Position numbers and translations under genes: made by a program. From positions 1-64,000 of the forward strand of contig NZ_JANUCJ010000001.1 of assembly GCF_024807615.1 (NCBI RefSeq): a DNA stretch of 64,000 nucleotides, written 5' to 3'. Of this stretch, positions 1 through 64,000 are shown in pieces. How positions within the stretch are numbered: position 1 is the stretch's first letter; each line of letters starts with the position of its first letter. The notes below the pieces were generated by a model, which had not been told where the DNA came from, made no database searches, and was given only the letters and a program-made list of their open reading frames with translations. The stretch comes from Tsukamurella ocularis (GTDB lineage: Bacteria; Actinomycetota; Actinomycetes; Mycobacteriales; Mycobacteriaceae).

Positions 1-476
1 GACACGCCCTTGTTGTTCGACACCGGACCACCCTCAGTGACCTCACACACCACATCGCTGCCCTCGACCGAGACCACCGTCAGACCGACCTTGCCGTCAT
101 CGACCAACAACCGATCACCCGCGCGGGCATCCTGCGCAAGCTCCTTGTACGTGGTGGACACCCGATCATGCGTACCGACCACATCATCGACGGTGATCCG
201 CACCGTCTCACCCGTCTCCCACACCGTCCGGCCATCACCAGCGAACCGACCCAACCGGATCTTCGGACCCTGCAGATCCGCGAGAATCCCCACCGCACGA
301 CCAGTCTTATCCGACGCAGCACGCACACGCTCGTAATTCACACCATGATCAGCATGCTCACCATGACTGAAATTCAGGCGCGCAACATCCATCCCCTCCT
401 CGACAAGAGCAAGAACCTTCTCATCAGTTCCGACAGCAGGGCCCAGGGTGCAGACAATCTTGGTTCGACGAGTCAC
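1..476 (-). CDS. pyk: Pyruvate kinase, N-terminal part (cut by window edge)
   Basis: Catalyses phosphoenolpyruvate + ADP to pyruvate + ATP, the last step of glycolysis. The 158 visible codons begin VTRRTKIVCTLGP and contain MDVARLNFSHG and ADLQGPKIRLG, the substrate-binding opening of pyruvate kinases; the frame runs off the left edge, so about two thirds is missing. The GTG at 476 is chosen because it matches the family start and lies 7 nt behind a TACGTT -10 element, so the message is probably leaderless; an in-frame GTG at 494 is the alternative. Codon use is odd: 13 of 14 Asp codons are GAT and all four His codons are CAT, unlike most of the window. A palindrome upstream of its promoter is shared with pfkA. 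Confidence 0.95.
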   Translation of the reverse strand, partial: MTRRTKIVCTLGPAVGTDEKVLALVEEGMDVARLNFSHGEHADHGVNYERVRAASDKTGRAVGILADLQGPKIRLGRFAGDGRTVWETGETVRITVDDVVGTHDRVSTTYKELAQDARAGDRLLVDDGKVGLTVVSVEGSDVVCEVTEGGPVSNNKGV

Positions 477-483
477 AGGACGG

Positions 484-531
484 AACGTATGCACCCCGGA
501 TCAGGGTGACAACCGTCACGCCCATATGGGC
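484..531 (-). promoter_or_regulatory. pyk promoter with palindromic operator
   Basis: On the minus strand TTGTCA (507-512) and TACGTT (484-489) are separated by 17 nt, a good sigma-70-type pair that ends 7 nt before the pyk GTG. The perfect 12-bp palindrome GCCCATATGGGC (520-531) lies 7 nt upstream of the -35 hexamer, just past the stop codon of the SorC-type regulator. The same palindrome, at the same 7-nt distance, precedes pfkA. A site centred near -49 suits an activator, but repression is not excluded. Confidence 0.65.
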
Positions 532-532
532 A

Positions 533-1495
533 TCAGGCGCGATCCGCGGATTCGGCCGGAGCGACACGCAGCAGCGAGATGGCGGTCTCGCGGTCTGTGA
601 CGAGGGACGTGACCACACCGCTGATGAGGCTCGCTCGGATGGCTTCCACCTTCTGATGGCCGCCGGCGATCGCGATCACCTCATCGACCGCACTCAGCTC
701 GCGGTAGGAGATCGCCAGCGTGCGCCCACTGTAGTTCGTGCGCACCGGGCGCCCCGCGGCGTCGAACTGGATGGCACACAGCTCGGCGGCGACGTTGAGC
801 GAATCCAGTTCCGCCCGTCCCTGATCCGACAGCATGGCGTACACCTGGGAACCCGTGAGGTCGAGACTGCCGACGGCGACCACGGCGACGGTGATCCGCT
901 TCCACAGTCCCATCGCGGTGGCGACGCCGGGCTGCCGGGCGAGGGCCGCCTTCATCCGCTGGTCCGACATGATGAGGGGTGCGTAGATGGGGTACTGGGG
1001 GCCGCGGGATACGGAGGTCAGCTGACGCACCAGGTCGACCGAGCTGGCCTGGACGTCGCCCACCACGCCGGACATCTGGACGATCGTGCACGGCGGCAGG
1101 TCCCGGACGTGCTGCGCCATCGCATCCAGGGTGCGCCCCCAGCCGACGCCGAGCACGTCCGACTCGGTCACGACCTCGCTGAGCAGGTCCGCAGCCACCC
1201 GGCCGAGGCCGTGCCGGAGGCCGTCGAAATCGGTGAACGAGCCGGTGGCGACCAGCGCGCGACGCAGGCCGTACGCGCGGCGCAGCCGCTCAGAGAGGTC
1301 CGCGTCGACAGCGGCGTCGGTGTTGATCTCGATGCGGACCAGGCCCGACTCGAGGCTCGCGTCCAGGATTCTGGCCACCTTGTACCGGGACAGCCCGTAC
1401 TCGGCACCGATCTCCATCTTCGACTTCCCGTCGAAGTAGAACCGCCGCGCGATAGCGGCGGCCTGGACGACTTCGGCCGGACCCATGGACCCCAT
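533..1495 (-). CDS. SorC/CggR-type sugar-phosphate-sensing transcriptional regulator
   Basis: A 320-residue DNA-binding regulator. The N-terminal 60 residues hold a helix-turn-helix (IGAEYGLSRYKVARIL); the remainder is a SorC sugar-binding domain (GVGWGRTLDAM, VQMSGVVG, and a C-terminal SYRELSAVDEVIAIAGG segment). Family members (SorC, DeoR of Bacillus, CggR) bind phosphorylated sugars through this domain. The start at 1495 follows GAGGGAGG at 5 nt spacing. The gene sits between pyk (downstream, same strand) and divergent pfkA, and matching palindromes flank both ends, so regulation of these two glycolytic genes is the obvious hypothesis, possibly with a glycolytic phosphate as effector as in CggR. 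The effector and sign of control cannot be read from the sequence. Confidence 0.85.
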   Translation of the reverse strand: MGSMGPAEVVQAAAIARRFYFDGKSKMEIGAEYGLSRYKVARILDASLESGLVRIEINTDAAVDADLSERLRRAYGLRRALVATGSFTDFDGLRHGLGRVAADLLSEVVTESDVLGVGWGRTLDAMAQHVRDLPPCTIVQMSGVVGDVQASSVDLVRQLTSVSRGPQYPIYAPLIMSDQRMKAALARQPGVATAMGLWKRITVAVVAVGSLDLTGSQVYAMLSDQGRAELDSLNVAAELCAIQFDAAGRPVRTNYSGRTLAISYRELSAVDEVIAIAGGHQKVEAIRASLISGVVTSLVTDRETAISLLRVAPAESADRA

Positions 1496-1567
1496 CGGTG
1501 CCTCCCTCAACAGCGTCGCGGGCGGGACGTCCGCCGCCCTCAGCGTAGATCTTCCGGACGTCAGTGC

Positions 1568-1617
1568 GTGCCCATATGGGCACCGCCGTTGTCGAAACGT
1601 TCCGATCCGCGTCTGAT
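1568..1617 (+). promoter_or_regulatory. pfkA promoter with palindromic operator
   Basis: A 16-bp perfect palindrome, GTGCCCATATGGGCAC (1568-1583), contains the same 12-bp core found before pyk. The core ends 7 nt upstream of TTGTCG (1589-1594); 17 nt further is TCTGAT (1612-1617), a weak -10. In the other direction the palindrome overlaps a poor -35 for the regulator's own promoter (TACGCT, 1542-1547), so one site could control both divergent genes. Confidence 0.6.
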
Positions 1618-1673
1618 GAGGCGAGAACGACGATGGCCGGACGGCCTCGTTCCTAGAACGAAGGGGACACGAA

Positions 1674-2705
1674 GTGCGCATCGGAGTGTTGACCGGTGGT
1701 GGTGACTGCCCCGGCCTGAACGCGGTTATCCGCGCGGTGGTCCGCACCAGCGACTCCCGCTACGGATCCGCCGTCGTCGGATTCCAAGACGGCTGGCGCG
1801 GCCTCCTCGAAGACCGCCGCATCCACCTATCCAACGACGACCGCAACGACCGGTTATTGACCAAAGGCGGCACCATACTCGGCACCGCCCGCACCCACCC
1901 CGACATCCTCAAAGCCGGCCTCGACCGCATCAAAGCCACCCTCGACGACAACGGCATCGACGTCCTCATCCCCATCGGCGGCGAAGGCACCCTCACCGCC
2001 GCCTCCTGGCTCGCCGACGAAGGCGTCCCCGTCATCGGCGTCCCCAAGACCATCGACAACGACATCGACTGCACCGACGTCACCTTCGGCTTCGACACCG
2101 CCCTGACCATCGCCACCGACGCCATCGACCGCCTCCACTCCACCGCCGAATCACACCAACGCGTCATGCTCGTCGAAGTCATGGGCCGCCACGCCGGCTG
2201 GATCGCCCTCAACTCCGGCATCGCCTCCGGCGCCCACGCCGTCCTCATCCCCGAAGTCCCCTTCGACGTCGAAGAACTCTGCACCATGATCAAACGCCGC
2301 TTCCAACGCGGCCACGCCAGCTTCATCGTCGTCGTCGCCGAAGGCGCCAAACCCGCCGAAAACACCATGGAACTACGCCTCGGCGGCACCGACGAATTCG
2401 GCCACGAACGCTTCACCGGCGTCGCCCACCAACTCGGCATCGAAATCGAAAAACGCATCAACAAAGAAGTCCGCACCACCGTCCTCGGCCACGTCCAACG
2501 CGGCGGCACCCCCACCCCCGCCGACCGCGTCCTCGCCACCCGCTACGGCGTCAACGCCGCCCACGCCGCCCACGCCGGCACCACCGGACAAATGGTCTCC
2601 CTCCACGGCACCCAAATCACCCTCGTCCCCCTCGCCGAAGCCGTCAAACAACTCAAACGCGTCCCCCGCGACCGCTACGACGACGCCGCCGAATTCTTCG
2701 GCTGA
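1674..2705 (+). CDS. pfkA: 6-phosphofructokinase
   Basis: Phosphorylates fructose 6-phosphate to fructose 1,6-bisphosphate, the committing step of glycolysis. At 343 residues it is full length for the actinobacterial group: nucleotide-binding [13 protein letters not shown] at the N-terminus, IGGEGTL (G105) and PKTIDND with catalytic Asp128. Gly105 in this motif marks ATP-dependent enzymes; PPi-dependent ones carry Asp there. The GTG start follows AAGGGGA. Codon use is striking: all 18 Glu codons are GAA, all 8 Gln codons CAA and 9 of 10 Lys codons AAA, while neighbouring genes use GAG, CAG and AAG. It is divergent from the SorC-type regulator and shares its palindrome. Confidence 0.96.
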
Positions 2706-2840
2706 ACCGGCCCCAGCCCGACCCCGGTTTCCGCGGTGCGCGAATCTACGCTTCGGATTGCGAGAACGGACGCGAACGAGGGGCGCTGGACGACCTAGGG
2801 CGCCCGACGAGGTCGCCGGGCCTCCTCGATCGCGGCGCCG

Positions 2841-2861
2841 CCATCACCACGGAGGTGATGG
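2841..2861. terminator. Hairpin downstream of pfkA
   Basis: Perfect 8-bp inverted repeat CCATCACC/GGTGATGG with a 5-nt loop, in the 200-bp gap between convergent pfkA and the NAD(P)-binding gene. There is no T-run, so termination is inferred from position. I see nothing else in this gap. Confidence 0.4.
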
Positions 2862-2907
2862 CCTCGGTGGAGCTGCTCGTCCTCCTGCCGCTGCACCCTC
2901 GCGCTGA

Positions 2908-3639
2908 TCAGCCGAAGAAGCCCGTAGTCGCGATCTCCGCGTCCGGACCCGGCAGCAGGGTGTCGGCCTGCAGGTGTGCACCGAAGTACGCGGCTTCGGG
3001 GTCGCGGACGACGGTGCGTGCGTCTCCCGCCTCGGCGAGCGCCCTGCGGACCAGGTCGTCGAGGGCGAAGACGTCCGGGCCCGCAACCTCGGTGCGGCCG
3101 TCGACCGGGTCCCCGAGCACGGCGCGCACGACAGCCGCGGCCACGTCGTCGGAGGAGATCGGCTGGATGCGCGCGCCCGGCAGGCGAACCGCCCCGCCGG
3201 CCTCCGAAGCGGCGGCAATGCCCGGGACGAACTCGAAGAACTGGGTGGCGCGGACGATCGTGAACGGCATGTCGCCGGCTTCGATCAGCTCCTCCTGCGC
3301 GATCTTCCCGCGGAAGTAGCCGCTCTCCTCGAGCCGCTCAGTGCCCACGACCGACAGCGCCACGTAGTGGCCGACCCCCGCGGCCCGCGCCGCGGCGAGG
3401 AGGTTCGTCGTGGCACGGGTGAAGAACTCCAACACTGCGGCGTCCTCGAACGACGGTGAGTTCGCGACATCCACGACGCCGTCGGCGCCCACGAGCGCCG
3501 CAGACAGTCCCTCGCCGGTCACCGCGTTCACGCCGGTGCTCGGTGCGCCCGCAACCGCCTCGTGCCCCGCCGCGGCCAGTCCCGACACCACCTTCGACCC
3601 GATCAGCCCGGTGCCGCCGATCACCACGAACCTCGCCAT
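2908..3639 (-). CDS. NmrA/SDR-type NAD(P)-binding protein, partner of the ECF41 sigma factor
   Basis: A 243-residue atypical short-chain dehydrogenase/epimerase. It opens with the Rossmann motif VIGGTGLIGSKV and has a central NLLAAARAAGVGHYVALSVVG segment, as in NmrA-like NAD(P)-binding proteins; a classical YxxxK pair is not evident, so it may sense or bind a cofactor rather than reduce a known substrate. It lies 77 nt downstream of an ECF41-type sigma factor. That sigma family is known to be paired with carboxymuconolactone decarboxylase, oxidoreductase or epimerase (COE) genes that it transcribes. A possible ECF41 promoter lies in the gap. The start at 3639 has GAGGACGAGGA upstream. Confidence 0.8.
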   Translation of the reverse strand: MARFVVIGGTGLIGSKVVSGLAAAGHEAVAGAPSTGVNAVTGEGLSAALVGADGVVDVANSPSFEDAAVLEFFTRATTNLLAAARAAGVGHYVALSVVGTERLEESGYFRGKIAQEELIEAGDMPFTIVRATQFFEFVPGIAAASEAGGAVRLPGARIQPISSDDVAAAVVRAVLGDPVDGRTEVAGPDVFALDDLVRRALAEAGDARTVVRDPEAAYFGAHLQADTLLPGPDAEIATTGFFG

Positions 3640-3688
3640 GTCCTCGTCCTCTCGATCCGACCCGAACCGTTCGGGCCTCCACACCAAG

Positions 3689-3715
3689 GACCGAACGGCG
3701 CGGCGATCTGTGACC
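3689..3715 (-). promoter_or_regulatory. Candidate ECF41-type promoter of the COE gene
   Basis: On the minus strand GGTCACA (3709-3715), then 16 nt, then GGTC (3689-3692). The published ECF41 consensus is TGTCACA and CGTC about 16 nt apart, so the match is 6/7 and 3/4. It overlaps the sigma-factor stop codon and lies about 50 nt before the NAD(P)-binding gene, the expected place for the cognate target. Confidence 0.45.
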
Positions 3716-3716
3716 G

Positions 3717-4571
3717 TCAGGCGAAATCGCCCAGCTTCTCGGGGTTCAGGACCCACATCAAGCGCGTCAGGCCGGCATCCGAGGCCGTCGGGCAGAGCAG
3801 CGCGACGGGCGCACCGTCGAGGGTGAAGACCGCGCCCGGCAGACCGTTGACCTCGACGATCCGTGCGGACGCGTCGGACATGAAGCGCACGGAGAAGCCG
3901 GCGACGAAGCGCGCCACGGCGTTGCCCCCGACCACCGGGCGACGTCCGGCCCGACGCGCGCCACCGCCGTCGGTCTCGCTGACTACGTCGGCAACGAGCA
4001 CGGCCTCGAGCCCCGCGACGTCGCCGGCGTGCGCCGCGGCGAGGAAGGCGTCAAGCAGCGCGCGGACCCGCTCGCGGGTGGCCGTGGTGCGCCGCTCCCC
4101 CGCGACCTGGGTGCGGGCGCGGCTGACCAGCTTTCGCACGGCCGGCTCCTGCATCTGGAGGATCTCCGCGATCCGCGGATACGGGTGGTCGAAGGCCTCG
4201 CGAAGCACGTACGCGGCCCGCGCCTCGGGCGCGAGCCGCTGCAGCACGTGCACCACCGCGAGCTCCACCGCCTCCGCCCGCTCTGCGCCGAGGGCGGGAT
4301 CGGCGGCGGTATCGACCGGCGTCGGGAACCACTCCCCGACGTACTGCTCGCGGCGCACCCGCGCCGACTGCGCCAGGTTGAGCGCGAGGCGGGTCACCGT
4401 CACCACAAGGAACGCCTCGGGATCGCGGACGGAACCGTCGTCGACGCCGCGCCAGCGCAGCCACGCGTCCTGCACCACGTCCTCAGCGTCGGGCACTGAC
4501 GCGAGCACCCTGTACGCCACCCCGAACAGCCGGGGCCGCAGCGCCTCGAAGACGCCGTCCCGATCGCTCAC
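3717..4571 (-). CDS. ECF41-type RNA polymerase sigma factor with C-terminal SnoaL-like domain
   Basis: A 284-residue extracytoplasmic-function sigma factor. Region 2 is at residues 10-70 (FGVAYRVLASVPDAEDVVQDAWLRW), region 4 at about 110-165 (RLAPEARAAYVLREAFDHPYPRIAEIL), followed by an extra 110-residue SnoaL-like domain ending NPEKLGDFA. This architecture (SigJ-like, ECF41) replaces a separate anti-sigma factor: the C-terminal domain itself modulates activity. The start is GTG 4571, 10 nt behind lpdA on the same strand, so readthrough from lpdA is possible. The next gene downstream is a COE-type partner, as the family predicts. The inducing signal is unknown. Confidence 0.9.
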   Translation of the reverse strand: MSDRDGVFEALRPRLFGVAYRVLASVPDAEDVVQDAWLRWRGVDDGSVRDPEAFLVVTVTRLALNLAQSARVRREQYVGEWFPTPVDTAADPALGAERAEAVELAVVHVLQRLAPEARAAYVLREAFDHPYPRIAEILQMQEPAVRKLVSRARTQVAGERRTTATRERVRALLDAFLAAAHAGDVAGLEAVLVADVVSETDGGGARRAGRRPVVGGNAVARFVAGFSVRFMSDASARIVEVNGLPGAVFTLDGAPVALLCPTASDAGLTRLMWVLNPEKLGDFA

Positions 4572-4581
4572 CGCCGGACGG

Positions 4582-5985
4582 CTAGGCCAGGTCGTCCTGG
4601 CGCATCAGCTGTCGCGCGGCCTCGGTGACCGAGCCGGACAGCGACGGGTACACGGAGAAGGTCTGCGCCACGTCGTCGACCGTGAGGCCGTTCTGCACCG
4701 CGACGGTGAGCGGCAGGATCAGCTCGGAGGCGTTGGGAGCCACTACGACTCCGCCGATGACCAGCCCCGTGTTGGGGCGGCAGAAGATCTTGACGAAGCC
4801 ACGCTTGAGGCCGGACATCTTGGCGCGCGGGTTGGTCGCGAGCGGCAGCATGACGGTGCGGGCCTGATACGTCCCGTCGTCGATCGCGGCCTGGGAGACG
4901 CCGACGGTCGCGATCTCCGGGCGGGTGAAGATCGCCGACGAGACGGTCTTGAGCTTCACGGGCGAGACGCCCTCGCCGAGCGCGTGGTACATAGCGACGC
5001 GGCCCTGCATCGCGGCGACGGAGGCCAGCGGCAACACGCCGGTGCAGTCTCCGGCAGCGTAGATGCCGGGCACCTTGGTCCGCGAAACGCGGTCGACAGG
5101 GATGTAGCCGCCCTTGTTCAGCTCGATGCCCACGTCCTCGAGGCCGATGCCCGCGGTGTTCGGGATCGAGCCGACGGTCATGAGGCAGTGCGAGCCCTCG
5201 ACGGTGCGGCCGTCGGTCAGGCGCACGACGACGCCGTCCTCCGTGCGCTCCACCTTGTCGGCGTACGCGCGCTTGACCAGCGAGACGCCGCGGTCGAGCA
5301 GCGCATCCTCCAGCACCAGGGCGGCGTCCTCGTCCTCGTGCGGGAGCACACGGTCGCGGGAGCTGACGAGGGTGACCTTGATGCCGAGCTCGGTGTAGGC
5401 GTGCACGAACTCCGCGCCGGTGACGCCGGAGCCGACGACCACGAGATGCGTCGGGAGCTCTTCGAGGTCGTACAGCTGCCGCCAGGTCAGGATCTTCTCG
5501 CCGTCGGGCCGAGCGGATTCCAGCACGCGGGGCGACGCGCCGGTGGCGACGAGAACCACGTCGGCCTCGAAGGCCTGCTCGCCGCCGGACGGGGTGACGA
5601 CGTTCACCTCGTGGTGGGCCATCCCCGACGCCGTGGGCGCGAGCGTCGCGCGGCCGCGGATGATCCGCACGCCCTCGCCGGCGAGGCGGGCGCGGATGTC
5701 GGCGGACTGCGCCGTGGCCAGGTCTTTGACGCGCGCGTTGATCCGCTCGACGTCGATCTCGACGCGCTCGAAATGCAGCTCGATGCCCAGGTCGACGGCG
5801 CGCCGGGTCTCGGTGCGGATGCCGGTCGAGGCGATGAAGGTCTTCGACGGGACGCAGTCGTACAGGACGCAGGCCCCACCGATCCCGTCGGACTCGATCA
5901 CCGTGACGTCGCCGCCGTGCGCCACCGCCACCAGTGCTGCTTCGTACCCCGCCGGACCGCCGCCGATGATCACGATGTTCGTCAT
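4582..5985 (-). CDS. lpdA: LpdA-type flavoprotein disulfide reductase / NAD(P)H quinone reductase
   Basis: A 467-residue FAD and NAD(P)H flavoprotein: FAD motif GGGPAG near residue 9, NAD motif VVGSGVTGAEF in the middle, and ATG-type and GIYAAGDCTG motifs. It is orthologous by sequence and position to M. tuberculosis Rv3303c, which reduces quinones and is not a true lipoamide dehydrogenase. Here the redox pair Cys39/Cys44 (GGACVLYDCVPSK) is complete, whereas the M. tuberculosis protein, as I recall it, keeps only the second cysteine. The C-terminal catalytic His-Glu dyad of lipoamide dehydrogenases is absent (SVYPSLSGS instead of HAHPTLSE), so the physiological electron acceptor is uncertain. 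The start at 5985 gives the canonical MTNIVIIGGG opening. Confidence 0.92.
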   Translation of the reverse strand: MTNIVIIGGGPAGYEAALVAVAHGGDVTVIESDGIGGACVLYDCVPSKTFIASTGIRTETRRAVDLGIELHFERVEIDVERINARVKDLATAQSADIRARLAGEGVRIIRGRATLAPTASGMAHHEVNVVTPSGGEQAFEADVVLVATGASPRVLESARPDGEKILTWRQLYDLEELPTHLVVVGSGVTGAEFVHAYTELGIKVTLVSSRDRVLPHEDEDAALVLEDALLDRGVSLVKRAYADKVERTEDGVVVRLTDGRTVEGSHCLMTVGSIPNTAGIGLEDVGIELNKGGYIPVDRVSRTKVPGIYAAGDCTGVLPLASVAAMQGRVAMYHALGEGVSPVKLKTVSSAIFTRPEIATVGVSQAAIDDGTYQARTVMLPLATNPRAKMSGLKRGFVKIFCRPNTGLVIGGVVVAPNASELILPLTVAVQNGLTVDDVAQTFSVYPSLSGSVTEAARQLMRQDDLA

Positions 5986-6075
5986 GCCTGCAACGCTATC
6001 GTCCGCGGCCACGCCGCGTGCGGGCACCGTCGCGCCAGCGACGCTCTCCCGGACCGGCGCGCTAGAGTCTGACCT

Positions 6076-6570
6076 GTGCCGATCTACGCCGCCTACGGCT
6101 CCAATATGCACCCCGACCAGATGGCCGAGCGCGCCCCGCACTCGCCGATGTCCGGTACGGGGTGGTTGCGCGGCTGGCGCCTGACCTTCTCCGGCGAGGA
6201 CATCGGGTGGGAGGGCGCGCTCGCGACCGTCACCGAGGACCCGTCGGATCCGGACGCCAAGGTCTTCGTGGTGCTCTACGACGTGACCAGCGACGACGAG
6301 GTCTCGCTCGACCGGTGGGAGGGCTCGGAGCTGGGCATCCACGTCAAGCTCAAGGTGCGCGTGGAGCTCACGGGCGGCGGCTCCACCCTGGCCTGGCTGT
6401 ACGTGGTCGACGCCTTCGAGGGCGGCCTCCCGTCGGCCCGCTACCTAGGCGTGATGGCCGATGCCGCGTACATCGCCGGTGCCCCCGAGGAGTACGTCCT
6501 CGACATCCGCACCCGCGAATCCCGCAACGTCGGTCCGGGCCCGGGCGCGTCCGCGGACGGCCCGGAGTAG
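6076..6570 (+). CDS. Gamma-glutamylcyclotransferase-like protein (Rv3304 homologue)
   Basis: A 164-residue GGCT/AIG2-like protein. The YAAYGSNMHPDQM start is the family's substrate loop (YGSN), and a central LYDVTSDDEVSLDRWEG carries the typical acidic region. Family members cyclise gamma-glutamyl compounds, but many bacterial ones have no assigned substrate. The GTG at 6076 lies 7 nt after TAGAGT (6063-6068), so the transcript is probably leaderless. It is divergent from lpdA, the same order as Rv3303c-Rv3304. Confidence 0.85.
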   Translation: MPIYAAYGSNMHPDQMAERAPHSPMSGTGWLRGWRLTFSGEDIGWEGALATVTEDPSDPDAKVFVVLYDVTSDDEVSLDRWEGSELGIHVKLKVRVELTGGGSTLAWLYVVDAFEGGLPSARYLGVMADAAYIAGAPEEYVLDIRTRESRNVGPGPGASADGPE

Positions 6571-6576
6571 AACCGC

Positions 6577-6813
6577 TCAGGCCGTCTCGGACCCGCACGT
6601 CGCCGGCGCCGGCTCGATCGCCGCGGCCAACCGCCGCAGGGCACGGGCCATCCCGGGACGCACGCCCCGTCGTCCGGGTTCAACGGTGCGCCGCACCCGG
6701 TTCCGAGCCTCCCGGTCCCACGCGGATCGGTCGTGCGCGTCCGCCATGCGGGCGTAGACTGCTGCCGTCGGAGGATCCGCCGTCAGGTTCCAGTGCTCTC
6801 GGTATTCGCTCAT
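6577..6813 (-). CDS. Small hypothetical protein, 78 residues
   Basis: Not recognised. A basic, Arg-rich small protein (MSEYREHWNLTADPP start) with no membrane segment. The ATG at 6813 has a G-rich CTCGGGG just upstream, a weak ribosome site. It converges on the GGCT-like gene with only 6 nt between stop codons and its start is 55 nt from the divergent DUF5937 regulator. Coding potential is plausible but not proven. Confidence 0.45.
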   Translation of the reverse strand: MSEYREHWNLTADPPTAAVYARMADAHDRSAWDREARNRVRRTVEPGRRGVRPGMARALRRLAAAIEPAPATCGSETA

Positions 6814-6868
6814 ACCCCGAGCACACACGAACCCCGTCGCGGGTTCCAATGAATTAGGTGGCGCCTAC

Positions 6869-7861
6869 ATGTTGACCTACCTGTTGGACGTCGGCGATCT
6901 GGCCGACGCCCGCTTCGTCGTGTCGCCGCTCAACGAGACCGTGCTGAGCCTGTTCCATCTCAACAAGGTCTACGACAGCGCGCACCACCTGGCCGGGTGG
7001 CGGGGCGAGGCGAACGCACACCGCGGAGAGTACGACCGCCAGACGATTGATGCGCTGGTCTCGCCGTCTGGCAAGCAGATCCCCGATTTCCTCACCCCGG
7101 TGACCGCACAGGCAGACGTCCGGCCAACGTTCGAGGCGCACCTCGACGCGGTCCGCGTCACGGACTCTCAGAGGGCGCGCGCCGAGCTGGTCGAGCTGGC
7201 GGAAGGCACGGCACCGTCGGAGCCCCTCGCGCGTCTGATCGCCCTCGAGAATCCCGCGCCCGTCGTCGCCGACGCCCTGGCCGCCTATCACCGCGTGGCC
7301 GTCGCGCCCGTGTGGCCGTCGGTGCAGCGGATCCTGGAGTCCGACGTCGTCTTCCGCGGCCGCGAGCTCGCCGTGGGCGGACCCACGCGGCTCTTCGAAT
7401 CGCTGAGCCCGCGGGTCGAGTGGCGCCGCACCGGTGAGCTGAGCGTCGACATGTCGTGCTCGGTGGTCTCGGGGGAGGTCCGCTCCCCCGGGCTCGGCCT
7501 GACGCTGATGCCGAGCGTCTTCACCACCAAGATCACCACCGCTCACGACCCCACCCGCACCGCGCCGCACATCGGCTACCCGGCCCGCGGCGCGGCGACC
7601 CTTGCGGAATCCGTTGCTCCGGTGGCCGATGAAGCGCTGCGACGACTCATCGGCGCGGCGAAGGCGGACCTCCTCACCACCCTCGTCGAGCCTGCCGCCG
7701 TGGTCGATCTCGCCGCTGCGCTGGGGATCTCGCCGTCGGCCGTGTCGCAGAGCCTGAAAGTGCTGGGTGCCAGCGGGATCGTCGAGAGCTCGCGGTACGG
7801 ACGCCGGGTCCTCTACCGCCGCACCGTGCTCGGCGACGCACTCGTGCGGGGCGACAGCTGA
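6869..7861 (+). CDS. ArsR-type winged-helix regulator with N-terminal DUF5937-like domain
   Basis: A 330-residue protein. The first 240 residues form an unfamiliar domain of the DUF5937 type; the last 80 are a winged helix (VVDLAAALGISPSAVSQSLKVLGASGIVESSRYGRRVLYRRT) of the ArsR family. No cysteine metal site is visible, so it probably does not sense metals. It is transcribed alone; candidate targets are itself or the small divergent gene. An imperfect inverted repeat (TAGG, 5 nt, CCTA) lies just before the ATG and could be an operator, but it is too short to rely on. Confidence 0.75.
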   Translation: MLTYLLDVGDLADARFVVSPLNETVLSLFHLNKVYDSAHHLAGWRGEANAHRGEYDRQTIDALVSPSGKQIPDFLTPVTAQADVRPTFEAHLDAVRVTDSQRARAELVELAEGTAPSEPLARLIALENPAPVVADALAAYHRVAVAPVWPSVQRILESDVVFRGRELAVGGPTRLFESLSPRVEWRRTGELSVDMSCSVVSGEVRSPGLGLTLMPSVFTTKITTAHDPTRTAPHIGYPARGAATLAESVAPVADEALRRLIGAAKADLLTTLVEPAAVVDLAAALGISPSAVSQSLKVLGASGIVESSRYGRRVLYRRTVLGDALVRGDS

Positions 7862-7957
7862 TCACGCCACCATCACCACCGCGAGGCACGGCGCCACCAG
7901 GTGCGCAGTGCCGCATCGACGACTCTCGTCAGCGCGGGTACGGCCGCGCGACGGCGA

Positions 7958-9166
7958 TCAGCGCTCGGAGGCGAATACCACGTTCGTGAAGACCTTCACG
8001 CCCATCTCGAGCGCGCGCTCGTCGAGCACGAAATCGGGCTGGTGCAGGTCGTACTGGCGGCCCTCGCCGGACCAGACGCCCAACCTCGCCATGGCGCCCG
8101 GCGACTCCTCCAGGTACCAGGAGAAGTCCTCGCCGCCGCCGGACTGCGGGGTGTCGACGACCCCGTCAGGCGCGACGGCGCGCGCGGCGTCGGCGAGACG
8201 GGTGGCGGCCAGGTGGTCGTTGATGACAGGCGGGACGCCGCGAGTGTAGTTGACCTCGTGCTTGATCCGCAGCGGCGCGAGCAGCTCGGCGATGATCTCG
8301 CGCACGAGTGGCTCCAGCGACTCCCAGATCTGATGCTCGCCGGTGCGAACGGTGCCGTGCAGCGCGCCGATCTGCGGGATGGCGTTCGGCGCGGACCCCG
8401 CGTTCGCGGCGCCCCACACCATGATCGTGCCGGAGCGGGGGTCCACGCGACGCGACAGCACGCCAGGTAGCCCGGTGATGACGGTGCCCATCGCATAGAT
8501 CAGGTCAGTGGTCAGGTGCGGCCTCGACGTGTGCCCACCGGGCGAATGCAGGATCACCTCGACGTGGTCGGCGGCGGAGGTGATGGCGCCGGAGCGGACG
8601 CCGATCCGACCCACCTCGACGCGCGGATCGCAGTGCAACGCGTAGATGCGGGAGACCCCCTGCATCACCTCGTCGCGCACCGCGGACAGCGCGCCGCCCG
8701 GCATGACCTCCTCGGCGGGCTGGAAGATCAGCCGCACGCCCACCGGCAGCCGGCCTGCCCGGTCCAGCTCGGCAAGGGCAAGCCCGGTGCCGAGCAGGAT
8801 CGACGTGTGCGCATCGTGCCCGCACGCGTGCGAGACGCCCGGGGTGGTGGACTGGAAGTCGAGACCCGTGGCCTCGTGGATCGGTAGCGCATCCATGTCT
8901 GCGCGCAGGGCTACCCGATCCCCTTCAGCGGGACCGAGGTCGCAGATCAGACCGGTGGTCGAGAGCTTCCGGGGGTGCAGGCCCGCGGCGGCCAAGGCCT
9001 CGAAGACCACGCTCGTGGTGCGCTGCTCGCGCCACGACAGCTCAGGGTGGGCATGCAGGTCGCGCCGGAACTCACGGAGCCAGTCGCCCTTGCGCTGCAA
9101 CCACCGATCGACGTAGGCGGCCCTCGAGAGATCCTCGCCCGCAGTTCCGCTCGCCGTGCCGCTCAA
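7958..9166 (-). CDS. amiA1: M20-family amidohydrolase (AmiA1 homologue)
   Basis: A 402-residue zinc peptidase/amidohydrolase of the M20D group (N-acyl amino acid or hippurate hydrolase type). Visible are ELSWREQRTT, the metal-binding HACGHDAHTSIL, FQPAEEVMPGG with the catalytic Glu, and a dimerisation 'lid' domain after about residue 190. The start is TTG 9166, preceded by GGAGGCG, and overlaps the stop of amiB1 by 4 nt, so the two are translationally coupled. The order echA-amiB1-amiA1 follows Rv3305c/Rv3306c. The natural substrate is not known; the subfamily usually cleaves an acyl or aminoacyl amide. Confidence 0.88.
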   Translation of the reverse strand: MSGTASGTAGEDLSRAAYVDRWLQRKGDWLREFRRDLHAHPELSWREQRTTSVVFEALAAAGLHPRKLSTTGLICDLGPAEGDRVALRADMDALPIHEATGLDFQSTTPGVSHACGHDAHTSILLGTGLALAELDRAGRLPVGVRLIFQPAEEVMPGGALSAVRDEVMQGVSRIYALHCDPRVEVGRIGVRSGAITSAADHVEVILHSPGGHTSRPHLTTDLIYAMGTVITGLPGVLSRRVDPRSGTIMVWGAANAGSAPNAIPQIGALHGTVRTGEHQIWESLEPLVREIIAELLAPLRIKHEVNYTRGVPPVINDHLAATRLADAARAVAPDGVVDTPQSGGGEDFSWYLEESPGAMARLGVWSGEGRQYDLHQPDFVLDERALEMGVKVFTNVVFASER

Positions 9167-10365
9167 CGTCCGCCTCCATCGCTGCCGCGTCGCCCGGCCC
9201 CGATCAGCAGCCGCGCGCGCTCGTCCTCGTCCTCCGCGACCGCAGCGAAGGCTGCGGCCAGGGCCAGCGCACCATCGCGAACGGCCCGATCGGCGGATTC
9301 GGTGGCGGCGGCGGCCGTGAACTCCGGCTGATGGGTCACGGCCCCGTCGGTCTCGAGGCCGATCAGCGGATGGATCGACGGTACAGCGTGGCTCACATTG
9401 CCCATGTCGGTACTCCCCAGCGGCACCAGCCGCTCGAACTCCGGAGCCACCGGTTCCCGGCCGATCGCGACTGCGGCGGCGCGGTACGCGACGGCGAGGG
9501 CGTCATCGCTGCGCAACTCGGTGTAGGCCGGAGAGACCTCGCCGATCGAGTGTGTGCACCCGGCCGCGAGCGCACCTGCGGCGAAGCAGTCGCCCGCCCG
9601 GACCGCGAGCCGCTCCAGCGACTCCACGTCGTCCGCGCGCAGGTAATAGAGCAGTTCCGCCGCGGCAGGCACCACGTTGGGCGCGGCCCCGCCCTCGCTG
9701 ACGATGCCGTGCAACTGTTGTCCCGGTTCGAGGTGCTGCCGCAGCAGGCCCAGCGCGACCTGCGCGACAGTCGCGGCGTCGCCCGCGTTCCGGCCGGCCC
9801 ACGGCGCCGCCGAGGCATGCGCCTCGCGGCCGGAGAACCGGATCGCGAGATCCGCCAGGGCGAGGGTGCGCGTGCGCACCACGTCGAACGGGGCGGGGTG
9901 GACCATGCCCGCGTACGCGACGCCGTCGAACGCGCCGCGTTGCAGCATGAGCACCTTGCCGCCCCCCGACTCCTCGGCGGGGGTCCCGTATACCTCCACG
10001 GTGAGGCCCAGCTCGTCCGCGACGGACGCGAGCGCGAGGCCCGCGCCGAGCCCCGCCGCGGCGATGATGTTGTGCCCGCAGGCGTGCCCGATGCCGGGCA
10101 GGGCGTCGTACTCAGCGAAGACGGCGACGCGCAGCGGCCCACTGCCGGACCTACCGACGAACGCGGTGTCGAGGTCCGCCACACGGCGCTCGACGGCGAA
10201 GCCGTGCCCCGCGAGGGCGTCGGCCAGCAGCGCCGACGCGAACCGCTCCTCGAAGGCCAGCTCGGGGCGGGCGTGGATCTCGTGGCTGACCGCGACCAGG
10301 TCGCCCAGCGCGCGGTCGACGGTGCCGGTGAGCGCCTCCAGAACGGAGGTGACGCGGCCGGTCAC
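9163..10365 (-). CDS. amiB1: M20-family amidohydrolase (AmiB1 homologue)
   Basis: A 400-residue M20 amidohydrolase. GIGHACGHNIIAAAGLG carries metal ligands and TPAEESGGGK the catalytic glutamates; the His/Asp/Glu set is complete. It resembles the AbgB/amidobenzoylglutamate hydrolase-like branch more than its neighbour, so the two enzymes probably have different substrates. GTG 10365 lies 2 nt after the enoyl-CoA hydratase stop, and its own stop overlaps the amiA1 start, giving a three-gene operon. The start gives MTGRVTSVLEALTG; translation probably depends on coupling, because no strong ribosome site is visible. Confidence 0.87.
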   Translation of the reverse strand: MTGRVTSVLEALTGTVDRALGDLVAVSHEIHARPELAFEERFASALLADALAGHGFAVERRVADLDTAFVGRSGSGPLRVAVFAEYDALPGIGHACGHNIIAAAGLGAGLALASVADELGLTVEVYGTPAEESGGGKVLMLQRGAFDGVAYAGMVHPAPFDVVRTRTLALADLAIRFSGREAHASAAPWAGRNAGDAATVAQVALGLLRQHLEPGQQLHGIVSEGGAAPNVVPAAAELLYYLRADDVESLERLAVRAGDCFAAGALAAGCTHSIGEVSPAYTELRSDDALAVAYRAAAVAIGREPVAPEFERLVPLGSTDMGNVSHAVPSIHPLIGLETDGAVTHQPEFTAAAATESADRAVRDGALALAAAFAAVAEDEDERARLLIGAGRRGSDGGGR

Positions 10366-10367
10366 CG

Positions 10368-11078
10368 TCAGCCGAACTTGACTTCGGTCGTCGGAACGGC
10401 GAGGTCGGCGACGAGGTGCGTGTGCAGATCGTTCTTGATCTTGTTCAGCGTGGGGCCGTCGGCGGCGGCGTTCGCCGCCGCCCGGGCGGTCGCGGTCGGC
10501 AGCAGCTCGGCCTCCGAGACCGCCGCCTGGACGATGCCCGCAGCGACGGCGTCGACGCCGCCGTAGCGACGTCCGGTGGTCATCGCCTCGACCGCCGTCT
10601 GGTAAGGCAGGCGCGACCGCAGCAGGCTGGCCATGCCGACGGTGAAGCCCATCTTGAGGCTGACCTCGGGGAGGCAGAAGAAGCCGCGGTCGTCGCGCAT
10701 CACCGCGAAGTCGCACGACAGTGCCAGCATGGCGCCGGCGCCGAAGGCGTGTCCATTGATCGCGGCGACGGTGGTCATCGGGAAGGTCAGCAGGCGGCTG
10801 AAGACCGTGTGCACGCGGTCCAGGTAGCCGGGCAGCTCGCCGACGTTCGCCAGGATGTACATGACGTCGAGGCCGTTCGAGAAGAACTTGCCGGTCGCGG
10901 TGACGACCAGCGCCGCGGGCGCCCCCGCCGCCTGCGCCTCGATCTCGTCGAGGCGGGCGTGCACCGCGTCGACCCAGTCCGGGGAGAAGCGATTCTCCGG
11001 GTTGGTCTCCGAGAGCTCGACGCCCTCATCGCCCAGGAACAGAGTGAAGACGTCGTCGGTGCGCGTGACGTAAGGCAT
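10368..11078 (-). CDS. Enoyl-CoA hydratase/isomerase family protein
   Basis: A 236-residue crotonase-fold protein, slightly short. Visible are the oxyanion-hole segment GKFFSNGLD, the second oxyanion loop INGHAFGAGAMLALSCDFAVM, and LPEVSLKMGF with the single Glu typical of Delta3,Delta2-enoyl-CoA isomerases rather than hydratases. It therefore probably shifts double bonds in unsaturated fatty acyl-CoA, though the substrate is unassigned. It is first in an operon with amiB1 and amiA1. TATCGT (11086-11091) lies 7 nt before the ATG, so the mRNA is probably leaderless. Confidence 0.85.
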   Translation of the reverse strand: MPYVTRTDDVFTLFLGDEGVELSETNPENRFSPDWVDAVHARLDEIEAQAAGAPAALVVTATGKFFSNGLDVMYILANVGELPGYLDRVHTVFSRLLTFPMTTVAAINGHAFGAGAMLALSCDFAVMRDDRGFFCLPEVSLKMGFTVGMASLLRSRLPYQTAVEAMTTGRRYGGVDAVAAGIVQAAVSEAELLPTATARAAANAAADGPTLNKIKNDLHTHLVADLAVPTTEVKFG

Positions 11079-11085
11079 GGCGATC

Positions 11086-11102
11086 ACGATAGCCGCTAGC
11101 AT
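11086..11102. promoter_or_regulatory. Divergent leaderless promoters, echA-type gene and punA
   Basis: Two -10 elements back to back: TATCGT on the minus strand (11086-11091), 7 nt before the enoyl-CoA hydratase ATG, and TAGCAT on the plus strand (11097-11102), 8 nt before the punA ATG. Only 32 bp separate the start codons, so initiation at the two promoters is likely to be mutually exclusive. Confidence 0.55.
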
Positions 11103-11110
11103 CGGTGCCC

Positions 11111-11947
11111 ATGGCGCAGACTGCACGCGACACCGGCATCGACGATCCCACCGCGGCGGCCCGGGAGGCGGCCGACGCGCTCATCGCGGCGACCGGAGGT
11201 GAGCGCTTCGACGTGGCGGTCGTCCTCGGCTCCGGCTGGGCCCCCGCCGCCGACGCGCTCACGGCGCGCGGCACCGCCGTCGGCTCCGTCCCGATGGCCG
11301 AGCTGCCCCACTTCGCGCCGCCCAGCGCGGCCGGCCACAAGGGCACGGCCTCGGCGGTGGTCGTCGGCGGCAAGCGGGTGCTGGTCCTACTGGGCCGCAC
11401 CCACGCCTACGAGGGGCACGACCTCTCCCGCGTCGTCCACCCGGTGCGCACCGCGTGCGCGGCCGGCGCGAAGACGGTGATCCTCACCAACGCCGCGGGC
11501 GGCCTCCGCGAGGGCATGTTCGTGGGCGAGCCGGTGCTGATCTCCGACCATCTCAACCTCACGGCCCGCTCCCCCTTGGTGGGCGCGCAGTTCGTCAACC
11601 TCGTCGACGCCTACTCCCCCGCGCTGCGGGCGCTGGCGCAGCAGGTGGACCCGTCGCTCACCGAGGGCGTCTATGCGGGCCTGCCGGGCCCGCACTACGA
11701 GACCCCGGCGGAGATCCGCATGCTGCGCACGCTGGGCGCCGATCTGGTGGGCATGTCGACGGTGCACGAGACCATCGCCGCCCGCGCGGAGGACGCCGCG
11801 GTGCTGGGGATCTCGCTCGTCACCAACCTGGCCGCAGGCATCACCGGGGAGCCGCTCAACCACGAGGAGGTCCTCGAGGCCGGGCGCGAAGCCGCCGCCC
11901 GGATGGGCGGCCTGCTCGCCGACGTGATCGAGGCGATGGAGGGATGA
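11111..11947 (+). CDS. punA: Purine nucleoside phosphorylase
   Basis: Phosphorolyses (deoxy)inosine and (deoxy)guanosine to the base and (deoxy)ribose 1-phosphate. The 278 residues show the trimeric PNP pattern: VVLGSGW phosphate loop, [36 protein letters not shown], and purine-site [13 protein letters not shown] with [13 protein letters not shown] 11111 is chosen over GTG 11105 because a TAGCAT -10 lies 8 nt before it. It is coupled to pmmB by an ATGA overlap, the same pair as Rv3307-Rv3308, so ribose 1-phosphate can pass directly to the mutase. Confidence 0.95.
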
Positions 11948-13569
11948 GCGCCGAGCTCGCGGCCGAGGCCCTCGCCTGGATCGAGGGCGACCCCGACCCT
12001 GCGACCCGCGCCGAGCTCGAGGCCCTGAGCGGCGACGAGCTCGCCGAGCGCTTCGCCGCCCCGCTGTCCTTCGGCACGGCGGGCCTGCGGGGCCCGGTGC
12101 GCGGTGGACCGTCGGGCATGAACGTGGCAGTGGTGACGCGCACGACCTGGGCGCTCGGCGAGTGGCTGACGGCGAAGTGCCTGGGCGGCGGCACCGTCGT
12201 CGTCGGGCGCGACGCGCGACGCGGATCCGAGGACTTCTTCGCGGCCGCCACCGAGGTGCTCGCGACGCAGGGCTTCGCCGTGGTGGCGCTGCCCGAACCC
12301 GGCCCCACGCCGTGGGTCTCGTTCGCGACCAAGGCACTCGGCGCCGTCGCGGGCGTCCAGATCACGGCCTCGCACAACCCGCCCGCCGACAACGGCTACA
12401 AGGTCTACCTCGACGGCGGCGCCCAGCTGGTCTCCCCCGCCGACGCAGAAATCGAGAAACTCATCGCCGCCGCGCCGCCCGCCACGGAGATCGCGCGGAC
12501 GCCGGTGCCCGCCGATCCCCGCGCGACCGAGGTGGTCACGGCGTACCTGGACCGCGTGTCCACGCTGCGCCCGGCGCCCGCCGTGCCGCTGCGGATCGCG
12601 CTGACGCCCATGCACGGCGTGGGCGGGAAGGCCGCGGTGGAGGCCCTGCGCCGCAGCGGCTTCGACGACGTGCACGTGGTGGAGCAGCAGTTCGCGCCGG
12701 ACGGTGAGTTCCCAACGGTCGCCTTCCCCAATCCCGAGGAGCCGGGCGCCTCCGACCTGCTGCTGGCCCTCGCGGAGCGGGTGGATGCGGACCTCGCGAT
12801 CGCCCTCGACCCCGACGCCGACCGGTGCGCCCTGGGCGCCCGTTTCACCGACGGCTGGCGGATGCTCACCGGCGACGAGTCGGGTTCGCTGCTGGGCGCA
12901 CACCTGCTCGACGTGCCGCTGGACGGCGCACCGTCGGACCCGCTCGTGGCGACCACGATCGTGAGCTCGGAACTGCTCGGCGCGATCGCGGAGAGCCGCG
13001 GCGCGCGGTACGCGCGGACCCTGACCGGCTTCAAGAACCTGGTGCGGGCCGGAGACGGGCTCGTCTTCGCGTACGAGGAGGCCCTCGGCCTCTGCGTCGA
13101 CCCATCGACGGTGCGGGACAAGGACGGGATCTCCGCGGCGGTCGTGGCCGCCGGTTACGCGGCCACGCTGAAGGCGCAGGAGAGCGGACTGCCGGACGCG
13201 CTGGACACGCTGTACCGCAGGCACGGCGTGTACCTGTCGGGCCAGTACGCACTGCGCGTGGACGACGTCACGCGGATCGCCGCGATCATGGCCGCCCTGC
13301 GCGCAGACCCGCCCGTTGAGGTTGCAAACATCGCCGTCGGCTGTGAGGATCTTCTGACGGCCCGCCCCGCGACGGACGCGCTGGTGTTCCGCGGCGACGG
13401 CGTCCGGGTCACCGTGCGACCCTCCGGAACCGAGCCGAAAGCGAAGTTCTATCTGGAGGTGATCGAGCCGGTGGCGGTCGACAGCGACACGAGCGGCGCC
13501 GAGGCGCGCGCCCGACAGCGGCTCACCGCGGTGACCGACACGGTGCGTAAGTGGGCGGCCTTCGGGTGA
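11944..13569 (+). CDS. pmmB: Phosphopentomutase/phosphoglucomutase-type phosphohexomutase (PmmB)
   Basis: A 541-residue alpha-D-phosphohexomutase. Its four hallmark sites are present: phosphoserine loop [16 protein letters not shown], metal loop DPDADR, sugar loop AYEEALG and phosphate loop RPSGTEPK. The family (PGM2-like) moves phosphate between C1 and C5/C6 of sugars. Linked to a purine nucleoside phosphorylase, ribose 1-phosphate to ribose 5-phosphate is the likely job, although M. tuberculosis annotation calls it phosphomannomutase. It overlaps punA by 4 nt and the next gene by 4 nt (GTGA). Confidence 0.92.
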
Positions 13570-14108
13570 CCCGCCCAGTGCGCCCGGCCGACCGCGCACG
13601 CGGGCGAGTGATCGCGGCAGCGGTCGTGGTGGGGGTGCTCATCGTGGTCGCGGCCGCGGTGGCCGCGAGCGCCTACGTCAGCGGCAAACGACCCACCGCG
13701 GCGACCGCGGCTGAGGCACAGCCGTCCGGGCCGTTGAGTTCCGCATCGGCCACCCCGGCGCCGTCCTCCGATCAGCCGAGCACGCCCGCACCGTCGATCC
13801 CCGGGACCGACGGCCTCGGCTTCCTGGGGACCCCGGCACGCTGCGCGGAGGGCGACGCCGCCCGGATGATGGTCCTGACCGCCACCTCGCAGGCCGTCGT
13901 CTGCAGCCGCGGGGATGCGTTGTACTACTCGGGCTGGCGCACCGACACCGGCTCCGGCACCCGTATCGAGGGTGTCCTACCTGCGGGCCCCGGCTGGGTC
14001 GCCCGCGCCCCGGACGCGACGATCAACATCACCCCCGCCGGCCTGGTGATCAGCACCTCATCGGGCGAGTTCGCCGAGCCGGCGACGGGCTTCTGGGCGG
14101 CACCGTAG
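13566..14108 (+). CDS. Membrane-anchored, Ser/Pro/Ala-rich protein of unknown function
   Basis: Not recognised. It has 180 residues: a basic N-terminus, one transmembrane helix at about residues 16-40, a Ser/Pro/Thr-rich linker to about residue 80, then a 100-residue extracytoplasmic domain with two cysteines (ARCAEGD, VVCSRGD) that may form a disulfide. The GTG at 13566 overlaps the pmmB stop (GTGA), so it belongs to the punA-pmmB operon. Nothing in the sequence ties it functionally to purine salvage. Confidence 0.75.
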   Translation: MTRPVRPADRARGRVIAAAVVVGVLIVVAAAVAASAYVSGKRPTAATAAEAQPSGPLSSASATPAPSSDQPSTPAPSIPGTDGLGFLGTPARCAEGDAARMMVLTATSQAVVCSRGDALYYSGWRTDTGSGTRIEGVLPAGPGWVARAPDATINITPAGLVISTSSGEFAEPATGFWAAP

Positions 14109-14126
14109 CCGCCGCCGATCCGTGGA

Positions 14127-14756
14127 TCAGGTCCAGCGCGGGCCGAACTGGCGGTCGCCGGCGTCGCCGAGGCCGGGCACGATGTAGGCGTTCTCGTTCA
14201 GCCCCCGGTCGACGGTGGCCGTCACCAGGCGGACGGGGTGGCCGCAGTCGGCGAGCGCCTGCACGCCCTCGGGCGCCGCGACGACGCACACCGCGGTCAC
14301 ATCGGTCGCGCCGCGCTGCGCGAGCAGGCTCAGCGTCTCCACCATCGAGCCGCCGGTCGCGAGCATCGGGTCGAGCACGAAGACGGGACGCCCCGCGAGA
14401 TCGGCGGGCAGCGACTGGAAGTAGGGCTCGGGGACGTGCGTCTCCTCGTTGCGCCCCATGCCGACGAAGCCCACCTGCGACTCCGGCAGCATCGCGTGCG
14501 CCTGGTCGACCATGCCCAGGCCGGCGCGCAGCACCGGCACCAGCAGCGGCGGCTTCGCGAGCGCCGCACCGTCGGTGTCCTCAAGCGGGGTCGTCACCGT
14601 CACGGCGGCGACGGCGGCGTCGCGCATGGCCTCGTAGACCAGCATCTGGGTGAGCTCCTTGAGCGCGGCGCGGAAGGAGGCGTTGTCGGTGGCCTCGGCG
14701 CGGAGCGCGGTGAGGCGGACGGCGGCCAGGGGGTGGTCGACCACGGTGATCTGCAT
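14127..14756 (-). CDS. upp: Uracil phosphoribosyltransferase
   Basis: Converts uracil and PRPP to UMP. Its 209 residues are family length, with [12 protein letters not shown], the PRPP loop [14 protein letters not shown] and uracil-binding [18 protein letters not shown] at the C-terminus. TACGCT (14763-14768) lies 6 nt before the ATG, pointing to a leaderless mRNA. Convergent with the membrane-anchored gene at the end of the punA operon. It corresponds to Rv3309c. Confidence 0.97.
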
Positions 14757-14819
14757 GCGGTCAGCGTATCGGGAACCGCGCGGGGCCCTGAGGCGTCCAA
14801 TCAATGAGGGGGTATTGCG

Positions 14820-15134
14820 ATGGAAGCGTTTCTGATGACGACGGGCGTGGTGACGGCGGCGGGGACCGAACTGGGCTCGCTGGCCACGTCGGTGGCGGGG
14901 GCCGCGGGGGCGGGCGCCGTCTCGGCGGCAGCGCTCGCCCAGGTATTCGGACTGGTCGGCGGCGACTACCTGACCGAGCTGCTCGGTGCGGTCACGGCGA
15001 CCGACGCCGAAGTGACGCGCCTGGCCGCGTTCTACACCTCGGCCTCCGCCGGAGCCGCACGGACGGTGGCCTCCGCGGTCGCCACGGATGCAGGCGGCGC
15101 GGGCACACTGGTCGGGCTGCTGGGTGCGTCGTGA
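14820..15134 (+). CDS. EspC-like small secreted protein, 104 residues
   Basis: A small Ala/Gly-rich, mostly helical protein with no signal peptide. The helix-turn-helix hairpin pattern, the central [16 protein letters not shown] and the C-terminal helix are like the EspC/DUF2580 family of ESX (type VII) substrates. A clean YxxxD export motif is not seen; AVATDAGG is the nearest. A GAGGGGG ribosome site lies about 7 nt before the ATG. Its stop overlaps the start of a WXG/NlpC protein (GTGA), the usual layout of a secreted heterodimer. The type VII assignment is inferred from pattern and pairing. Confidence 0.55.
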
Positions 15135-16303
15135 GCGGCATCGTCGCGGCGCTGGCGGCGCCGCTGCGGGCGCTGCTCGAGACGTTCGGCAGCGGCGACC
15201 TCTCGGTCGCGGGGGTCGACGCGGCGATCCGGGCGGTGGAGGCCGAACTGGCCCGGGTCAGCGCGCAGACGGATTCGGCGACGGTCAGCGTCGGCAGCGC
15301 GTGGACGGGCGTGGATGCGACGACCGCCCAGCGCACGATCGGCACCGGCGGCACCGCCGCGGCGGCCCTGTCGCAGCACAGTGGCGCGATCCGCGAGTCG
15401 GTGACGACCGCTGCCGGGGTGGTGAGCAAGGGCCGCACGCGGCTGCAGGCCGTCCTCGATTCCTTCGTGAGCAAGGCCGAGGCCGCGAATCCGACGCTGC
15501 TCAACCCCACCGGGCTGATCGCGGTGCTCACGCTGGCGGCCGATCACCTGCAGCAGGCGCTCGACGTGCTGCGGTCCGTACGCGACGAGCTCGACGGCGA
15601 GACCGGCACGGTCTCCGGGCTGGCGGAGAGCACCCCGACCGCGCCCGGCACCGTCGATGGAGGTGCGGCGACGACGCCCGCCTCGACGACCGCGTCCACG
15701 ACCCCGTCTACCTCCTCCCCGACCGGCACCGGCCCGGGGTCCGGCGGCTCGGGGTCCGGCGGCGGCTCGGGGTCCGGCGCCTCCCCCGTCAGCGGGCTCA
15801 CCTCCGCGCTCACGGCCCCGAACCGGGGCGGCTCGGGCCGCGGATCGAAGGCGCAGGCGGTGTCGGCGTCCCGACGGTCCGGGGCGACGGTGACCGCCGA
15901 CGGCAAGGGCGGTTACGACGTGCGCCTCCCCGACGGCACGGTGGTGAAGGCCCCGAACGCGAAGGCCGCCGCCGCGGTGCAGGCCGCGCTCACGCAGTTG
16001 GGCGTGCCCTACTCGTGGGGCGGGACGACGCCCGGAGTCGGCCTGGACTGCAGCGGGTTCACGCAGTGGGCCTACCGACAGGCGGGCATCGAGCTGCCGC
16101 GGCTCGCCAACGAGCAGGGCGTCGGCGCCGCGGTCAGCGCGGGCCAGTTGCAGCCCGGCGACCTCGCGGTGTGGGAGGGCCACGTCGCGATGGTCATCGG
16201 CGACGGACGCATGGTGGAAGCAGGCGATCCGGTGCAGATCTCCGCGATCCGCACGGAGAACATCGGCCAGCAGTTCTACGGCTTCTTCCGTCCAACGGGG
16301 TAG
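15131..16303 (+). CDS. WXG-like N-domain fused to NlpC/P60 peptidoglycan hydrolase
   Basis: A 390-residue protein. Residues 1-155 are helical with SAWTG (W58-T59-G60), resembling a WXG100 domain; residues 160-270 are a Ser/Thr/Gly/Pro linker; residues 280-390 are NlpC/P60, with catalytic Cys307 ([11 protein letters not shown]) and His351 ([11 protein letters not shown]). Such enzymes cut the peptide stem of peptidoglycan. There is no Sec signal, so export as a partner of the overlapping EspC-like protein by a type VII system is likely but unproven. GTG 15131 is fixed by the GTGA overlap. Two small genes follow within 4-11 nt. The role may be cell-wall remodelling or an effector. Confidence 0.82.
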
Positions 16304-16306
16304 ACG

Positions 16307-16612
16307 GTGAGCACCGCTCTGTGGCTCGTGGCCGCTCCGTTCATCGCCGCAGCCCTGGCTCTCACAGGAGTCTGGCTGACGATGCGCCAGAAGGAGCGAT
16401 CGGAACGGCGGGCGGAATGGTGGCGGCGAGTGACCTGGGCCATCGAACGAACGACAGAACCGAACGTCACCGTCGCACGAACGGCGGCCGCCGTCTTGAC
16501 CAGCCTCATGGACTCTTCCCTCGCCACCGACTCGGAGCGGGATCTCATCGAAGCGATCGCCCTGGCGGATCTGCCGGACGCGGAGGATGATGGCAGTGAC
16601 GGCGGATCCTGA
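16307..16612 (+). CDS. Small single-pass membrane protein, 101 residues
   Basis: Not recognised. One transmembrane helix spans residues 5-25 (LWLVAAPFIAAALALTGVWL), then comes a basic stretch (RQKERSERRAEWWRR) and a cytoplasmic acidic tail. GTG 16307 is 3 nt after the NlpC/P60 stop, so it is co-transcribed and probably coupled. Its place after a secreted hydrolase raises an immunity or assembly role, which is speculation. Confidence 0.65.
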   Translation: MSTALWLVAAPFIAAALALTGVWLTMRQKERSERRAEWWRRVTWAIERTTEPNVTVARTAAAVLTSLMDSSLATDSERDLIEAIALADLPDAEDDGSDGGS

Positions 16613-16622
16613 GGAGAGATTC

Positions 16623-16784
16623 ATGGCCATCACCCGCAGATCAGGCCTCACGCCCGAAATGCAGTTGGAGTTCGCTCGGATTGCCGCGAAGGCTGCTCTA
16701 CTCAACGGGCGCAAGCCCGATCCACGAGCGGTGAAGGTACTGCGCGCGCACTCCGATCCTCTGGCCGACGCCGAACCGGCCTAG
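16623..16784 (+). CDS. Small cytoplasmic protein, 53 residues
   Basis: Not recognised. A short basic helical protein starting MAITRRSGLTPEMQLEFARIA. ATG 16623 is preferred to ATG 16587 because GAGGAGAG lies 4-5 nt before it. It closes the four-gene cassette between upp and the Rv3311 homologue. Confidence 0.55.
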   Translation: MAITRRSGLTPEMQLEFARIAAKAALLNGRKPDPRAVKVLRAHSDPLADAEPA

Positions 16785-16802
16785 TGCACTACGCTGGGCG
16801 CC

Positions 16803-18149
16803 ATGGCGTCTGACATCGTCCCGATCGAGCTCGGCCTCACCGACGGCCCGGTGTACACCCTGTGGGCACCGCGGTGGCGTGACGGGGAGGACGAATGGGA
16901 GGCCTTCCTGGGCCTCGACGAGGATCTGTACGGCTTCTCGTCGGTCGCCGAGCTTGTCGCCTTCGCCCGCAGCGGCAAGGCGAACGACCTGGACGACCAC
17001 CCGGCCTGGGAGGCCCTGACCACCCTGCCCGCGGAGGCCTTCGTCCCGCGCGACGACCGCAGTTTCGATCTGATCTCGGTGCCGGAGCTCGCCGCCGAGG
17101 AGCCCACCCCCGAGGTGATCGCCGAGCTCGAGGACACCCTCGAGATCGTCGGCCTCATCGGCGAGGTGTGCGAGCTGATCGACGTCACCAAGTTCTTCAA
17201 CGGCAACCCGGTGCTGGGCACCGTGCGCATCGGCACTCGCAACTTCGAGGGCCGCGAGGGCGCGGAGATGTGGCACAAGGTCGGCCAGATCATCAGCCGC
17301 AAGTGGGACGACGTGGTCGACGCGATCGAGGGCGTCGTCAGCGCGCCGAAGGTGTCCGCCACCCTCACCGAGGCCGCCGAGCAGGAGCTCGCGGAGGCCG
17401 AGGAGAAGGCCGCTGCACTGGCCGCCGACGCCGCGGATCTGGATGACGACCTCGACGACGACCTCGACGACGTGCCCGGTCTCGACACCGACGACCTGGA
17501 CGAGGACGACGACGAGTACGACGGCGATGACGCGGACGGCGAGGACGGGGTGACGCTCGCGAAGAGCGCCGAAGAGGACTTCGAGGACGAGGAGGAGGAC
17601 GACTCCTTCTGGGGTCAGGTCGGTATCGACCCGATCAAGATCATCACCTCGACGGGCGAGTACTACACGCTGCGTTGCTACCTCGACGACAACCCGGTCT
17701 TCCTGGGCCGCAAGGGCAAGATCTACATCTTCGACTCCGAGGGAGCGCTGGCGCGGTACCTCGCGGACGACGACGACACCGACCTCTCGTCGGTCTCCAC
17801 CTTCGACGAGGTGCGCGTGGCCGCGACCGACGGTGCGCTGGAGATCGAGGTCTACGACGACAACGTCTACGTGCTGCCCGGGATCGGCGAGGACATCGCC
17901 GACGGTCCGCGGCGCATCGACCGCGATCAGCTGGATCTCGCGGTGGAGCTGCTGCTGGACTCGGCCGACTTCGCTGACGACGCCTCAGTGCGGGATGCGC
18001 TGCGCCCCACCACCCCGCTCGGCTTCTTCGTCTCCTACGCGCTCGACCCGCAGCCGCGCCGGCTGGCACCGTCGGGCCCGTTCGACAACGAGGCCGAGGC
18101 ATGGCGGGCGCTCGAGCACGACTTCGAGGACCGGCTCACCAACAAGTGA
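16803..18149 (+). CDS. Acidic hypothetical protein, Rv3311 homologue
   Basis: A 448-residue protein in two conserved parts: residues 1-180 and 265-448, each with a short WGQVGIDPIKIIT or DLISVPELA-like segment, joined by a highly acidic linker (residues 200-265, dominated by Asp and Glu). There is no signal peptide or membrane helix, so it is cytoplasmic. The same gene follows upp/sapM in M. tuberculosis (Rv3311); its function is unknown. TACGCT (16790-16795) is 7 nt before the ATG, suggesting leaderless transcription that is separate from the preceding cassette. Confidence 0.85.
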   Translation: MASDIVPIELGLTDGPVYTLWAPRWRDGEDEWEAFLGLDEDLYGFSSVAELVAFARSGKANDLDDHPAWEALTTLPAEAFVPRDDRSFDLISVPELAAEEPTPEVIAELEDTLEIVGLIGEVCELIDVTKFFNGNPVLGTVRIGTRNFEGREGAEMWHKVGQIISRKWDDVVDAIEGVVSAPKVSATLTEAAEQELAEAEEKAAALAADAADLDDDLDDDLDDVPGLDTDDLDEDDDEYDGDDADGEDGVTLAKSAEEDFEDEEEDDSFWGQVGIDPIKIITSTGEYYTLRCYLDDNPVFLGRKGKIYIFDSEGALARYLADDDDTDLSSVSTFDEVRVAATDGALEIEVYDDNVYVLPGIGEDIADGPRRIDRDQLDLAVELLLDSADFADDASVRDALRPTTPLGFFVSYALDPQPRRLAPSGPFDNEAEAWRALEHDFEDRLTNK

Positions 18150-18153
18150 CCGG

Positions 18154-18179
18154 ACCCCGCGGCGCCACCGCCGCGGGGT
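18154..18179. terminator. Bidirectional hairpin between the Rv3311 homologue and add
   Basis: A 10-bp perfect GC stem (18154-18163 with 18170-18179) and 6-nt loop directly after the Rv3311-like stop and before the add stop. There is no T-run, as is common in GC-rich actinobacteria. Confidence 0.6.
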
Positions 18180-18188
18180 GCGCCGGCG

Positions 18189-19307
18189 TCAACCGATCAG
18201 CACCGCGAAACCGGGCTTGATCACCTCGTCGATGAGGGCCAGCCGCTCGTCGAAGGGCAGGAACGCCGACTTCATCGCGTTGATGGTGAAGCGCTGCAGG
18301 TCGGTCCAGCCGTAGCCGAAGGTCTCGACCAACTTGAGCATCTCCGCGCTCATTGTGGTGTCGCTCATGAGCCGGTTGTCGGTGTTGACGGTGACGCGGA
18401 AGCGCAGCTGCGCCAGCAGGTTGAAGGGATGCTCCTCCATCGAGGCGACCGCGCCGGTCTGGACGTTGGAGCTGGGGCACAGCTCCAACGGGATGCGCGC
18501 GTCCCGCACCCGCGCCGCCACCCGGCCGAGGACCGCGCCGGAGAAATCGGAGGATCCCGGCTCGACGCCCGCGATGTCGTCGACGATGCGCACGCCGTGG
18601 CCCAGGCGGTCGCAGCCGCAGAACGCCAGCGCCTCGTGGATCGACGGCAGCCCGAAGGCCTCCCCCGCATGGATGGTGAAGGGGGCGGAGTGATCCCGCA
18701 TGTACTCGAAGGCGTCGAGGTGGCGGCTGGGCGGGAAGCCCGCCTCGGCACCGGCGATGTCGAAGCCGACGGCGCCGCGGTCGCGCCAGCGCACCGTCAG
18801 CTCCGCGATCTCGCGCGAGCGGGCCGCGTGCCGCATCGCGGTCACGAGGCAGCGCACGACGATCGGGCGGCCCGCGGTGCGCGCCGCGGACTCGCCCGAA
18901 GCGAAGCCGGCGAGCACGGCCTCCATGACCTCGTCGAGCGACAGCCCGCCCTCGAGGTGCTGCTCGGGCGCGAACCGCACCTCGGCGTAGACCACGCCGT
19001 CGGCCGCCAGGTCCTCCGCGCACTCGCGCGCCACCCGGGACAGCGCCTCGGGCGTCTGCATCACCCCGACGGTGTGCTCGAAGGTCTCCAGGTACTTCAC
19101 CAGTGAGCCGGAGTCCGCGGCGTCCCGGAACCACGCGGCCAGCTCGGGCTCGGTGGTGGCGGGGAGGTTCGCGTAACCGCTCTCCGCGGCCAGCTCGAGG
19201 ACCGTGGCGGGGCGCAGCCCGCCGTCGAGGTGGTCGTGGAGCAGCACCTTGGGTGCGCGGCGCAGGGCCTGCAGGTCGATGAGGGTGGGGCCAACGGGAT
19301 TCGCCAT
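18189..19307 (-). CDS. add: Adenosine deaminase
   Basis: Deaminates (deoxy)adenosine to (deoxy)inosine, feeding purine nucleoside phosphorylase. Its 372 residues show the zinc site [25 protein letters not shown], the catalytic LGHGVRI, and SNVQTGAV with [12 protein letters not shown] carrying the last metal Asp. TACCTT (19314-19319) is 6 nt before the ATG, suggesting a leaderless mRNA. It matches Rv3313c. It is separated from deoA and cdd here by a two-component system and a dehydrogenase. Confidence 0.95.
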
Positions 19308-19351
19308 AGGGCCAAGGTACCGGCTACCGGCGCGTAACACGGTCGGGGTGG

Positions 19352-19915
19352 CTATCGCTCCGTGAGATAGGTGAGGATGGCGCGGACGCGGCGGTTCCCC
19401 TCCTCAGGAGGCAGGTCCAGCTTCGCGAAGATGTTCGCCACGTGCTTGGCCACCGCGGCATCCGAGACCACCAGCGCCGCAGCGATATCGGCATTGCTGC
19501 GCCCCTCCGCCATGAGGGCGAGCACCTCGCCCTCGCGGGGCGTGAGCCGGTCGAGCACCGTCGGAGTGAACATCTTGGAGATCACCTCGGGATCCACCAC
19601 CACTCCCCCGCTCGCGACGGTGTCGAGGGCGCGGAGGAAATCGCCCACCCGCCCGACCCGCTCCTTGAGCAGGTAGCCCACGCCGCCGCCGGAGTCCAGC
19701 AGCCGCCGCGCGTACGCGGCGGCGACATACTGGGACAGCACCAGCACAGGCACGCCCGCGCGGCCGGCCCGCAGATCCAGCGCCGCCCGAAGCCCGTCGT
19801 CGCCGTGCCCGGGCGGCATCCGGACGTCGGTCAGCACCAGGTCGACGGTGTCCGGATCGATCGCCCGCAGAGCGTCGGCAAGCAGCACGGAATCCTCAGC
19901 GATCAAGATCCGCAT
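19352..19915 (-). CDS. LuxR-type response regulator with shortened receiver domain
   Basis: A 187-residue response regulator of the NarL/FixJ family. Receiver motifs are AEDSVLL (Glu7, Asp8), phosphoacceptor Asp30 in [15 protein letters not shown] and YLLKERV; the C-terminal LuxR helix-turn-helix is [36 protein letters not shown]. In relatives the phosphoacceptor is near residue 53; here only 17 residues separate AEDSVLL from DLVLTDV, so about 20 residues covering helix 1 and strand 2 are missing in frame. The start at 19915 gives the canonical MRILIAEDS opening. It lies 66 nt downstream of its sensor kinase. Phosphorylation-dependent function is doubtful. Confidence 0.85.
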
Positions 19916-19981
19916 CGCCGCGCTCCGCCTCCCGTCTCCCTGTGCCCTCTCCTCCGCCATGCTTTGCGCATCGCGCGCAGC

Positions 19982-21241
19982 CTACGACATCGCCTTCGCC
20001 CAGTAGAGCGTCGTGGGCCCTCCGGGCGGGCTCAGCACGGTGAGCGTCGCGCCGATGGACTCGGCCCGCTCGATCAGCCCGGCAATACCCGTACCGCCGG
20101 CGGGGTCCGCCCCTCCGGTGCCGTCGTCCATCACCGTCATCGACACCCCGAGCGCACCCGCAGCGAAGGTGATCCGCACCGTGCTCGCGCCGCCGTGCTT
20201 GATCGCGTTGGTCACGGCCTCACTGGCGGTGTAGTACATGGCCTGCTCGATCTCGGAAGGCAGGCGCCGGCCGGGCGTCCAGCCCTCGCCCGCGCTCACG
20301 TCGACCGGGATCGCTCCGCCGAGCTCGGCGCACGCCGCCTCGACGCCGGCATCATCGAGCACCTGCGGGTGCACGCCGCGCACCGTATCCCGCAGGCCCG
20401 CCATGGCGCGCTCGAGCCGCGCCTGCGCCTCGGACACCTGGCCGCGCAGGGCCTCGTCGGCCGTCTCCGGCAGGCTCTGCTGCAGCTCGCCGAGCTGGAG
20501 CGACAGGCTCGCGAGGTCCTGCTGCGGGCCGTCGTGCAGGTTGCGCTCGATCCGGCGCCGCTCTCCCTCGAAGGAGTGCACCAGCACGCCGCGGGAGGCC
20601 TCCAGCGTCGTGACGCGGCGGAGCAGTTCCTCCTCGGTGGGGCCGAGCAGCAGCCGCGCGGTGGCGGCCTGCGCCACGGACACGGCGTAGGTGATGTAGA
20701 GCCCCGCCGCACAGATCACCGCGCCGATCGCGCCCCAGATCGCCTGGCTGACGACACTGTCGATCGCCGTGCCCATGACGTTGACCTCGCCGTCGAGGAA
20801 GGGCGCGATCACGAGCCCGCCGCCGATCGTCCATCCGATCACCGCGCCGAGGAAGACGATGGGGGTGAGCACCGCGAGGAGCAGTGTGTATGCCACCTCC
20901 CGCCAGGTCGCCCGCTCGCCGAGGCGAGCACCGGCTCGGGTCGAGAGATTGCCGGTCACGGGCGGATGCGGATCGCCGATGGCCGGATCCCCCAGCCACG
21001 TGACCCGCAGGCGCTCCAGTTTCGCCAACCCGTAGGACCACGCCGGCGCGAACGGCAGCAGCACCACCACGACATACAGGAAGAAGAGCACCCACCCGAC
21101 GATCATCGATCCGGCGAAGTAGGCCAGGCCGCGCCACGGCGCGGACGTGGCGAGGAAGCGCAGCGGCTCACGGAGCGGCGCGGCGAGCGCGCCGCGGACG
21201 GGCTCACGCTGCACCGGGGGCGGGGTCACGTCATCGATCAT
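19982..21241 (-). CDS. Membrane sensor histidine kinase (HisKA_3, NarL type)
   Basis: A 419-residue kinase. Two N-terminal hydrophobic segments (about residues 40-65 and 117-150) and a further pair (about 160-190) anchor a 'sensor' region of PspC-less DUF type; the dimerisation box ERRRIERNLHDG contains the phosphorylatable His236, and the ATPase domain has EAVTNAIKHGGAS and DDGTGG. Cognate to the downstream regulator. TAGCGT (21249-21254) lies 7 nt before the ATG, indicating a leaderless mRNA. The signal is unknown; there is no extracytoplasmic ligand domain, so an intramembrane (cell-envelope) signal is possible. Confidence 0.87.
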   Translation of the reverse strand: MIDDVTPPPVQREPVRGALAAPLREPLRFLATSAPWRGLAYFAGSMIVGWVLFFLYVVVVLLPFAPAWSYGLAKLERLRVTWLGDPAIGDPHPPVTGNLSTRAGARLGERATWREVAYTLLLAVLTPIVFLGAVIGWTIGGGLVIAPFLDGEVNVMGTAIDSVVSQAIWGAIGAVICAAGLYITYAVSVAQAATARLLLGPTEEELLRRVTTLEASRGVLVHSFEGERRRIERNLHDGPQQDLASLSLQLGELQQSLPETADEALRGQVSEAQARLERAMAGLRDTVRGVHPQVLDDAGVEAACAELGGAIPVDVSAGEGWTPGRRLPSEIEQAMYYTASEAVTNAIKHGGASTVRITFAAGALGVSMTVMDDGTGGADPAGGTGIAGLIERAESIGATLTVLSPPGGPTTLYWAKAMS

Positions 21242-21248
21242 GCCGTAG

Positions 21249-21332
21249 ACGCTAGGTCCGCCGCGGCCGCGAGTCCCTGGCCTCAGCAAGAGAATCGGGG
21301 GTGGTGCCAGCACTACCCCCGGCGGCTAGCGT
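21249..21332. promoter_or_regulatory. Divergent leaderless promoters, sensor kinase and hydroxyacid dehydrogenase
   Basis: TAGCGT on the minus strand (21249-21254) and TAGCGT on the plus strand (21327-21332), each 7 nt from its start codon. The 100-bp region between the two start codons could hold the binding site of the response regulator; I see no convincing repeat. Confidence 0.5.
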
Positions 21333-21339
21333 GATCGGT

Positions 21340-22266
21340 ATGCGCATCGCGATCCTCGACGACTACCAGGACGTCTCCCGCGAATACGGCGACTTCTCCG
21401 GGCTCGACGTCACCGTCTTCACCGAGCCGCTCACCGACGTCGCCGGCCAGTTGGCCGGGTTCGACGGGGTGGTCGCCATGCGGGAGCGCACCCGCTTCCC
21501 CGCGGACGTGCTGCGCTCGCTGCCCCGCCTGCGGCTGTTGGTGTCGACGGGCCGCCGCAACGCCGCGATCGACCTCGCCGCTGCATCGGAGCTCGGGATC
21601 ACTGTGTGCCACACCGGATACCGCCCCGCAGCCGCCGCCGAGCACACCTGGGCGCTGATCCTCGCAGCGCTGCGTCACGTGCCGACCGAGGACGCGAACA
21701 TCCGAGCCGGGCGGTGGCAGAGCACCGTCGGGAAAGAACTGCACGAGAGTACCTTCGGCATCGTCGGCCTCGGCGGTCTCGGGCGACGGGTCGCGCGGGT
21801 GGCGAACGCCTTCGGCGCGGACGTGATCGCCTGGTCCAGCAACATCGACGCCGAGCGGGCGGCCGAGGTCGGGGCGACGGCCGTGAGCAAGGGGGAGCTG
21901 TTCGAGCGCGCCGACGTGGTCACGATCCACTACGTGCTCTCCGACCGCTCGCGCGGCATCGTCGGCGCCGCCGACATCGCCCGGATGAAGCCGGGCGCGC
22001 TCCTGGTCAACACCTCGCGGGCGGGCGTGCTCGACACCCCGGCCGCCGCGGCGGCGGCGCGCAGGGGCGACATCCTCCTCGCCCTCGATGTCTTCGACGC
22101 GGAGCCGCTGCCCACCGACGACCCGATCCGCGACCTGCCGAACTCCGTCCTCACCGGGCACGTCGGCTACGTCACCGAGCAGCAGTACCGGACCTTCTAC
22201 GCGGACGCGGCCGAGGACGTCCGCGCCTACCTCGCGGGCGCCCCCGTCCGCATCATGAATCCCTAA
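21340..22266 (+). CDS. D-2-hydroxyacid dehydrogenase family protein
   Basis: A 308-residue NAD-dependent oxidoreductase related to phosphoglycerate dehydrogenase. The NAD motif is FGIVGLGGLGRRVA; the catalytic Arg is in LLVNTSRAGVLD, the Glu in VFDAEPLP and the His in LTGHVGYVT. The substrate is unknown. It is transcribed away from the sensor kinase; TAGCGT lies 7 nt before ATG 21340. Its TAA stop overlaps the deoA TAG stop from the opposite strand (shared bases 22263-22266). It has no counterpart between add and deoA in M. tuberculosis, so it is part of an inserted island. Confidence 0.87.
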   Translation: MRIAILDDYQDVSREYGDFSGLDVTVFTEPLTDVAGQLAGFDGVVAMRERTRFPADVLRSLPRLRLLVSTGRRNAAIDLAAASELGITVCHTGYRPAAAAEHTWALILAALRHVPTEDANIRAGRWQSTVGKELHESTFGIVGLGGLGRRVARVANAFGADVIAWSSNIDAERAAEVGATAVSKGELFERADVVTIHYVLSDRSRGIVGAADIARMKPGALLVNTSRAGVLDTPAAAAAARRGDILLALDVFDAEPLPTDDPIRDLPNSVLTGHVGYVTEQQYRTFYADAAEDVRAYLAGAPVRIMNP

Positions 22267-23561
22267 GCGGTCACCCGGTCCAGCACGAGCGAGCCGCGGG
22301 GCGCCGCGGACTCGCCGATGACGGCCGCGCCGTCGAGCGCGGCGACGGCACCGTCGAACTTCTCCGGAGTGTCGGAGTGCAGCGTGAACAGCGGCTCGCC
22401 CTCGACGACCCGGTCGCCGACGCCTGCGTGCCAGGTGACGCCCGCGCCCGCCTGCACGGGTTCGCCCTGGCGCTCGCGGCCCGCGCCGAGGCGCCAGGCG
22501 GCGACGCCGACGCCCATCGCATCGAGCTCGGTGAGCACGCCGGAGGCGGGCGCGGCGACGGTGCGCGTGTGCTGCGCGACCGGCAGCGGCGCGTCGGGGT
22601 CGCCGCCCTGCGCCGCGATCATCGCCTTCCAGCTGTCCATCGCCTTCCCGTTGGCGAGATGCTCGGCGGGGTCGGCGTCGACGCCGGCGAGCGCGAGCAT
22701 CTCCCGCGCGAGCGCGAGCGTCAGCTCCACCACGTCCGACGGTCCGCCGCCGGCCAGGACCTCGAGCGACTCGGCGACCTCGAGCCCGTTACCGGCGGTC
22801 CGGCCGAGCGGGGTGGACATGTCGGTGAGCAGTGCGACGGTGTTCACGCCCGAGTCGTGGCCGAGCGCGACCATGGTCTCGGCGAGCTCGCGCGCCTGCG
22901 CGGCGGTCTTCATGAAGGCGCCCTTGCCGACCTTGACGTCGAGGACGAGCGAAGCCGTGCCCTCCGCGATCTTCTTGCTCATGATCGAGCTGGCGATGAG
23001 GGGGATCGCCTCGACGGTGCTGGTGACATCGCGCAGGGCGTACAGCTTCTTGTCGGCCGGAGCGAGGCCCGAGCCCGCGGCGCAGATCACACCGCCGACC
23101 TTCTCGAGCTGGTCGAACATCTGCTCGTTGGTCAGGTCTGCGCGCCAGCCGGCGATGGCCTCCAGCTTGTCGAGGGTGCCGCCGGTGTGACCGAGGCCGC
23201 GGCCGGAGAGCTGCGGCACTGCCACGCCGTACGACGCGACGAGCGGAGTCAGCGGCAGGGTGATCTTGTCGCCCACGCCACCGGTGGAGTGCTTGTCCGT
23301 CGTCGCGAGCGGGCGGCCGTCGCGGCGCAGGCCGGAGAAGTCCATGCGCTCGCCGCTGGCGATCATGGCCGCGGTCCAGCGGGCGATCTCCCGGCGGTCC
23401 ATCCCGTTGAGGAAGATCGCCATCGCGAGCGCCGACATCTGGTAGTCCGCCACCTCACCGCTGGTGAACCTGTCGATCACCCAGTCGATCTGGCCATCGG
23501 TCAGGGCCTTGCCGTCGCGCTTGGTCGCGATGATGGAAACGGCGTCGAAGACATCGGTCAT
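22263..23561 (-). CDS. deoA: Thymidine phosphorylase
   Basis: Cleaves thymidine and deoxyuridine to the base and deoxyribose 1-phosphate. Its 432 residues have the signature TDKHSTGGVGDKITL, SGRGLGHTGGTLDKLEAI and KKIAEGTASLVLDVKVGKGAFM. Start ATG 23561 is preceded by AGAGG. It is 5 nt downstream of cdd, forming the pyrimidine-salvage operon cdd-deoA as in Rv3315c-Rv3314c. The stop codon overlaps that of the convergent hydroxyacid dehydrogenase by 3 bases. Confidence 0.95.
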   Translation of the reverse strand: MTDVFDAVSIIATKRDGKALTDGQIDWVIDRFTSGEVADYQMSALAMAIFLNGMDRREIARWTAAMIASGERMDFSGLRRDGRPLATTDKHSTGGVGDKITLPLTPLVASYGVAVPQLSGRGLGHTGGTLDKLEAIAGWRADLTNEQMFDQLEKVGGVICAAGSGLAPADKKLYALRDVTSTVEAIPLIASSIMSKKIAEGTASLVLDVKVGKGAFMKTAAQARELAETMVALGHDSGVNTVALLTDMSTPLGRTAGNGLEVAESLEVLAGGGPSDVVELTLALAREMLALAGVDADPAEHLANGKAMDSWKAMIAAQGGDPDAPLPVAQHTRTVAAPASGVLTELDAMGVGVAAWRLGAGRERQGEPVQAGAGVTWHAGVGDRVVEGEPLFTLHSDTPEKFDGAVAALDGAAVIGESAAPRGSLVLDRVTA

Positions 23562-23566
23562 GCGGT

Positions 23567-23980
23567 CTACCTCTTCTCGTCGTGGGTGACCTCGTCGAGG
23601 TCGTCGGGCCCGAAGGCGTCGGGCAGCAGCCGGCTCAGCGGCACCGGGCCTGCGCGGTGGTCGATCAGGAGTTTTCCGCCACCGTGTTCGTAGAGGAGCT
23701 GGCGGCACCGACCGCACGGCATCAGGACGTCGCCATTGGCGTTCGTGCACGTGAAGGCGAGCAGTCGCCCGCCGCCCGTGGAATGGAGTGCACTCACGAG
23801 GCCGCACTCCGCGCAGAGGGTCAGTCCGTATGAGACATTCTCCACATTGCATCCGGACACCACGCGGCCGTCGTCCGTCAGCGCGGCGGCCCCGACGGGG
23901 TACTTCGAATAGGGCGCATAGGCATGCCCCATGGCGTCGACGGCGGTGCGCCGCAATGCCTCCCAGTCAATGTCGGGCAC
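23567..23980 (-). CDS. cdd: Cytidine deaminase
   Basis: Deaminates cytidine and deoxycytidine to uridine nucleosides. The 137-residue homotetrameric type: YAPYSKYPVGAA, SGCNVENVSYGLTLCAE with zinc Cys and catalytic Glu, and MPCGRCRQLL with the other two zinc cysteines. GTG 23980 is preceded by AAAGGAG. It leads the cdd-deoA operon and is divergent from the sdh operon. Confidence 0.96.
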   Translation of the reverse strand: MPDIDWEALRRTAVDAMGHAYAPYSKYPVGAAALTDDGRVVSGCNVENVSYGLTLCAECGLVSALHSTGGGRLLAFTCTNANGDVLMPCGRCRQLLYEHGGGKLLIDHRAGPVPLSRLLPDAFGPDDLDEVTHDEKR

Positions 23981-24023
23981 AGCCGATCACTCCTTTCCGG
24001 AGGCTTGTTGATTCCGGATCAAT

Positions 24024-24042
24024 TTCGGTCAGGCATACCTAA
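24024..24042. promoter_or_regulatory. DtxR/IdeR-like iron box before the sdh operon
   Basis: Read on the minus strand, TTAGGTATGCCTGACCGAA agrees with the DtxR/IdeR consensus TTAGGTTAGSCTAACCTAA at 15 of 19 positions, including a perfect TTAGGT half. It lies in the 241-bp cdd-sdhC gap, 180 nt before sdhC and 44 nt before cdd. The rest of the gap has a possible -10 (TATACG, near 24128) but no clear -35. Confidence 0.5.
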
Positions 24043-24221
24043 CTAAATCTGTTCGGCCCCAACACATCGGGACCGTGGTTTCGATTCCACATTCTGGTGG
24101 GTTTAAGGTCAAGGCGTGGGTTCAGGTATACGTCGCGAACGGCGCCGACGCGAGGGCTCAGAGTCCTTTCGTCGACCTTCGTTCGACCGTATCCAAGAAA
24201 CGATGTCGAAGGCAGGACTCG

Positions 24222-24629
24222 ATGAGCAGTAGTACCGAGGTGGCGGCCGCCGAGGAGCCGCGCCGCGTCTCCCTCTACAAGGGCGATCCGGGCATGTTGA
24301 ACTGGGTGCTGCACCGCATCAGCGGCGTGACCATCTTCTTCTTCCTGTTCGTCCACGTCCTCGACACCGCGGTCATCCGCATCGACCCCGAGGCGTACGA
24401 CGCGATCATCAAGACGTACAAGACTCCGATCATCGGCCTGCTCGAGATCGGCCTCGTCATGGCCATCCTCTTCCACGCCCTCAACGGCGTCCGCGTGATC
24501 CTCGTGGACTTCTGGAGCAAGGGCGTGCAGTACCAGAAGGCGATGTCCATCGCTGTCTGGACGGTCTTCCTCATCACCGGCGCCGGAATGGCCGCGCGTC
24601 TCCTCTACATCATGATCTCGCACGCATAG
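24222..24629 (+). CDS. sdhC: Succinate dehydrogenase cytochrome b556 subunit
   Basis: Membrane anchor of complex II. Its 135 residues have three hydrophobic helices (about 35-55, 75-98, 110-130), with HRISGVTIFFFLFVHVLDT carrying the conserved Ser/Arg quinone-site region and a haem-ligand His candidate. Start ATG 24222 follows GGCAGGA; an upstream in-frame ATG at 24075 would add 49 residues without homology and is rejected. First gene of sdhCDAB (Rv3316-Rv3319 order). Confidence 0.93.
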   Translation: MSSSTEVAAAEEPRRVSLYKGDPGMLNWVLHRISGVTIFFFLFVHVLDTAVIRIDPEAYDAIIKTYKTPIIGLLEIGLVMAILFHALNGVRVILVDFWSKGVQYQKAMSIAVWTVFLITGAGMAARLLYIMISHA

Positions 24630-24643
24630 GGGGACGCAGAGAT

Positions 24644-25111
24644 ATGACTACCGCGAACGAACCCAAGCTCGCCAAGACGCTGCTCAAGCAGTACGACCGC
24701 CCCGCCTCGCTCGACAACCCGCGCTCGCCGCACCGTCCGGCGTCCGGCAACTTCGAGAAGTACGCCTGGCTGTTCATGCGCTTCTCGGGCATCGCCCTCC
24801 TGGTCCTCGTCTTCGGGCACGTCTTCATCATGCTCGCGCTGGACAGCCAGGGCGTGCACCGGATCAGCGCCGCCTTCGTCGCGCAGCGCTGGGCCAGCCC
24901 CTTCTGGCAGATCTGGGACATCACGATGCTGTGGCTCGCCCAGCTGCACGGCGGCAACGGCCTGCGCGTGATCATCGACGACTACGCCCGCAAGGACCGC
25001 ACGCGGTTCTGGCTCAAGACTCTGCTCGTGCTGTCGATGATCCTCGTGGTCGGCCTCGGCTCGTACGCGCTCCTCTCGTTCGAACCGGCCTCCGTGCCCA
25101 CCGCCCAGTAA
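24644..25111 (+). CDS. sdhD: Succinate dehydrogenase hydrophobic membrane anchor
   Basis: The second membrane subunit of complex II, 155 residues with three transmembrane helices (about 40-63, 85-105, 123-147). GHVFIMLALDSQG and QLHGGNGLRVIIDDYAR are conserved around the quinone/haem region. It starts 14 nt after sdhC with GGGGGACGCAGAG upstream. With SdhC it passes electrons from the iron-sulfur subunit to menaquinone. Confidence 0.93.
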   Translation: MTTANEPKLAKTLLKQYDRPASLDNPRSPHRPASGNFEKYAWLFMRFSGIALLVLVFGHVFIMLALDSQGVHRISAAFVAQRWASPFWQIWDITMLWLAQLHGGNGLRVIIDDYARKDRTRFWLKTLLVLSMILVVGLGSYALLSFEPASVPTAQ

Positions 25112-25136
25112 CGGCCAGGAAGGACTGACCCGCATC

Positions 25137-26888
25137 ATGCAGGAACATCGTTACGACGTGGTGATCATCGGCGCCGGCGGCGCCGGAATGCGCGCGGCCA
25201 TCGAAGCCGGCCCCCGCGCCCGCACCGCGGTGCTCACCAAGCTCTACCCCACGCGTTCGCACACCGGCGCGGCGCAGGGCGGCATGTGCGCCTCCCTCGC
25301 CAACGTCGAGGAGGACAACTGGGAGTGGCACACCTTCGACACGGTCAAGGGCGGCGACTACATCGTCGATCAGGACGCCGCGGAGATCATGGCCAAGGAG
25401 GCCATCGACGCGGTGCTCGACCTGGAGAAGATGGGCCTGCCCTTCAACCGCACCCCCGAGGGCAAGATCGACCAGCGTCGTTTCGGCGGACACACCCGCG
25501 ACCACGGCAAGGCCCCCGTGCGCCGCGCCTGTTACGCCGCGGACCGCACCGGCCACATGATCCTGCAGACGCTCTACCAGAACTGCGTCAAGCACGACGT
25601 CGAGTTCTTCAACGAGTTCTACGTCCTCGACATCGCGCTGACCGAGACCGAGGACGGCCCCGTCGCGACCGGCGCCGTCGCGTACGAGCTGTCCACCGGC
25701 GAGATCCACGTCTTCCACGCCAAGGCGATCATCTTCGCGACCGGCGGCTCGGGCCGCATGTACAAGACCACCTCCAACGCCCACACCCTCACCGGTGACG
25801 GCATGGGCATCGTCTTCCGCAAGGGCCTGCCCCTGGAGGACATGGAGTTCCACCAGTTCCACCCGACGGGCCTCGCAGGCCTGGGCATCCTCATCACCGA
25901 GGGCGTCCGCGGCGAGGGCGGCATCCTCCGCAACGTCGACGGCGAACGCTTCATGGAGCGCTACGCCCCCACCATCAAGGACCTCGCGCCGCGCGACATC
26001 GTCGCCCGCTCGATGGTGCTCGAGGTGCTCGAGGGCCGCGGCGCCGGCCCCAACAAGGACTACGTGCTCCTGGATGTCACGCACATCCCGGAGGAGACCC
26101 TGATGGCCAAGCTGCCGGACATCATGGAGTTCTCGCGCACCTACCTCGGCGTCGATCCCGTCACCGAGCTCGTGCCCGTGTACCCCACCTGCCACTACGT
26201 GATGGGCGGCATCCCCACCAACATCCACGGTGAGGTGCTGCGCGACAACACGAACGTGGTCCCCGGCCTCTACGCCGCCGGCGAGTGCGCCTGCGTCTCG
26301 GTGCACGGCGCCAACCGCCTGGGCACGAACTCGCTGCTCGACATCAACGTCTTCGGCCGTCGCTCCGGCATCGCCGCCGCGGAGTACGCCAAGACGCACG
26401 ACTTCGTGCCGCTGCCCGAGAACCCCTCGGAGATGGTCGAGAAGTGGGTCGCCTCGATGCTCAGCGATCACGGCAACGAAAACGTCATGGCCATCCGCAC
26501 CGAGCTGCAGCAGACGATGGACAACAACGCCGCCGTCTTCCGCACCGAGAAGACCCTCTCGCAGGCCCTCGAGGACGTCCGCGCCCTCAAGAAGCGCTAC
26601 GAGCACGTCACCGTCACCGACAAGGGCACGCGCTTCAACAGCGACCTGCTCGAGGCCATCGAGCTGGGCTTCCTGCTCGAGCTGGCCGAGGTCACCGTCG
26701 TCGGCGCCCTCAACCGCAAGGAGACCCGCGGCGGCCACGCTCGCGAGGACTACCCGAACCGCGACGACGAGAACTTCATGGTGCACACCATGGCGTACAA
26801 GGAGGGCGAGGGCCTGGAGTCCGGGATCCGTCTCGACACCAAGCCCGTCGTGCAGACCCGCTACGAGCCGATGGAGCGTAAGTACTGA
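25137..26888 (+). CDS. sdhA: Succinate dehydrogenase flavoprotein subunit
   Basis: Oxidises succinate to fumarate with covalent FAD. 583 residues: FAD motif VVIIGAGGAGMRAA, flavin-attachment His42 in SHTGAAQGG, catalytic FHQFHPTGL and the Arg-containing GANRLGTNSLLD segment, with a complete C-terminal helical domain. Start 25137 gives the canonical MQEHRYDVVIIG. It is joined to sdhB by a TGATG overlap. Confidence 0.98.
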   Translation: MQEHRYDVVIIGAGGAGMRAAIEAGPRARTAVLTKLYPTRSHTGAAQGGMCASLANVEEDNWEWHTFDTVKGGDYIVDQDAAEIMAKEAIDAVLDLEKMGLPFNRTPEGKIDQRRFGGHTRDHGKAPVRRACYAADRTGHMILQTLYQNCVKHDVEFFNEFYVLDIALTETEDGPVATGAVAYELSTGEIHVFHAKAIIFATGGSGRMYKTTSNAHTLTGDGMGIVFRKGLPLEDMEFHQFHPTGLAGLGILITEGVRGEGGILRNVDGERFMERYAPTIKDLAPRDIVARSMVLEVLEGRGAGPNKDYVLLDVTHIPEETLMAKLPDIMEFSRTYLGVDPVTELVPVYPTCHYVMGGIPTNIHGEVLRDNTNVVPGLYAAGECACVSVHGANRLGTNSLLDINVFGRRSGIAAAEYAKTHDFVPLPENPSEMVEKWVASMLSDHGNENVMAIRTELQQTMDNNAAVFRTEKTLSQALEDVRALKKRYEHVTVTDKGTRFNSDLLEAIELGFLLELAEVTVVGALNRKETRGGHAREDYPNRDDENFMVHTMAYKEGEGLESGIRLDTKPVVQTRYEPMERKY

Positions 26889-27655
26889 TGACCGCCGCAG
26901 TTGACACCCCCGCGTCCGTGCAGCCGCCCGTTCCGCCCGGCTCCACGATGGTCACGATCAAGGTCTACCGGTTCAACCCGGAGGATCCGGACGCGGCCGG
27001 CTGGCAGAGCTACCGGGTTCCCGCGCTCCCCTCGGACCGCTTCCTGAACCTGCTCCTGTACATCAAGGGTTACCTCGACGGCACCCTGACCTTCCGCCGC
27101 TCGTGCGCCCACGGCGTGTGCGGATCGGACGCCATGCGCATCAACGGCGTCAACCGTCTCGCCTGCAAGATGCTGATGAAGGACTTCCTCGTCGAGGGCA
27201 AGGAGATCACCGTCACGGTCGAGCCGATCCGCGGCCTGCCCGTGGAGAAGGACCTCGTCGTCGACATGGAGCCCTTCTTCGACGCCTTCCGCGCCGTGAA
27301 GCCCTTCCTGATGACCTCGGGCAATGAGCCGACCCGCGAGCGCATCCAGTCCCCCACGGACCGCGAGCGTTTCGACGACACCACCAAGTGCATCCTCTGC
27401 GCCTGCTGCACCACCAGCTGCCCGGTGTACTGGATGGACGGCTCGTACTTCGGCCCCGCGGCCATCGTGAACGCGCACCGCTTCATCTTCGACAGCCGCG
27501 ACGAGGGTGCCGCCGAGCGCCTCGAGATCCTCAACGGTGTCGACGGCGTGTGGCGCTGCCGCACCACCTTCAACTGCACCGACGCGTGCCCCCGTGGCAT
27601 CCAGGTGACGAAGGCCATCCAGGAGGTCAAGCGCGCCCTCCTGTTCAGCCGCTAG
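26888..27655 (+). CDS. sdhB: Succinate dehydrogenase iron-sulfur subunit
   Basis: Electron-transfer subunit of complex II. 255 residues with [2Fe-2S] ligands Cys73, Cys78 and Cys93 (RRSCAHGVCGSDAM, RLAC), and the [4Fe-4S]/[3Fe-4S] pattern CILCACCTTSCPVYW plus CTDACPRG. ATG 26888 overlaps the sdhA stop. It is last in the operon; a strong terminator follows 18 nt later. Its three clusters make the iron box upstream of sdhC physiologically sensible. Confidence 0.98.
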   Translation: MTAAVDTPASVQPPVPPGSTMVTIKVYRFNPEDPDAAGWQSYRVPALPSDRFLNLLLYIKGYLDGTLTFRRSCAHGVCGSDAMRINGVNRLACKMLMKDFLVEGKEITVTVEPIRGLPVEKDLVVDMEPFFDAFRAVKPFLMTSGNEPTRERIQSPTDRERFDDTTKCILCACCTTSCPVYWMDGSYFGPAAIVNAHRFIFDSRDEGAAERLEILNGVDGVWRCRTTFNCTDACPRGIQVTKAIQEVKRALLFSR

Positions 27656-27673
27656 AACCATTACTGCAGCCCG

Positions 27674-27711
27674 GAAACGCCCCGGACCTCACCCGAGGTC
27701 CGGGGCGTTTC
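27674..27711. terminator. Rho-independent terminator after sdhCDAB
   Basis: A perfect 17-bp stem (27674-27690 with 27695-27711) with a 4-nt loop, A-rich at the 5' foot and T-rich at the 3' foot (GTTTCTC). This is one of the two strongest terminators in the window. Confidence 0.9.
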
Positions 27712-27735
27712 TCACTCCCGACGACAGGACCGCCG

Positions 27736-28896
27736 GTGGACCCGAGCCTGCTCCGCACCCCGATCGACGAGACCCTGCTGCGCGGACACCTCGACCTCGA
27801 GCGGACGCCCCGCGGCCTCCTCCCGCACCGCCTCCCCGCCGCGGCCCGCCGCCGGATCCCCGACGCGCGGCTCGCCTCCGCGCAGGCGCAGCCCTCGGGC
27901 GTGCGCCTCGCCCTGCGGACCACCGCCACCGTCATCGAGCTCGAGACCCTGCCCACCAAGCGGGCCTACGCCGGCCTCCCGCCGCTGCCCGACGGTGTCT
28001 ACGACCTCGTCGTGGACGGTCGCCTCGTCGCCAGTACGACGGTGCCGGGCGGGAACGTCGACACCGTCATCGACATGGTGACGCAGGAGGCCGAACTCAC
28101 CGCGGGCTCTTCCGGCAGCGCACGATTCGCGGACCTGTCCGCGGGCGAGAAGGACGTCGAGATCTGGCTGCCCCATAACGAGATCACCGAGCTGATCGCG
28201 CTGCGCACGGACGCCCCGGTGCGACCGCAGCCGCCCCGCGACCGCCTCTGGCTGCACCACGGCAGCTCGATCAGCCACGGTTCGGGCGCCACTCACCCGA
28301 CCGGGACCTGGCCCGCGATCGCCGCGGCAGCCGGCGACGTGGACCTGATCAACCTCGGCTTCGGGGGCAGCGCGCTCCTCGATCCGTTCGTCGCCCGCGC
28401 GATCCGCGACACCCCGGCCGACCTGATCAGCCTCAAGCTCGGCATCAACATCGTCAACGCCGACGTCATGCGGCTGCGCGCCTTCACCCCCGCCGTGCAC
28501 GGCTTCCTCGATACGATCCGCGACGGGCATCCGACGACGCCGCTGCTGATCGTCTCGCCCATCCTGTGCCCGATCCAGGAGCACACGCCCGGCCCGGTGA
28601 TGCCCGTGCCGTCGGCCGACCGCCTGCGCTTCGAGGCCACCGGGGACCCGGCCGAGGTCCGCGCGGGGAAGCTCACGCTGTCCGTCATCCGCAAGGAACT
28701 GGGGCACATCGTCGCGGACCGGGCCGGCGAGGACTCGCACCTGCACCTACTCGACGGGCGCGACCTGTACGGGGCGGAGGACTACGCCCGCCTGCCCCTC
28801 CCGGACGAGCTGCACCCCGACGGCGCCACCCACGCCTTGATCGGCACCCGGTTCGCCGAGCTCACCTTCGCCCCAGGCGGTGCTTTCGCGCCGTGA
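27736..28896 (+). CDS. SGNH/GDSL-family hydrolase
   Basis: A 386-residue probable esterase/lipase. After a 170-residue beta-rich N-terminal domain comes an SGNH hydrolase domain: block I LHHGSSISHG (nucleophile Ser), block II/III NLGFGGSALLD and KLGINIVN (Asn), block V DELHPDGATH (catalytic Asp and His). Related actinobacterial proteins are annotated GDSL-like lipase/acylhydrolase; the substrate is unknown. No signal peptide is evident, so it is cytoplasmic. GTG 27736 follows AGGA. It stands alone between the sdh terminator and the ribbon-helix-helix operon. Confidence 0.82.
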   Translation: MDPSLLRTPIDETLLRGHLDLERTPRGLLPHRLPAAARRRIPDARLASAQAQPSGVRLALRTTATVIELETLPTKRAYAGLPPLPDGVYDLVVDGRLVASTTVPGGNVDTVIDMVTQEAELTAGSSGSARFADLSAGEKDVEIWLPHNEITELIALRTDAPVRPQPPRDRLWLHHGSSISHGSGATHPTGTWPAIAAAAGDVDLINLGFGGSALLDPFVARAIRDTPADLISLKLGINIVNADVMRLRAFTPAVHGFLDTIRDGHPTTPLLIVSPILCPIQEHTPGPVMPVPSADRLRFEATGDPAEVRAGKLTLSVIRKELGHIVADRAGEDSHLHLLDGRDLYGAEDYARLPLPDELHPDGATHALIGTRFAELTFAPGGAFAP

Positions 28897-28906
28897 CGCA
28901 CCACGG

Positions 28907-28914
28907 TGACACCA
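28907..28914. promoter_or_regulatory. Distal half-site TGACACCA
   Basis: A copy of the 8-bp arm of the operator at 28961-28979, in the same orientation and starting 54 bp (about five helical turns) upstream of it. It may be an auxiliary site for cooperative binding by the ribbon-helix-helix regulator. Confidence 0.35.
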
Positions 28915-28954
28915 TCATCCACCTGGTATTTATTCACACTTTGAGCAGCTTCTG

Positions 28955-28983
28955 TTGACATGACACCACTCTGGTGTCACAGT
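28955..28983 (+). promoter_or_regulatory. Promoter and operator of the ribbon-helix-helix operon
   Basis: A consensus -35 TTGACA (28955-28960), 17-nt spacer, -10 CACAGT (28978-28983), then 7 nt to the ATG. The spacer is filled by a perfect inverted repeat, TGACACCA-CTC-TGGTGTCA (28961-28979), whose right end touches the -10. A protein bound there would block polymerase, which fits autorepression by the adjacent ribbon-helix-helix protein. Confidence 0.7.
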
Positions 28984-28990
28984 TGACGCC

Positions 28991-29509
28991 ATGGACATCA
29001 CGCCCTTCGTCAGCGACCTACAGCGCCAGCTCATCGCCGCCGCCGAACGCGACTTCACGGACGCCGGTGACAACGGCGTCGACGATGCCCGCGCCTCCGC
29101 GGAGCGCCTGGCCTCCGGCCTCGACGCCGCCACTCGGCTGGTCCTGCTGGACGCACTGTCCGCCGCCGCCGGCGAGATCACCCGCGACCTGGTGCCCGGC
29201 TCCGTCGACCTGCGGCTGCGCGGCCGCGAGCTCGAGTTCGTCGTGGCGCAGGCTTCCGCCGACACGCGCGACGCCGACGTCGCGACGGAACCGGCCATCG
29301 ACCTGGAGGACACCGGCTCCACCCGGACCACGCTCCGCCTCCCCGACGCCCTCAAGACGCGGGTGGACCAGGCGGCGACCGCGGCCGGAGTATCGGTGAA
29401 CACCTGGCTGGTCCAAGCGGTCGCGGCCGCACTGGCACCCAAGCAGCACCGCCGCGCCAGCCCGCGTCCCCTGCGAACCGGCGACGACTTCGCCGGCTGG
29501 GCACGCTAA
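28991..29509 (+). CDS. Ribbon-helix-helix (HicB/Arc-type) transcriptional regulator
   Basis: A 172-residue protein with an unfamiliar helical N-domain (1-95) and a C-terminal ribbon-helix-helix fold at about 110-150: TRTTLRLPDALKTRVDQAATAAGVSVNTWLVQAV, where TTLRLP is the DNA-contacting strand. Annotated relatives are called HicB-like antitoxins, but there is no HicA toxin here; the next genes are a DUF4097 protein and an ABC exporter. The start at 28991 is 7 nt after its -10 (leaderless). A perfect palindrome inside its promoter suggests autorepression of the operon. Confidence 0.82.
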   Translation: MDITPFVSDLQRQLIAAAERDFTDAGDNGVDDARASAERLASGLDAATRLVLLDALSAAAGEITRDLVPGSVDLRLRGRELEFVVAQASADTRDADVATEPAIDLEDTGSTRTTLRLPDALKTRVDQAATAAGVSVNTWLVQAVAAALAPKQHRRASPRPLRTGDDFAGWAR

Positions 29510-29536
29510 GCCGCCCGCACCACCATCCCCCGTTTC

Positions 29537-29557
29537 GCCCCGCGCACCCCGCGGGGC
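29537..29557 (+). other. Hairpin between the regulator and the DUF4097 gene
   Basis: An 8-bp stem (29537-29544 with 29550-29557) and 5-nt loop in the 89-bp gap. No T-run. It may attenuate expression or stabilise the downstream mRNA. Confidence 0.35.
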
Positions 29558-29598
29558 CGGCCGAACACGCCCTCGATCAGCTCATTGAAAGGATCATC

Positions 29599-30444
29599 AT
29601 GCCCACCTTCGACACCCCCGCCCCCATCGACCTGGCCGTCAACCTGCAGGTCGGCGACGTCGAGGTCGTTGCAACCGACCGCGCCGACACCGTCGTCACC
29701 GTCAGCCCCACCTCGCCCGCCAAGGCCGCCGACCAACGCGCGGCCGACGCCGTGCGGGTGGAGTTCGACGGTGCCCGGCTCACCGTCGTGGGACCGAAGC
29801 CCAAGTTCACTCTGTTCGGCCCGTCGGAGTCCGTCGACCTGCGGATCGAGCTCCCGACGGGATCCCGGTTCACCGCGGAGGTCGCGGTCGGCGGGACCCG
29901 GGCCTCCGGCCGACTCGGGGCCACTCGGATCAAGAACTCGACGGGCCCCGTCGAGCTCGCCGACACCGGCGACCTGTGGCTGCGCGCCGGCCACGGCAAC
30001 GCGACCATCGGCCGGGTGGACGGCTCCGCGGAGGTCACGGCCGATCACGGCCAGATCCGCGCCGCGACGATCACCGGCGATGCCCGCCTCAAGGCCTCGC
30101 ACGGCAGCGTCCGGGTCGAGGAGACGGGCGGCGGAGTCGAGGCCAACCTCTCCTACGGCGACCTCGACATCGACCGAGCGCTGGGCTCCGTCACCGCCAA
30201 GACCGCGTACGGCGCGATCACCCTGCGGGAGGTCTCCGCCGGCGCGATCGAGCTCGAGAGCGGCTACGGACAGGTCACCGTCGGAGTCCTGGCCGGCACC
30301 CCGGCCTGGCTGGACCTGAGTTCCAAGGAGGGCCGGGTCCGCAATGAACTCGACGGCGACGCCGCACCGGCGGACATCGAAAACTCCGTGACCGTCACCG
30401 CGCGCACCAAGTACGGCGACATCGACATCCGACGCGCCCGCTAG
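29599..30444 (+). CDS. DUF4097-family beta-helix protein
   Basis: A 281-residue protein made of repeated short beta-strands (alternating ...GHGNATIGRVDGSAEVTADHGQIRAATITGDARLKASHGSVRV...), the DUF4097 'putative adhesin' fold. It has no signal peptide or membrane helix, so it is probably cytoplasmic despite the family name. The ribosome site GAAAGGA is 6 nt before the ATG. In many actinobacteria this family accompanies a ribbon-helix-helix regulator and a DrrA/DrrB exporter, as here; its role in transport or sensing is unknown. Confidence 0.82.
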   Translation: MPTFDTPAPIDLAVNLQVGDVEVVATDRADTVVTVSPTSPAKAADQRAADAVRVEFDGARLTVVGPKPKFTLFGPSESVDLRIELPTGSRFTAEVAVGGTRASGRLGATRIKNSTGPVELADTGDLWLRAGHGNATIGRVDGSAEVTADHGQIRAATITGDARLKASHGSVRVEETGGGVEANLSYGDLDIDRALGSVTAKTAYGAITLREVSAGAIELESGYGQVTVGVLAGTPAWLDLSSKEGRVRNELDGDAAPADIENSVTVTARTKYGDIDIRRAR

Positions 30445-30473
30445 GACGCACAGAACCACAAGGAGAGCAAGCC

Positions 30474-31268
30474 ATGACGATCACCACCACCACTGCCATC
30501 GAGGTCCGCGGGATCGAGAAGTCCTACGGCGACCTGCTGGTGCTCCGTGGCGTCGACTTCGACGTCGCCCCGGGCAGCATCTTCGCTCTCCTCGGCGCGA
30601 ACGGAGCGGGCAAGACCACGCTGGTGCGCATCCTGTCGACGCTCTTGCGCCCCGATGCAGGCAGCGCCGTCGTGCACGGCTACGACGTGACCTCCGAGGC
30701 GCAGCAGGTACGCGAATCCATCAGTCTCACCGGCCAGTTCGCCGCCGTCGACGAGATCCTCACCGGGCGCGAGAACCTCGTGCTCGTGGCGCGGCTGCGG
30801 CACCAGAGTGATCCCGGCGCCGTCGCCGACGAGTTGCTGAGCCGCTTCCGCCTCACCGACGCCGGGGGCCGGAAGGTCGGCACCTACTCGGGCGGCATGC
30901 GCCGGCGCCTCGACATCGCCATGAGCCTGATCGGCGATCCCGCGGTGATCTTCCTCGACGAGCCCACGACCGGCCTCGACCCGGAGGCTCGGATCGACGT
31001 GTGGGACATCGTCAAGGAGCTCGCCGATCGGGGCACGACGGTGCTGTTGACCACGCAGTACCTGGAGGAGGTCGAGCAGTTGGCCGACCGGATCGCGATC
31101 CTGCGCGACGGGCGGATCATCGCCGACGGCACCCTCACCGAGCTCAAGCGGATGCTGCCGGCGGCGAAGGTCGAGTACGTCGAGAAGCAGCCCACGCTCG
31201 AGGAGATCTTCCTCGCCCTCACCGGAACCCGCACCGACACCACCACCACGACCGAGGACCGATCATGA
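30474..31268 (+). CDS. DrrA-type ABC transporter ATP-binding protein
   Basis: A 264-residue ABC ATPase with Walker A GANGAGKTT, Q-loop LTGQFAAVDE, signature YSGGM, Walker B AVIFLDEPTTGLD and H-loop-like TTQYLEE (Gln in place of the usual His, typical of DrrA). The C-terminal YVEKQPTLEEIFLALTG is the daunorubicin-resistance ATPase tail. The ribosome site is AAGGAGAG. It overlaps the permease gene (ATGA), so the two are made in equal amounts. Probable drug or lipid exporter; substrate unknown. Confidence 0.93.
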   Translation: MTITTTTAIEVRGIEKSYGDLLVLRGVDFDVAPGSIFALLGANGAGKTTLVRILSTLLRPDAGSAVVHGYDVTSEAQQVRESISLTGQFAAVDEILTGRENLVLVARLRHQSDPGAVADELLSRFRLTDAGGRKVGTYSGGMRRRLDIAMSLIGDPAVIFLDEPTTGLDPEARIDVWDIVKELADRGTTVLLTTQYLEEVEQLADRIAILRDGRIIADGTLTELKRMLPAAKVEYVEKQPTLEEIFLALTGTRTDTTTTTEDRS

Positions 31269-32035
31269 CCAGCTACGCCGTCTCCGATACCAGTGCACTG
31301 CTGAGCCGTTCGCTCAAGCACATCACCCGTAGCGTCGACACCATCGTCACCACCGCGATCACGCCGATCGCGATGATGCTCCTGTTCGTCTACGTCTTCG
31401 GCGGGGCGATCAAGGGCAGCACCGGCGACGAGAACTACGTGAACTACCTGCTGCCCGGAATCCTGTTGATGGCCATCGCCTCCGGCATCGCCTACACCGC
31501 GCTGCGGCTGTTCAACGACATGCAGGGCGGCATCTTCGAGCGCTTCCAGTCGATGCCGATCGCGCGCTCGTCGGTGCTGTGGGCGCACGTGCTCACGTCG
31601 ATGGTGGCCAACGCGATCACCGTGCTGATCATCATCGGGGTGGGGCTGATCATGGGCTTCCGCTCGTCGGCGGGCCCGCTCGCCTGGCTCGGTGTCGCCG
31701 GCATCCTGGCGCTGTTCACCCTGGCGCTCACCTGGATCGCGGTGGCCGTCGGGCTGACGGCGAAGTCCGTCGACGGCGCGACCGGGTTCTCCTACCCGCT
31801 GATCTTCCTGCCGTTCATCAGCTCCGCGTTCGTGCCCACCGACACCATGCCCGGGCCGGTGCGCGCCTTCGCCGAGAACCAGCCGGTGACGTCGATCGTG
31901 AACACCGTCTCGGCCCTGCTGGCCGAACGTCCCGTGGACACCGCCGACCTGGTCTCGGCCCTCGCCTGGTGCACCGGAATCCTGGTGGTCGCCTATGGCG
32001 GGGCGATGCTCGCCTACCGCCGCCGGATCAGCTGA
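31265..32035 (+). CDS. DrrB-type ABC transporter permease
   Basis: A 256-residue ABC-2 membrane protein with six predicted helices and the EAA-like loop GIFERFQSMPIARSSVLWAHV, plus FVPTDTMPGPVRAFAENQPVTSIVNTV typical of daunorubicin-type permeases. One half-transporter subunit, so a homodimer is expected with two copies of the ATPase. It overlaps the ATPase gene by 4 nt and closes the four-gene operon; a GC hairpin follows. Confidence 0.92.
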   Translation: MTSYAVSDTSALLSRSLKHITRSVDTIVTTAITPIAMMLLFVYVFGGAIKGSTGDENYVNYLLPGILLMAIASGIAYTALRLFNDMQGGIFERFQSMPIARSSVLWAHVLTSMVANAITVLIIIGVGLIMGFRSSAGPLAWLGVAGILALFTLALTWIAVAVGLTAKSVDGATGFSYPLIFLPFISSAFVPTDTMPGPVRAFAENQPVTSIVNTVSALLAERPVDTADLVSALAWCTGILVVAYGGAMLAYRRRIS

Positions 32036-32054
32036 GCCGCTCCATCAGCAGCGC

Positions 32055-32084
32055 CACCGCCGGCCCCTCCCAGGGCCGGCGGTG
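32055..32084. terminator. Bidirectional hairpin between the ABC permease and MFS gene
   Basis: A perfect 12-bp GC stem (32055-32066 with 32073-32084) and 6-nt loop between two convergent genes. No T-run. Confidence 0.65.
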
Positions 32085-32091
32085 CCCGTCG

Positions 32092-33609
32092 TCAGGCGTC
32101 GACGGGCGCCGGAGCCTTCTGGTGCGTGGGCGTCGCGAAGAACTGCACCACTACGAAGGCGATCACGAGCGCCGCGGCGGGCAGCAGGATCGTCGACCCC
32201 ATGGCGTCGGCGAAGGGCCCGCGCAGGAACTGCGGCAGCGCGCCGGTGGCCATCGCGCCGCCACCCTGCGCATGACCGGTGGCGGCGGCGATCTTGTCCT
32301 CGATCTCGTGCTGCATGAGCACGCCGACCGCCGCGCTGCCGAGCACCGCGCCCACCTGTCGGGTCATGTTGTAGACGCCCGACCCTGCACCTGCCAGCGG
32401 CAGCGGCAGGTTCCGGTTCGCGGTGGCGGCGAGCGGACCCCAGATGAAGGCATTGCCGACACCCATGAGGCCGATCGGTGCGAGGATGCCGATCACCGAC
32501 GTGGTGTCGTGCGCGACGAAGGCCAGCCAGAACAGCGCCACCGCGTTGGCGGCGAAGCCGAATCCGGTGAGGTACTTGGGGTGCACCTTGTCGGCCAGCT
32601 TGCCCGACGGGGCCGCCAGGGCCCCGGAGATCACGGCGAGCGGGATCAGCAGCAGCGCCGAGCGAGTGGGCGTGAGCCCCATGGACTTCTGCGCGAAGAG
32701 CATCAGCGGGATCGACATACCGGTGACGGAGAAACCCATGCAGGCGATCGCGGCATTGGCCAGCGAGAAGTTCCGGTCCTTGAACAGGGTCAGCGACATG
32801 AGCGGTTCGGCTGCCCTGGTCTGCCACCACACGAAGCCGACGAGCAGCACGAGGCCGCCGGCGATCATCGTCCAGATGCCGGCCGACCAGTCCTCCTTCT
32901 GCCCCTCCTGCAGGCCGAAGGTCAGCAGGAACAGGCCGAGCGCGCTCAGCACGATGCCGGGGATGTCGAGCTTGTGCTTGTGGGTCGGCAGGTTCGGCAC
33001 CAGGATCACCGCGGCGATGAAGGCCGCGATGCCCACCGGCACGTTGACGAAGAAGACCCACTCCCAGCCGAGCCGGTCCACCAGCACACCGCCGGCCAGC
33101 GGGCCGACGAGGATCGCGACGCCCGCCACCGAACCCCACAACGCCATCGCGGTTCCGCGCTTGGCCGCCGGGAAGGTGCGCGTGATGACCGCCATCGTCT
33201 GCGGCGTCATCAGCGCCGCGCCCAGGCCCTGGACCACGCGAGCGGCGATGAGCATCCCGATCGAGCCCGACAGGCCGCACCACGCCGACGCGAGCGTGAA
33301 GACCACGAGCCCGGCCAGGTACAGGCGCTTCGGCCCGTACATGTCGCCGAGGCGCCCGGCGAGCAGCAGCGGCACCACGTAGGCCAGCAGGTAGCCGCTG
33401 GTCACCCAGATGACGCCGTTGAGGTCGGTGCCGTTCGTGAGGTCGATCCAGATCGCGTCGGTCGCGACCGAGACGATCGTCGAATCCACCAGGATCATGA
33501 AGAAGCCCACGACCAGCGCCCACAGCGCGGGCCAGGGCCGGTAGCCGGAGGGCAGCCCGGGCAGCGCGCCCGGATCGTAGGGCTTCGCGGTGGTGGCGTC
33601 ATTCGTCAT
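32092..33609 (-). CDS. DHA2-family MFS drug exporter (EmrB/QacA type)
   Basis: A 505-residue transporter with 14 predicted membrane helices. Motifs: LVDSTIVSVA (motif D1), GRLGDMYGPKRLYLAG (motif A), ARVVQGLGAALMTPQTMAVI (motif B), and GPLAGGVLVDRLGWEWVFFVNVPVG (motif C of antiporters). Probably exports hydrophobic or cationic compounds using the proton gradient. Its start overlaps the PadR gene end by 11 nt, so regulator and pump are one operon; the pump's inducer may be a ligand of that PadR protein. Confidence 0.92.
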   Translation of the reverse strand: MTNDATTAKPYDPGALPGLPSGYRPWPALWALVVGFFMILVDSTIVSVATDAIWIDLTNGTDLNGVIWVTSGYLLAYVVPLLLAGRLGDMYGPKRLYLAGLVVFTLASAWCGLSGSIGMLIAARVVQGLGAALMTPQTMAVITRTFPAAKRGTAMALWGSVAGVAILVGPLAGGVLVDRLGWEWVFFVNVPVGIAAFIAAVILVPNLPTHKHKLDIPGIVLSALGLFLLTFGLQEGQKEDWSAGIWTMIAGGLVLLVGFVWWQTRAAEPLMSLTLFKDRNFSLANAAIACMGFSVTGMSIPLMLFAQKSMGLTPTRSALLLIPLAVISGALAAPSGKLADKVHPKYLTGFGFAANAVALFWLAFVAHDTTSVIGILAPIGLMGVGNAFIWGPLAATANRNLPLPLAGAGSGVYNMTRQVGAVLGSAAVGVLMQHEIEDKIAAATGHAQGGGAMATGALPQFLRGPFADAMGSTILLPAAALVIAFVVVQFFATPTHQKAPAPVDA

Positions 33610-34180
33610 GACAGGTCGCCTTCCATTCCAGGGTCTCGTCGTCGAGTCGTTCGACGGTGCGCCGGAGCCAGTCGGCCTCGGCGGTGCGCATCGCGATCAG
33701 GTAGTCCAGGTCGAGCAGGTGCACCTCGGCGGCGTGCTCCAGTGCCCGGGCGTGCCCCGCGCGGATCGCCGCCACGTCGGCGTCGAGGCGGGCCAGCCTG
33801 GCCGTGAACAGCTCACGCACGCGGTCGCGGTCCAGGTTGTGCGCCTCGGAGACGGCGAGCGGGAAGCTCGGGTACTCCTCGCCAGGTTCGGCGATCAGGC
33901 CGGCGACGGTGTCCTGCAACCGTTCCCGCCCCGCTTCGGTGATGGCGTATCTCGTCCGCTCGGGGCGGTTGCCGTCGCGATCCGTCCCCGCTTCGACCAC
34001 CGATCCGTCCTCGGCCAGCCGGTTCACGGCGTGGTAGAGCGAGCCGGCACGGAGTTTGACCACGAGGTCCTCGCGGCGCTCGGTCATCGTGGTGAACATC
34101 TCGTAGGGGTGCATGTCCCGCTCGGTGAGCAGAGCCAGCGCCGCGATCGCCAGCGGGGTCAGTGCGCGTTCCCGTGCCAC
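33599..34180 (-). CDS. PadR-family transcriptional regulator
   Basis: A 193-residue regulator with an N-terminal winged helix (ALTPLAIAALALLTERDMHPYEM, GSLYHAVNRLAEDG, RYAITEAGRERL) and a C-terminal helical dimerisation domain (about 95-190), as in PadR/Vir-like proteins that repress drug pumps. GTG 34180 is chosen over GTG 34213 because GGAGG lies 6 nt before it and the upstream start falls inside a -10 element. Co-transcribed with the downstream MFS exporter, which it probably represses. Confidence 0.88.
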   Translation of the reverse strand: MARERALTPLAIAALALLTERDMHPYEMFTTMTERREDLVVKLRAGSLYHAVNRLAEDGSVVEAGTDRDGNRPERTRYAITEAGRERLQDTVAGLIAEPGEEYPSFPLAVSEAHNLDRDRVRELFTARLARLDADVAAIRAGHARALEHAAEVHLLDLDYLIAMRTAEADWLRRTVERLDDETLEWKATCHDE

Positions 34181-34211
34181 GCTCCACCTCCGATCGTCGC
34201 GCTCGGCGGTC

Positions 34212-34260
34212 ACGCTACCCGCCGATTACTCCAGATGGAATATTCGGAACGGAGGAATAC
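34212..34260 (-). promoter_or_regulatory. padR-MFS promoter with possible operator
   Basis: On the minus strand TAGCGT (34212-34217) is 17 nt from a weak TTCCAT (34235-34240). The palindrome GAATATTC (34238-34245) overlaps this -35, and GAATAC recurs at 34255-34260. A PadR protein bound here would block its own promoter. The -35 is poor, so confidence is limited. Confidence 0.4.
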
Positions 34261-34300
34261 GCCCGAATCGGAACGAACCTCTCGCGTGATACCGCTCACA

Positions 34301-34774
34301 TCAGTGCGGTGTGAGGGTGACCAACGGGATCGGGCGGTCGATGCCTGCCTGGAAGGCCGCGAGATCCGGATTGTCCGCGAGCGCCCAGGCGGCGAACTCC
34401 GCGTACTCGTCGCCCTCGAGCACCCGGGCGGTCGCGGCGACGGTACGCGCACCGATCTCGATGGTGACCTCGGGGTTCCTCCGGGCGTTGTGCCACCACG
34501 CCGGGTAGGCCTTCTCGATGAAGGAACTGACGTACATCTGCTCGCCGCGGTTGAGCGGACCGAGCGGCACGGTGTGCGGCCGCCCGGACTTAGCGCCGGT
34601 CGTGGTGAGCAGGAGGAGCGCGCCGCCCTCGTACGCGCCGCCGACGACCCCGTCGTTCGCCCGGAACTCGGCGATCACGTTCCGGTTCCAGTCGCCGATG
34701 GTCTCCTCGGTCAGCGTGTTCCACGGCATCTCCGGGTCATCGTAGGAGCCCGGTTCCGGTGTCTTCTCAGTCAT
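34301..34774 (-). CDS. F420-dependent nitroreductase-family protein (Ddn-like)
   Basis: A 157-residue split-barrel protein with LLLLTTTGAKSGRPHTVPLGPL and YPAWWHNARRNPEVTIEIG, both hallmarks of the deazaflavin (F420)-dependent nitroreductase/quinone reductase family. Members reduce quinones or nitro compounds with F420H2; which substrate applies here is unknown. It is 26 nt downstream of a sucrase/ferredoxin-like gene on the same strand, suggesting a redox pair. Confidence 0.87.
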   Translation of the reverse strand: MTEKTPEPGSYDDPEMPWNTLTEETIGDWNRNVIAEFRANDGVVGGAYEGGALLLLTTTGAKSGRPHTVPLGPLNRGEQMYVSSFIEKAYPAWWHNARRNPEVTIEIGARTVAATARVLEGDEYAEFAAWALADNPDLAAFQAGIDRPIPLVTLTPH

Positions 34775-34800
34775 ACCCACCACTCTCGCGGGTATTGGTG

Positions 34801-35658
34801 TCAGTTTCCGTCCGCTTGGAGACCGGACACGCGCCACGACCGCGCGGGCGAGGGCTTCTTCCCGCACGACATCATCCGCGGCGGCAGGTCCTCCGCAATC
34901 ACCGTCATCGCCCACCCGCGGCCGTCCTCGTGCCGGACGGTGACGGCGGCACCGTCGGATCCGGTGCGCAGGACGTCCGGCCCGACGGGCCCGAGGAGCT
35001 CGCGGACCGCGACCTCGGCGGCCTGCTCGGCGGGCGGGATCGACGAACGTCCGCGGAGCCCGGCGGTCGCGACGACGCCGCTGCGGGCGGCGTCGAGGGC
35101 CTCCTTGGCCTGCGCGCCCGTGATCCGGCCGTACGTGTGGCCGGCGGGCAGCACGATGAGCACGGGCGCGAAGCGGTGACCGCCGGTGTGGGAGCACTCC
35201 CACACCACGGGGTCGGCGTAGCAGCCCGCGAGCGATGCCGCGATCGGTCGCCCGAGCAGCGCGCAGCAGACGTCGCGCTTGCCGTTGGTGCACACCAGGG
35301 CGATGGGCCCGGCAGTCTCGCCCGCGCCCGGGTCATCGAGGGGCAGCCCTGGGATATCCGCGTAGTCGGCGACGGTGAACATCCGCAGCGAGGTCTCCCC
35401 CGGCACCGAGTTCGCCACGAAGACACGCATCCGCCTGCGGAAGCCCGCGGCGCGCCCGGGACGGCGGATCAGCAGCACCCGCAGGCCCCGGGACTCCGCG
35501 AACCGTTCGACGGCCTCGCCCACCTCGGGCGCGAAGGTCTCGCCCGAGAACGGGTCGCGGCCCCACCCGGACTCGTTCTCGATGCACAGCCAGCCGGTCT
35601 CGGTGGTCGCGGTTCCGGGGAGCAGCTCGTCGGTGAAACTCGAACAACGCTCCGTCAT
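34801..35658 (-). CDS. Sucrase/ferredoxin-like family protein (thioredoxin-like [2Fe-2S])
   Basis: A 285-residue protein of the sucrase/ferredoxin-like family. Diagnostic segments: LVCTNGKRDVCCALLG and VVWECSHTGGHRFAPVLIVLP, whose cysteines are expected to bind a [2Fe-2S] cluster. Despite the name, sucrase activity is not established for actinobacterial members. TACGGT (35665-35670) is 6 nt before ATG 35658 (leaderless). It is upstream of, and probably co-transcribed with, the F420-type reductase. Confidence 0.85.
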   Translation of the reverse strand: MTERCSSFTDELLPGTATTETGWLCIENESGWGRDPFSGETFAPEVGEAVERFAESRGLRVLLIRRPGRAAGFRRRMRVFVANSVPGETSLRMFTVADYADIPGLPLDDPGAGETAGPIALVCTNGKRDVCCALLGRPIAASLAGCYADPVVWECSHTGGHRFAPVLIVLPAGHTYGRITGAQAKEALDAARSGVVATAGLRGRSSIPPAEQAAEVAVRELLGPVGPDVLRTGSDGAAVTVRHEDGRGWAMTVIAEDLPPRMMSCGKKPSPARSWRVSGLQADGN

Positions 35659-35664
35659 TCCGCC

Positions 35665-35682
35665 ACCGTAGCGGACTACGAT
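35665..35682. promoter_or_regulatory. Divergent leaderless promoters, sucrase/ferredoxin-like gene and dacB
   Basis: TACGGT on the minus strand (35665-35670) and TACGAT on the plus strand (35677-35682), with start codons 6 and 7 nt beyond. The two -10 elements are 6 bp apart, so the promoters must compete. Confidence 0.55.
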
Positions 35683-35689
35683 GAGCGCG

Positions 35690-36991
35690 ATGATCGCGCG
35701 CACTCTGACCACCGCGGCCCGTGTCCTCGCGACCGCCGGCCTGCTCGGCGCACTCGCCGCGCCGGCAGCCGCGACGCCCGGCCCCGCACCGTCGCCCACG
35801 CCCGGCCCCGCGGCGAAGACGCTGGTGACCGATGCCTGCCCCCACAAGCAGGTCCCGCCGCCCGCCGTCGACGAGTCCGAGGTCCCGAGGCCCGGGCAGC
35901 AGAGCCCCACGCCGCTCGCCGTCCCGGACCCGCCCGTCGGGGGCGCGAAGCTCGGCGGGTGCGGCGTCGTCGTGCCGGACGGTGCGCCGCCGGTTCCGCC
36001 CGGCATCGACTCCGCCGGTTGGCTCATCGCGGACGTCACCGACGGCACCGTCGTCGCGGCGAAGGATCCGCATGGGCGGTACCGGCCGGCGAGCACGATC
36101 AAGGTGCTGCTCGCACAGGTCGCGCTGCGCGATCTCGACCTCTCGACGGTGGTCGAGGGCACCGCCGAGGACGCGGCGCAGGAGGGCAACGGCGCGGGCG
36201 TGAATATCGGCGGCCGCTACACGGTCGAACAACTCCTCGAGGGCCTCCTCCTGGCCTCGGGCAACGACGCCGCGCACGCGCTCGCCCGGCAGCTCGGCGG
36301 GGTCGACGCGACGCTGCGAAAGATGAACGCGCTGGCGGCGTCGCTCGGCGCGCACGATACGCGCACTGCGTCCCCGTCGGGCCTCGACGGCCCCGGCATG
36401 AGCTCGAGCCCGTACGACATGGCGCTGATCCTGCGCGCGGCCCTGCAGGACGACCGGTTCGTGCGCATCGCGTCGACGAAGCAGGTCACCTTCCCCGGGC
36501 ACCCGCCCGTGCCGACCACCGCGCCGTCGACGCCGCCTCCGCCCGCGCAGAGCCCGCCGCCGGCGCCCACCTCGGTGGCGCCGTACCCGATCGTCAACGA
36601 GAACCGCCTGCTCACCGACTTCCCCGGCGCGGTGGCCGGCAAGAACGGCTACACCGACGACGCGAAGAAGACCTTCGTCGGCGCGGTCGACCGGGACGGC
36701 CACCGCTACGTGATCGTGCAGATGTTCGGCCTCTCGCAGACCGGCAACACGTACTGGGACCAGTATCGGCGGCTCCTCGACTACGGCGTCGCGCTGCGGG
36801 GGAAGGCCGTGGGCACGCTGGTCGCGGCCGACGGTGCCGCGAGCCGGCCCGAGCGGGCGCAGGAGGATCTGGTGGTGGAGAGCGGACCGTCGGGGATGGG
36901 GAACGGCACGCGGCTCCTGATCGGGCTCGGCGGGCTCGGCCTCATCGCCGTCCTGGTGGGCGCCGCCATGCGCACCAATCGGGGCCGCTGA
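35690..36991 (+). CDS. dacB: D-alanyl-D-alanine carboxypeptidase
   Basis: Trims the terminal D-Ala of peptidoglycan stems. A 433-residue penicillin-binding protein of the S11 family: signal peptide (residues 1-28, ends AAPAAA), Pro-rich linker, then YRPASTIKVLLAQ (SxxK), SGNDAAHAL (SxN) and KNGYTDDAKKTFVG (KTG-like KNG). A C-terminal membrane helix (about 405-425) anchors it outside the membrane. ATG 35690 lies 7 nt behind its -10; ATG 35681 would overlap the -10 and is rejected. Homologue of M. tuberculosis Rv3330. A Pro/Thr-rich insert (about 270-295) near the third motif is unusual. Confidence 0.9.
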   Translation: MIARTLTTAARVLATAGLLGALAAPAAATPGPAPSPTPGPAAKTLVTDACPHKQVPPPAVDESEVPRPGQQSPTPLAVPDPPVGGAKLGGCGVVVPDGAPPVPPGIDSAGWLIADVTDGTVVAAKDPHGRYRPASTIKVLLAQVALRDLDLSTVVEGTAEDAAQEGNGAGVNIGGRYTVEQLLEGLLLASGNDAAHALARQLGGVDATLRKMNALAASLGAHDTRTASPSGLDGPGMSSSPYDMALILRAALQDDRFVRIASTKQVTFPGHPPVPTTAPSTPPPPAQSPPPAPTSVAPYPIVNENRLLTDFPGAVAGKNGYTDDAKKTFVGAVDRDGHRYVIVQMFGLSQTGNTYWDQYRRLLDYGVALRGKAVGTLVAADGAASRPERAQEDLVVESGPSGMGNGTRLLIGLGGLGLIAVLVGAAMRTNRGR

Positions 36992-36992
36992 G

Positions 36993-38489
36993 ATGGTCGC
37001 CGTGCCCGTCGGCGCCGCCCCGGTACCCGACAAGGGTCTGCGCTCGAACTCGTTGGGCCTGCTGAGCAACATGGCGATCGGCCTCTCTTCCACCGCCCCG
37101 GCGTACAGCCTCGCGGCGACGCTCGGCGGCGTCGTCGGGCACGTGCAGGGCAAGGCGCCCGCGATGTTCGTGGTCGCCTTCCTGCCCATGCTCATGGTGG
37201 CCATCGCGTACAAGGAGCTCGCCGCCGATACCCCCGACGCCGGTACCACGTTCACCTGGGGCAGTAGGGCGTTCGGGCCATGGGTCGGCTGGCTGGGCGG
37301 CTGGGGCCTCGCGGTCTCGGCGATCATCTGCCTGGCGAACGTCGCCGAGATCGCGGCCACCTACCTCCTGCGCTTCGTCGGCCTGACCTCGCTCGCGGAC
37401 AACCGCCTCGCGGTGGTGGGATTCGGGTGTGCGCTGATCGTGGCGATGACCTGGGTGTCCTACCGCGGGATCGTCGTCTCCGAACGGATGCAGAACGTGC
37501 TCATGTCCATCCAGTTCGTGGTGCTCGGCGTGGCCGCGCTCGCCGCGTTGTGGGCCGTGTACCGGGGCACAGCGGGACCGCAGGCCGTGCGTCCGAGCTG
37601 GGACTGGTTGAACCCGACGGGGCTGAGCGCCTCCCAGGTCGCAGCCGCCGTGATCCTGTGCATCTTCCTCTACTGGGGCTGGGACGCCTGCCTGGCCGTC
37701 GGCGAGGAGACCAAGGACTCGTCGTCGACGCCCGGCCGGGCCGCGATACTGGCGACAGTCGTGCTTATGGGTACGTACGTGCTCGTCGCGGTTGCGGTGC
37801 AGGCCTATTCAGGCTTCGGCGAGTCGGGTCTCGGACTCGGCAACACCGACAACCACGACGATGTGCTCACTGTGCTCGGCCGGCCCGTCGGGGGCGCGGT
37901 GCTCGCGGGCCTGCTGGTGCTCACGGTGGCCCTGTCGGCACTGTCCTCGACGCAGTCGACGGTGCTCCCCACGGCGCGGGGCACTCTCGCGATGGCGATC
38001 TACCGAGCGGTGCCGGAGCGGTTCGCGCGCGTGCAGCCGAAGTACCTCACCCCGTCGTTCGGCACCGTCGTCATGGGCGGATCCGCGCTCGTCTTCTATC
38101 TCACGCTCGCGCTGCTGAGCCGAAACACCCTGGAGGACTCGATCAGCTCGCTGGGGCTGGCGGTGGCCTTCTACTACGCGATCACGGCGTTCGCGTGCGC
38201 GTGGTACTTCCGGCGGACGGTGCGGCGGTCGGTGCGGAACCTGGTGCTGCGCCTGGTCTTTCCTGTGCTCGGCGGGGCGGCGATGATCTGGGCCTTCGCG
38301 CAGAGCGCGATCGACATGATCGCGCCCGACTACGGACAGACGGTGATCGGCGGGGTCGGCGGCGTCTTCGTGATCGGTGTCGGCATGCTGGTCCTCGGCG
38401 TGCCGCTGATGATCGCTTGCGCCGTGACACGTCCCGCCTTCTTCCGGGGCCGGACGCTGCCGCGGGCGACCGCGCCCGAGGACGCCTGA
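36993..38489 (+). CDS. APC-family amino-acid permease
   Basis: A 498-residue transporter with 12-14 predicted helices. The N-terminal NMAIGLSSTAPAYSLAATLGGVVG carries the substrate-binding unwound segment GLSSTAPA of the APC superfamily. ATG 36993 is 1 nt after the dacB stop, implying co-transcription. Substrate is unknown; the link to a carboxypeptidase suggests, as inference only, recovery of D-alanine or peptide-derived amino acids. Confidence 0.9.
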   Translation: MVAVPVGAAPVPDKGLRSNSLGLLSNMAIGLSSTAPAYSLAATLGGVVGHVQGKAPAMFVVAFLPMLMVAIAYKELAADTPDAGTTFTWGSRAFGPWVGWLGGWGLAVSAIICLANVAEIAATYLLRFVGLTSLADNRLAVVGFGCALIVAMTWVSYRGIVVSERMQNVLMSIQFVVLGVAALAALWAVYRGTAGPQAVRPSWDWLNPTGLSASQVAAAVILCIFLYWGWDACLAVGEETKDSSSTPGRAAILATVVLMGTYVLVAVAVQAYSGFGESGLGLGNTDNHDDVLTVLGRPVGGAVLAGLLVLTVALSALSSTQSTVLPTARGTLAMAIYRAVPERFARVQPKYLTPSFGTVVMGGSALVFYLTLALLSRNTLEDSISSLGLAVAFYYAITAFACAWYFRRTVRRSVRNLVLRLVFPVLGGAAMIWAFAQSAIDMIAPDYGQTVIGGVGGVFVIGVGMLVLGVPLMIACAVTRPAFFRGRTLPRATAPEDA

Positions 38490-38499
38490 GCGGCGTACG

Positions 38500-39498
38500 T
38501 CAGCGCCTGCGGCGCAGCAGGGATCCGAGCCCCAGGCCGGCGACGAGCCCGGCAGCGCCGGCGAGGGCGGTCCGGCCGGCGTCGGGCTCGGCGCGGATGA
38601 CGGGCGAGATCACCACGGGCTCCGGCGCGGCCGGGATCACGTAGCGCTGGTTCCGCGGATCGGTGGCCGCCCACGCGGTCGCGAACAACACGATCCGCGC
38701 GGTGAAGTAGATGAACAGCATGATGCCGAGGATCGGGCCGAAGGTGGCGCCGGCCGGGCCCTTCATCACGTTGCCGATGAGCAGGGTCGCGAGCTGGATG
38801 AGGATCATGAACGCCAGCGCCGCCATGAGGCCCGCGCGGGTGGCATTGCGCCACGGAAACTGCACCCGGGGCAGGCGCGCGATGACGAAGGTCCACAGGA
38901 CCCACAGCGCGACGAGCGTGACCAGCAGCGTCGCGCCGGAGATGACGAAGTGCAGGCCCGGCACGTCGCCCAGCCCCGCCGCGTCGAGGAGCCTGGCCGT
39001 GAGCGGGCTGCTACCAGCCGCCATCAGCGCGATGCAGGCGACGATCGCGACGAACAGGCCGGCGAGTGCGCCCAGGTCGGCCAGCTTGGTCTTGACGAAG
39101 TTCTGGTCCGGCACCGCACTGTCCCACATCTCGGTGAGGCCGGCGCGGACGTTCGCCATCCAGCCGAGGCCGGCCCAGAGCCCGCCCGCGAGGCCCACGA
39201 TGCCGACGGCGCTCCGGGACGCGATGGCCTGGTCCACCAGGTCGCTGACGGACTTGCGCAGGCTGTCGTCGCTGATGACGGAGTTGATCTGGGCCTTGAT
39301 CTCGGCGAGCAGGTCCGCGTCGTTGATGAGGACGTAGCCGCCGATGGCGAAGGCCACCATGACCAGTGGGAACAGGGCGAACACGCTGAAGTAGGTGATG
39401 CCGGCGCCGAAGTAGTCGCCCTTCTTGTCCTGGTACCGGGTCGCGGCCGCCATGATGTGGTCGAACCACGGCCACTTGTCGCGGTACTTCTGGAGCAT
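38500..39498 (-). CDS. YihY/virulence factor BrkB-family membrane protein
   Basis: A 332-residue integral membrane protein with six predicted helices; FGAGITYFSVFALFPLVMVAFAIGGY and LGWMANVRAGLTEMW are characteristic of the YihY (formerly 'ribonuclease BN') family. No nuclease function is established. The C-terminal Arg-rich RRRR is cytoplasmic. It follows trpS by 38 nt on the same strand, as Rv3335c follows Rv3336c. Confidence 0.9.
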   Translation of the reverse strand: MLQKYRDKWPWFDHIMAAATRYQDKKGDYFGAGITYFSVFALFPLVMVAFAIGGYVLINDADLLAEIKAQINSVISDDSLRKSVSDLVDQAIASRSAVGIVGLAGGLWAGLGWMANVRAGLTEMWDSAVPDQNFVKTKLADLGALAGLFVAIVACIALMAAGSSPLTARLLDAAGLGDVPGLHFVISGATLLVTLVALWVLWTFVIARLPRVQFPWRNATRAGLMAALAFMILIQLATLLIGNVMKGPAGATFGPILGIMLFIYFTARIVLFATAWAATDPRNQRYVIPAAPEPVVISPVIRAEPDAGRTALAGAAGLVAGLGLGSLLRRRR

Positions 39499-39536
39499 GT
39501 CGAGACGTCCTCCTGCAGTTCGCTACTGCACACGGG

Positions 39537-41438
<1,902 letters not shown>

Positions 41439-41442
<4 letters not shown>

Positions 41443-41870
41443 GCGAGCGCCTCCACGGTCAGGCCGGCGGCGGCCCAGGCGGAGCGCACCCGGGGCACGT
41501 CGGCACCGTCGGACACGGACAGCAGCACCTGCACAGCTCGGTCCGCGAGCACAGCGACGAAAGTCGCGAGGGAACCGGCCTCGTCGGCGAGCACCTGCTC
41601 CGCCTCGGCGACGCCGAGCACCACGGCTGCCGGACCGCCGAGCCAGTCGAGATCGCCCAGGCTGTCGGCGAGCGCGTCCCAGTTGGCGCCGAAGTCGAGC
41701 GGGAACTGCAGCGCGGCCGACACCTCGTCGAGCAGCGCGGCCTTGGTGCGCATGCGGCTGCCGCGGGCCACCAGCACCCGCGGACGCTCGCGACGCTTGA
41801 GGGAGTCCAGGTCGGTGCCGGTCAGCGCGGCACCAGCACCGGCGGTCAGGAACTGCGGGAGGGTGCTCAT
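41439..41870 (-). CDS. Barstar-family ribonuclease inhibitor
   Basis: A 143-residue cytoplasmic protein of the barstar fold. LLDEVSAALQFPLDFGANWDALADSLGDLDWL is the conserved helix/loop of barstars, whose Asp residues plug the RNase active site (GANWDAL). It overlaps both the upstream RNase gene (ATGA) and downstream xthA (ATGA). Inhibits the partner RNase if any stays or returns to the cytoplasm. Confidence 0.88.
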
Positions 41871-42310
41871 CGGATCCTCGTGAAGGTCTCGTAGTGGTCA
41901 AGGGTGAACCAGGCGCCGCCGTCGGCCCCTGTGATGATGCGCTCGGCGTCGCGGCCGCGGCCGGACTTCTTCACGTTGACGTCCCACTCCGTGTACTTGG
42001 CGCGCTTGCCCTGCTTGTCGTTCGCAGGCAGGCGCCCCTCGAAGTTCCCGAAGTTGCGGCCGCCCTGGGTGCCCGAGCCGTCCTTCGGAGGCCACGTACC
42101 CGCGTCGATCCGGGCGAGCGTCGCGAGAACGCGGGCCGGCGCCGCGGAGTTCGACGGCGCCGAGGCGCGGGCGCCACCGCCCGACGCGCCGGCTGTGGAC
42201 GCGGCCGCCGGCGTGGCCGTCGCGGACGGCTCCGCGGTCGTCTTGCCGCACGCCACGAGCCCGAAGACGGTGAGCAGCGCGATCGCGCACAGGGCGAGAA
42301 TCCTTCGCAT
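41867..42310 (-). CDS. Lipoprotein ribonuclease, barnase/RNase T1-like (N1 family)
   Basis: A guanyl-type ribonuclease carried on a lipoprotein. 147 residues: signal with lipobox LVAC (Cys21), an Ala/Ser-rich spacer (22-58), then the microbial ribonuclease domain with RNFGNFEGRLP, YTEWDVN (Glu108), ERIITG (Arg124) and LDHYETF (His139), the full catalytic triad of barnase. After lipidation it would sit on the outer face of the membrane. It overlaps the barstar gene by 4 nt. Start 42310 is set by the signal peptide; 11 nt upstream ends an MFS gene. Confidence 0.9.
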   Translation of the reverse strand: MRRILALCAIALLTVFGLVACGKTTAEPSATATPAAASTAGASGGGARASAPSNSAAPARVLATLARIDAGTWPPKDGSGTQGGRNFGNFEGRLPANDKQGKRAKYTEWDVNVKKSGRGRDAERIITGADGGAWFTLDHYETFTRIR

Positions 42311-42321
42311 AGCCCAAGACC

Positions 42322-43518
42322 CTACCGAGGGGCACCGACAGGTTGCGCGGTCCGCCGCGCGAGCAGCATCCCGATCCCGAAGACCACGAGCCCCGCGAGC
42401 GCCAGCGCGCTGCCCGCCAGCGCGGGCGCGGTGTACCCGCCGCCCGCCGCGATGACGGCGCCGCCGAGCAGGGCGCCGAGCGCGTTCGCGATGTTGAGCG
42501 CCGAGTGGTTCAGCGTGGCGGCCAGGGTCTGCGCCTCGCCGGCGACGTCCATCAGGCGGGTCTGCAGCGCGGGTACGAGCGCGGAGGCGGTGAGGCCGAT
42601 GAGGAAGAACAGGGTCACCGCGGCGAAGGGCTGCGGCGCGAACACGGAGAAGAGTGCCTGCAGCACGACGAGTGCGGCCAGTGCGACCGCGATCGACCGC
42701 GTCACCGACCTGTCGGCGGCGCGCCCGCCCACGACGTTGCCGATCACCATGCCGACGCCGTACGCCGCCAGGACCGCCGGCACCGAGGCCGCACTCAGCC
42801 CCGAGACCGAAGTGAGTGTGGTGGAGATGTACGTGTACACGGCGAACATGCCGCCGAATCCGACGACGCCGGTGAGCAGCGCGAACCACACCTGCGGGCG
42901 GGCGAGGGCACCGAGCTCCGTGAGCGGGTTGGTCACGGGGATCTGCACCGACGGCAGGAAGGCCAGCAGTGCCGCCACGGTGACGGCGCCGATCACCACC
43001 ACGACGCCCATCGCGTACCGCCAACTCAGGGCGGTCCCCAGCCAGGTCACCAGGGGCACGCCGATCACGTTCGCGACCGAGAGCCCCATCAGCACCTGCC
43101 CCACCGCGCGACCACGCTCCGCGGGGCCCGCGAGGTGCGCCGCGACGAGCGCGGCCACGCCGAAGAACGCGCCGTGCGGGAGCCCGGCGACGAAGCGCGC
43201 CGCCATCAGCGTTCCGTAGGTCGGGGCGAACACCGACAACGCGTTACCGACGGTGAACGCAATCATCAGCGCGATGAGGAGCACCCGGCGCGGCACCCGC
43301 GCGAAGGCCGCAGCGATGAGGGGCGCCCCGACCACGACGCCCAGCGCGTACGCCGAAATCACGTGGCCGGCGACCGGCTCGGTGACCTCGAGATCGGCGG
43401 CGATGTCGGGCAGCAGCCCCATCGCGGCGAACTCGGTGGTGCCGATGCCGAAGCCGCCGAGCGCCATGGCGCCGACCGCCAGCCTGGTCCGGGTAGAAGA
43501 TTCCACGGAACGGTGCAA
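42322..43518 (-). CDS. DHA1-family MFS transporter (AraJ-like)
   Basis: A 398-residue transporter with 12 predicted helices: GTTEFAAMGLLPDIAADL start motif, GAPLIAAAFARVPRRVLL (motif A-like) and GLPHGAFFGVAALVAAHL. Similar proteins export arabinose-like sugars, nucleosides or drugs; substrate unknown. The start is uncertain: TTG 43518 is used (GGAAGG upstream), GTG 43506 is possible. It heads a minus-strand series MFS-RNase-barstar-xthA with gaps of 11 nt or less. Confidence 0.85.
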   Translation of the reverse strand: MHRSVESSTRTRLAVGAMALGGFGIGTTEFAAMGLLPDIAADLEVTEPVAGHVISAYALGVVVGAPLIAAAFARVPRRVLLIALMIAFTVGNALSVFAPTYGTLMAARFVAGLPHGAFFGVAALVAAHLAGPAERGRAVGQVLMGLSVANVIGVPLVTWLGTALSWRYAMGVVVVIGAVTVAALLAFLPSVQIPVTNPLTELGALARPQVWFALLTGVVGFGGMFAVYTYISTTLTSVSGLSAASVPAVLAAYGVGMVIGNVVGGRAADRSVTRSIAVALAALVVLQALFSVFAPQPFAAVTLFFLIGLTASALVPALQTRLMDVAGEAQTLAATLNHSALNIANALGALLGGAVIAAGGGYTAPALAGSALALAGLVVFGIGMLLARRTAQPVGAPR

Positions 43519-43583
43519 CGCCTCACTACCTTCCGCGCTTCCCGCCCGCCCCTGTGACCTCGTTCACGGAGGCCCCCGTCGGT

Positions 43584-43589
43584 TATGCT
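43584..43589 (+). promoter_or_regulatory. metX -10 element
   Basis: TATGCT, with transcription expected near 43596, just before the riboswitch. The corresponding -35 is poor (CGTTCA, 43561-43566, 17 nt spacing). Confidence 0.45.
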
Positions 43590-43596
43590 GCAGCCA

Positions 43597-43710
43597 GTGT
43601 CAAGAGTGTCAGCGCGCAGCCCCGGCTTGCTGACCGGCAACCCTCCACCGCGGTGGGGTGCCCCGGGTGATGACCCGGTTTCCCGGCGGTCCCCGCCGGG
43701 TGGCAAGCGC
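43597..43710 (+). ncRNA. SAM-IV riboswitch
   Basis: The 115 nt leader of metX carries the conserved SAM-IV core found in actinobacteria: AGAGTGTCAGCG, GCTTGCTGACCGGCAACCCT, GGTGGGGTGCCCCGGGTGA. Short helix GTCA/TGAC (43599-43602 with 43671-43674), a downstream 8-bp hairpin (43682-43689 with 43693-43700), and GCTTGC (43625-43630) complementary to GCAAGC (43703-43708), which would form the family's pseudoknot. The ribosome site GAGGAGAGG (43711-43719) abuts it, so SAM binding probably hides it and lowers translation. In M. tuberculosis a SAM-IV element likewise precedes the metC-metA locus. Confidence 0.9.
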
Positions 43711-43724
43711 GAGGAGAGGGCTCG

Positions 43725-44873
43725 GTGACCATCAGCACCCGCACAGGCCGGCCCACCGACAGCCTCCCCGGCGATTGGGCCCGGGTTCCCGACGGTGCGC
43801 TGCAGTCGGTCGCGCTCGGCCCGCTGGTCCTCGAGTCCGGTGAGGTCCTCGAGGACGTGACGATGACCTTCCAGCGCTGGGGCACCCCCAACGCGGCCCG
43901 CGACAACGTGCTCCTGACGCTCCACGCCCTCACGGGCGATTCCCACGTCACCGGCCCGGCGGACGACGACCACCGCTCCCCCGGCTGGTGGGACGGGCTG
44001 ATCGGCCCCGGCGCCGCCGTCGACACGGACGAATGGTGCGTCGTCTCCGCGAACGTCCTGGGCGGGTGCTCAGGTTCGACGGGGCCCGCGTCGATCGCGC
44101 CGGACGGCCGCCCCTACGGCTCCCGCTTCCCGGTGATCACGATCCGCGACCAGGTGGAGGCCGAGGCGGCGCTGCTGCGCGCGTTGGACGTGCACGACAT
44201 CGCGTCAGTCGTAGGCGGATCGATGGGCGGTGCGCGAGCCCTCGAGTGGGCCGTCATATACGGCGATTTCCTGCGCTCGGCGCTGGTCCTCGCCGTGGGC
44301 GCCCGCGCCACAGCCGACCAGATCGGCACCCAGACCACGCAGATCGCCGCAATCAAGGCGGATCCGAACTGGCAGGGCGGCGACTACCACGCCAGCGGCG
44401 CGCATCCCGACGCCGGGCTCGGCGTCGCGCGCCGGATCGCGCACCTGACATACCGCACAGAGGTCGAGTTGGACAGCCGGTTCGAGAACCGGCCGCAAGG
44501 CGACGAGGATCCCCGAGCGGGTGGCCGGTACGCCGTGACGTCGTACCTCGAGCACCAGGCCGCGAAGCTGGTGAACCGGTTCGACGCCGGCAGCTACGTG
44601 GTGCTCACCGACGTGCTCAACCATCACGATGTCGGCCGCGGTCGAGGCGGCGTCGAAGCTGCCCTGCGCGGATGCCGGGTGCCGGTCGTGGTGGCCGGGA
44701 TCGATTCCGACCGCCTCTACCCCCTGCGGCTGCAGCGCGAGCTGGCGGAGTCGCTGCCCGGGAGTGACGACCTGGTGATCGTCCACTCCCGCGACGGGCA
44801 CGACGGCTTCCTCACCGAGATGGACGCCGTCGCGGCGCTGCTGCGCCGGACCTTGGAGTTCGCCCGCCGCTGA
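43725..44873 (+). CDS. metX: Homoserine O-acetyltransferase
   Basis: Acetylates homoserine with acetyl-CoA at the entry to methionine synthesis. A 382-residue alpha/beta hydrolase-fold enzyme with nucleophile Ser166 in VGGSMGGAR, Asp in [10 protein letters not shown] and His in [12 protein letters not shown] 43725 follows GAGGAGAGG. It is controlled by a SAM-IV riboswitch. Usually metY/metC (O-acetylhomoserine sulfhydrylase) sits just upstream; here an MFS gene is divergent instead, so the partner enzyme is elsewhere. Confidence 0.96.
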
Positions 44874-44894
44874 GCCGCCGGGCGGAACGTCCCG

Positions 44895-46322
44895 TCAAGG
44901 TGCCGGTTCGGTCACCGTCGGCGCCGCGAGGTCGTCAGTCGGCTGCCCCGGAGTCACCTCCGCCGACGACGGACCCGCCTTCGCCGCTCCGGTGTTCACC
45001 GGATTCGAGCTCGACCCGCCCGCGCCCTGCGCACCGGCCGCCCCGGGGCCGACGAGGCCGTTCCCCGGCGCGGGAAGCGAGGCGTCCGGGCTCGGCGGAT
45101 TCGTGCCGGTACCCTCCGTCGGCGTGCCCGGCGCCGTGGTCCCGGACGGCGACCCTGTCGGGGTTCCGCTCGGGGTACCGGTCGGAATGGTCGGAAGAAT
45201 GGTGGTCGGGAGGGTGCCCGTCGGCGATGTCGGCGGACGGGTCGGCGACGTGGGAACCGGCTGCCGTGTGGTGGTCGGCACCACGGGCGGCGGCGCGAAG
45301 GTCGTCATCGTCGGGGTGACCTCGTCGCCGCGCCCCGGCTCGGGGGGCACAGTCGTGGGCACGACCGGCCGCTCCGGCGGCGGTGACGAGGTGACGGTGG
45401 CGATCGTGGTCTCCGTCGCGGACTCATCCTCCGCTGAGGTCACCGAGTCGGAGGAGGTAGGGACGCCCTGCTCGGTGCTGCGCGCGGCGGGGCCGATGAT
45501 CCCGGTCGCGTACCCCGTCGCCAGCACCGCGCCCGTGAGCGCGGCGACCACGAGCAGCGGCAGGATCGCCGCCGTGAGCCGGACGCTGTGACCGCCCAGG
45601 ACGCCGATTCCGCTCTCGACCAGCGACGACGGTGTGGCGCCCGCGGCCCGGCGGTCCGCCGCGATCAATGCGGCACCTGATGCCGCAATCGTCTCGGGCT
45701 CATCGATGAGGAGAGGCTCGATGCCGGCATCCCGGGAGACCCCGGAGATCGCTTCCCGCACAATTGTGTTCAGCGCACCAGAGCCAACGAGCGCCAGTAC
45801 ATCGGGCGCAGTGGGCGCAGCAGCGGCCGCCGAACGCACGAGTGCGGCGGCGGCGTCGATCGAGGCGATCCCGGCGCTGTCGAGCACGACGGCGCCCGTG
45901 CGCCGCTCCGCGACGACGACACCGTCGCGCACGGTGTAGAGGCGCGTCCCGTCGGCCCCGAGGTCGGCGATGAGCGCCGTCTCGTAACGGGCGATGGAGC
46001 CCCGTTCATCGAGGCCCCGCAGGACGGCGTCGGCCTCGCGAACGATGCCCGCCGCGCGAACGCCGCCGCGCGCACCCAGGCGGACCGACAGCAGATCGCG
46101 TCGCGAACGGACGGTCACCGCGGATACGTCGACATCGCGTTCAGCGTGGCTGGCAAGGAGGTCGAAGCCCGAGGACAGCAGATTGCCGCGGCGGCCGAAT
46201 CGGTACGGTCCGGGATCGATGGTGCGAGCCTCGCGCCCGACGACGTGGCCGTCCTCGATGTCGAGGAGTACGCAGTGCACGGGTCCGGAGCCGACGGAGG
46301 CGCCGAAGGACGAGATCCGCAT
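44895..46322 (-). CDS. Membrane protein with actin-fold-like N-domain and Thr/Pro-rich tail (DUF7159-like)
   Basis: A 475-residue protein. Residues 1-235 look like the Hsp70/actin-like domain of mycobacterial DUF7159 proteins (VHCVLLDIEDGHVV, ADLGADGTRLYTV); a single membrane helix is at about 245-270 (LTAAILPLLVVAALTGAVLATGY); the remaining 200 residues are a low-complexity Pro/Thr/Ser/Gly-rich tail, probably on the wall side. Function unknown. GGAGGTGCC before ATG 46322 supports this start. Convergent with metX, with 21 nt between stop codons. Confidence 0.75.
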   Translation of the reverse strand: MRISSFGASVGSGPVHCVLLDIEDGHVVGREARTIDPGPYRFGRRGNLLSSGFDLLASHAERDVDVSAVTVRSRRDLLSVRLGARGGVRAAGIVREADAVLRGLDERGSIARYETALIADLGADGTRLYTVRDGVVVAERRTGAVVLDSAGIASIDAAAALVRSAAAAAPTAPDVLALVGSGALNTIVREAISGVSRDAGIEPLLIDEPETIAASGAALIAADRRAAGATPSSLVESGIGVLGGHSVRLTAAILPLLVVAALTGAVLATGYATGIIGPAARSTEQGVPTSSDSVTSAEDESATETTIATVTSSPPPERPVVPTTVPPEPGRGDEVTPTMTTFAPPPVVPTTTRQPVPTSPTRPPTSPTGTLPTTILPTIPTGTPSGTPTGSPSGTTAPGTPTEGTGTNPPSPDASLPAPGNGLVGPGAAGAQGAGGSSSNPVNTGAAKAGPSSAEVTPGQPTDDLAAPTVTEPAP

Positions 46323-46379
46323 GGCACCTCCGATCGGATCGCTCGACGAACCGTTACCTGAGCACATCGTACCCGATGC

Positions 46380-46432
46380 CTAAACGTTACATACAAGAAT
46401 AGAAATTTAGAGTTTCGAGTACAAGAGTTGAG
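46380..46432. other. AT-rich intergenic stretch
   Basis: About 50 bp of clearly lower GC than the surroundings, between the DUF3017 stop and the membrane-protein gene. No clear hairpin. It may hold the latter gene's promoter. Confidence 0.4.
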
Positions 46433-46744
46433 CTAGGTGCCGAGCGCCTTGATTCCATACGAGACGAAGAGGATCGCTGCCGCCGCCAGAGCGAGCACGG
46501 TCACGTCGAACCACCTACTCCGTACTCGGAGGAGCCCCTGCCTCCGTTCGGGCATGGTGGCGCGCAGGACCGCGGCGAGAGCCGTTCCCGCGCCGATGAC
46601 GTACAGGCCGCGGCGCCAGTACTCCAGCCCGACCAGGACCATCCCCGTGGTCAGCACTCCGACGACAGCCACGTACCCCGCGTTCGCGATCACGGCGCGC
46701 ACCACGCGGGCGCGCCGGTACTGCTCGACCGCGGGTTCGACCAT
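46433..46744 (-). CDS. DUF3017 small membrane protein
   Basis: A 103-residue protein with three predicted membrane helices (about 18-38, 44-60, 78-98) and a basic loop (MPERRQGLLRVRSRW). Orthologues follow folD in mycobacteria (Rv3355c). Function unknown. Its ATG overlaps the folD stop by one base (TAATG). Confidence 0.85.
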   Translation of the reverse strand: MVEPAVEQYRRARVVRAVIANAGYVAVVGVLTTGMVLVGLEYWRRGLYVIGAGTALAAVLRATMPERRQGLLRVRSRWFDVTVLALAAAAILFVSYGIKALGT

Positions 46745-47610
46745 TAGACCTCGTCCGAACGCACGAGATCGCGCTCCGCGGCGTCGATCACGTTCCCCAG
46801 CAGGAAGGCCCGAGTCAGCGGTCCGACGCCGCCGGGGTTCGGCGAGAGGTGGCCCGCGACCTCGGCGACGTCGGGGGCGACGTCGCCGCGCAAGCCGTCC
46901 TCGGTGCGGCTGACGCCGACGTCGAGCACGGCGGCGCCGGGCTTGACCATGTCGGCGGTGATCAGTCCGGGCACGCCGGCGGCGGCGATCACGATGTCGG
47001 CCCGGCGGACCTCCGCGGCCAGGTCCCGGGTGCCGGTGTGGCACAGCGTGACCGTGGCGTTCTCGGAGCGGCGGGTGAGCAGAAGGCCGATCGGCCGTCC
47101 CACCGTGACACCGCGGCCGACGACCACGACGTGCGCACCGTCGAGCGGGACGTCGTAGCGGCGCAGCAGGTGCACGATGCCGTGCGGGGTGCAGGGCAGC
47201 GGGCCGTCGGCACCGAGCACGAGCCGGCCGAGGTTGGTCGGGTGCAGGCCGTCGGCGTCCTTGGCCGGGTCGATCCGCTCGAGGATCGCGTTCTCGTCGA
47301 TGTGCTTCGGGAGCGGGAGTTGCACGATGTAGCCGGTGCAGGCGGGATCCGCGTTGAGGTCGTCGATCACGGCCTCGAGCTCGGTCTGCGTGATGCCCTC
47401 CGGCAGATCGCGGCGGATCGACTCGATGCCGACCTTCGCGCAGTCGGCGTGCTTGCCCTTGACGTAGGAGCGCGAGCCCGGGTCGTCGCCGACGAGCACG
47501 GTCCCGAGTCCGGGGACTACCCCGCGTGCCCGGAGCGCGGCCACGCGCTCGCGGAAGCTCTCGAAGAGTTCGTCGCGGGTCTTCTTACCGTCCAGTACAA
47601 GCGCCGTCAC
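46744..47610 (-). CDS. folD: Bifunctional methylene-THF dehydrogenase / methenyl-THF cyclohydrolase
   Basis: Interconverts methylene-, methenyl- and formyl-tetrahydrofolate for one-carbon supply. 288 residues with [15 protein letters not shown] (catalytic Lys), [23 protein letters not shown] and the NADP loop [21 protein letters not shown] 47610 is chosen because TATGAT (47618-47623) lies exactly 7 nt before it, giving a leaderless start; ATGs at 47619/47622 lie within the -10 itself. Followed by DUF3017. Confidence 0.96.
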
Positions 47611-47697
47611 GGCCCACATCATATCGCCCTGGGATCAGCGCGACGATTTCCGCCGGTTCGAGTCGCTTTCGTTCGCCGTCCAACAGATACTGATTCC

Positions 47698-48288
47698 ATG
47701 ACTCATCAGAACCCGCTCCAGCAGGACATCCAGCAGGGCGTCAAGTCGACCTGGCAGGCGATCCTCGCCCTCGGCGTCCTCTCCATCGTCCTCGGCGTCA
47801 TCATCGCGGTGTGGCCCGGACCGACCACCCTGGTCGTCGGCATCCTCTTCGGCGTCTTCCTGCTCCTCACCGGCGCCTTCCAGGTGATCGCCGGCATCCT
47901 CGGCGAGACCCAGCACCGCGTGCTCACGGTGATCAGCGGCGCTCTCGCGCTCGTCCTCGGCGTCTCCTGCTTCCGGGACGACGTGGTCAATTCCGTGGCG
48001 ATCCTCGGTATCTGGATCGGTGTCAGCTGGATCTTCTCGGGCGTCACATCCATCGTGATCGGCCTCTCCGACGCGCAGCTCCCCAGCCGCGTCTGGATCG
48101 TGATCCTGGGCCTGATCAGCCTCGCCGGCGGCGCGGTGCTCATCGCCTCCCCGTTCTCGGTCGAGGTGCTCGTGCTGGTCTCCGGCATCTGGGCCGTCGC
48201 GATCGGCATCGTGCAGGTCATTTCCGCGGTCCAACTGCGCAGCACCGCCAAGCAAGTGCAGCAGCGCGTCTCCGACCTGTTCGGCTGA
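47698..48288 (+). CDS. DUF308 (HdeD-like) membrane protein
   Basis: A 196-residue protein with six predicted helices in two triads (LGVLSIVLGVIIAVWPGPTTLVVGILFGVFLLLTGAFQVI ...), the HdeD/DUF308 pattern. Function unclear; acid resistance is known only for E. coli HdeD. GATACT lies 6 nt before ATG 47698, so it may be leaderless. Confidence 0.85.
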   Translation: MTHQNPLQQDIQQGVKSTWQAILALGVLSIVLGVIIAVWPGPTTLVVGILFGVFLLLTGAFQVIAGILGETQHRVLTVISGALALVLGVSCFRDDVVNSVAILGIWIGVSWIFSGVTSIVIGLSDAQLPSRVWIVILGLISLAGGAVLIASPFSVEVLVLVSGIWAVAIGIVQVISAVQLRSTAKQVQQRVSDLFG

Positions 48289-48337
48289 AGGCCCCACCCC
48301 TTCCGGATGCGGAACACGGATGACAGGATCGTCACCC

Positions 48338-48802
48338 GTGTTCCGCATTCTGTTCTTCGAGCCCCGGATAGCCCCCAACACCGGCAACGCGATCCGCATC
48401 GCCGCCGTCACCGGATGCGAGTTGCACCTGGTCGAGCCGCTGGGCTTCGATCTGTCCGAGCCCAAGCTCCGCCGGGCGGGCCTGGACTACCACGACCTCG
48501 CGCACGTGAGCGTGCACGCCGACCTCGACGCCGCCTGGGCGGCGCTGACACCGAGCACCGTCTACGCGTACACGGCGCACGCGACGCGGCACCACCACCA
48601 GGTCGCGTACGCGCCCGGCGACGTCCTCCTGTTCGGCCCCGAGCCGACGGGGCTGCCGCCGGAGGTCCTCGCGGACCCGCGGATCACCGAGGCACTCCGC
48701 ATCCCCATGCTCGCCGGCCGCCGCTCCCTCAACCTCGCCAACAGCGCCGCGATCGTCGCCTACGAGGCGTGGCGGCAGAACGGTTTCGACGGAGCCCTCT
48801 GA
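48338..48802 (+). CDS. trmL: tRNA (cytidine(34)-2'-O)-methyltransferase
   Basis: Methylates the wobble ribose of leucine tRNAs, using SAM. A 154-residue SPOUT enzyme: FRILFFEPRIAPNTGNAIR (motif 1), LFGPEPTGLPPEV (motif 2) and IPMLAGRRSLNLANSAAIVAYEAWRQ (motif 3, knot). GTG 48338 gives the family's F-R-I-L start; ATG 48320 would add six residues. Corresponds to Rv3366. Confidence 0.92.
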   Translation: MFRILFFEPRIAPNTGNAIRIAAVTGCELHLVEPLGFDLSEPKLRRAGLDYHDLAHVSVHADLDAAWAALTPSTVYAYTAHATRHHHQVAYAPGDVLLFGPEPTGLPPEVLADPRITEALRIPMLAGRRSLNLANSAAIVAYEAWRQNGFDGAL

Positions 48803-48823
48803 CGGCGCCGGACTCCGGCGCCG
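48803..48823. terminator. Bidirectional hairpin between trmL and the hydrolase gene
   Basis: A 9-bp GC stem (48803-48811 with 48815-48823) and 3-nt loop starting at the trmL stop and ending 10 nt before the stop of the convergent gene. Confidence 0.6.
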
Positions 48824-48833
48824 CCCGCCGCGA

Positions 48834-50669
48834 CTAGCCTGTCGGCTCGTTGTATCCGGTCTGGCTGTTGAGCATCGGTCGCAGCTTCGCCGTCTTCTCC
48901 GATGTCCAGCCGGGCGGCTCCAGGATCGCAGCCCAGGCATCCGCGGCGGCCTTGACGTAGCTGTGCCCGTGACCGTCCGGGACGTCGACGGCCACCGCCA
49001 TATCGGCTGAGACCTGCAGGAAGGTCACGATCGGCACCCACGAGACCGAGGACAGCACATCGATCCCGCGCTCTTCGCGCAGCCAGTCCGGCCTGCTGAA
49101 GGCGAGGTCGGGGGTCCACCGGCCGATCGGATCGGACGCGTGCTGGAGGTAGACCACGCGCGGGCTGTTCCACGGGCCCGTCGGCTTCGCGAGATCCTCG
49201 GCGCGGGCGGCGAACCGGACGTTGGCACCCTGCTGGTAGACGGGCAGCCACTCGGGCGAGCCGGCGTCGCGCTGCTCGGTCAGGCGCACCCACATCTCGT
49301 TGTTGAAGGTGGGACCCGAGAAGAGGGCACCGTCGGTCCGCGCGAGCAGATTGTTGAGCGAGAGGAACGGGGCTTCGCCGCCGAAGGAGCCGAGGCTCTC
49401 GCCGAAGACCACGAGCTTGGGCCGCTGCCCCTCAGGCAGGGCCTTGACCCGCTTGTCCACCGCCTCGAACAGCGCCTGGCCGGCATCCAGGGCATTCTGC
49501 TTGTCGACGAGGAAGGACAGCCAGCTCGGCAGGAACGAGTACTGCATGCTGACGATCGCGGTGTCGCCGTTGTACATGTACTCGAGCGCCCCGGCCTCGG
49601 CCTCGTTCACCCAACCGGTACCGGTGGTCATCGCCACCGCGACCACCTTGCGCTGCAGGCCACCCGTGCGCTCCAGCTCCTGCGCGGTCTTCTCCGCGGT
49701 CGCCTGGTACCGGTTGGGGTCGTCGGAGTCCACGGAGCCCAGGCCCGCGTACGTCCGGATCGGCTCCATCGCGGGGGCGCCGTTGAAGGCGGTGAGATGC
49801 TCGACGGTCTGCGCGTTGGAGACGAACATGCGCCCCTGCTTGCCCAGTGACGACCACTCGACCAGGGAGCCCGGGCCGCCCGACCGGAGCGTGCTGGTGG
49901 GCGCGGGCCGATCGGATCCGCCTTCGCGGTTGACCTTCGAGAACGTGCTGTTCATCGCATCCATCGCGCCGCGCACGACGACGCCGTTGATGACGCCGAC
50001 CGACAGGAGCAGCACCAGCCCGACGGCGACCACCGCGGCGACGCGGGGCGGGCAGAAGGTGCCGAGCTTGCCGGCGAGCCATCGCACCAGCGTGCGTACG
50101 CCCTTGCCGACTTCGACGAAGACGTAGAGGAGCACGATCGACAGCACGCCGATCTCCAGGTAGTCGACGAAGCGCAGGTATTCGACGCCCATCAGGTCGC
50201 GCAGTCTGGTCTGCCAGGCGTCGAAGAAGAGAACCATGCCGAAGGTTCCGACGATGCCGATGCCGAGGAGCACCCACCACGCTGTGCGGGGAGCGGGCGG
50301 CGTGGAGTCCTTCGACCGCATGAACCGGACGAGCCAGACCGCGAAGACACCGAACAGGTAGCCGAGCGCGCCCGATCCGCCGCTGACCAGGCTCTGGAAG
50401 AGCGGGCCGCGCGGGAGCAGCGACGGCGTCAAGGAGAGCCATACGAAGACGAGGCCGACCGCGGTACCGGTGAAGGTGTAGCGGTGCGACCACCACGCGC
50501 GGAAGCGGTCGAGCAACGCCGCCGCACCGGATTCTGCGCCCGCCGTCGTGGTCGTCGTGGGCTCCGTTGTGATGGCTTCCGCCGCGGCCGGCTTCGTCCG
50601 CGATGCCGACGTCGCCTCCTCGGCCTCGGTGCCGACCTCGCCCGCCGCGGACTCGACCTCGTCGTTCAT
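48834..50669 (-). CDS. Membrane alpha/beta-hydrolase family protein
   Basis: A 611-residue protein: a Thr/Ala-rich cytoplasmic N-terminus (1-50), a membrane domain with about six helices (65-270), then an extracytoplasmic alpha/beta-hydrolase domain with nucleophile motif VFGESLGSFGGE, ASDPIGRW and the final His in DGHGHSYV. This matches the actinobacterial family of membrane 'alpha/beta-hydrolase' proteins of unknown substrate, possibly lipid esterases. ATG 50669 follows GGGAGGTCGG. It is 31 nt downstream of prpR, so it may be cotranscribed. Confidence 0.85.
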   Translation of the reverse strand: MNDEVESAAGEVGTEAEEATSASRTKPAAAEAITTEPTTTTTAGAESGAAALLDRFRAWWSHRYTFTGTAVGLVFVWLSLTPSLLPRGPLFQSLVSGGSGALGYLFGVFAVWLVRFMRSKDSTPPAPRTAWWVLLGIGIVGTFGMVLFFDAWQTRLRDLMGVEYLRFVDYLEIGVLSIVLLYVFVEVGKGVRTLVRWLAGKLGTFCPPRVAAVVAVGLVLLLSVGVINGVVVRGAMDAMNSTFSKVNREGGSDRPAPTSTLRSGGPGSLVEWSSLGKQGRMFVSNAQTVEHLTAFNGAPAMEPIRTYAGLGSVDSDDPNRYQATAEKTAQELERTGGLQRKVVAVAMTTGTGWVNEAEAGALEYMYNGDTAIVSMQYSFLPSWLSFLVDKQNALDAGQALFEAVDKRVKALPEGQRPKLVVFGESLGSFGGEAPFLSLNNLLARTDGALFSGPTFNNEMWVRLTEQRDAGSPEWLPVYQQGANVRFAARAEDLAKPTGPWNSPRVVYLQHASDPIGRWTPDLAFSRPDWLREERGIDVLSSVSWVPIVTFLQVSADMAVAVDVPDGHGHSYVKAAADAWAAILEPPGWTSEKTAKLRPMLNSQTGYNEPTG

Positions 50670-50700
50670 CCGACCTCCCTGGGATGTGTGTTGCGGGCAA

Positions 50701-52140
50701 TCATGCCCCTTCCCCATCGGATTCGCGGGCAAAGGTGTACGGAATAGCCTCCGCCCGATTCTCGTCCACTTCGATCGGCCTGCCGAGGTGCGGAAAGGCG
50801 CGCTGCGCGCATCGCGGGCGGTCGCACACCTTGCATCCCGCCCCGATCGGGACGAAGGACTCCGGGGCATCGAGCGCGAGGCCCCGCGAGTACACCAGGC
50901 GGTGGGCGTGCACGATGTCGCACCCGAGACCGACCGCGAAATCGCGTCCCTGACCGAGATACCCGGACGACCCGCGATCCGAGGTCGTCCGCGCCACCCA
51001 CAGGTAGGTCCGACCGTCGGGCATCTGCGCGACCTGGGTCCGGATCCGCCCGGGCGAGGCGAAGGTGTCGTGCACCACCCACAGCGGGCAGCCGCCGCCG
51101 ACGCGGGAGAAGTGGAAGGCGGTCGCGGACTGCCGCTTCGAGATGTTCCCGGCCCGGTCGGTGCGCACCAGGAAGAAGGGGACGCCACGCCGGCCGGGTC
51201 GCTGCAGAGTGGAGAGTCGATGGCACACCGTCTCGAAGCCCACTTCGAACCGAACGCCGAGCAGGTCGATGTCGTAACGCAGTTCCTCGGCGGCGCGGAG
51301 GAATCGCTCGTAAGGCAGCACGAGCGCGCCGGCGAAGTAGTTCGCGAGGCCCACCCGCGCCAGCTCGCGCGAGCGGGTGGGCAACGACGCCGATTCCCCG
51401 ACGATCCGGTCCATGACCTCCGATTGCGTGAGAAGCGCTATCTGCGTGGCTATCTGGAACGCGCGCTGCCCGTGATCGAGTCTTCGCGCCAGCGTCAGCA
51501 CGCGGGAATCCCGATCGAAGCTCCTCCGCGGCCCGGGCCGATCGGGCTCGCCGTCGCGGATCCGCACCGTCACCTGGTGTTCGTCCCGCAGCAACCGCGC
51601 GAGCTGCAGATCGAGTCCGCCGATCGTGAGGCCGCGACTCTCGAACAGGTCCTCCGCGGCGCCGTCCAGTTCGGCGATGTGATTGCGGTGGTCGTAGAAG
51701 AAGTCCCGTACGTCCTCGTACGGCGTGGCCACTGCTCCGCCCGCGCCGGCCGCGACGCCCGACGACAGTCGCTCCACCTGCTCCGTCGCTCCGCGTAGCC
51801 GGCGGTGCAGGGCGACCATCGTCCGTGCGACCTCGGGCGACCGCGCCACCAGGTCCTCCACCTCGCCGGGAGTCACCGCCGCTCCGGAGCCACCGTCGGC
51901 CAGGGCGTCCTGCAGGTCGGCGACCAGCCGGGCATCCGACTCCGCCGCGAAGAAGCCGACGTCGAGGTCGAAGGTCGAGTTCAACTTGAGCAGCACCGGA
52001 ACGGACAGCGGGCGCTGGTCGTTCTCGAGCTGGTTGACGTAGCTGACCGACAACTCGAGCGCCTTCGCCAGCGCGGTCTGCGTCAGCCCGCGTTCGTCCC
52101 GCAGGCGCTTGATGCGCGCACCCACGAAGAGCTTCTGCAT
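50701..52140 (-). CDS. prpR: XRE-family acyl-CoA-sensing regulator of propionate metabolism
   Basis: A 479-residue regulator of the PrpR/RamB family: N-terminal helix-turn-helix (GLTQTALAKALELSVSYVNQLENDQRPLS), central IrrE/ImmA-like domain with FLVRTDRAGNISKRQSAT, and a C-terminal cluster GAGCKVCDRPRCAQRAFP, where the three cysteines hold a [4Fe-4S]-type or zinc site in relatives. Mycobacterial PrpR activates prpDC in response to propionyl-CoA. TAGTAT (52148-52153) lies 7 nt before ATG 52140 (leaderless). Divergent from prpDBC-pyc. Confidence 0.93.
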   Translation of the reverse strand: MQKLFVGARIKRLRDERGLTQTALAKALELSVSYVNQLENDQRPLSVPVLLKLNSTFDLDVGFFAAESDARLVADLQDALADGGSGAAVTPGEVEDLVARSPEVARTMVALHRRLRGATEQVERLSSGVAAGAGGAVATPYEDVRDFFYDHRNHIAELDGAAEDLFESRGLTIGGLDLQLARLLRDEHQVTVRIRDGEPDRPGPRRSFDRDSRVLTLARRLDHGQRAFQIATQIALLTQSEVMDRIVGESASLPTRSRELARVGLANYFAGALVLPYERFLRAAEELRYDIDLLGVRFEVGFETVCHRLSTLQRPGRRGVPFFLVRTDRAGNISKRQSATAFHFSRVGGGCPLWVVHDTFASPGRIRTQVAQMPDGRTYLWVARTTSDRGSSGYLGQGRDFAVGLGCDIVHAHRLVYSRGLALDAPESFVPIGAGCKVCDRPRCAQRAFPHLGRPIEVDENRAEAIPYTFARESDGEGA

Positions 52141-52288
52141 TCTGCGAATACTACCCCGCGCGATTTCCACAACCTTCGCAACCAGAGGCTCCGCCGTTCG
52201 CATGATTACGCACGTGCAACAGGTTTCGCTCCAGCACGGTCATGCATAGCGTGTGAATCACCTGATCCCGGTACAAAGGAGACCCGAC
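52141..52288. promoter_or_regulatory. prpR-prpD control region
   Basis: The 148-bp gap holds a prpD promoter, TTTCGC (52224-52229), 17 nt, TAGCGT (52247-52252). TTCGCA boxes occur at 52175-52180 and 52197-52202 (direct repeat, 22 bp apart) and, inverted, at 52143-52148 overlapping the prpR -10. They resemble a GC-shifted form of the TTTGCAAA site of RamB/PrpR. The palindrome GCACGTGC (52210-52217) is a further candidate. Confidence 0.5.
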
Positions 52289-53791
52289 GTGCAGACGCAC
52301 CACGTGCGCACCCACCGCTCAGCTGAGACCTTTCCCCGCGAGGAACATCTCGCGTGGAAGATCGCCCAGGTCGCCGCCGACCCGGTCGCGGTCCCGGACG
52401 ATACCGCGGAGATGGTCGTCAACCGGATCATCGACAACGCGTCGGTGGCAGCGGCCTCGGTGACACGGCGACCGGTCGCCAACGCCCGCGCGCAGGCGGT
52501 CTCGCACCCGTACTCCCCCGGCGCGACGGTCTTCGGTGTACCGGGCCGGTTCTCCCCCGAGTGGGCGGCGTGGGCGAACGGCACCGCCGTCCGCGAGCTC
52601 GACTTCCACGACACCTTCCTCGCCGCGGAGTACAGCCACCCCGGCGACAACATTCCCCCTATCCTCGCGGCGGCGCAGCACCGCGGCTCGACGGGTGCCG
52701 ACCTCATCCGCGGCCTCGCCACCGGCTACGAGATCCAGATCGACCTGGTGCGCGCCGTCTGCCTGCACGAGCACAAGATCGACCACGTCGCGCACCTCGG
52801 CCCGTCCGCCGCCGCCGGCATCGGCACCCTGCTCGGCCTGCCCGCCGAGACGATCTACCAGGCGATCGGCCAGGCGCTGCACACCACGACCGCGACCCGC
52901 CAGTCGCGCAAGGGCGAGATCTCGAGCTGGAAGGCCTACGCACCGGCGTTCGCCGGGAAGATGGCGGTCGAGGCCGTCGACCGCGCGATGCGCGGCGAGG
53001 GCGCACCGTCACCGATCTGGGAGGGCGAGGACGGCGTGATCGCCTGGCTCCTCGGCGGTCCCGAGGCGAGGTACGACGTGCCCCTGCCCGGTCCGGGCGA
53101 GGCCAAGCGCGCGATCCTCGACTCGTACACCAAGGAGCACTCGGCGGAGTACCAGAGCCAGGCCCCCATCGACCTGGCTCGGCGCATGCGCGAGCGCGTC
53201 GGCGACCTGGAGCAGATCGAGAAGATCGTGCTGCACACCAGCCATCACACCCACTACGTGATCGGCACGGGCTCGAACGACCCGCAGAAGTTCGATCCGC
53301 ACGCCTCCCGCGAGACGCTGGACCACTCGGTGATGTACATCTTCGCCGTCGCGCTGCAGGACGGCGGCTGGCACCACGAGCGGTCCTACGCCCCCGAGCG
53401 GTCTCAGCGCCCCGACACCGTCGCACTGTGGAAGAAGATCTCCACCGCCGAGGACCCCGAGTGGACCCGGCGCTACCACTCGCCGGACCCGTCCGAGAAG
53501 GCTTTCGGTGCCCGCGCCGAGATCACGCTCACGTCGGGCGAGGTCATCGTCGACGAACTCGCCGTGGCCGACGCGCACCCGCTGGGCGCCCGTCCGTTCG
53601 CGCGCGAGCAGTACATCGAGAAGTTCCGGATCCTGGCCGACGGGGTGATCGAGAGGACCGAGCAGGACCGCTTCCTCGACGTCGCGCAGCGCACCCCGAG
53701 CCTCGCCGCCGGCGAGCTCGATCAGCTCACCTTCACCGTCTCCGACGAGGTACTCGCTCGCACGCCGAAGCTCGCCCCAGGACTGTTCTGA
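52289..53791 (+). CDS. prpD: 2-methylcitrate dehydratase
   Basis: Dehydrates 2-methylcitrate to 2-methyl-cis-aconitate in the methylcitrate cycle. 500 residues of the MmgE/PrpD family: [68 protein letters not shown] 52289 is chosen for its strong AAAGGAG 7 nt upstream. First gene of prpDBC-pyc; joined to prpB by TGATG. Confidence 0.95.
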
Positions 53792-54723
53792 TGAGCAGCG
53801 GTTCCGGCGTCGGCGGCCTGCTGGCCGCGACGGCGTCTGCGAACGACAAGCGCAAGGCTTTCCGTGCCGGCCTGGCCTCCGATCGGATCGTCCGGCTGCC
53901 GGGGGCCTTCAATCCGCTCACCGCGAAGCTGATCACCGAGCTCGGCTTCGAGGGCGTCTACGTCTCCGGCGCCGTCGTCGCCGCTGATCTCGCCCTGCCG
54001 GACATCGGGCTGACCACCCTCACCGAAGTGGCGACCCGGGCCCAGCAGATCGCCAGGGTCACGGATCTGCCAACGCTCGTGGACGCGGACACCGGCTTCG
54101 GCGAGCCGATGAGTGCGGCGCGCACCGTGACCATCCTCGAGGAGGCCGGCCTGGCCGGCCTGCACCTGGAGGATCAGGTCAACCCCAAGCGGTGCGGCCA
54201 TCTGGACGGCAAGGCCGTCGTCCCCGTCGACGAGGCGGTACGTCGTCTGCGTGCCGCGGTCGCGGCGCGACGCGATCCGGACTTCGTGATCTGCGCCCGG
54301 ACCGACGCCGCGGGGATCGAGGGCATCGACGCCGCGATCGACCGCGCCAAGGTGTACGCCGATGCCGGCGCCGATCTGATCTTCACCGAGGCGCTCTACA
54401 CCACAGCCGATTTCGAGAGGTTCCGATCGGCGGTGGAAACCCCGCTGCTCGCGAACATGACCGAGTTCGGCAAGTCCGACCTGATCGATGCGGGCACGCT
54501 CGAGTCGATCGGCTACGACGCGGTGATCTACCCGGTCACCACGCTGCGCCTGGCGATGTTCGCCACCGAGGCGGGCCTGCGCGAGATCGCCGCGCAGGGC
54601 ACCCAGTCCGGGCTGCTGGACCGCATGCAGCACCGGAGCCGCCTGTACGAGCTGTTGCAGTACGAGCGGTACAACGACTTCGATTCCGGCATCTTCAACT
54701 TCACCCTGTCCAGGAGCCAGTGA
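53791..54723 (+). CDS. prpB: 2-methylisocitrate lyase
   Basis: Splits 2-methylisocitrate into succinate and pyruvate. 310 residues of the isocitrate-lyase superfamily: VYVSGAVVAADLALPDIGL, LVDADTGFGEP (metal Asp), LEDQVNPKRCGHLDGK with catalytic Cys135, and ARTDA. TGATG overlaps link it to prpD and prpC. Unlike in M. tuberculosis H37Rv, which lacks prpB and relies on an isocitrate lyase, a dedicated lyase is present. Its pyruvate product is the substrate of the downstream pyc. Confidence 0.95.
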   Translation: MSSGSGVGGLLAATASANDKRKAFRAGLASDRIVRLPGAFNPLTAKLITELGFEGVYVSGAVVAADLALPDIGLTTLTEVATRAQQIARVTDLPTLVDADTGFGEPMSAARTVTILEEAGLAGLHLEDQVNPKRCGHLDGKAVVPVDEAVRRLRAAVAARRDPDFVICARTDAAGIEGIDAAIDRAKVYADAGADLIFTEALYTTADFERFRSAVETPLLANMTEFGKSDLIDAGTLESIGYDAVIYPVTTLRLAMFATEAGLREIAAQGTQSGLLDRMQHRSRLYELLQYERYNDFDSGIFNFTLSRSQ

Positions 54724-55847
54724 TGACCAGTCCGACCGTCTACAAGGGCCTCGCCGGCGTCGTCGTCGACACCACCGCCGTATCCAAGGTTGTTCCCGAG
54801 ACCAACTCGCTCACCTATCGCGGCTACGCCGTCCAGGACCTGGCGGCCCACTGCTCCTTCGAGCAGGTCGCGTACCTGCTGTGGAACGGCGAACTCCCGT
54901 CCCCCGAGGAGCGGGTCCGCTTCGAGACGTCGGAACGCGCCGCGCGGGTCGCGGACCGGTCGCTGCTCGAGCTGATCGCTCGGCTACCCGTCACCTGTCA
55001 CCCCATGGACGTCGTGCGCACGGCGATCAGCTACCTCGGCGCGGACGACCCGGACGAGTGGGACTCGTCACCGGAAGCACTACGGGGGAAGGGCCTACGC
55101 ATGCTGGCCGTCCTCCCCACGATCGTCGCGGCGGATCACCGTCGCCGGCACGGCCTCGCTCCGATCCCGCCGGAGGCCCGCCTCGGCTACGCCGAGAACT
55201 TCCTGCACATGTGCTTCGGCGAGGTCCCGGAGCCCGCGCTCGTCGCCGCCTTCGAGGTATCACTGATCCTCTATGCGGAACACAGCTTCAACGCGTCGAC
55301 CTTCGCCGCAAGAGTGGTCGCGTCCACACTGTCCGACATGTACAGCGCCGTGACCGCCGCGATCGGCGCCCTCAAGGGCCCCTTGCACGGTGGTGCGAAC
55401 GAGGCCGTCATGCACGACATGGAGGAGATCGGGGATCCCACTCACGCCGAGGCGTGGCTGCGGGGCAAGCTCGACCGCAGGGAGAAGGTGATGGGCTTCG
55501 GTCACCGCGTCTACAAGAACGGCGATTCGCGGGTCCCGACGATGAAGCGGGCGTTCCTCGACATCGCGGCGCGCACTGACGGGGAGAGGTGGGTGCGGAT
55601 GTACGAGATCCTCGAGGCGACCATGGACGAGGCCACCGGCATCAAGCCCAATCTCGACTTCCCGACGGGGCCCGCGTACCACCTGCTCGGCTTCGACACG
55701 GAGGTGTTCACCCCGATCTTCGTGATGTCTCGCATCACCGGGTGGACCGCCCATATCATCGAGCAGGCAGCGGCGAACGCACTGATTCGGCCGCTGAGCG
55801 AGTACGTCGGAGTCCCACAAAGACCGGTGGTAGCAAAGTATGTTTAA
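54723..55847 (+). CDS. prpC: 2-methylcitrate synthase
   Basis: Condenses propionyl-CoA with oxaloacetate. A 374-residue citrate synthase-type enzyme: YRGYAVQDLAAHCSFEQVAYLL, GPLHGGANEAVM (His), KVMGFGHRVYKNGDSRV (His) and IKPNLDFPTGPAYHLLG (Asp). ATG 54723 overlaps the prpB stop. Its TAA stop lies inside the first codons of pyc (8-nt overlap). Confidence 0.95.
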   Translation: MTSPTVYKGLAGVVVDTTAVSKVVPETNSLTYRGYAVQDLAAHCSFEQVAYLLWNGELPSPEERVRFETSERAARVADRSLLELIARLPVTCHPMDVVRTAISYLGADDPDEWDSSPEALRGKGLRMLAVLPTIVAADHRRRHGLAPIPPEARLGYAENFLHMCFGEVPEPALVAAFEVSLILYAEHSFNASTFAARVVASTLSDMYSAVTAAIGALKGPLHGGANEAVMHDMEEIGDPTHAEAWLRGKLDRREKVMGFGHRVYKNGDSRVPTMKRAFLDIAARTDGERWVRMYEILEATMDEATGIKPNLDFPTGPAYHLLGFDTEVFTPIFVMSRITGWTAHIIEQAAANALIRPLSEYVGVPQRPVVAKYV

Positions 55848-58800
55848 CAAAGTCCTGGTGGCCAACCGTGGTGAGATCGCGATCCGGGGCCTGCGCGCCG
55901 CGGTGGAGAGCGGCTCGAAGACCGTGGCCGTCTATCCGTACGAGGACCGGAACTCCCCGCACCGCCAGAAGGCGGACGAGGCGTACCAGATCGGCGCCGA
56001 GGGCCATCCGGTCCGCGCGTACCTGACCGTCGGGGAGATAATTCGGATCGCGGTCCAGGCCGGGGCGGACGCCGTGTATCCCGGGTACGGCTTCCTGTCG
56101 GAGAATCCCGATCTCGCGGCGGCGTGCGCGGCGAACGACATCACCTTCGTCGGGCCGTCGGCAGACGTGCTGGAGTTGACCGGTAACAAAGCGCGAGCGA
56201 TCGCGGCGGCGCGGGCGGCGGGACTTCCGGTGCTCGATTCGTCGGCTCCGTCGTCGGACATCGGCGAACTCCTCGCGGCCGCGCAGGACATGCACTTCCC
56301 CGTCTTCGTCAAGGCCGTCGCGGGTGGCGGCGGGCGCGGCATGCGGCGCGTCGCGGCGATCGAAGGCCTCCGTGATGCGATCGAGATCGCCTCGCGGGAA
56401 GCGGAATCCGCGTTCGGCGATCCGACGGTCTTCCTCGAGGAGGCGGTGATCGACCCGCGCCACATCGAGGTGCAGATCCTTGCGGACAGCGCCGGGAACG
56501 TGATCCACCTCTACGAGCGCGACTGCTCCCTGCAACGGCGCCACCAGAAGGTGATCGAGATGGCGCCGGCACCGAACATCTCCGACGAACTGCGCGAGCG
56601 GCTCTGCAGCGATGCAGTGAACTTCGCGAAGGAGATCGGCTACAGCTGCGCGGGCACCGTCGAGTTCCTGGTGAACCCGGAAGGCCGGCACGTCTTCATC
56701 GAGATGAACCCGCGGATCCAGGTGGAGCACACGGTGACCGAGGAGGTCACCGATGTGGACCTGGTCGCCGCCCAGCTGAAGATCGCGGCGGGTGCCACCC
56801 TGCCCGAGCTCGGCCTGACGCAGGACCAGATCCGGCTCAACGGCGCCGCGCTCCAGTGCCGCATCACGACCGAGGACCCGACCGACGGCTTCCGCCCCGA
56901 CACCGGCCGGATCACCGCCTACCGCTCCCCCGGCGGCGCCGGCATCCGGCTCGACGGCGGCACCTCGGTCGGCGCGGAGATCAGCCCCCACTTCGATTCG
57001 ATGTTGGTCAAGCTCACCGCGCGCGGGCGCGACCGGGCCACCGCGATCGTCCGTGCGCGACGCGCCCTCGCCGAGTTCCGGATCCGCGGCGTGGCCACCA
57101 ACATCCCGTACCTGCAGGCGGTCCTCGCCGATCCGGCCTTCGTGGCCGGCGAGGTGACGACGTCGTTCATCGAGCAGCGCCCGGAGCTGCTCACCGCGCG
57201 GGGTTCCTCGGACACCGCGAGCAAGATCCTGCGCTATCTCGCCGACGTCACCGTCAACAAGCCGCACGGCGTGCGGCCGACGAAGGTCTACGCGGTCGAC
57301 AAGCTCCCCGCAGTAGACCTTTCGGCTCCCGCGCCGGAGGGATCGAAGCAACGCTTGGAGCGCCTCGGCCCCGCCGGCTTCGCCGCGGACCTGCGCGCGC
57401 AGACCGCACTCGCGGTGACGGACACGACCTTCCGCGATGCGCACCAGTCGCTGCTTGCGACCCGTGTCCGCACCTCCGCGCTGGCGACGATCGCCCCCTA
57501 CGAAGCGCGGCTCACGCCCCAGCTGCTCTCCGTGGAGGCCTGGGGCGGCGCGACCTACGACGTCGCGCTGCGGTTCCTGCACGAGGACCCGTGGGAGCGC
57601 CTCGCCACCCTCCGGGAGGGCCTGCCCAACATCTGCCTGCAGATGCTGCTGCGCGGCCGCAACACGGTCGGCTACACCCCGTACCCGCAGGCGGTGACCG
57701 ACGCCTTCGTTGCCGAGGCCGCCGCCACCGGCGTGGATGTCTTCCGGATCTTCGACGCGCTCAACGACGTCGAGCAGATGCGGCCCGCCATCGAGGCCGT
57801 CCTCGCCACGAACACCGCGGTCGCCGAGGGCGCGCTCTCCTACACCGGCGACCTGTCGAACCCGGGCGAGTCCCTGTACACGCTCGACTACTACCTCGGC
57901 GTCGCGGAGAAGATCGTGAAGGCCGGTGCGCACGTCCTGGCGATCAAGGACATGGCGGGGCTGCTGCGCCCCGCCGCGGCCACGACGCTGGTCACGGCCC
58001 TGCGGAAGGAGTTCGACCTGCCCGTGCACGTACACACGCACGACACCCCCGGCGGGCAGCTCGCCACCTACCTCGCCGCGTGGACGGCGGGGGCGGACGC
58101 CGTCGACGGCGCCGCCGCGCCCCTGTCGGGCACGACCAGCCAGCCCTCGCTGTCATCCATCGTCGCTGCGACCGCGCACACCGAGCGCGACACCGGAATC
58201 GATCTCGACGCGGTCTGCGCGCTCGAGCCCTACTGGGAGGCGGTGCGCGGGGCCTACGCGCCCTTCGAGTCCGGCCTCAGGGCCCCGACGGGGCGGGTCT
58301 ACCACCACGAGATCCCCGGCGGGCAGCTATCGAACCTGCGGCAGCAGGCCGGCGCGCTCGGCCTCGCGGAGCGGTTCGAGGACATCGAGAACTCCTACGC
58401 CGCAGCCGATCGCATGCTCGGCCGGCTCGTCAAGGTGACCCCGTCATCCAAGGTCGTGGGCGACCTCGCGCTCGCGCTCGTCGGCACCGGCGTCAGCCCG
58501 GACGAGTTCGCCGCCGACCCGGGCAAGTACGACATCCCCGACTCCGTGATCGGCTTCCTGCGCGGCGAACTCGGGACCCCGCCGGGAGGCTGGCCCGAGC
58601 CGCTGCGGACCCGCGCACTTGAGGGGCGCGCGGGAGCGACGCCCGTGACCGAGGTTCCCGCCGAGGAGGCCGCCGAACTGGCCGGCACGAGCGAGCAGCG
58701 GCGGGCCGCCCTGAGCCGCCTGCTGTTCCCGGGGCCGATGCGGGAGTTCACCGAACACCGCGCGGAGTTCGGCGACGTCTCGAAGCTGTCGACCAACCAG

Positions 58801-59226
58801 TTCCTCTACGGGCTGCGGCAGGGCGAGGAACATCGGGTCCAGCTCGCCACGGGCGTCGAGCTGCTGATCAAGCTCGACGGGGTCGGCGAGCCCGATGAGC
58901 ACGGCAACCGCACCCTGGTGTGCACGCTCAACGGCCAACTGCGCACCGTCGCCGTCCGCGACAACTCGGTCAAGGCCGACATCCCGGCAGCGGAACGCGC
59001 GGACAAGAGCAACCCCGGCCACGTGGCCGCCCCGTTCGCCGGCATGGTCACCCCCACCGTCCACACGGGGTCCACCGTCGAGGTCGGCGACCAGATCGCC
59101 ACCATCGAGGCCATGAAGATGGAGGCCGCGATCACCGCCCCCGTCGCCGGAACGGTCACCCGCGTCGCATTGGCCGGGGCCACCCAGGTCGACGGCGGCG
59201 ACCTGGTGGCCGTCATCGAGGGCTGA
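55840..59226 (+). CDS. pyc: Pyruvate carboxylase
   Basis: Carboxylates pyruvate to oxaloacetate with ATP, bicarbonate and biotin. 1128 residues: biotin carboxylase (1-455; KAVAGGGGRGMR ATP loop, EMNPRIQVEHTVTEE), carboxyltransferase (about 520-820; TDTTFRDAHQSLLATR, HVHTHDTPGG metal site) and biotinyl carrier (1050-1128; EAMKMEAA, biotin Lys1093). ATG 55840 lies 8 nt inside prpC, so it is translated from the propionate operon. It makes the oxaloacetate that PrpC uses, from the pyruvate that PrpB makes. In M. tuberculosis the gene is elsewhere (Rv2967c). Confidence 0.97.
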   Translation: MFNKVLVANRGEIAIRGLRAAVESGSKTVAVYPYEDRNSPHRQKADEAYQIGAEGHPVRAYLTVGEIIRIAVQAGADAVYPGYGFLSENPDLAAACAANDITFVGPSADVLELTGNKARAIAAARAAGLPVLDSSAPSSDIGELLAAAQDMHFPVFVKAVAGGGGRGMRRVAAIEGLRDAIEIASREAESAFGDPTVFLEEAVIDPRHIEVQILADSAGNVIHLYERDCSLQRRHQKVIEMAPAPNISDELRERLCSDAVNFAKEIGYSCAGTVEFLVNPEGRHVFIEMNPRIQVEHTVTEEVTDVDLVAAQLKIAAGATLPELGLTQDQIRLNGAALQCRITTEDPTDGFRPDTGRITAYRSPGGAGIRLDGGTSVGAEISPHFDSMLVKLTARGRDRATAIVRARRALAEFRIRGVATNIPYLQAVLADPAFVAGEVTTSFIEQRPELLTARGSSDTASKILRYLADVTVNKPHGVRPTKVYAVDKLPAVDLSAPAPEGSKQRLERLGPAGFAADLRAQTALAVTDTTFRDAHQSLLATRVRTSALATIAPYEARLTPQLLSVEAWGGATYDVALRFLHEDPWERLATLREGLPNICLQMLLRGRNTVGYTPYPQAVTDAFVAEAAATGVDVFRIFDALNDVEQMRPAIEAVLATNTAVAEGALSYTGDLSNPGESLYTLDYYLGVAEKIVKAGAHVLAIKDMAGLLRPAAATTLVTALRKEFDLPVHVHTHDTPGGQLATYLAAWTAGADAVDGAAAPLSGTTSQPSLSSIVAATAHTERDTGIDLDAVCALEPYWEAVRGAYAPFESGLRAPTGRVYHHEIPGGQLSNLRQQAGALGLAERFEDIENSYAAADRMLGRLVKVTPSSKVVGDLALALVGTGVSPDEFAADPGKYDIPDSVIGFLRGELGTPPGGWPEPLRTRALEGRAGATPVTEVPAEEAAELAGTSEQRRAALSRLLFPGPMREFTEHRAEFGDVSKLSTNQFLYGLRQGEEHRVQLATGVELLIKLDGVGEPDEHGNRTLVCTLNGQLRTVAVRDNSVKADIPAAERADKSNPGHVAAPFAGMVTPTVHTGSTVEVGDQIATIEAMKMEAAITAPVAGTVTRVALAGATQVDGGDLVAVIEG

Positions 59227-59243
59227 TCAAGGAAAGAACGACC

Positions 59244-59280
59244 CGAAGGGGCCGAGCGCGAACCGCGCTCGGCCCCTTCG
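59244..59280. terminator. Strong bidirectional terminator between pyc and metE
   Basis: A perfect 17-bp stem (59244-59260 with 59264-59280) and 3-nt loop, between the convergent pyc and metE stops. No T-run, but the longest perfect stem here together with the sdh terminator. Confidence 0.8.
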
Positions 59281-59284
59281 CTCG

Positions 59285-61573
59285 CTAGAGCGTGGCGCGC
59301 ACCGCCTTTGCCGCAGCCACGAGGTTCCGCAGCGAGGCCACGGTCTCCTGAGTGCCACGGGTCTTCAGGCCGCAGTCCGGGTTGACCCAGAGCCGCTCCG
59401 CGGGAACGGCGTCCAGCGCCGCACGGAGGGACGCCTCGACCTCGTCCTGCGCAGGAACGCGCGGCGAGTGGATGTCGTACACGCCCGGGCCCACCTGGTT
59501 CGCGAAACCGGCCTGGTTGAGGTCGTCCAGGATCTCCATCCGCGAGCGGGCTGCTTCGATCGAGGTGACGTCCGCGTCGAGGTCAGCGATGGCTCCGATG
59601 ACGTCGCCGAACTCCGAGTAGCACAGGTGTGTGTGGATCTGGGTGTCGTCCACGACGCCCGAGGTGGACAACCGGAAGGCGCCCGTGGCCCAGTCTAGAT
59701 AGGCCGGCCGGTCCGCCGACCGCAGGGGCAGCAGCTCCCGGAGCGCGGGCTCATCGACCTGGATGATCTTCACGCCCGCCGCCTCGAGGTCGACCGTCTC
59801 GTCGCGGATCGCGAGCGCCACCTGATCGGCCGTCGCTGCCAGCGGCTGGTCGTCACGGACGAAGGACCACGCGAGGATCGTCACCGGGCCGGTGAGCATG
59901 CCCTTCACTGGACGGTCGGTGAGCTTCTGCGCGTATGTGATCCAGGAGACCGTCATCGGCTCGGGGCGGTGCACGTCGCCGAACAGGATCGGCGGGCGCA
60001 CGCACCGGGTGCCGTACGACTGCACCCACGCGAAGTCCGTCGCGAGGAAGCCGTCGAGACGCTCGGCGAAGTACTGCACCATGTCGTTGCGCTCGGGCTC
60101 GCCGTGCACCAACACGTCGATGCCGAGGTCCTCCTGCAGCCGGACGACATCGGCGATCTCCGCCCGCATGCGCCGCACGTACTCCGCCTCGTCGATCCGC
60201 CCGGCGCGCAGGTCCGCACGCGCAACGCGGATGGCGCCGGTCTGCGGATACGAGCCGATCGTGGTGGTGGGAAGCAGCGGCAGCCCCAGCCGATCCCGCT
60301 GGGCCACAGCGCGGTCGGCTGCGGCAGCACGGCCCGTCCCGGCGGCGCGCAGTGCCGCGAGGCGCTCGCGCACCGCTGGATCGTTCAGGCGCGCATCGGC
60401 CTGACGGGCCGCCCGGACGGCGGCGCTGCGACCGAATTCGGACGCCACGGCCTCCCGGCCATCGGTGAGGGCACGCGACAGCGTCACGACCTCCTCGACC
60501 TTCTCCGCGGCGAACGCCAGCCAGGACCGGACTCCCTCGGCACCGGCCGGCTCCGGAGCGGTCTCGGCGGCCACCGTGTAGGGCACGTGGAGCAGCGAAC
60601 ACGAGCTGCTGACGGCGAGTGCCGCGGCGGAGCCGAGCACGGTCCCGAGCGCTCCGAGGGCCGCGTCGAGGTCGGCGCGCCATACGTTCCGGCCGTCGAC
60701 GACACCCGCCACCAGCAGCTTGTCCTGCAGTCCCGGGGTGGCGACGACCTCGTCGACGGTGCCCGGATCGGTCACCAGGTCGACGGCGATCGCCTCTATC
60801 CCGGAGCCCGCCAAGGCCGCCAGCGACGGGCCGGGCGAGCCGAAGTAGGTGGCGACCAGGATCGACGGCCGGTCCGCCGCCGTGGAGAGCTCCCCGTACA
60901 CCCGGGCCGCGTCACCGGCGAGTCCGAGCCCCGCCTCTGTCACGAGCACCGGCTCGTCGATCTGCACCCACTGTGCGCCCCGGGCAGCCAGCCGCGCCAG
61001 GAGGTCCCGGTACAGCGGCAGGAGCTCGTCCAGACGGGAGAGCGGCTCGCCGGCACCGTCGACCGGCTTGGCGAGCGCGAGGAAGGTGAGCGGACCGACG
61101 ACCGTGGGGCGCGCCGGAACGCCCTGCGCCATCGCCTCATCGAGATCGGCGAGGATCTTCTCCGGGTGCAGCGAGAACGCGGTGGCGGGCCCGATCTCGG
61201 GCACCAGGTAGTGGTAGTTCGTGTCGAACCACTTCGTCATCTCGAGCGGGGTGACCTCGGCGGTACCGCGCGCCGCGGCGAAGTACCGATCGAGCGGATC
61301 CTCGATGCCGGCGACGCGGGACGGCAGGGCGCCGAGCAGCTCTGTGGTGTCGAGCATCTGGTCGTAGTAGCTGAAGGTGTTGGTGGGGACGGAATCCAGC
61401 CCGGCGTCTACGAGCCGAGCCCACTCTGCGCGCCGCAGGCCCGCGGCGGTCGATTCGAGCTCGGCGCGGTTCACGGCGCCCTTCCAGAAGCCCTCGATCA
61501 CGCGCTTGAGCTCACGACGGGGGCCGATACGGGGAACACCGAGGACGGTGCGGGTGAAATTCGGTGCGGTCAC
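59285..61573 (-). CDS. metE: Cobalamin-independent methionine synthase
   Basis: Methylates homocysteine with methyl-tetrahydrofolate polyglutamate, without B12. 762 residues; two similar barrels, the second holding the zinc ligands in [12 protein letters not shown] (His, Cys) and NPDCGLKTR (Cys). GTG 61573 has AAAGGAA 12 nt upstream. The 416-nt leader carries a cobalamin riboswitch, so B12 presumably turns it off in favour of MetH. Confidence 0.96.
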
Positions 61574-61709
61574 TACGGGACCGTTCCTTTCGTGCGTAGC
61601 CAGGGCGGGCCACCCGTCCGGACGCACGTACGCACGACTCGCGGACCGTCGGCGTACGACGTCCGTTCGTCGAGTACGGTCGCACGCCCGGTCCACGAGG
61701 CGGCACACC

Positions 61710-61730
61710 ACCGGACGCGGCGCGTCCGGT
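61710..61730 (-). other. Expression-platform hairpin after the B12 riboswitch
   Basis: A perfect 9-bp inverted repeat (61710-61718 with 61722-61730), 3-nt loop, 6 nt downstream of the B12 box on the minus strand. It has no T-run; it may end transcription or be exclusive with the closing helix of the aptamer. Confidence 0.5.
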
Positions 61731-61735
61731 ACAGC

Positions 61736-61942
61736 GGGCAGGTATTCGGACTCACAGGCGCGCCCCCTGGGGCTCCTACCGGTCGCTGCTTCCCAGGCTT
61801 TGCGGCCCAGTGCATTCGTCGCGACTTTCGTTCCTGCTCACCGCTGCGGGACAGTCCCGGATTCCCACCGGGTTCCCTCTCGACCCGCGGCTCCCCGCGG
61901 CACCGAGTTGTCGCGGCCCGAGGCTTCGGCGCGACATACCAG
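61736..61942 (-). ncRNA. Cobalamin (B12) riboswitch
   Basis: The minus strand shows the conserved core: GGGAACCCGGTGGGAATCC, GGACTGTCCCGCAGCGGT, and the B12 box GAGTCCGAATACCTGCC (61738-61754). Closing helix P1 is GGTAT (61936-61940) with ATACC (61741-61745). The region 61574-61989 otherwise holds no gene. Confidence 0.92.
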
Positions 61943-61989
61943 CTGCACGTCCAGCATGCCACGCCGCCGCGCGGCCACCGGCGGGCGCC

Positions 61990-62223
61990 TCAGTCGTCGA
62001 CACTGAACCGCTTGAGCCGGCTCGTCTGTCCGCCGATCAGCCGCACGCGGGACTTCGGCACACCGAGGTGGGAGGCGAGCAACTCGACGGCAGCCTTGTT
62101 GGCCTTCCCCTCAGTGGCCGGCTCGCGGACGAACAGGGTGAGCGCGCCGGCATCGTCGACCTCCACGGCGGGGCCCCTGCGGCTCCCCGGCTTGATCGTG
62201 CAGGTCACTGTGCGCGGACTCAT
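61990..62223 (-). CDS. DUF167 (YggU) family protein
   Basis: A 77-residue small alpha/beta protein (VTCTIKPGSRRGP start, GKANKAAVELLASHLGVPKSRVRLIGGQTSRLKRF), a widespread family of unknown function. ATG 62223 is preceded by GATCAT and GGAGCG, so it may be leaderless. Divergent from the CHAP gene, with 41 bp between starts. Confidence 0.9.
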   Translation of the reverse strand: MSPRTVTCTIKPGSRRGPAVEVDDAGALTLFVREPATEGKANKAAVELLASHLGVPKSRVRLIGGQTSRLKRFSVDD

Positions 62224-62264
62224 CGCTCCATGATCGCAGGTTCACCAATGAGTACAGTGAATTC

Positions 62265-62867
62265 ATGGGGTTGAGGAAGGCAGGGCTCGTCGCCGCCGCG
62301 GTGGTCGCCGCGCTCGTGGTACTCGCGGGCGGCGTGGTGTGGCTCTCGAGCGCCCACGAGACGCCGCTCACGAAGCACCTGCCCGCCGAGTTGAAGCCGC
62401 GCGTCTACCCGGCCGTCTCGACCGCGGGCCTCGATCCTGCGCGCGTGCGGATCCTGGACAACGTCCGCCGCGAGTTCGACGCCAACCGCCCGGGCACCTA
62501 CTACTCGGAGGGCGTCGAGGAGCCCTGGTGCGCCGACTTCGTCTCGACGGTGCTCCGCGATTCCGGCCTGCCGCTGCACAATCCCAACTCCGGGACCTGG
62601 CGGATCCCTGGCGTGTACACGCTCACCGAGTACTTCCAGAAGGCAGGGAAGCTGGAGTCGGCGGCCGCGTACCGGCCGCAGCCTGGCGACGTGGTGCTGT
62701 ACACGCCGGAGCACCCGACGATGCGCCAGCACACCAACTTCGTCGTCGCGGTGTCGGGCGACAGCGTCACCACCGTCGGCGGCAACCAGGAGGGCGGCAT
62801 CAGCGCCTGGACGTACCGGCTGACGGACACCCTCGGCCTCGCCGGGTACGGGGTGCCGGCCCGATGA
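62265..62867 (+). CDS. Exported CHAP-domain peptidoglycan amidase/endopeptidase
   Basis: 200 residues: an N-terminal membrane/signal helix (residues 7-28), then a CHAP domain with catalytic Cys in EPWCADFVSTVL and His in RQHTNFVVAVSG. CHAP proteins cut amide bonds of peptidoglycan; no lipobox is seen, so it may stay anchored. TACAGT (62253-62258) lies 6 nt before ATG 62265. It overlaps the patatin gene by 4 nt (ATGA). Confidence 0.85.
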   Translation: MGLRKAGLVAAAVVAALVVLAGGVVWLSSAHETPLTKHLPAELKPRVYPAVSTAGLDPARVRILDNVRREFDANRPGTYYSEGVEEPWCADFVSTVLRDSGLPLHNPNSGTWRIPGVYTLTEYFQKAGKLESAAAYRPQPGDVVLYTPEHPTMRQHTNFVVAVSGDSVTTVGGNQEGGISAWTYRLTDTLGLAGYGVPAR

Positions 62868-63739
62868 CGGTGCTCGAGGCGCTGCGGGCGCGGCTCGCCT
62901 CCGGAAGCCCTCCGGGACAACGCTCCGACGGTCTGCGGATCGCCGTGTGCATCGAGGGCGGCGGCTCGCGCTCCGCGTACTCCGCGGGAATGGCGATCGC
63001 GGTCGACGAGCTCGGCCTGCTGCCCGCCGTCGACGCGGTCTACGGCACCTCGGGCGGCGGCCTCAACGCGGCGTGGCTGGTCTCCGGCGAGGGCCGGCGA
63101 TGGTTGCCGTCGTGGGGCTGGGAGGAGGTGCTGGCCGAGCGGGTGGTGCACCCGCGGCGGGCGCTGCGCGGCGGCGTCGTGGTGGACACGCAACACCTGG
63201 TGGACCGGGTCTACTCGGACGTCACGCCGATGAACTTCGCCGCCATCCTCGCCAGCCCGATCTCGCTGCACCCCTTGGCCGTCGACGCACACACCCGTCG
63301 GGTCGCCGATCTCGCGCCCTACGTCACCGACGCCGCGACGCTGCGCACCGCACTGCGCGCGACGACCGCCCTCCCCCTGCTCGCCGGGCCGCCCGTGCGG
63401 CTCGCCGGGCGCGAGTTCCTCGACGGCGGCCTCGCCGAGAAAGTGCCGCTGGCGACCCCGATCGACCAGGGCGCCACGCACCTGCTGGTGCTGCGCACCA
63501 CCTCGGAGGACGCGGCGCCCCGCTCCTCGCGCGCGGAGCAGTGGGTGCTGGACGCCTACTTCACCGCCAGGCGGGCCGCCCCCGCGCCGGCTCCGGCCGC
63601 GCCCGGCGCCGCCGAGGTGCTGCAGGTCTGGGTTCCGTCCGGGAGCCCGGCCGTCGGCAGGCTCTCCGGCGACGGTCCGCTGATCTCCCGCGCCGTCGAG
63701 ATCGGCCGGGACGCGGCTCTCACCGCCTTGTCGTCGTGA
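62864..63739 (+). CDS. Patatin-like phospholipase
   Basis: A 291-residue lipid acyl hydrolase with the oxyanion loop CIEGGGSRSAYSAG, nucleophile elbow GTSGGGLNA and catalytic Asp in DGGLAEKVPL, i.e. the full Ser-Asp dyad. No signal peptide, so it acts inside the cell or at the inner leaflet. ATG 62864 overlaps the CHAP stop, so a wall hydrolase and a phospholipase are made together. Confidence 0.9.
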   Translation: MTVLEALRARLASGSPPGQRSDGLRIAVCIEGGGSRSAYSAGMAIAVDELGLLPAVDAVYGTSGGGLNAAWLVSGEGRRWLPSWGWEEVLAERVVHPRRALRGGVVVDTQHLVDRVYSDVTPMNFAAILASPISLHPLAVDAHTRRVADLAPYVTDAATLRTALRATTALPLLAGPPVRLAGREFLDGGLAEKVPLATPIDQGATHLLVLRTTSEDAAPRSSRAEQWVLDAYFTARRAAPAPAPAAPGAAEVLQVWVPSGSPAVGRLSGDGPLISRAVEIGRDAALTALSS

Positions 63740-63784
63740 GAATCAGCCGATTCCGCGCCGAGGATGCGCTGAGCGGATCGCGAC

Positions 63785-64000
63785 TCAGGAATCCGCCGAT
63801 TCCTCGACCGGGGTGCCCTGATGGAACATCACCGTCCACCGGTTCTCCCGGCGTCGCCACACGGTGAGCCGGCGGGTGACGCGCTCCCCCTGCACCAGAG
63901 AGTACGTGAGCAGGTAGACGGAAGCCCCCATGGCCCGCACCTGGAACTCCGCAGCCTCCCAGCCTGATTCGTCCTGCGGCGCCGTCATCCGCGCGGCGAT
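63785..64000 (-). CDS. DUF4440-like (NTF2/SnoaL fold) protein, N-terminal part outside window
   Basis: 72 codons, open to the right edge. The piece WEAAEFQVRAMGASVYLLTYSL and WRRRENRWTVMFHQGTPV is the C-terminal half of the DUF4440 fold, in which RWTVMFHQGTP is typical. The real start is beyond 64000, so the in-window ATG at 63988 is unlikely. Function unknown. The 45-bp gap to the patatin stop shows only a short weak inverted repeat. Confidence 0.75.
   Translation of the reverse strand: MAARMTAPQDESGWEAAEFQVRAMGASVYLLTYSLVQGERVTRRLTVWRRRENRWTVMFHQGTPVEESADS

Follow-up and report, generated by a model that had tools for sequence, protein, structure and literature searches.

Background

Central glycolytic genes are usually present in few copies and are globally controlled. 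In Corynebacterium glutamicum, from a related order, several glycolytic genes are under the control of SugR and GlxR, which belong to other protein families than the regulator described here and act on single-copy genes. It is also known that regulators of the SorC family control sugar genes, and that one of them, CggR, controls glycolysis. In Bacillus subtilis, CggR represses the gapA operon from a 45-bp operator at +32 to +77, described as a two-part direct repeat downstream of the start site (PMC11229326). The same source describes B. subtilis DeoR, which represses deoxyribonucleoside catabolism, as acting on dra-nupC-pdp from -60 to -21, with the palindrome of its operator on the upstream side and upstream of the -35 (PMC11229326).

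Here we analyse a stretch of 64,000 nucleotides from Tsukamurella ocularis (contig NZ_JANUCJ010000001.1, positions 1 to 64,000; hereafter the window). A preliminary description of this DNA had pointed to one palindrome placed identically before pyk and pfkA, with the gene of a "CggR-like" regulator between them. We consider it likely, judging from comparative evidence, that this palindrome is the operator of a SorC-family protein and the switch of an accessory glycolytic cassette, and that the same protein also reaches ppc. In searches of open-access literature, no listed title or abstract start concerned this locus, its operator or its arrangement. What we regard as new is the accessory duplicated cassette, the upstream geometry of its operators, the link to ppc and the paired change in recognition helix and operator. 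Below, genomes, contigs and loci are given as G, C and L numbers, and G000 is the genome of the window.

Two identical predicted operators before pyk2 and pfkA2

The exact 12-mer GCCCATATGGGC is found at 520-531 (predicted operator O1, before pyk2, beginning at position -55 relative to the GTG of pyk) and at 1570-1581 (predicted operator O2, between the divergent genes sorC and pfkA2). These are the only exact matches in the window, as had been claimed, and they are also the only two in the whole genome (4,306,542 bases in 9 contigs). The spacing proposed earlier, 7 nt to TTGTC(A/G) and then 17 nt to a -10, can indeed be read from the sequence at both places. On the minus strand the palindrome (531-520) is followed after 7 nt by TTGTCA (512-507) and, 17 nt further, by TACGTT (489-484), which gives a predicted pyk2 promoter at 484-512. 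On the plus strand O2 is followed, again after 7 nt, by TTGTCG (1589-1594) and, after the same 17-nt spacer, by TCTGAT (1612-1617), a predicted pfkA2 promoter at 1589-1617. The distance from palindrome to -10 is thus 30 nt for both genes. The pyk2 transcript is probably leaderless, since the start codon comes only 7 nt after the -10; at pfkA2 about 50 nt separate the likely start site from the start codon. A candidate -10 for sorC itself, TACGCT (1542-1547, minus strand), lies 22 nt from O2, and TAnnnT occurs at the same spacing in all seven sorC-bearing genomes.

Both promoters contain further conserved words. The reading of TTGTCA as a -35 box of pyk2 was incomplete, as this box also lies inside a Crp/GlxR-like word, GTGACGGTTGTCAC (506-519), of the form GTGA-N6-TCAC. 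At 506-519 and at the equivalent place in loci L077-L082 it reads GTGAyGGTTGTCAC, with all but one base invariant in the seven genomes; among the promoters scanned, GTGA-N6-TCAC turned up behind O1 alone and at none of the housekeeping genes. The GlxR consensus is given as TGTGA-N6-TCACA (PMC7999487). The word overlaps the pyk2 -35 in 7/7 genomes and suggests a second regulatory input. On the other side, a near-perfect second palindrome, TCGAAACGTTCCGA (1592-1605), occupies the pfkA2 spacer, is invariant in the seven genomes and could be bound by a further regulator, perhaps a repressor of the LacI type or another kind.

Conservation within the genus

A sorC gene was found in 6 of 15 Tsukamurella genomes drawn, and a sixteenth genome, G201, was added through a tblastn match at paired palindromes. 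All seven sorC-bearing genomes keep both palindromes, 1048-1051 bp apart and with the same promoter boxes; hence loss of the palindrome from relatives with the same gene order, which would have spoken against the proposal, is not seen. None of the 12 palindrome positions varies at either site, against 31 invariant positions of 77 and 32 of 100 in the flanks, even with the promoter boxes counted in. Also invariant are GTGAnGGTTGTCAC and TGCATA on the pyk side, as is TTGTCAC there (7/7), and TTGTCGAAACGTTCCGA on the pfkA side. The gene behind O1 varies (pyk2, but fba2 in G201 and gap2 in G148), is always glycolytic, and the promoter is kept.

The 16 Tsukamurella genomes together hold 19 exact copies of the word and two of its reversed control. 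Fourteen of the 19 come from the seven sorC loci, two at each, three stand before ppc, and two are strays (in G137 and G168). Near-identical loci also exist in Tsukamurella asaccharolytica, T. sputi, Tsukamurella sp. PLM1 and T. pseudospumae. We did not find sorC in G030, G178 and G070, though parts of the cassette are present; the contigs of these genomes break in repeats, and the absence may come either from such breaks or from true loss.

The regulator is of the DeoR/SorC subclass

The gene between the two sites, sorC (533-1495, minus strand), encodes a SorC-family regulator of 320 amino acids, with a helix-turn-helix (HTH) of the DeoR/LsrR type (GLSRYKVARIL) and a C-terminal sugar-binding domain (PF04198, 2.8e-58, residues 65-310). 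Its family had been named correctly; the start is corrected to the ATG at 1495 as the likely one, and the reference start at 1498 adds one codon.

The description as "CggR-like" holds for the glycolytic theme and for the family, and fails for the subclass. The nearest solved relatives of the regulator are DeoR, SorC and LsrR (8r7y, 2w48 and 4go1), and it aligns with them through its HTH, whereas CggR chains match it from residue 68 onward only and leave the HTH out. Judged by these alignments the DNA-binding end is that of DeoR and SorC, and a CggR assignment is rejected. The closest solved relative is B. subtilis DeoR (phmmer 2.2e-26, residues 16-310, HTH included), which also resembles our system in having its operator palindrome upstream of the -35; it differs in that it governs deoxyribonucleoside catabolism, and does so as a repressor, and the Lys of its VVQLKGG stretch is Ser in the Tsukamurella protein. 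The equivalog models of neither B. subtilis DeoR (NF053881, 144.4 bits against a cut-off of 420) nor LsrR (NF011947, 98.1 against 486) are reached. With CggR the protein shares the SorC-family sugar-binding domain and, probably, the control of glycolytic genes; the DNA-binding domain is different by sequence. The operators differ as well. The two-part CggR operator follows the start site (PMC11229326), whereas the Tsukamurella sites are 12-bp palindromes that begin 55-65 nt ahead of the start codons of pyk2 and ppc or lie directly 5' of the pfkA2 -35; at the cassette they precede promoters of second gene copies.

An accessory cassette of second copies

The idea of a local glycolytic regulon, made up of the site, a SorC-family regulator, pyk and pfkA, is supported by our analysis. 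Its characterization as a regulon of "both irreversible enzymes" needs to be extended: pyk and pfkA are there, but in most of these genomes they are second copies, and the operon runs on with fba2, gap2 and often eno2. The locus is best described, from gene content and order, as an accessory cassette of second copies, pfkA2/sorC/pyk2-fba2-gap2-eno2.

In the window, pfkA2 (6-phosphofructokinase, 343 amino acids, 1674-2705, plus strand) is the second copy of its gene in the genome, and 158 codons of the 5' part of pyk2 are present (3-476, minus strand), as the contig starts here. We infer that the 3' part is at G000:C4:1-450; from this pyk 3' end contig C4 continues with fba2, gap2 and eno2, so that C1 and C4 would join across pyk2. 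The full order pfkA2, sorC, O1-pyk2-fba2-gap2-eno2 is seen in G158 and G086. Variants lack eno2 (G125), carry fba2-gap2-eno2 without pyk2 (G201) or have gap2 alone (G148). Most cassette-bearing genomes have other copies of pfkA, pyk, fba, gap and eno elsewhere. All five enzymes are duplicated in G158 and G086, and eno is single in G125 and G188; in G148 gap alone is duplicated and the sole pfkA is the cassette copy, and in G000 the second pyk is absent from the assembly.

The flanks of the cassette, with names assigned by eye, are glpK and an aminotransferase, and galK, galT, deoR and a sodium-solute symporter. In G137 and G113 these flanks stand together with about 0.9 kb between them and no cassette. 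In G188 they are 20 bp apart and the cassette is on other contigs; G100 and G053 have the same flank genes in a different order, also without a cassette.

Two further gene sets were observed away from these loci. In G113 (L092, C1:135000-150000) there is a run of gap2, a 1.2-kb stretch without a confirmed gene, pyk2 and pfkA2, with no sorC; by eye, a ROK-like regulator precedes it and a likely polyphosphate glucokinase follows, which looks like a parallel wiring of the same idea. In G201 (L101, C1:1024000-1034000), away from the sorC locus, a third gap copy is followed by a pyk copy that was read as two overlapping pieces.

Copies that look homogenised

Within a genome, the two fba copies are separated by 4-28 differences in about 1020 nt (97.3-99.6% identity, six genomes); from one of these species to another, identity of the same fba copy is 85-94%. 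Trees place same-genome fba copies as sisters in all six genomes, and same-genome pfkA copies in 3 of 6 (G000, G188 and G201; not G158, G086 and G125), a pattern of concerted evolution. The cassette copies of gap from G158, G030, G000, G086 and G201, on the contrary, group together and not with their own second copies. In the window, pfkA2 (1674-2702) differs from the second copy (G000:C4:305042-306070) at 5 of 1029 nt; G000 and G188 pfkA2 differ from each other at 283 of 1026 positions, and from their own second copies at 5 and 13. Given that synteny, operators and regulator are common to the species, gene conversion would explain the likeness of the fba and pfkA copies better than repeated fresh duplication.

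A site before ppc and a probably small regulon

The earlier suggestion that a genome-wide search for the 12-mer should reveal sites at other glycolytic genes is not borne out for the housekeeping copies: none of 52 housekeeping promoters (160 nt each; 11 pfkA, 13 pyk, 13 fba, 15 gap) has the palindrome at two or fewer mismatches. A further site does exist before ppc, the gene of PEP carboxylase, which adjoins the housekeeping gap region. With 0 or 1 mismatch the palindrome precedes ppc in G000, G158, G188, G086, G201, G030 and G178, which are all seven genomes that possess both ppc and at least part of the cassette, and in none of the six that lack a cassette of this kind; upstream of ppc in G053, G100, G113, G137, G168 and G198, every 12-mer within 250 nt has at least 3 mismatches. 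In four genomes the site is GCCCATATGAGC. It begins at -55 from the start codon in four genomes, at -56 in one and at -65, one helical turn further, in two; a -10-like hexamer follows at 30 nt in four, 31 in one and 40 in two. G030 and G178 have the site though sorC was not found in them. The link to ppc is not a general one, because ppc was not detectable in the whole genomes of G148, G125 and G070, where the cassette or parts of it are present.

Sites with up to one mismatch show no genome-wide excess (37 in 10 genomes, 17 of them exact, where the control word gives 45). A wide regulon is therefore rejected, and the regulon appears to be small. The two other one-mismatch matches in G000 (C1:178368 and C1:247812) were rejected as operators, lying inside long open frames with high third-position GC, and one match in G030 is also inside an open frame.

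Homologues in other genera

Thirty-five homologues from 15 other genera were compared. Six are all the out-of-genus matches of the first draw (L012-L017). The other 29 (L213-L241) come from a second survey with a match in 85 of 397 genomes, from which the loci of the 30 best were taken, one being the window itself. The 35 are not independent, as 11 come from one genus (g62). These actinobacterial proteins (39-51% identity) have a near-identical recognition helix and their sites share the same palindrome frame, GCnCAnnTGnGC; they differ in the word, which is GCTCAnnTGAGC, and in residue 38.

In all 35 loci GCTCAnnTGAGC lies upstream of the homologue's projected start, at a distance of no more than 300 nt. 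Moreover, all 56 such words in the 137,805 nt of homologue loci sit upstream of the locus's own regulator gene and none elsewhere, and the reversed word does not occur in the same 137,805 nt. These are the clean controls; the count in random windows (698 of 7000) is inflated, since such windows can overlap true sites. The Tsukamurella word departs from GCTCAnnTGAGC in the third base of each half and nowhere else, and the ppc site GCCCATATGAGC is a hybrid of GCCCATATGGGC and GCTCAnnTGAGC halves. The recognition-helix residue aligned to Tyr38, which is Tyr in 7/7 Tsukamurella proteins, is Phe in 35/35 homologues. Tyr38 may be the cause of the altered base preference, with other residues differing too.

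Not one of the five glycolytic genes occurs within about 1.5 kb of the homologue in any of the 35 loci. Neighbours in ten loci, by eye, include sugar transporters, dehydrogenases, sugar kinases, SIS-domain proteins and a transketolase. Two operators precede the regulator gene in 21 of the 35 homologues, with a spacing of 104-107 bp in all but two of these (L213-L241), which suggests looping or paired tetramer binding. The homologues of genus g25 (L014, L015 and L017) have TGCTCATATGAGCA upstream. Since the divergent gene in L015 resembles a transketolase, this type of regulator may reach central carbon genes elsewhere too.

How the switch may work

The palindrome is very probably the operator of the protein encoded between the sites. 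We propose that SorC binds O1, O2 and the ppc site, and that a sugar phosphate at its C-terminal domain would most likely set DNA binding. A cassette of up to five second-copy enzymes, pfkA2 on one side and pyk2-fba2-gap2-eno2 on the other, would then add a second glycolytic dose, together with PEP carboxylase, when sugar is plentiful, and the housekeeping copies, which have no operator, would run underneath this dose.

The sign of control is a separate question. The preliminary description took the position near -49 to suggest activation of pyk and pfkA. This is not established by position, given that DeoR is described as repressing from -60 to -21 (PMC11229326). We nevertheless lean towards SorC being an activator, as the palindrome is constantly placed upstream of the -35 and is shifted by one helical turn in two ppc promoters. 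A serious though somewhat less probable alternative is that SorC is a repressor like DeoR, LsrR and CggR, the apo-protein on O1 and O2 holding the cassette off until a glycolytic sugar phosphate releases it. Repression is the habit of this family and DeoR exerts it from a similar position; O2 abuts the likely -35 region of sorC, and in 26 of the 35 homologue loci one site begins no more than 32 nt ahead of the projected start codon, where a repressor would be expected to bind. On the contrary, the pyk2 and pfkA2 sites end upstream of the -35, and the ppc site of G086 and G178 occupies -65 to -54, a position from which a single dimer is unlikely to obstruct polymerase. Nor is a shared second half-operator seen, by eye, downstream of the palindromes, although DeoR and CggR bind two-part operators as tetramers.

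It is highly improbable, in our opinion, that the palindrome belongs to another regulator, for instance of the Crp/GlxR or LacI type, with sorC a mere neighbour. The Crp/GlxR-like word and the second palindrome in the same promoters could be taken as hints of this, but they are separate from the 12-mer; furthermore, the same kind of palindrome precedes the regulator's own gene in 35/35 homologue loci, and the ppc site is missing where no such cassette was found. An origin of the word as a chance repeat or as a byproduct of repeated DNA, which the repeated genes of the cassette might bring to mind, is ruled out for practical purposes by the copy counts and by conservation across seven species, which is concentrated in the palindrome, the promoter boxes and the Crp-like word on the pyk side, and by the flanks of the two sites, which differ from each other.

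Implications

Taking SorC to be the protein that acts at this operator, we can offer a tentative evolutionary scenario. A polyol-type SorC regulator may have been captured by a movable cassette of duplicated glycolysis, and the change of Phe38 to Tyr, together with that of GCTCAnnTGAGC to GCCCATATGGGC, may have insulated it from the sites of its relatives. A second glycolysis, complete in itself and separately switched, would have resulted. It would also have recruited ppc; in G188 it occupies a different locus; and gene conversion would keep its fba (6/6) and pfkA (3/6) copies near-identical to the housekeeping ones while the promoters differ.

Irrespective of whether this scenario is correct, near-identical accessory enzymes stand here beside the gene of a dedicated sensor of the sugar-phosphate type, in some species, and are missing between the same flanks in others. 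Such a distribution would constitute a natural experiment in three respects: it could show what a cell gains from additional glycolytic flux under conditional control, how gene conversion can even out coding regions and leave the promoters distinct, and how the recognition helix of a regulator evolves in step with its operator.
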